Source: Anaerolineae bacterium
GTDB lineage: Bacteria > Chloroflexota > Anaerolineae > Anaerolineales > Villigracilaceae
DNA: 8,500 nucleotides
NCBI GenBank assembly: GCA_003524705.1
Contig: DQGV01000426.1
Span: 1 to 8,500, forward strand
Direction: 5' to 3'
This document shows, one piece after another, positions 1-8,500 of this stretch. Position numbers and translations under genes: made by a program. Under the pieces are notes generated by a model. That model saw nothing but the letters and a program-made list of their open reading frames with translations, ran no database searches and was not told the DNA's origin. Each line of letters opens with the position of its first letter. Position 1 is the first letter of the stretch.

Positions 1-2
1 GT

Positions 3-104
3 GGTGCCTGTGGCTATACAGAATTTTACGCAACCAATCACAAAGGTTTACTAGAAGGGCACAAAAACGGATATAAAAATAAATCAATACAACCTCAACC
101 CTAA
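3..104 (+). CDS. C-terminal end of an unidentified protein (5' truncated by the window edge)
   Basis: The frame starting at base 3 is open from the window edge to a TAA at 102-104, giving 33 codons. The other two forward frames close at 52-54 and 74-76. The peptide begins GACGYTEFYATNHKG and ends in a basic, Lys/Asn/Gln-rich tail, which looks like the end of a soluble protein. Aromatic residues followed by a charged tail would suit the last strand and tail of a GNAT-type enzyme, but I do not recognise the family and give no function. No start or promoter can be seen. No hairpin terminator follows; the next recognisable element is the 9-bp repeat array from 127. The downstream gene faces it tail to tail. 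Confidence 0.4.
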   Translation, partial: GACGYTEFYATNHKGLLEGHKNGYKNKSIQPQP

Positions 105-126
105 ATACAAACAATCGCCAACCACC

Positions 127-225
127 CAGACCTGTCAGACCAATTAGACCAATTAGACCAATTAGACCTCTTAGACCTGTTAGACCACTCAGACTAATAA
201 GACTTGTAAGACTACTTAGACCTCT
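127..225. repeat. Degenerate 9-bp tandem repeat array, 11 units
   Basis: Eleven head-to-tail 9-bp units follow the pattern NAGACYNNT. Examples are cagacctgt at 127, tagaccaat at 145 and 154, tagacctct at 163 and 217, and tagacctgt at 172. The AGAC core is present in every unit and the last three core-flanking positions vary. The units start at 127, 136, 145, 154, 163, 172, 181, 190, 199, 208 and 217 with no slippage. The array fills the space between two convergent genes and extends 14 bp into the minus-strand gene, supplying its TAG stop and final codons (the C-terminal KRSK). It has no internal dyad, so it is not a typical terminator. The unit spacing is too short for a CRISPR. Confidence 0.9.
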
Positions 226-859
226 TCACCATAGAAGCATAGCGCGACACAAAATGCACCCACCAAGCGGATAACCGCGTCTGATACCTCGCCTGACGAA
301 TAACACTCCGCATCCCCTCCGCGCCTTCAAACTGCTCAAGCAATATTACAGATGTCCCCACCTCAAACGCCGCGTGCGCATCTGACCCAACCGTGCCAGC
401 CAAGTTATGCTTTTCAGCAAAGCGCTTCGCCTGCACGTTAAACATCGGGTTCATACACCGCGAATTGAAAACCTCAATCGCATCTACATCGTGAATAATC
501 TCAAGCAAATCGTTTTCCTCCCATCCCCCCTTCCTCAACCTATCAAACGGGTGCGACACACTAATAAACGCACCCTGTCCCTTCAATATCGTTATCGTCT
601 TCTGTGGTGATAACCCCGCAGGAATCTCCTCAGTCACATACGCCGCAAGGATTTCTCCTTTCGTCGTCATAATCTCCTCCCCCACAATCACCAACTCAGG
701 GTCAAGTTGTTGCGCCGCAACAGCCCCCGCCGTAGAGTTATGGTCAGTGATGACGAGTCTATCCAAGCCTTTGCGTCTCGCAGTCTTTATCAAATCCGCT
801 GGCTTGGTCAACGAATCTTTTGAAGCATCCGTATGGCAGTGAAATTCAAGTTTTAGCAT
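212..859 (-). CDS. PHP-domain metal-dependent phosphoesterase
   Basis: The 215-residue protein carries the metal-binding motifs of the PHP (polymerase and histidinol phosphatase) superfamily in order: HxH at H7/H9, TDH at D39-H40, GEE at E61, SHPFD with H103, N132 in VFNSR, and GSDAH with D160/H162. This set normally holds two or three metal ions and hydrolyses phosphoester bonds. Bacterial stand-alone members include RNase AM/YciV-type nucleotide phosphatases and histidinol phosphatases; which substrate applies here cannot be told. There is no signal peptide or membrane segment, so it should be cytoplasmic. The length fits a compact PHP protein without the large insert of YciV. The ATG at 857-859 places HxH at the N-terminus, as expected, but no SD precedes it. 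A TAAAAT box lies 6 nt upstream, which suggests a leaderless mRNA. The last four codons (KRSK) fall inside the 9-bp repeat array. Confidence 0.85.
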   Translation of the reverse strand: MLKLEFHCHTDASKDSLTKPADLIKTARRKGLDRLVITDHNSTAGAVAAQQLDPELVIVGEEIMTTKGEILAAYVTEEIPAGLSPQKTITILKGQGAFISVSHPFDRLRKGGWEENDLLEIIHDVDAIEVFNSRCMNPMFNVQAKRFAEKHNLAGTVGSDAHAAFEVGTSVILLEQFEGAEGMRSVIRQARYQTRLSAWWVHFVSRYASMVKRSK

Positions 860-867
860 TCAGCAAT

Positions 868-898
868 TTTACCAATTCGCTCATTTTTGATTTAGAAT
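868..898 (+). promoter_or_regulatory. Putative sigma70-type promoter for the SPFH operon
   Basis: A TAGAAT box (893-898, five of six matches to the -10 consensus) lies 8 nt before the ATG at 907. A weaker TTTACC (868-873, four of six) lies upstream with a long 19-bp spacer. Transcription from here would start at about 905, so the mRNA would be leaderless or nearly so, which fits the absence of an SD. On the opposite strand, TAAAAT (complement of 866-871) sits 6 nt before the PHP gene ATG. Both calls rest on short consensus matches. Confidence 0.35.
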
Positions 899-901
899 CA
901 A
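887..901. promoter_or_regulatory. Perfect 15-bp dyad in the divergent spacer, possible operator
   Basis: TTGATT-TAG-AATCAA is an inverted repeat with perfect 6-bp arms and a 3-bp centre. It lies between two divergently transcribed genes and covers the proposed -10 box of the rightward gene. That is where a dimeric repressor would bind, but no regulator gene is visible in the window. An AT-rich 15-mer of this kind can also arise by chance. Confidence 0.3.
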
Positions 902-906
902 GCTAT

Positions 907-2355
907 ATGCGGAAAATGTTTTCAGCCATCGGCGCATTTCTTGCTACACCACCGGGTGTCGTATTAATCACGGCTGTATTATGGCATGCGGTGGATTGGT
1001 TCTTAAACATTCCCTTCAATTGGCTAGCCAGCATCATCCTCTTAGCAATTGATGTTGTTATCGTTTTCATTTTAGTAGATAGGCTCACTTATTTCTTCTC
1101 ACAATTTGTCTTGCCTATTCAAAACAAAGAAGACCGCACAAAGATTTACGAACGTGTGCGCGACTTTGAATCCAGCGACCGCGGACCCATCTTATTCGTC
1201 AAGAATGGGCGCGTCATTACACATGAAGGTGAAGGCGAAAAACGCGGAGAAGGTGTAATCGTATTAGATTCTGCCAGTGCAGTCGTCCTCCGTACCGATA
1301 CTGAAATTGTCGGCTCGGTAGGTCCAGGCATTCGCTTCACCGAAGAAAAAGAATACATCATCAGTCATGTCAATGAGAAAAACGAAAAAGAATTTATCGG
1401 TGTAGATTTACGCACCCAATGGCGTTTTATCGGTCCGCTAGCAGTTGACCAGCCTTTTCTTAACCCTGTACCAATCCCTGACCCTAAAAAATATAATGAG
1501 ATGACAAAACGCCTCAAGCAAACGGTCGGCTTGACTCGTGACGGTTTTGAAGTTTCACCTACCATCAGCATTAAGTTCAGAGTAAAGCGTAAGAAGAATT
1601 CCATTTCACAAAGTGGAGTGAGATCGCGTTTTGAATATGACCCCGACTCTGTTCGTCATGCAGTCACGCGCGAAGTCGTAGAGTTAGATAAATCTGAAAA
1701 CAGGCGCGGGCGCATCACATGGAAGCAACTGCCTGAACATTTAGTCGTCAACTTATGGCGTGAGTATGTGCGCAAATTCAAACTAGAAGATTTGTTTACC
1801 TCAACAGATAGCCTAAGCGGGTTACAAACCATTGAATACATGCTCAATCGTCGCTTACAACAAGCCAGCGTAGCCGTGTTAGATGATACCGGTATGCCTG
1901 AAATGCCGACCCGTTACGCCACCAGCCTAGAATACAAACAACTGATAGAACGCGGGCTAGAAGTATTAGAAGTGCGCATTCACAATATCCTCTTTGAACC
2001 AAACTTAGAAGCAAAAGTGGTTGAGCAATGGAGTGCCGATTGGATGGGCTTAGCAAAACGAGAACAAGGCTTATTAAATGAAAAAGAGGCTTTGTTAGAA
2101 ACAGCCGCACGTAGTGAAGCCTCAAAAGAATTTGTGCGTGCCGCTTCGCAAAAGTTTAGCAATCCGTTTTTATCACCACCTGATATTTTTTCTGCCTTAC
2201 AAGACTTAATCGAACCCATTCGAGACAATCTACTCGCGAAAAACAATGCCAATCCAGAATTGGTCGCTACCCTAGAAGAACTTGATGATATTCTCAAATG
2301 GGCATTGGTGTATAAAGTAGACCCGCCTAGGGGTGGAAAGCAGGCGCAAGGATGA
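907..2355 (+). CDS. SPFH/band-7-like membrane protein, first of a tandem pair
   Basis: The 482-residue protein has two predicted N-terminal membrane helices (about 13-30 and 38-66). A soluble beta-rich region follows: FVKNGRVITHEGEG near 97-110, a VIVLDSASAVVLRTD strand pair at 117-131, and TRDGFEVSPTISIKFRVK at 210-227. The last resembles the SPFH (stomatin/prohibitin/flotillin) pattern in which a 'DG' turn precedes alternating hydrophobic strands. The segment LEVRIHNILFEPNLEAKVVEQW at 354-375, followed by a Glu/Ala/Lys-rich helix to about 415, matches the way SPFH domains pass into a coiled coil. Such proteins oligomerise at membranes as scaffolds; the exact role here is unknown. The frame stays open upstream to an ATG at 820, but that start would overlap the PHP gene and add 29 non-membrane residues. 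The ATG at 907 puts the helices at the N-terminus and is preferred; 916 is possible. The stop overlaps the next start (ATGA). Confidence 0.7.
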   Translation: MRKMFSAIGAFLATPPGVVLITAVLWHAVDWFLNIPFNWLASIILLAIDVVIVFILVDRLTYFFSQFVLPIQNKEDRTKIYERVRDFESSDRGPILFVKNGRVITHEGEGEKRGEGVIVLDSASAVVLRTDTEIVGSVGPGIRFTEEKEYIISHVNEKNEKEFIGVDLRTQWRFIGPLAVDQPFLNPVPIPDPKKYNEMTKRLKQTVGLTRDGFEVSPTISIKFRVKRKKNSISQSGVRSRFEYDPDSVRHAVTREVVELDKSENRRGRITWKQLPEHLVVNLWREYVRKFKLEDLFTSTDSLSGLQTIEYMLNRRLQQASVAVLDDTGMPEMPTRYATSLEYKQLIERGLEVLEVRIHNILFEPNLEAKVVEQWSADWMGLAKREQGLLNEKEALLETAARSEASKEFVRAASQKFSNPFLSPPDIFSALQDLIEPIRDNLLAKNNANPELVATLEELDDILKWALVYKVDPPRGGKQAQG

Positions 2356-3962
2356 GACGACAAAACTTCCAACGCGATGAAATCATCTCTTTGCTATATG
2401 GGCTCAGGGAGAGTAGTGTTAAATTCAGAAATACGTGGAAATGGATTGCCGCTTTATTTATATGGGGAAGCCTTAGCCTCCTGACTTTGCTGGTAACCGG
2501 TGACCAACTGCTGACACCAATCCAGCGCATTGCTATTATTTTTATGAGCAGTATCAAATATGTTCCCTTAATTTGGGTCATCTATAGCACTGCCAAAAGC
2601 AAAGCCGCCATATATTTGGATGATATCTTTGAATTACAAAACCAAGCTGTTGCAGAAACGTTTATCGAAGAAGTGGCATTTGGCGAAGGACATGAAAAAA
2701 TTACTATCAACGAAGGTAAGATTTCTGAAAAGGATGAACATTCACCCATTATTCTAATTGGTGGACCGGGCAAAATAAAAGTGAACCTCGGCAGTGCCGC
2801 CCTGCTCGAACAAGTGGATGGCGACCCCGAAATCATTTACGCCCGCAAAGAAGCATGGAATTTAGAAAGATTTGAACGCATTCGTGAAATCGGTGAAGAT
2901 GACCGCGTGGGCAAACGCCAATATGCCGCCATCAATTTGCGCGACCAATTTGTAGGCGGGCTATCTGTCAAATCGCGCACCAAAGATGGCATCCCGATTG
3001 AAGCGCAAGACATCAAAATCATATTCAGCATTTTGCGAACGCCGCAAAATATCAACTCTCAAGATGAAGACCCATATTCTTTTGATGAGCGTGCCGTTCA
3101 TTCATTGGTGTATAACCAAACCCTCATTACGCCACCGCCACCTACCACGCCTGGTGTTGCCTTTCCGTGGGATACAACTGTCATTCCATTGGTGACGAAT
3201 GAACTTGAAAAATTAATCACCTCCAGTGCATTGAGTCAGATACTTTCTAGCATCAGCCAAAAAGAAGTGGACTCTGTCAGTGATAATGAAGCCACCAACA
3301 CACAATTGCGAGTTGAAATCACCGGTGCATATACACGTGCTAGCCAAAGCAACCGTATGAACTTACGCAATTTTGAATCGCGCTCAAAGATTACCGATTT
3401 GTTTTATGAAAAATCCTTTAAGAAAAAAGCCGCAGAACTTGGCGTTGCCATTCATTGGATTGATATTGGCACATGGCAACTACCTAATACCATGATTACC
3501 GAAAATTTAAAACAAGCATGGGAGCAAGCCCGCGAGAACATTCGCCGCCGTAAAGAAATTGAAGGCTCACGCAAAAAAGTGGAACTTGATAAATTTCTAG
3601 AAGTCATCAACACTGCTATTATCACCAACTTTCACAAACATCCATACAGTTCAAAAAATAATGACCGCGACTATCTTGACTATGACGAGTTCGTGCGTTT
3701 ATTTGAAAAAGCATCAGAAATGAATAAAGGTGAAACCAGCAATCGCCAACGCCAACAAGAAAATCGCCCACCCACTGCAAAAGAAGCCTTTAGCACGGCG
3801 CGCGAAATATTACGCGCCTTCCGTAAAGAATTTCTTTCAGCCAAAGAATTGATTCAAAGAGAAAATAAATCTTCACACGAGAAAGAAATTGAAGTGGCTC
3901 GAATTGAAAAAGCCTTACGTGAAATTGATACCCACTTACACACACCGAAAAAATCACAATGA
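2352..3962 (+). CDS. SPFH/band-7-like membrane protein, second of a tandem pair
   Basis: The 536-residue protein repeats the layout of its upstream neighbour: two predicted N-terminal helices (about 31-50 and 58-80), then a beta-rich section. That section includes KITINEGKISEKDE (116-129), IILIGGPGKIKVNLGSAALLE (133-153) and SRTKDGIPIEAQDIKIIFSILR (208-229), the last matching the neighbour's TRDG-strand segment. GVAIHWIDIGTWQLPNTMITENLKQAWEQA at 364-393 is the SPFH exit strand and start of a helix. A highly charged, probably coiled-coil tail follows (about 385-415 and 470-530), with a proline run at 261-264. The two proteins appear to be ancient, strongly diverged paralogues and may form a hetero-oligomer. 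No NfeD-type partner is seen. Translation starts at an ATG overlapping the previous TGA by 4 bp with no well-placed SD, so coupling is likely. The name is less certain than for the first protein. Confidence 0.65.
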   Translation: MRRQNFQRDEIISLLYGLRESSVKFRNTWKWIAALFIWGSLSLLTLLVTGDQLLTPIQRIAIIFMSSIKYVPLIWVIYSTAKSKAAIYLDDIFELQNQAVAETFIEEVAFGEGHEKITINEGKISEKDEHSPIILIGGPGKIKVNLGSAALLEQVDGDPEIIYARKEAWNLERFERIREIGEDDRVGKRQYAAINLRDQFVGGLSVKSRTKDGIPIEAQDIKIIFSILRTPQNINSQDEDPYSFDERAVHSLVYNQTLITPPPPTTPGVAFPWDTTVIPLVTNELEKLITSSALSQILSSISQKEVDSVSDNEATNTQLRVEITGAYTRASQSNRMNLRNFESRSKITDLFYEKSFKKKAAELGVAIHWIDIGTWQLPNTMITENLKQAWEQARENIRRRKEIEGSRKKVELDKFLEVINTAIITNFHKHPYSSKNNDRDYLDYDEFVRLFEKASEMNKGETSNRQRQQENRPPTAKEAFSTAREILRAFRKEFLSAKELIQRENKSSHEKEIEVARIEKALREIDTHLHTPKKSQ

Positions 3963-4885
3963 AACATCCACATGTTCAACTCTCCACCGAAGTTGCCCGC
4001 GCCATCAACATTGGCTTGCCGCTTGTGGCACTTGAATCCACTGTTATTACGCATGGGCTTCCACAACCGCAAAATTTAGAACTGGCGCGTGAGATGGAAA
4101 AACAAATCCGTGACAATGGTGCCACTCCCGCAACCATTGCATTACTGGATGGAAAAATCCGCCTCGGTTTATCTGACGCAGAACTGATTCGGCTCAGTGA
4201 ACTGGATACAAGCCTGAAAGTAAGTCACCGTGATTTTGCAACCGCCATTACAAAAAAACAAAATGGCGGAACAACTGTAGCAGGCACTATGCTCGCCGCT
4301 AACATGGCTGGGATTAAAGTATTTGCAACTGGCGGAATTGGTGGCGTGCATAAAGAATCAGCGTTTGATATTTCAACTGATTTACATGCGCTATCTGAAA
4401 CGCAGATGATTGTAGTGTGTGCTGGAGCAAAATCTATTTTGGATTTGCCTGCTACATTGGAATATCTTGAAACGATGGGTGTGCCAGTGGTGGGTTATCA
4501 GACCGATGAATTCCCTGCTTTTTATTCGCGTGAAAGCGGATTGAACGCCAGTGTACGACTCGATTCCCCGAAAGAAATTGCTGAGTTTGCCAAAGCCCAT
4601 TGGAGTTTGGGATTAAGAAGCGGAATCCTTGTTACGAATCCGATTCCCCAAGCAGAATCAATTCCTGCATCTAAAATGGAACCGATGATTGCGAAAGCAT
4701 CTAAAGAAGCAGTTGAGCAAGGGATTCATGGACAAGCATTGACGCCGTTTTTGCTAAATCGAATCAATGAGTTATCCAAAGGAAAATCGTTGAAAGCGAA
4801 TTTGGCTTTGTTGTTGAACAACGCGCGCCTCGCGGCTGACATTGCAAAAGAGATGACCGTGCGAAAGAAAGAGTGGGCGATATAA
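3959..4885 (+). CDS. psuG: Pseudouridine-5'-phosphate glycosidase
   Basis: The 308-residue protein is a full-length member of the PsuG/IndA family. These enzymes reversibly split pseudouridine 5'-phosphate into uracil and ribose 5-phosphate, opening the C-C glycosidic bond through a lysine-ribose adduct. Hallmarks run in order: VALESTVITHGLPQPQN (23-39), the glutamate E26; GATPATIALLDGKIRLGL (54-71); LKVSHRD (86-92) with K87; GGTTVAGTM (103-111); VFATGGIGGVH (121-131); FDISTDL (136-142); CAGAKSILD (154-162) with K158, the expected adduct lysine; and N281 near the C-terminus. Spacing agrees with the E. coli enzyme as I remember it. It is cytoplasmic. The ATG overlaps the stop of the SPFH gene by 4 bp and has no SD, so it is the third cistron. 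No pseudouridine kinase (psuK) gene is visible, unlike many psuK-psuG loci; that kinase must be elsewhere or be fused or replaced. Confidence 0.96.
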   Translation: MKHPHVQLSTEVARAINIGLPLVALESTVITHGLPQPQNLELAREMEKQIRDNGATPATIALLDGKIRLGLSDAELIRLSELDTSLKVSHRDFATAITKKQNGGTTVAGTMLAANMAGIKVFATGGIGGVHKESAFDISTDLHALSETQMIVVCAGAKSILDLPATLEYLETMGVPVVGYQTDEFPAFYSRESGLNASVRLDSPKEIAEFAKAHWSLGLRSGILVTNPIPQAESIPASKMEPMIAKASKEAVEQGIHGQALTPFLLNRINELSKGKSLKANLALLLNNARLAADIAKEMTVRKKEWAI

Positions 4886-4888
4886 GTA

Positions 4889-4906
4889 ATTTATAGGGGT
4901 ATAAAT
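4889..4906 (+). promoter_or_regulatory. Small AT hairpin carrying a TATAAA box, possible promoter of the ankyrin gene
   Basis: ATTTATA-GGGG-TATAAAT is a perfect 7-bp dyad, 3 nt after the psuG stop. Its right arm contains TATAAA (4900-4905), about 21 nt ahead of the ATG at 4927. No convincing -35 is found. The stem is too AT-rich and lacks the U-tract for a good terminator. It may be a weak promoter, or simply an AT-rich spacer. Confidence 0.25.
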
Positions 4907-4926
4907 ATTAAAAAGGAGAATCAATC

Positions 4927-5319
4927 ATGGATAGAAAACCTCCACTTGAATCAGAATTAGTGCAAGAATTTGTAGGAGTAGCTCATACTGATTTAAATCG
5001 CGTCAAAGAATTGTTGGAACGTGAACCTGCTTTGGTGAATGCCTGTTGGGATTGGGGTGGCGGTGATTTTGAAACTGCGCTTGGTGCGGCGGCTCACATG
5101 GGCGCAAAAGATGTTGCAAATTATTTATTGGAACGTGGCGCACGCTTAGATATTTTTGCGGCGGCTATGTTAGGCAAATTAGAAATCGTCAAAGCCGCGT
5201 TGAAAGAATATCCGAATGCAAAAGATATTTTAGGTCCACATGGCATTCCGTTGATTACACATGCAGAACAAGGTGGTGATGATGCAAAAGAAGTTTTGGA
5301 GTTTCTAAAATCTTTATAA
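4927..5319 (+). CDS. Small ankyrin-repeat protein
   Basis: The 130-residue protein is made almost wholly of ankyrin-type helix-turn-helix units. These are residues 10-40 (VGVAHTDLNRVKELLEREPALVN), 48-75 (ETALGAAAHMGAKDVANYLL then ERGARLDI), 76-104 (FAAAMLGKLEIVKAAL then KEYPNAKD) and 105-130 (HGIPLITHAEQGGDDAKEVL). Ankyrin repeats bind other proteins; no enzyme motif, signal peptide or membrane helix is present, so it should be a cytoplasmic binding protein of unknown partner. A clear SD (AAGGAG, 4913-4918) lies 8 nt before the ATG and fixes the start. It follows psuG by 41 bp and may be read from that operon or from its own weak promoter. A GC-rich hairpin begins 5 bp after the stop. Confidence 0.85.
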   Translation: MDRKPPLESELVQEFVGVAHTDLNRVKELLEREPALVNACWDWGGGDFETALGAAAHMGAKDVANYLLERGARLDIFAAAMLGKLEIVKAALKEYPNAKDILGPHGIPLITHAEQGGDDAKEVLEFLKSL

Positions 5320-5324
5320 TTTTT

Positions 5325-5353
5325 TGTAGGGGCGAGGAGACCTCGCCCCTACA
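5325..5353 (+). terminator. Perfect GC-rich hairpin followed by T5: rho-independent terminator or REP-like element
   Basis: TGTAGGGGCGAGG (5325-5337) and CCTCGCCCCTACA (5341-5353) are exact complements separated by AGA, a 13-bp stem with a 3-nt loop. TTTTT (5354-5358) follows at once, as in an intrinsic terminator for the ankyrin gene. A T-run also precedes the left arm, so the element could act on either strand. The SD of the next gene begins only 2 nt after the T-tract, leaving no room for a promoter between them. The element is either a leaky terminator or attenuator, or a dispersed REP/MITE-like sequence that landed in the spacer. I recall similar GTAGGGGCG palindromes as abundant intergenic repeats in some Chloroflexota and cyanobacteria, but cannot check copy number here. 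Confidence 0.75.
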
Positions 5354-5371
5354 TTTTTCAGGAGAATGTAA

Positions 5372-5719
5372 ATGACAGAAAAATCAGGTGCACAAATTAG
5401 TCAGAAAGCATTTATTCAATCGGTCGTCATTTTATTTGCATTGATGATGATTGCGGGGATTCTTACGCTTGTGATTCCAGCTGGTCAATATGCCCGCACT
5501 GAAGTGGATGGACGCGAAACTATCGTCCCTGATTCATTTGCATTCACCGAAAGACCAGATTATCCATTTTGGCGTTGGTTTATCGCTCCGCTTGAAGTGG
5601 TCACTGGACCTGATGGTTTAACTGTTATAGTCATTACAGTTTTTATCTTAATGGTTGGCGTGGCTTTTGCAGTTATGGATAAAAGTGGAATACTAAAAGC
5701 CACTCTGCTCGTATTGTAA
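5372..5719 (+). CDS. YfcC/DcuC-family membrane transporter, N-terminal part (frameshifted)
   Basis: This frame gives 115 codons, of which the first 112 are genuine transporter sequence. A first membrane helix (about 14-36) ends in the LVIPAGQYAR motif typical of YfcC-like carriers of the C4-dicarboxylate/basic amino acid superfamily. An extracytoplasmic loop follows (40-80), with FWRWFIAPLEVVTGPDG (66-82). A second helix (83-102) ends in VMDKSGILKATL. Family members continue here with an arginine-rich cytoplasmic turn, but this frame gives only VL before TAA at 5717-5719, while the expected turn is in the +2 frame. AGGAG (5360-5364) lies 7 nt before the ATG and fixes the start. Rejoined with the next segment the protein would be 482 residues, the normal size for the family. 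Confidence 0.8.
   Translation: MTEKSGAQISQKAFIQSVVILFALMMIAGILTLVIPAGQYARTEVDGRETIVPDSFAFTERPDYPFWRWFIAPLEVVTGPDGLTVIVITVFILMVGVAFAVMDKSGILKATLLVL
5702..5719 (+). other. Frameshift junction: one base missing between the two transporter segments
   Basis: Reading ...gcc act ctg ctc gta ttg taa closes the first frame. Switching at 5707 gives gct cgt att gta aga aga ttt gaa (ARIVRRFE), the continuation the family expects after GILKATL. Restoring one base at about 5705-5709, for example ctg-gct for ctgct, joins both parts into a single 483-codon frame. There is no slippery heptamer or long homopolymer at the site, so programmed frameshifting looks unlikely. A sequencing or assembly error, or a recent mutation, explains it better. 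Confidence 0.85.
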
Positions 5720-6819
5720 GAAGATTTGAAAAACAAAAATATACTTTGTTATTAGTGATTTCATTTTTCTTTATGGCTTTAGGTGCATTCTTTGGAATCT
5801 TTGAAGAAATTGTTCCGCTTGTGCCATTGATGATTGCTTTATCGTATTCTCTCAAATGGGATACATTGACAGGTTTGGGCATGTCCATCCTTGCTACAAA
5901 TATGGGTTTTTCTGCCGCGATTACAAATCCATTCACGATTGGTGTGGCACAAGGCATTGCCGATTTACCCGCATTTTCTGGCACTGGCTATCGCATTATC
6001 ATTTTTATATTCATGTATATTCTGCTGGCTGTGTTTTTAACTCGCCACGCCAAAAAGGTAGAGGCAAATGCCAAAGCATCACCAGTCTATGAAGAAGAAC
6101 AAGAGACGCGCAAAAAATATAGCAACTTCACTACTGAAGCCATTGCTCATGAAAATTCTCGCACCACGCCAGCGATTATCTTCTTAATCATTTGTGTTGT
6201 GTTGATTTTTGCGACATTATTCGCAGGGCCTTTCATCCCTGCTATAAGTGATTATGCTTTACCAATCGTCGGTTTGTTATTTTTGATTGCAGGTATCGGC
6301 TCAGGTTTAATTGCAGGCGTCGGTAAAGATGCATGGAAAGCCGCAGGCGAAGGGCTGGCTGGTATTGCGCCTGCCATTCCGTTAATTCTTATGGCGGCAA
6401 GTGTCAAATACATTATCGCTTCAGGTGGCATTCTAGACACAATTTTGCACAATGCTGCCAACGCATTTCAAGGCGCAAACCCTGTCGTTGCCGCGTTGCT
6501 AATTTATTTCCTTACACTCGTCATCGAATTTTTTGTTTCCAGTGGTTCAGCCAAAGCATTTCTGATTATGCCCATTATGATTCCGCTTGCAGACCTTGTT
6601 GGCGTTACACGTCAAACCGCAGTGCTGGCGTATGTTTTTGGTGATGGCTTCTCAAATCTCGCGTATCCGACCAGTGCTGTGCTTCTCATTTGTTTAGGTC
6701 TCACAGCCGTTACATATCCGAAATGGTTGCGTTGGGTCATGGGTTTGTGGGTTTGGGTGATTCTTGCTTCGCTTGTTTTTCTTGCCATTGCAGTGCTGAT
6801 TAACTACGGTCCATTTTGA
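5707..6819 (+). CDS. YfcC/DcuC-family membrane transporter, C-terminal part (frameshifted)
   Basis: By similarity this part starts at 5707. If translated alone it would need a TTG at 5746 or a later ATG, and neither has a good SD. In restored numbering (113-482) it holds about nine to ten predicted helices. Family-like stretches include FFGIFEEIVPLVPLMIAL (140-157), MGFSAAITNPFTIGVAQGIAD (178-198), a hydrophilic loop (225-265) and EFFVSSGSAKAFLIMPIMIPLADL (386-409), whose SSGSAK is a likely substrate-site turn. GDGFSNLAYPTSAVLLICLG (424-443) matches the 'GDG.sN...PTsg' signature. Such carriers move amino acids, peptides or dicarboxylates across the inner membrane; the substrate here is unknown. 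The sequence shows no further stops or decay, so the break is recent or artificial. The TGA stop overlaps the ATG of the hydrolase gene. Confidence 0.85.
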   Translation, partial: ARIVRRFEKQKYTLLLVISFFFMALGAFFGIFEEIVPLVPLMIALSYSLKWDTLTGLGMSILATNMGFSAAITNPFTIGVAQGIADLPAFSGTGYRIIIFIFMYILLAVFLTRHAKKVEANAKASPVYEEEQETRKKYSNFTTEAIAHENSRTTPAIIFLIICVVLIFATLFAGPFIPAISDYALPIVGLLFLIAGIGSGLIAGVGKDAWKAAGEGLAGIAPAIPLILMAASVKYIIASGGILDTILHNAANAFQGANPVVAALLIYFLTLVIEFFVSSGSAKAFLIMPIMIPLADLVGVTRQTAVLAYVFGDGFSNLAYPTSAVLLICLGLTAVTYPKWLRWVMGLWVWVILASLVFLAIAVLINYGPF

Positions 6820-7937
6820 TGATTAACTTACCTTCGAATTATGAATCTTCGAGAGAAAGATTCCGCTCTTCGCTCGCCTCTTTTTCTACGGGTTGGCTTG
6901 ATTCTCGTGTGGAGACATTTGTTTTACCCCACGACTCATCCCTGACCATTGATGTCATCATTGCGAATGCCAATAAACAAAAAGAAAATTTGTTTATTAT
7001 GACCACTGGCTTACACGGCATTGAAGGCTACGTCGGTTCTGGGATTATTCAACTTTTTATAGAAGAATATCTTCCAAAGTTTAATCCTGATAACACAGGA
7101 ATTATCATCGTTCATCCGATTAATCCACACGGGATGAAATATCACCAACGCGTGAATAAAAACAGTATTGACCTGAATCGCAACTTCAACAATGTGAATT
7201 TTGAAGAATTGAGAAAAGTTAATCCACATTATGAATCATATGGATTTTTATTAAATCCAAATCGCCCATTGAAAAGCCCACTTTATGAAAAGGCTAGATT
7301 TTTATGGAATGTCGTCAAAGCCTTGCCTCGCGGAATTAAACTCGTTCGCGAAACCGCATTGATGGGACAATATAGAATCCACAATGGCATGCAGTTTGGC
7401 GGTTTTGAATTACAAGAAGAAACAAAATTTATGATGGATTTGTATGCAAAATCTGTCAAAGAGTATTCAAAAATCCTTGCTTTAGATATTCATACAGGCT
7501 ACGGTCCGCGCTATCAGATGACGTTATTGAATCCGCCTTCGGAGAAAGAAACTGCTGAGGAAACAGCACGCAGGTTCAAGGTCAAGAAAGTGGCGGGGGT
7601 AAATCCTGAAGAGTTTTATTCGATTAATGGCGATATGTCTGAATATTTACATCAGATGATAAAAGGGAAATATCCTGATAAAAAATTGTACGCAGGTGCA
7701 TTTGAGTTTGGCACGTATGGTGACTCATTATGGCAAGCGATTCGCAGTTTGAGAATCACAGTGTTAGAACATGCCTTTCGCTGGTTCGGCGGTAGCGACT
7801 CGCTGAAAGATTGGATTCAAAAAGAATATGATGAGTTATTTTTGCCGTCTGAAAAAAAATGGCGGGAGAAAGCCCAAGCCGATGCACGCGAAGCCTTTGA
7901 TGGAATTTTTAGTACCGAAGGGTTCTTTAGAAAATGA
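6819..7937 (+). CDS. DUF2817 family M14-like zinc carboxypeptidase/amidohydrolase
   Basis: The 372-residue protein has the layout of DUF2817, a branch of the M14 zinc carboxypeptidase/succinylglutamate desuccinylase superfamily. TTGLHGIEGYVGS (62-74) supplies the HxxE zinc ligands H66 and E69. IDLNRNF (117-123) carries the substrate-binding Asn-Arg. ALDIHTGYG (221-229) supplies the third ligand H225. FEFGT (295-299) contains the likely catalytic glutamate E296. Members hydrolyse a peptide or amide bond next to a free carboxylate; the substrate is not known. With no signal peptide it should be cytoplasmic. The TGA of the transporter and the ATG here share one base (TGATG, 6817-6821), so translation is probably coupled, pointing to a product imported by that carrier as substrate. 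A TTG at 6816 would add one residue and is less likely. Confidence 0.85.
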   Translation: MINLPSNYESSRERFRSSLASFSTGWLDSRVETFVLPHDSSLTIDVIIANANKQKENLFIMTTGLHGIEGYVGSGIIQLFIEEYLPKFNPDNTGIIIVHPINPHGMKYHQRVNKNSIDLNRNFNNVNFEELRKVNPHYESYGFLLNPNRPLKSPLYEKARFLWNVVKALPRGIKLVRETALMGQYRIHNGMQFGGFELQEETKFMMDLYAKSVKEYSKILALDIHTGYGPRYQMTLLNPPSEKETAEETARRFKVKKVAGVNPEEFYSINGDMSEYLHQMIKGKYPDKKLYAGAFEFGTYGDSLWQAIRSLRITVLEHAFRWFGGSDSLKDWIQKEYDELFLPSEKKWREKAQADAREAFDGIFSTEGFFRK

Positions 7938-7954
7938 AGTTTGTTTGTTACAAT
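7926..7954 (+). promoter_or_regulatory. Putative sigma70-type promoter of the lipoprotein gene
   Basis: TTTAGA (7926-7931, four of six -35 matches) and TACAAT (7949-7954, five of six -10 matches) are separated by the ideal 17 bp. The start would fall near 7961, giving a leader of about 16 nt that still contains the SD. The -35 lies inside the last codons of the hydrolase gene. The prediction is from consensus only. Confidence 0.4.
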
Positions 7955-7976
7955 GTCAAAAACAAAGGAGAATGTA

Positions 7977-8500
7977 ATGAATAAAAGAAATCGTTCAATA
8001 TTTTTTGCTGTTGCCGCAATTGTAGTGTTGGCATGTGCTTGCCCTGGCATGAGTAATTTGCCCGGTGGTGGAGACCAACCTCCAGCCACTTTTGCGCCGA
8101 TTAGCACCATTCCACCCGTTGAAGTGGAAGTAACCGAAGAAGTGCCTGTTCCACCCGTTGGAAATGTTTTGCTTTCAGATGACTTTAGTTCAGACTCAGG
8201 TGAATGGGTTTTGTATTCAGAAGATGCAAACATTGCTGAAGTTCGAGATGGTGTGTATGTATTACGTTCTACAGGTGATACATGGGCTTGGGGCGGCGGT
8301 GACACTGATTTTGCTGATGCAGTCATTGAAATGGATTTAACGATGACTGAAGGTCCTGATAATGACAATGTTGGCATTGGTGTCATTTGTCGTTTGAGCG
8401 AAAATGCTGATGACAGCATCAATGGTTATTTGCTTGCCATCAGTGCTGATGGTTATTATTACATTGGTAGTATTGTTTCTAATTCAATTGATGCCCTTGT
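7977..8500 (+). CDS. Secreted lipoprotein with a probable lectin-like (concanavalin-type) beta domain, 3' truncated
   Basis: The frame is open from the ATG to the window edge, giving 174 codons. AAGGAG (7965-7970) lies 6 nt upstream and fixes the start. The N-terminus has a basic head (KRNR), a hydrophobic stretch (8-19) and VVLAC at 16-20, a plausible lipobox with C20 as the lipidated residue; C22 is a second candidate. A Gly/Pro linker with Glu-Val-Pro repeats (about 29-62) follows, typical of a tether from the membrane. From about 64 comes a beta-rich domain: LLSDDFSSDSGEW, VRDGVYVLRSTGD, DAVIEMDLTMTEG, NVGIGVICRL and GYLLAISADGYYYIGSI. This pattern (opening 'DDFS...W', then 'D.v.e.d', then 'GY...i..dG.y.i') is common in extracellular concanavalin-like domains of unknown function. 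Ligand and role cannot be told. It is likely transcribed on its own. Confidence 0.8.
   Translation, partial: MNKRNRSIFFAVAAIVVLACACPGMSNLPGGGDQPPATFAPISTIPPVEVEVTEEVPVPPVGNVLLSDDFSSDSGEWVLYSEDANIAEVRDGVYVLRSTGDTWAWGGGDTDFADAVIEMDLTMTEGPDNDNVGIGVICRLSENADDSINGYLLAISADGYYYIGSIVSNSIDAL

Follow-up and report, generated by a model that had tools for sequence, protein, structure and literature searches.

A diverged pair of SPFH proteins recurrently linked to pseudouridine catabolism genes in Anaerolineae

The SPFH domains of the stomatins and flotillins are cytoplasmic, held at the membrane by hairpin-type anchors, and those of HflK and HflC face the periplasm. As set out in the sections of PMC12624060 drawn on here, known SPFH complexes are either homo-oligomeric or assembled from heterodimers of two paralogues; the two-paralogue heteromers FLOT1/2, PHB1/2 and Erlin1/2 are domes with alternating subunits and C-termini, and HflK and HflC have one N-terminal transmembrane helix. 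The portion of the 2009 survey of prokaryotic SPFH proteins cited here names NfeD partners for subgroups SPFH1, 2 and 5 and identifies none for the other subgroups (PMC2636767). Pseudouridine is broken down in two steps, PsuK converting pseudouridine to 5'-PsiMP and PsuG converting 5'-PsiMP to uracil and ribose 5-phosphate, according to the passages of PMC9247573 on which we rely. Here we describe two SPFH proteins, A and B, that form a real and conserved subfamily which is not described in the open-licence PMC papers searched and which is recurrently linked to pseudouridine catabolism.

The locus in the window and in close relatives

The window, by which we mean the whole 8500-nucleotide stretch of DNA that was analysed, contains the following features around the two SPFH genes.

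212..859, minus strand: gene for a PHP-domain phosphoesterase, 215 aa (PF02811/PF13263)
907..2355, plus strand: gene for protein A, an SPFH protein, 482 aa
2352..2355, plus strand: ATGA stop/start overlap of the A and B genes, read from the sequence
2352..3962, plus strand: gene for protein B, the second SPFH protein, 536 aa
3959..3962, plus strand: ATGA stop/start overlap of the B gene and psuG, read from the sequence
3959..4885, plus strand: psuG, pseudouridine-5'-phosphate glycosidase, 308 aa (PF04227)

The original prediction was of an operon of three genes joined by two 4-bp overlaps and lacking NfeD, and the sequence agrees: the three ORFs are present, ATGA stands at 2352-2355 and 3959-3962, and a Pfam scan of eight window ORFs gave no NfeD match. 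The naming of the third gene as a pseudouridine-phosphate glycosidase was likewise borne out, by a PF04227 match of 414 bits (cut-off 25.2, E 3.4e-124) and by a nearly full-length match to the solved PsuG 4gij (residues 6-299, E 1.3e-86), in which the AGAKSILDL segment, whose lysine we take to be catalytic, is retained. The product looks like an ordinary pseudouridine-5'-phosphate glycosidase, with predicted activity on PsiMP.

A scan of genome contigs with the A alignment gave 101 confirmed stretches, the best 80 of which yielded 78 loci, the nearest (L001) being that of UBA2317, an Anaerolineales MAG whose A protein is 81% identical; the window itself is thus most probably of Anaerolineales (Chloroflexota) origin. 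In 67 of the 78, psuG lies downstream of A-B on the same strand, more often than chance would give. In nine of the other 11 loci the contig stops within 700 bp, whereas the remaining two (L047 and L078) have room yet no psuG; L047, a close SPFH pair, shares its assembly with L012, which carries A-B-psuG. In 14 of the 78 the gene after B encodes a psuK-like kinase of the PfkB family, with psuG next in 13 and the contig ending first in L067. Cultured carriers of the locus are Thermanaerothrix daxensis GNS-1 (L060) and Bellilinea caldifistulae GOMI-1 (L061). In a sample of 249 genomes from the class, 74 gave any match to A, and in 11 the match was strong (E<1e-100). Each of these 11 has psuG downstream on that contig and in the same orientation; at least four of them (G001, G003, G007 and G011) overlap with the first scan. 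The contig of L038 ends, after B, with a further close copy of A, and L005, L029, L041 and L043 hold additional diverged members of the A-B family with no recognised partner.

Four further gene families downstream recur in 32 to 46 of the 78 loci, three of them recognisably unrelated in function. The whole locus is thus syntenic in close relatives, so that gene order alone is weak proof there. This wider synteny favours a rival reading, in which the two SPFH proteins organise the membrane or serve quality control in a general way, as a scaffold of the HflKC, stomatin or flotillin kind, and psuG and psuK are co-transcribed passengers, carried along by operon inertia and shared regulation. We regard that reading as a serious contender that falls somewhat short of being probable, and we return to it below.

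Overlaps and starts were surveyed in 52 of the 67 psuG loci, those with a kinase gene in between (13) or with a broken A frame (L051 and L068) being left out. The 4-bp overlap of A and B was found in 46 of the 52 and that of B and psuG in 25, the remaining B-psuG junctions being short gaps or unresolved starts. As had been foreseen, neither internal start of the window operon, that of B or that of psuG, has a Shine-Dalgarno-like motif; the further step of taking this as a sign that synthesis of the proteins is tied together did not survive, because the motif is commonly absent from the genes of relatives and its lack at the internal starts therefore means little. In the relatives it precedes B in 35 of 46 cases and psuG in 7 of 52, and across L001-L078 it is rare at A (2/32), at the PHP gene (5/32) and at a neighbouring amino-acid-kinase gene (1/37) but present at FTHFS in 27 of 32. 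With so mixed a baseline, missing motifs were rejected as a coupling signal.

The PHP gene is divergent from A, with 47 bp between the two starts, and 39 of the 78 relative loci have a PHP gene upstream and oppositely oriented, in 26 of these within 300 bp or with overlapping ORFs. The top NCBIfam model for its product is of the CehA/McbA type, with a score under the cut-off of that model. We considered and dropped a reading of the protein as an RNase: the solved chains nearest to it are those of a PHP phosphoesterase, with E 1.6e-7, and of a 5'-3' exoribonuclease, with E 4.6e-4, matches that are too weak. It is a frequent neighbour, and we are unsure whether it has a role in the A-B-psuG system. 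Downstream of the PHP gene, at 128-225, a AGACCAATT-like sequence is repeated in tandem, with 9-bp and 18-bp periods. On the other side of the operon, 41 bp past psuG, a small ankyrin-repeat protein is encoded at 4927-5319, possibly in the same transcript as psuG, and is followed at 5325-5353 by a terminator-like hairpin of 13 pairs; beyond it, a YfcC/DcuC-type transporter gene is broken into two frames (5372-5719 and 5746-6819) by a frameshift or an assembly error. There was no Rfam match within the window. Between positions 700 and 5400 we counted 10 promoter-like sites against 8.8 in shuffled sequence, and five terminator-like sites against 5.9, and we claim no promoter.

Fold, kinship and membrane anchoring of A and B

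Both proteins had been predicted to be SPFH-like, with structure prediction proposed as the check, and the check gave SPFH matches where sequence profiles scarcely detect either protein. SPFH structures head all four structure-match lists obtained with AlphaFold monomer models of the two proteins, which have a pLDDT of 85 for A and 80 for B. The top Foldseek match of A is 7vhq_G, from an HflK/C entry, and erlin and prohibitin are among the leading VIA structure matches, with identities to A and B of 9-16% over the aligned parts. In the model, A has helices at 15-32 and 39-65, an SPFH region at approximately 84-364, a long helix at 365-414 and C-terminal helices; B has helices at 20-49 and 56-93, an SPFH region at approximately 115-378, a long helix at 381-428 and a C-terminal helical region. 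The first two helices of each protein are predicted, by model and hydropathy, to be hydrophobic, which upholds the earlier description of two N-terminal helices per protein.

It might be argued that the locus is an artefact of chance neighbours and a spurious SPFH resemblance. Pfam Band_7 reaches only 12.8 bits on A (E 0.12), below its cut-off of 23.6, and on B it gives no match, nor is there anything credible for B among the Pfam models. Against this stand the predicted structures, the homologue searches, which returned 404 and 476 protein matches (the best 120 of each were examined), the gene order kept in 67 of the 78 loci, and the distant homologues, of which the best 120 of 285 carry PF01145 in every case (120/120). 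An artefact is so improbable, in our judgement, that it can be set aside. Since the distant homologues carry PF01145, we read the A and B of the window as diverged members of the SPFH / Band_7 superfamily, to which they belong by predicted fold. Kinship of B with S-100 or cystathionine-lyase proteins was rejected, the matches having E values of only 0.21 and 0.5.

The paralogy of the two proteins also speaks against an artefact. Compared with each other as profiles built by deeper sampling, A and B match with a probability of 97.4 and E 1e-11, whereas profiles of close homologues only give a weak match (probability 5.9). We trust the deeper comparison over the shallow one, and by that profile evidence A and B are ancient paralogues.

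The charges flanking the N-terminal hairpins follow an N-in/C-in pattern in every row examined (48 of 48 for A, 48 of 48 for B). This pattern, a rough guide rather than a topology measurement, suggests that the SPFH domains of both proteins lie in the cytoplasm.

Pathway genes and protease-like partners in the wider family

Beyond the close relatives, 63 genomes of the class have a weaker match to A (one of them, G045, only as a 55-bit fragment). These were scored as linked if a pathway gene lay on the same strand at most 7 kb downstream, and as unlinked if at least 3 kb of sequence held neither gene. A pathway gene was found downstream in 32, namely a psuK-like gene only in 21, psuG only in nine and both in two; 22 of the 54 judgeable genomes had neither, nine of the 63 being unjudgeable. 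The predicted conservation of an SPFH-SPFH-psuG order thus holds in the close family (67/78) and fails as a rule for the weaker-A genomes, where 11 of 63 have psuG near and 32 of 63 have at least one of the two pathway genes. The link to psuK goes further than the original prediction. All 34 psuG or psuK-like ORFs in these loci lie downstream on the same strand, a uniformity that is partly built in, the loci having been cut mostly downstream.

Against a profile made from linked kinases, those of the weaker-A loci reach 311-482 bits. Two kinases that adjoin psuG without an SPFH pair (L094 and L095) score equally high; of the others in that setting, two reach 192-195 bits and one 44. The top NCBIfam model was pseudouridine kinase NF007355 for 12 of 12 PfkB proteins (for L153 by a narrow margin), with scores of 139-183 bits that lie far below the equivalog cut-off of 540, for which reason we call them psuK-like rather than PsuK. 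The best PDB match for three of three kinases was 7vkp, a named pseudouridine kinase (E 3e-42 for one). ORFs of approximately 220-236 aa follow the psuK-like gene in L117 (5294-5989) and also in L102, L114, L116 and L118; the five tested gave no NCBIfam match, and the L117 product presumably resembles a CTP-dependent polyprenol or phytol kinase.

The absence of both pathway genes from 22 of the 54 judgeable weaker-A genomes fits the passenger reading, and so does the view from psuG. This gene is present in 191 of the 249 genomes of the class sample; among 60 psuG loci, taken non-randomly as alternate rows from the upper part of the class list and several of them on short contigs, 13 have the SPFH pair and 47 have no SPFH gene of the A-B family nearby (a weak match on the opposite strand, in L149, was left out of the count). 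PsuG therefore works without A-B.

Two findings tell against mere passengers. The first is that both genes of a two-step pathway turn up repeatedly next to the SPFH pair in diverged branches, with repeated changes of partner on the tree; this is our main argument that the neighbourhood is meaningful. When 75 A proteins are placed on a tree, their partner labels cluster (none of 500 shuffles was as low), with at least eight label changes for psuG and at least four for psuK on starred branches. The rows of this tree, which was built quickly and has some long branches, comprise the window, 52 from 64 weaker-A loci, 19 chosen among the 78 loci of the first scan and three A proteins from extra pairs, rows with no usable A having been dropped and six being unlabelled. 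The second concerns 15 linked genomes hand-picked from those of the 78 loci, most of them draft assemblies, which have one psuG each and, in 15 of 15, from three to 11 Band_7 matches per genome, mostly not A-B. The pair is thus an addition to a basic SPFH set, and the idea that it replaces absent standard SPFH proteins was rejected on the same count. An orthologue of psuK, at 50-90% identity, is present in five of these genomes; none was found in the other 10, including the nearest, G001, the best identity there being 24-31%.

Some members of the wider family adjoin another gene, encoding a protein that we call X, with S24-type (LexA-like) and TPR-like segments. X-family proteins stand beside extra diverged SPFH genes in eight of the 78 loci, and at a lax threshold of 20 bits an X-profile match follows the SPFH genes in 15 of the 32 linked and 10 of the 22 unlinked weaker-A genomes. 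Proteins with both segments that adjoin SPFH genes include L007:2801-3943 and L104:7672-8796. Certain copies look active, keeping a GxSMN serine and a KR lysine that we take to be a catalytic dyad. From these observations one could take the core of the system to be A-B with X. In this view the SPFH proteins would form a cage enclosing a protease-like regulator of the serine-lysine type, an arrangement comparable to SPFH-NfeD or HflKC-FtsH, and psuK and psuG would have joined later as targets or regulated cargo genes. The window has no X gene, however, in the A-B-psuG operons of close relatives B is followed at once by psuG, and the motif is lost in L103, L114, L116 and L117; we consider such a core improbable. 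On its sequence, X is possibly an SPFH-linked protease or possibly a reused fold, and its association with A-B-family pairs is reminiscent of the proteases that figure in other SPFH systems.

Proposed role and comparison with known systems

The reading that we prefer, and to which we give even weight for and against, is that A and B form a membrane-held cytoplasmic SPFH heteromer, probably an alternating domed ring, which is tied to the breakdown of pseudouridine nucleotides and has PsuG at or inside it. Each protein would be fixed in the inner membrane through its N-terminal helical hairpin, with the SPFH domain placed in the cytoplasm by the charge pattern, and the two would probably alternate as subunits, by analogy with the solved two-paralogue complexes. 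The A-B transcript is probably shared by psuG and, in other lineages, by the psuK-like kinase gene, and PsuG most likely acts at the assembly or within it, which would keep the enzyme near its source of substrate in RNA decay or would shield the cell from free PsiMP. In the lineage of the window, where no psuK orthologue was found, PsuG would need to draw 5'-PsiMP directly from RNA turnover or from another kinase. What the analysis shows is the fold as predicted, the paralogy, the kept order of genes and the repeated linkage to two genes of the pathway; the hetero-ring, the cytoplasmic side, the common transcript, the contact with PsuG and the function are inferred. A functional link of A-B to pseudouridine catabolism stands at about an even chance in our estimation, and a true compartment is less likely than such a link. 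The fullest form of the proposal, a membrane-attached SPFH hetero-cage of Anaerolineae facing the cytoplasm, housing PsuG (and in some lineages the pseudouridine kinase) and destroying locally the pseudouridine nucleotides released by RNA decay, we consider doubtful.

With both enzymes of pseudouridine breakdown as recurrent partners, A-B offers a specific client pathway for which an SPFH complex can be tested, and it prompts one to ask why a membrane scaffold would be needed to dispose of modified nucleotides. Within the open-licence PMC literature, which leaves most subscription papers and bioRxiv preprints outside, we found no link between SPFH proteins and pseudouridine, and no paper that treats Anaerolineae and SPFH together.

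Among the described systems, HflK-HflC (SPFH3, Proteobacteria) resembles A-B in having two SPFH paralogues with an SPFH1-SPFH2-long helix layout, and differs in that A and B have two N-terminal helices, a cytoplasm-facing charge pattern and psuG as the partner gene; against the NCBIfam hflC model, A scores 14.5 bits with a cut-off of 134.4. The operons of stomatin or flotillin (SPFH1/SPFH2) with NfeD share with our locus the placing of SPFH genes in conserved operons, but the window has no NfeD match. Human FLOT1/2, PHB1/2 and Erlin1/2 are, like A and B, pairs of SPFH paralogues, and we know of no link between them and nucleotide catabolism. As for the pathway, the PsuG of the window resembles that of the E. 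coli PsuK-PsuG system in being 4gij-like, and related loci supply a psuK-like kinase, whereas the portion of PMC9247573 cited for the E. coli enzymes mentions no SPFH partner. A further difference from the E. coli pathway is that G001 and nine other linked genomes had no psuK orthologue. In plants, pseudouridine is reportedly broken down in the peroxisome, and the compartment is said, in the 2020 work of Chen and Witte, to prevent toxic accumulation of PsiMP. There the PUKI/PUMY pathway is confined to an organelle and not to an SPFH assembly, and the parallel is one of idea only; if the cage exists, it would be a functional counterpart of the peroxisomal pathway, an SPFH assembly with catabolic enzymes as its cargo.
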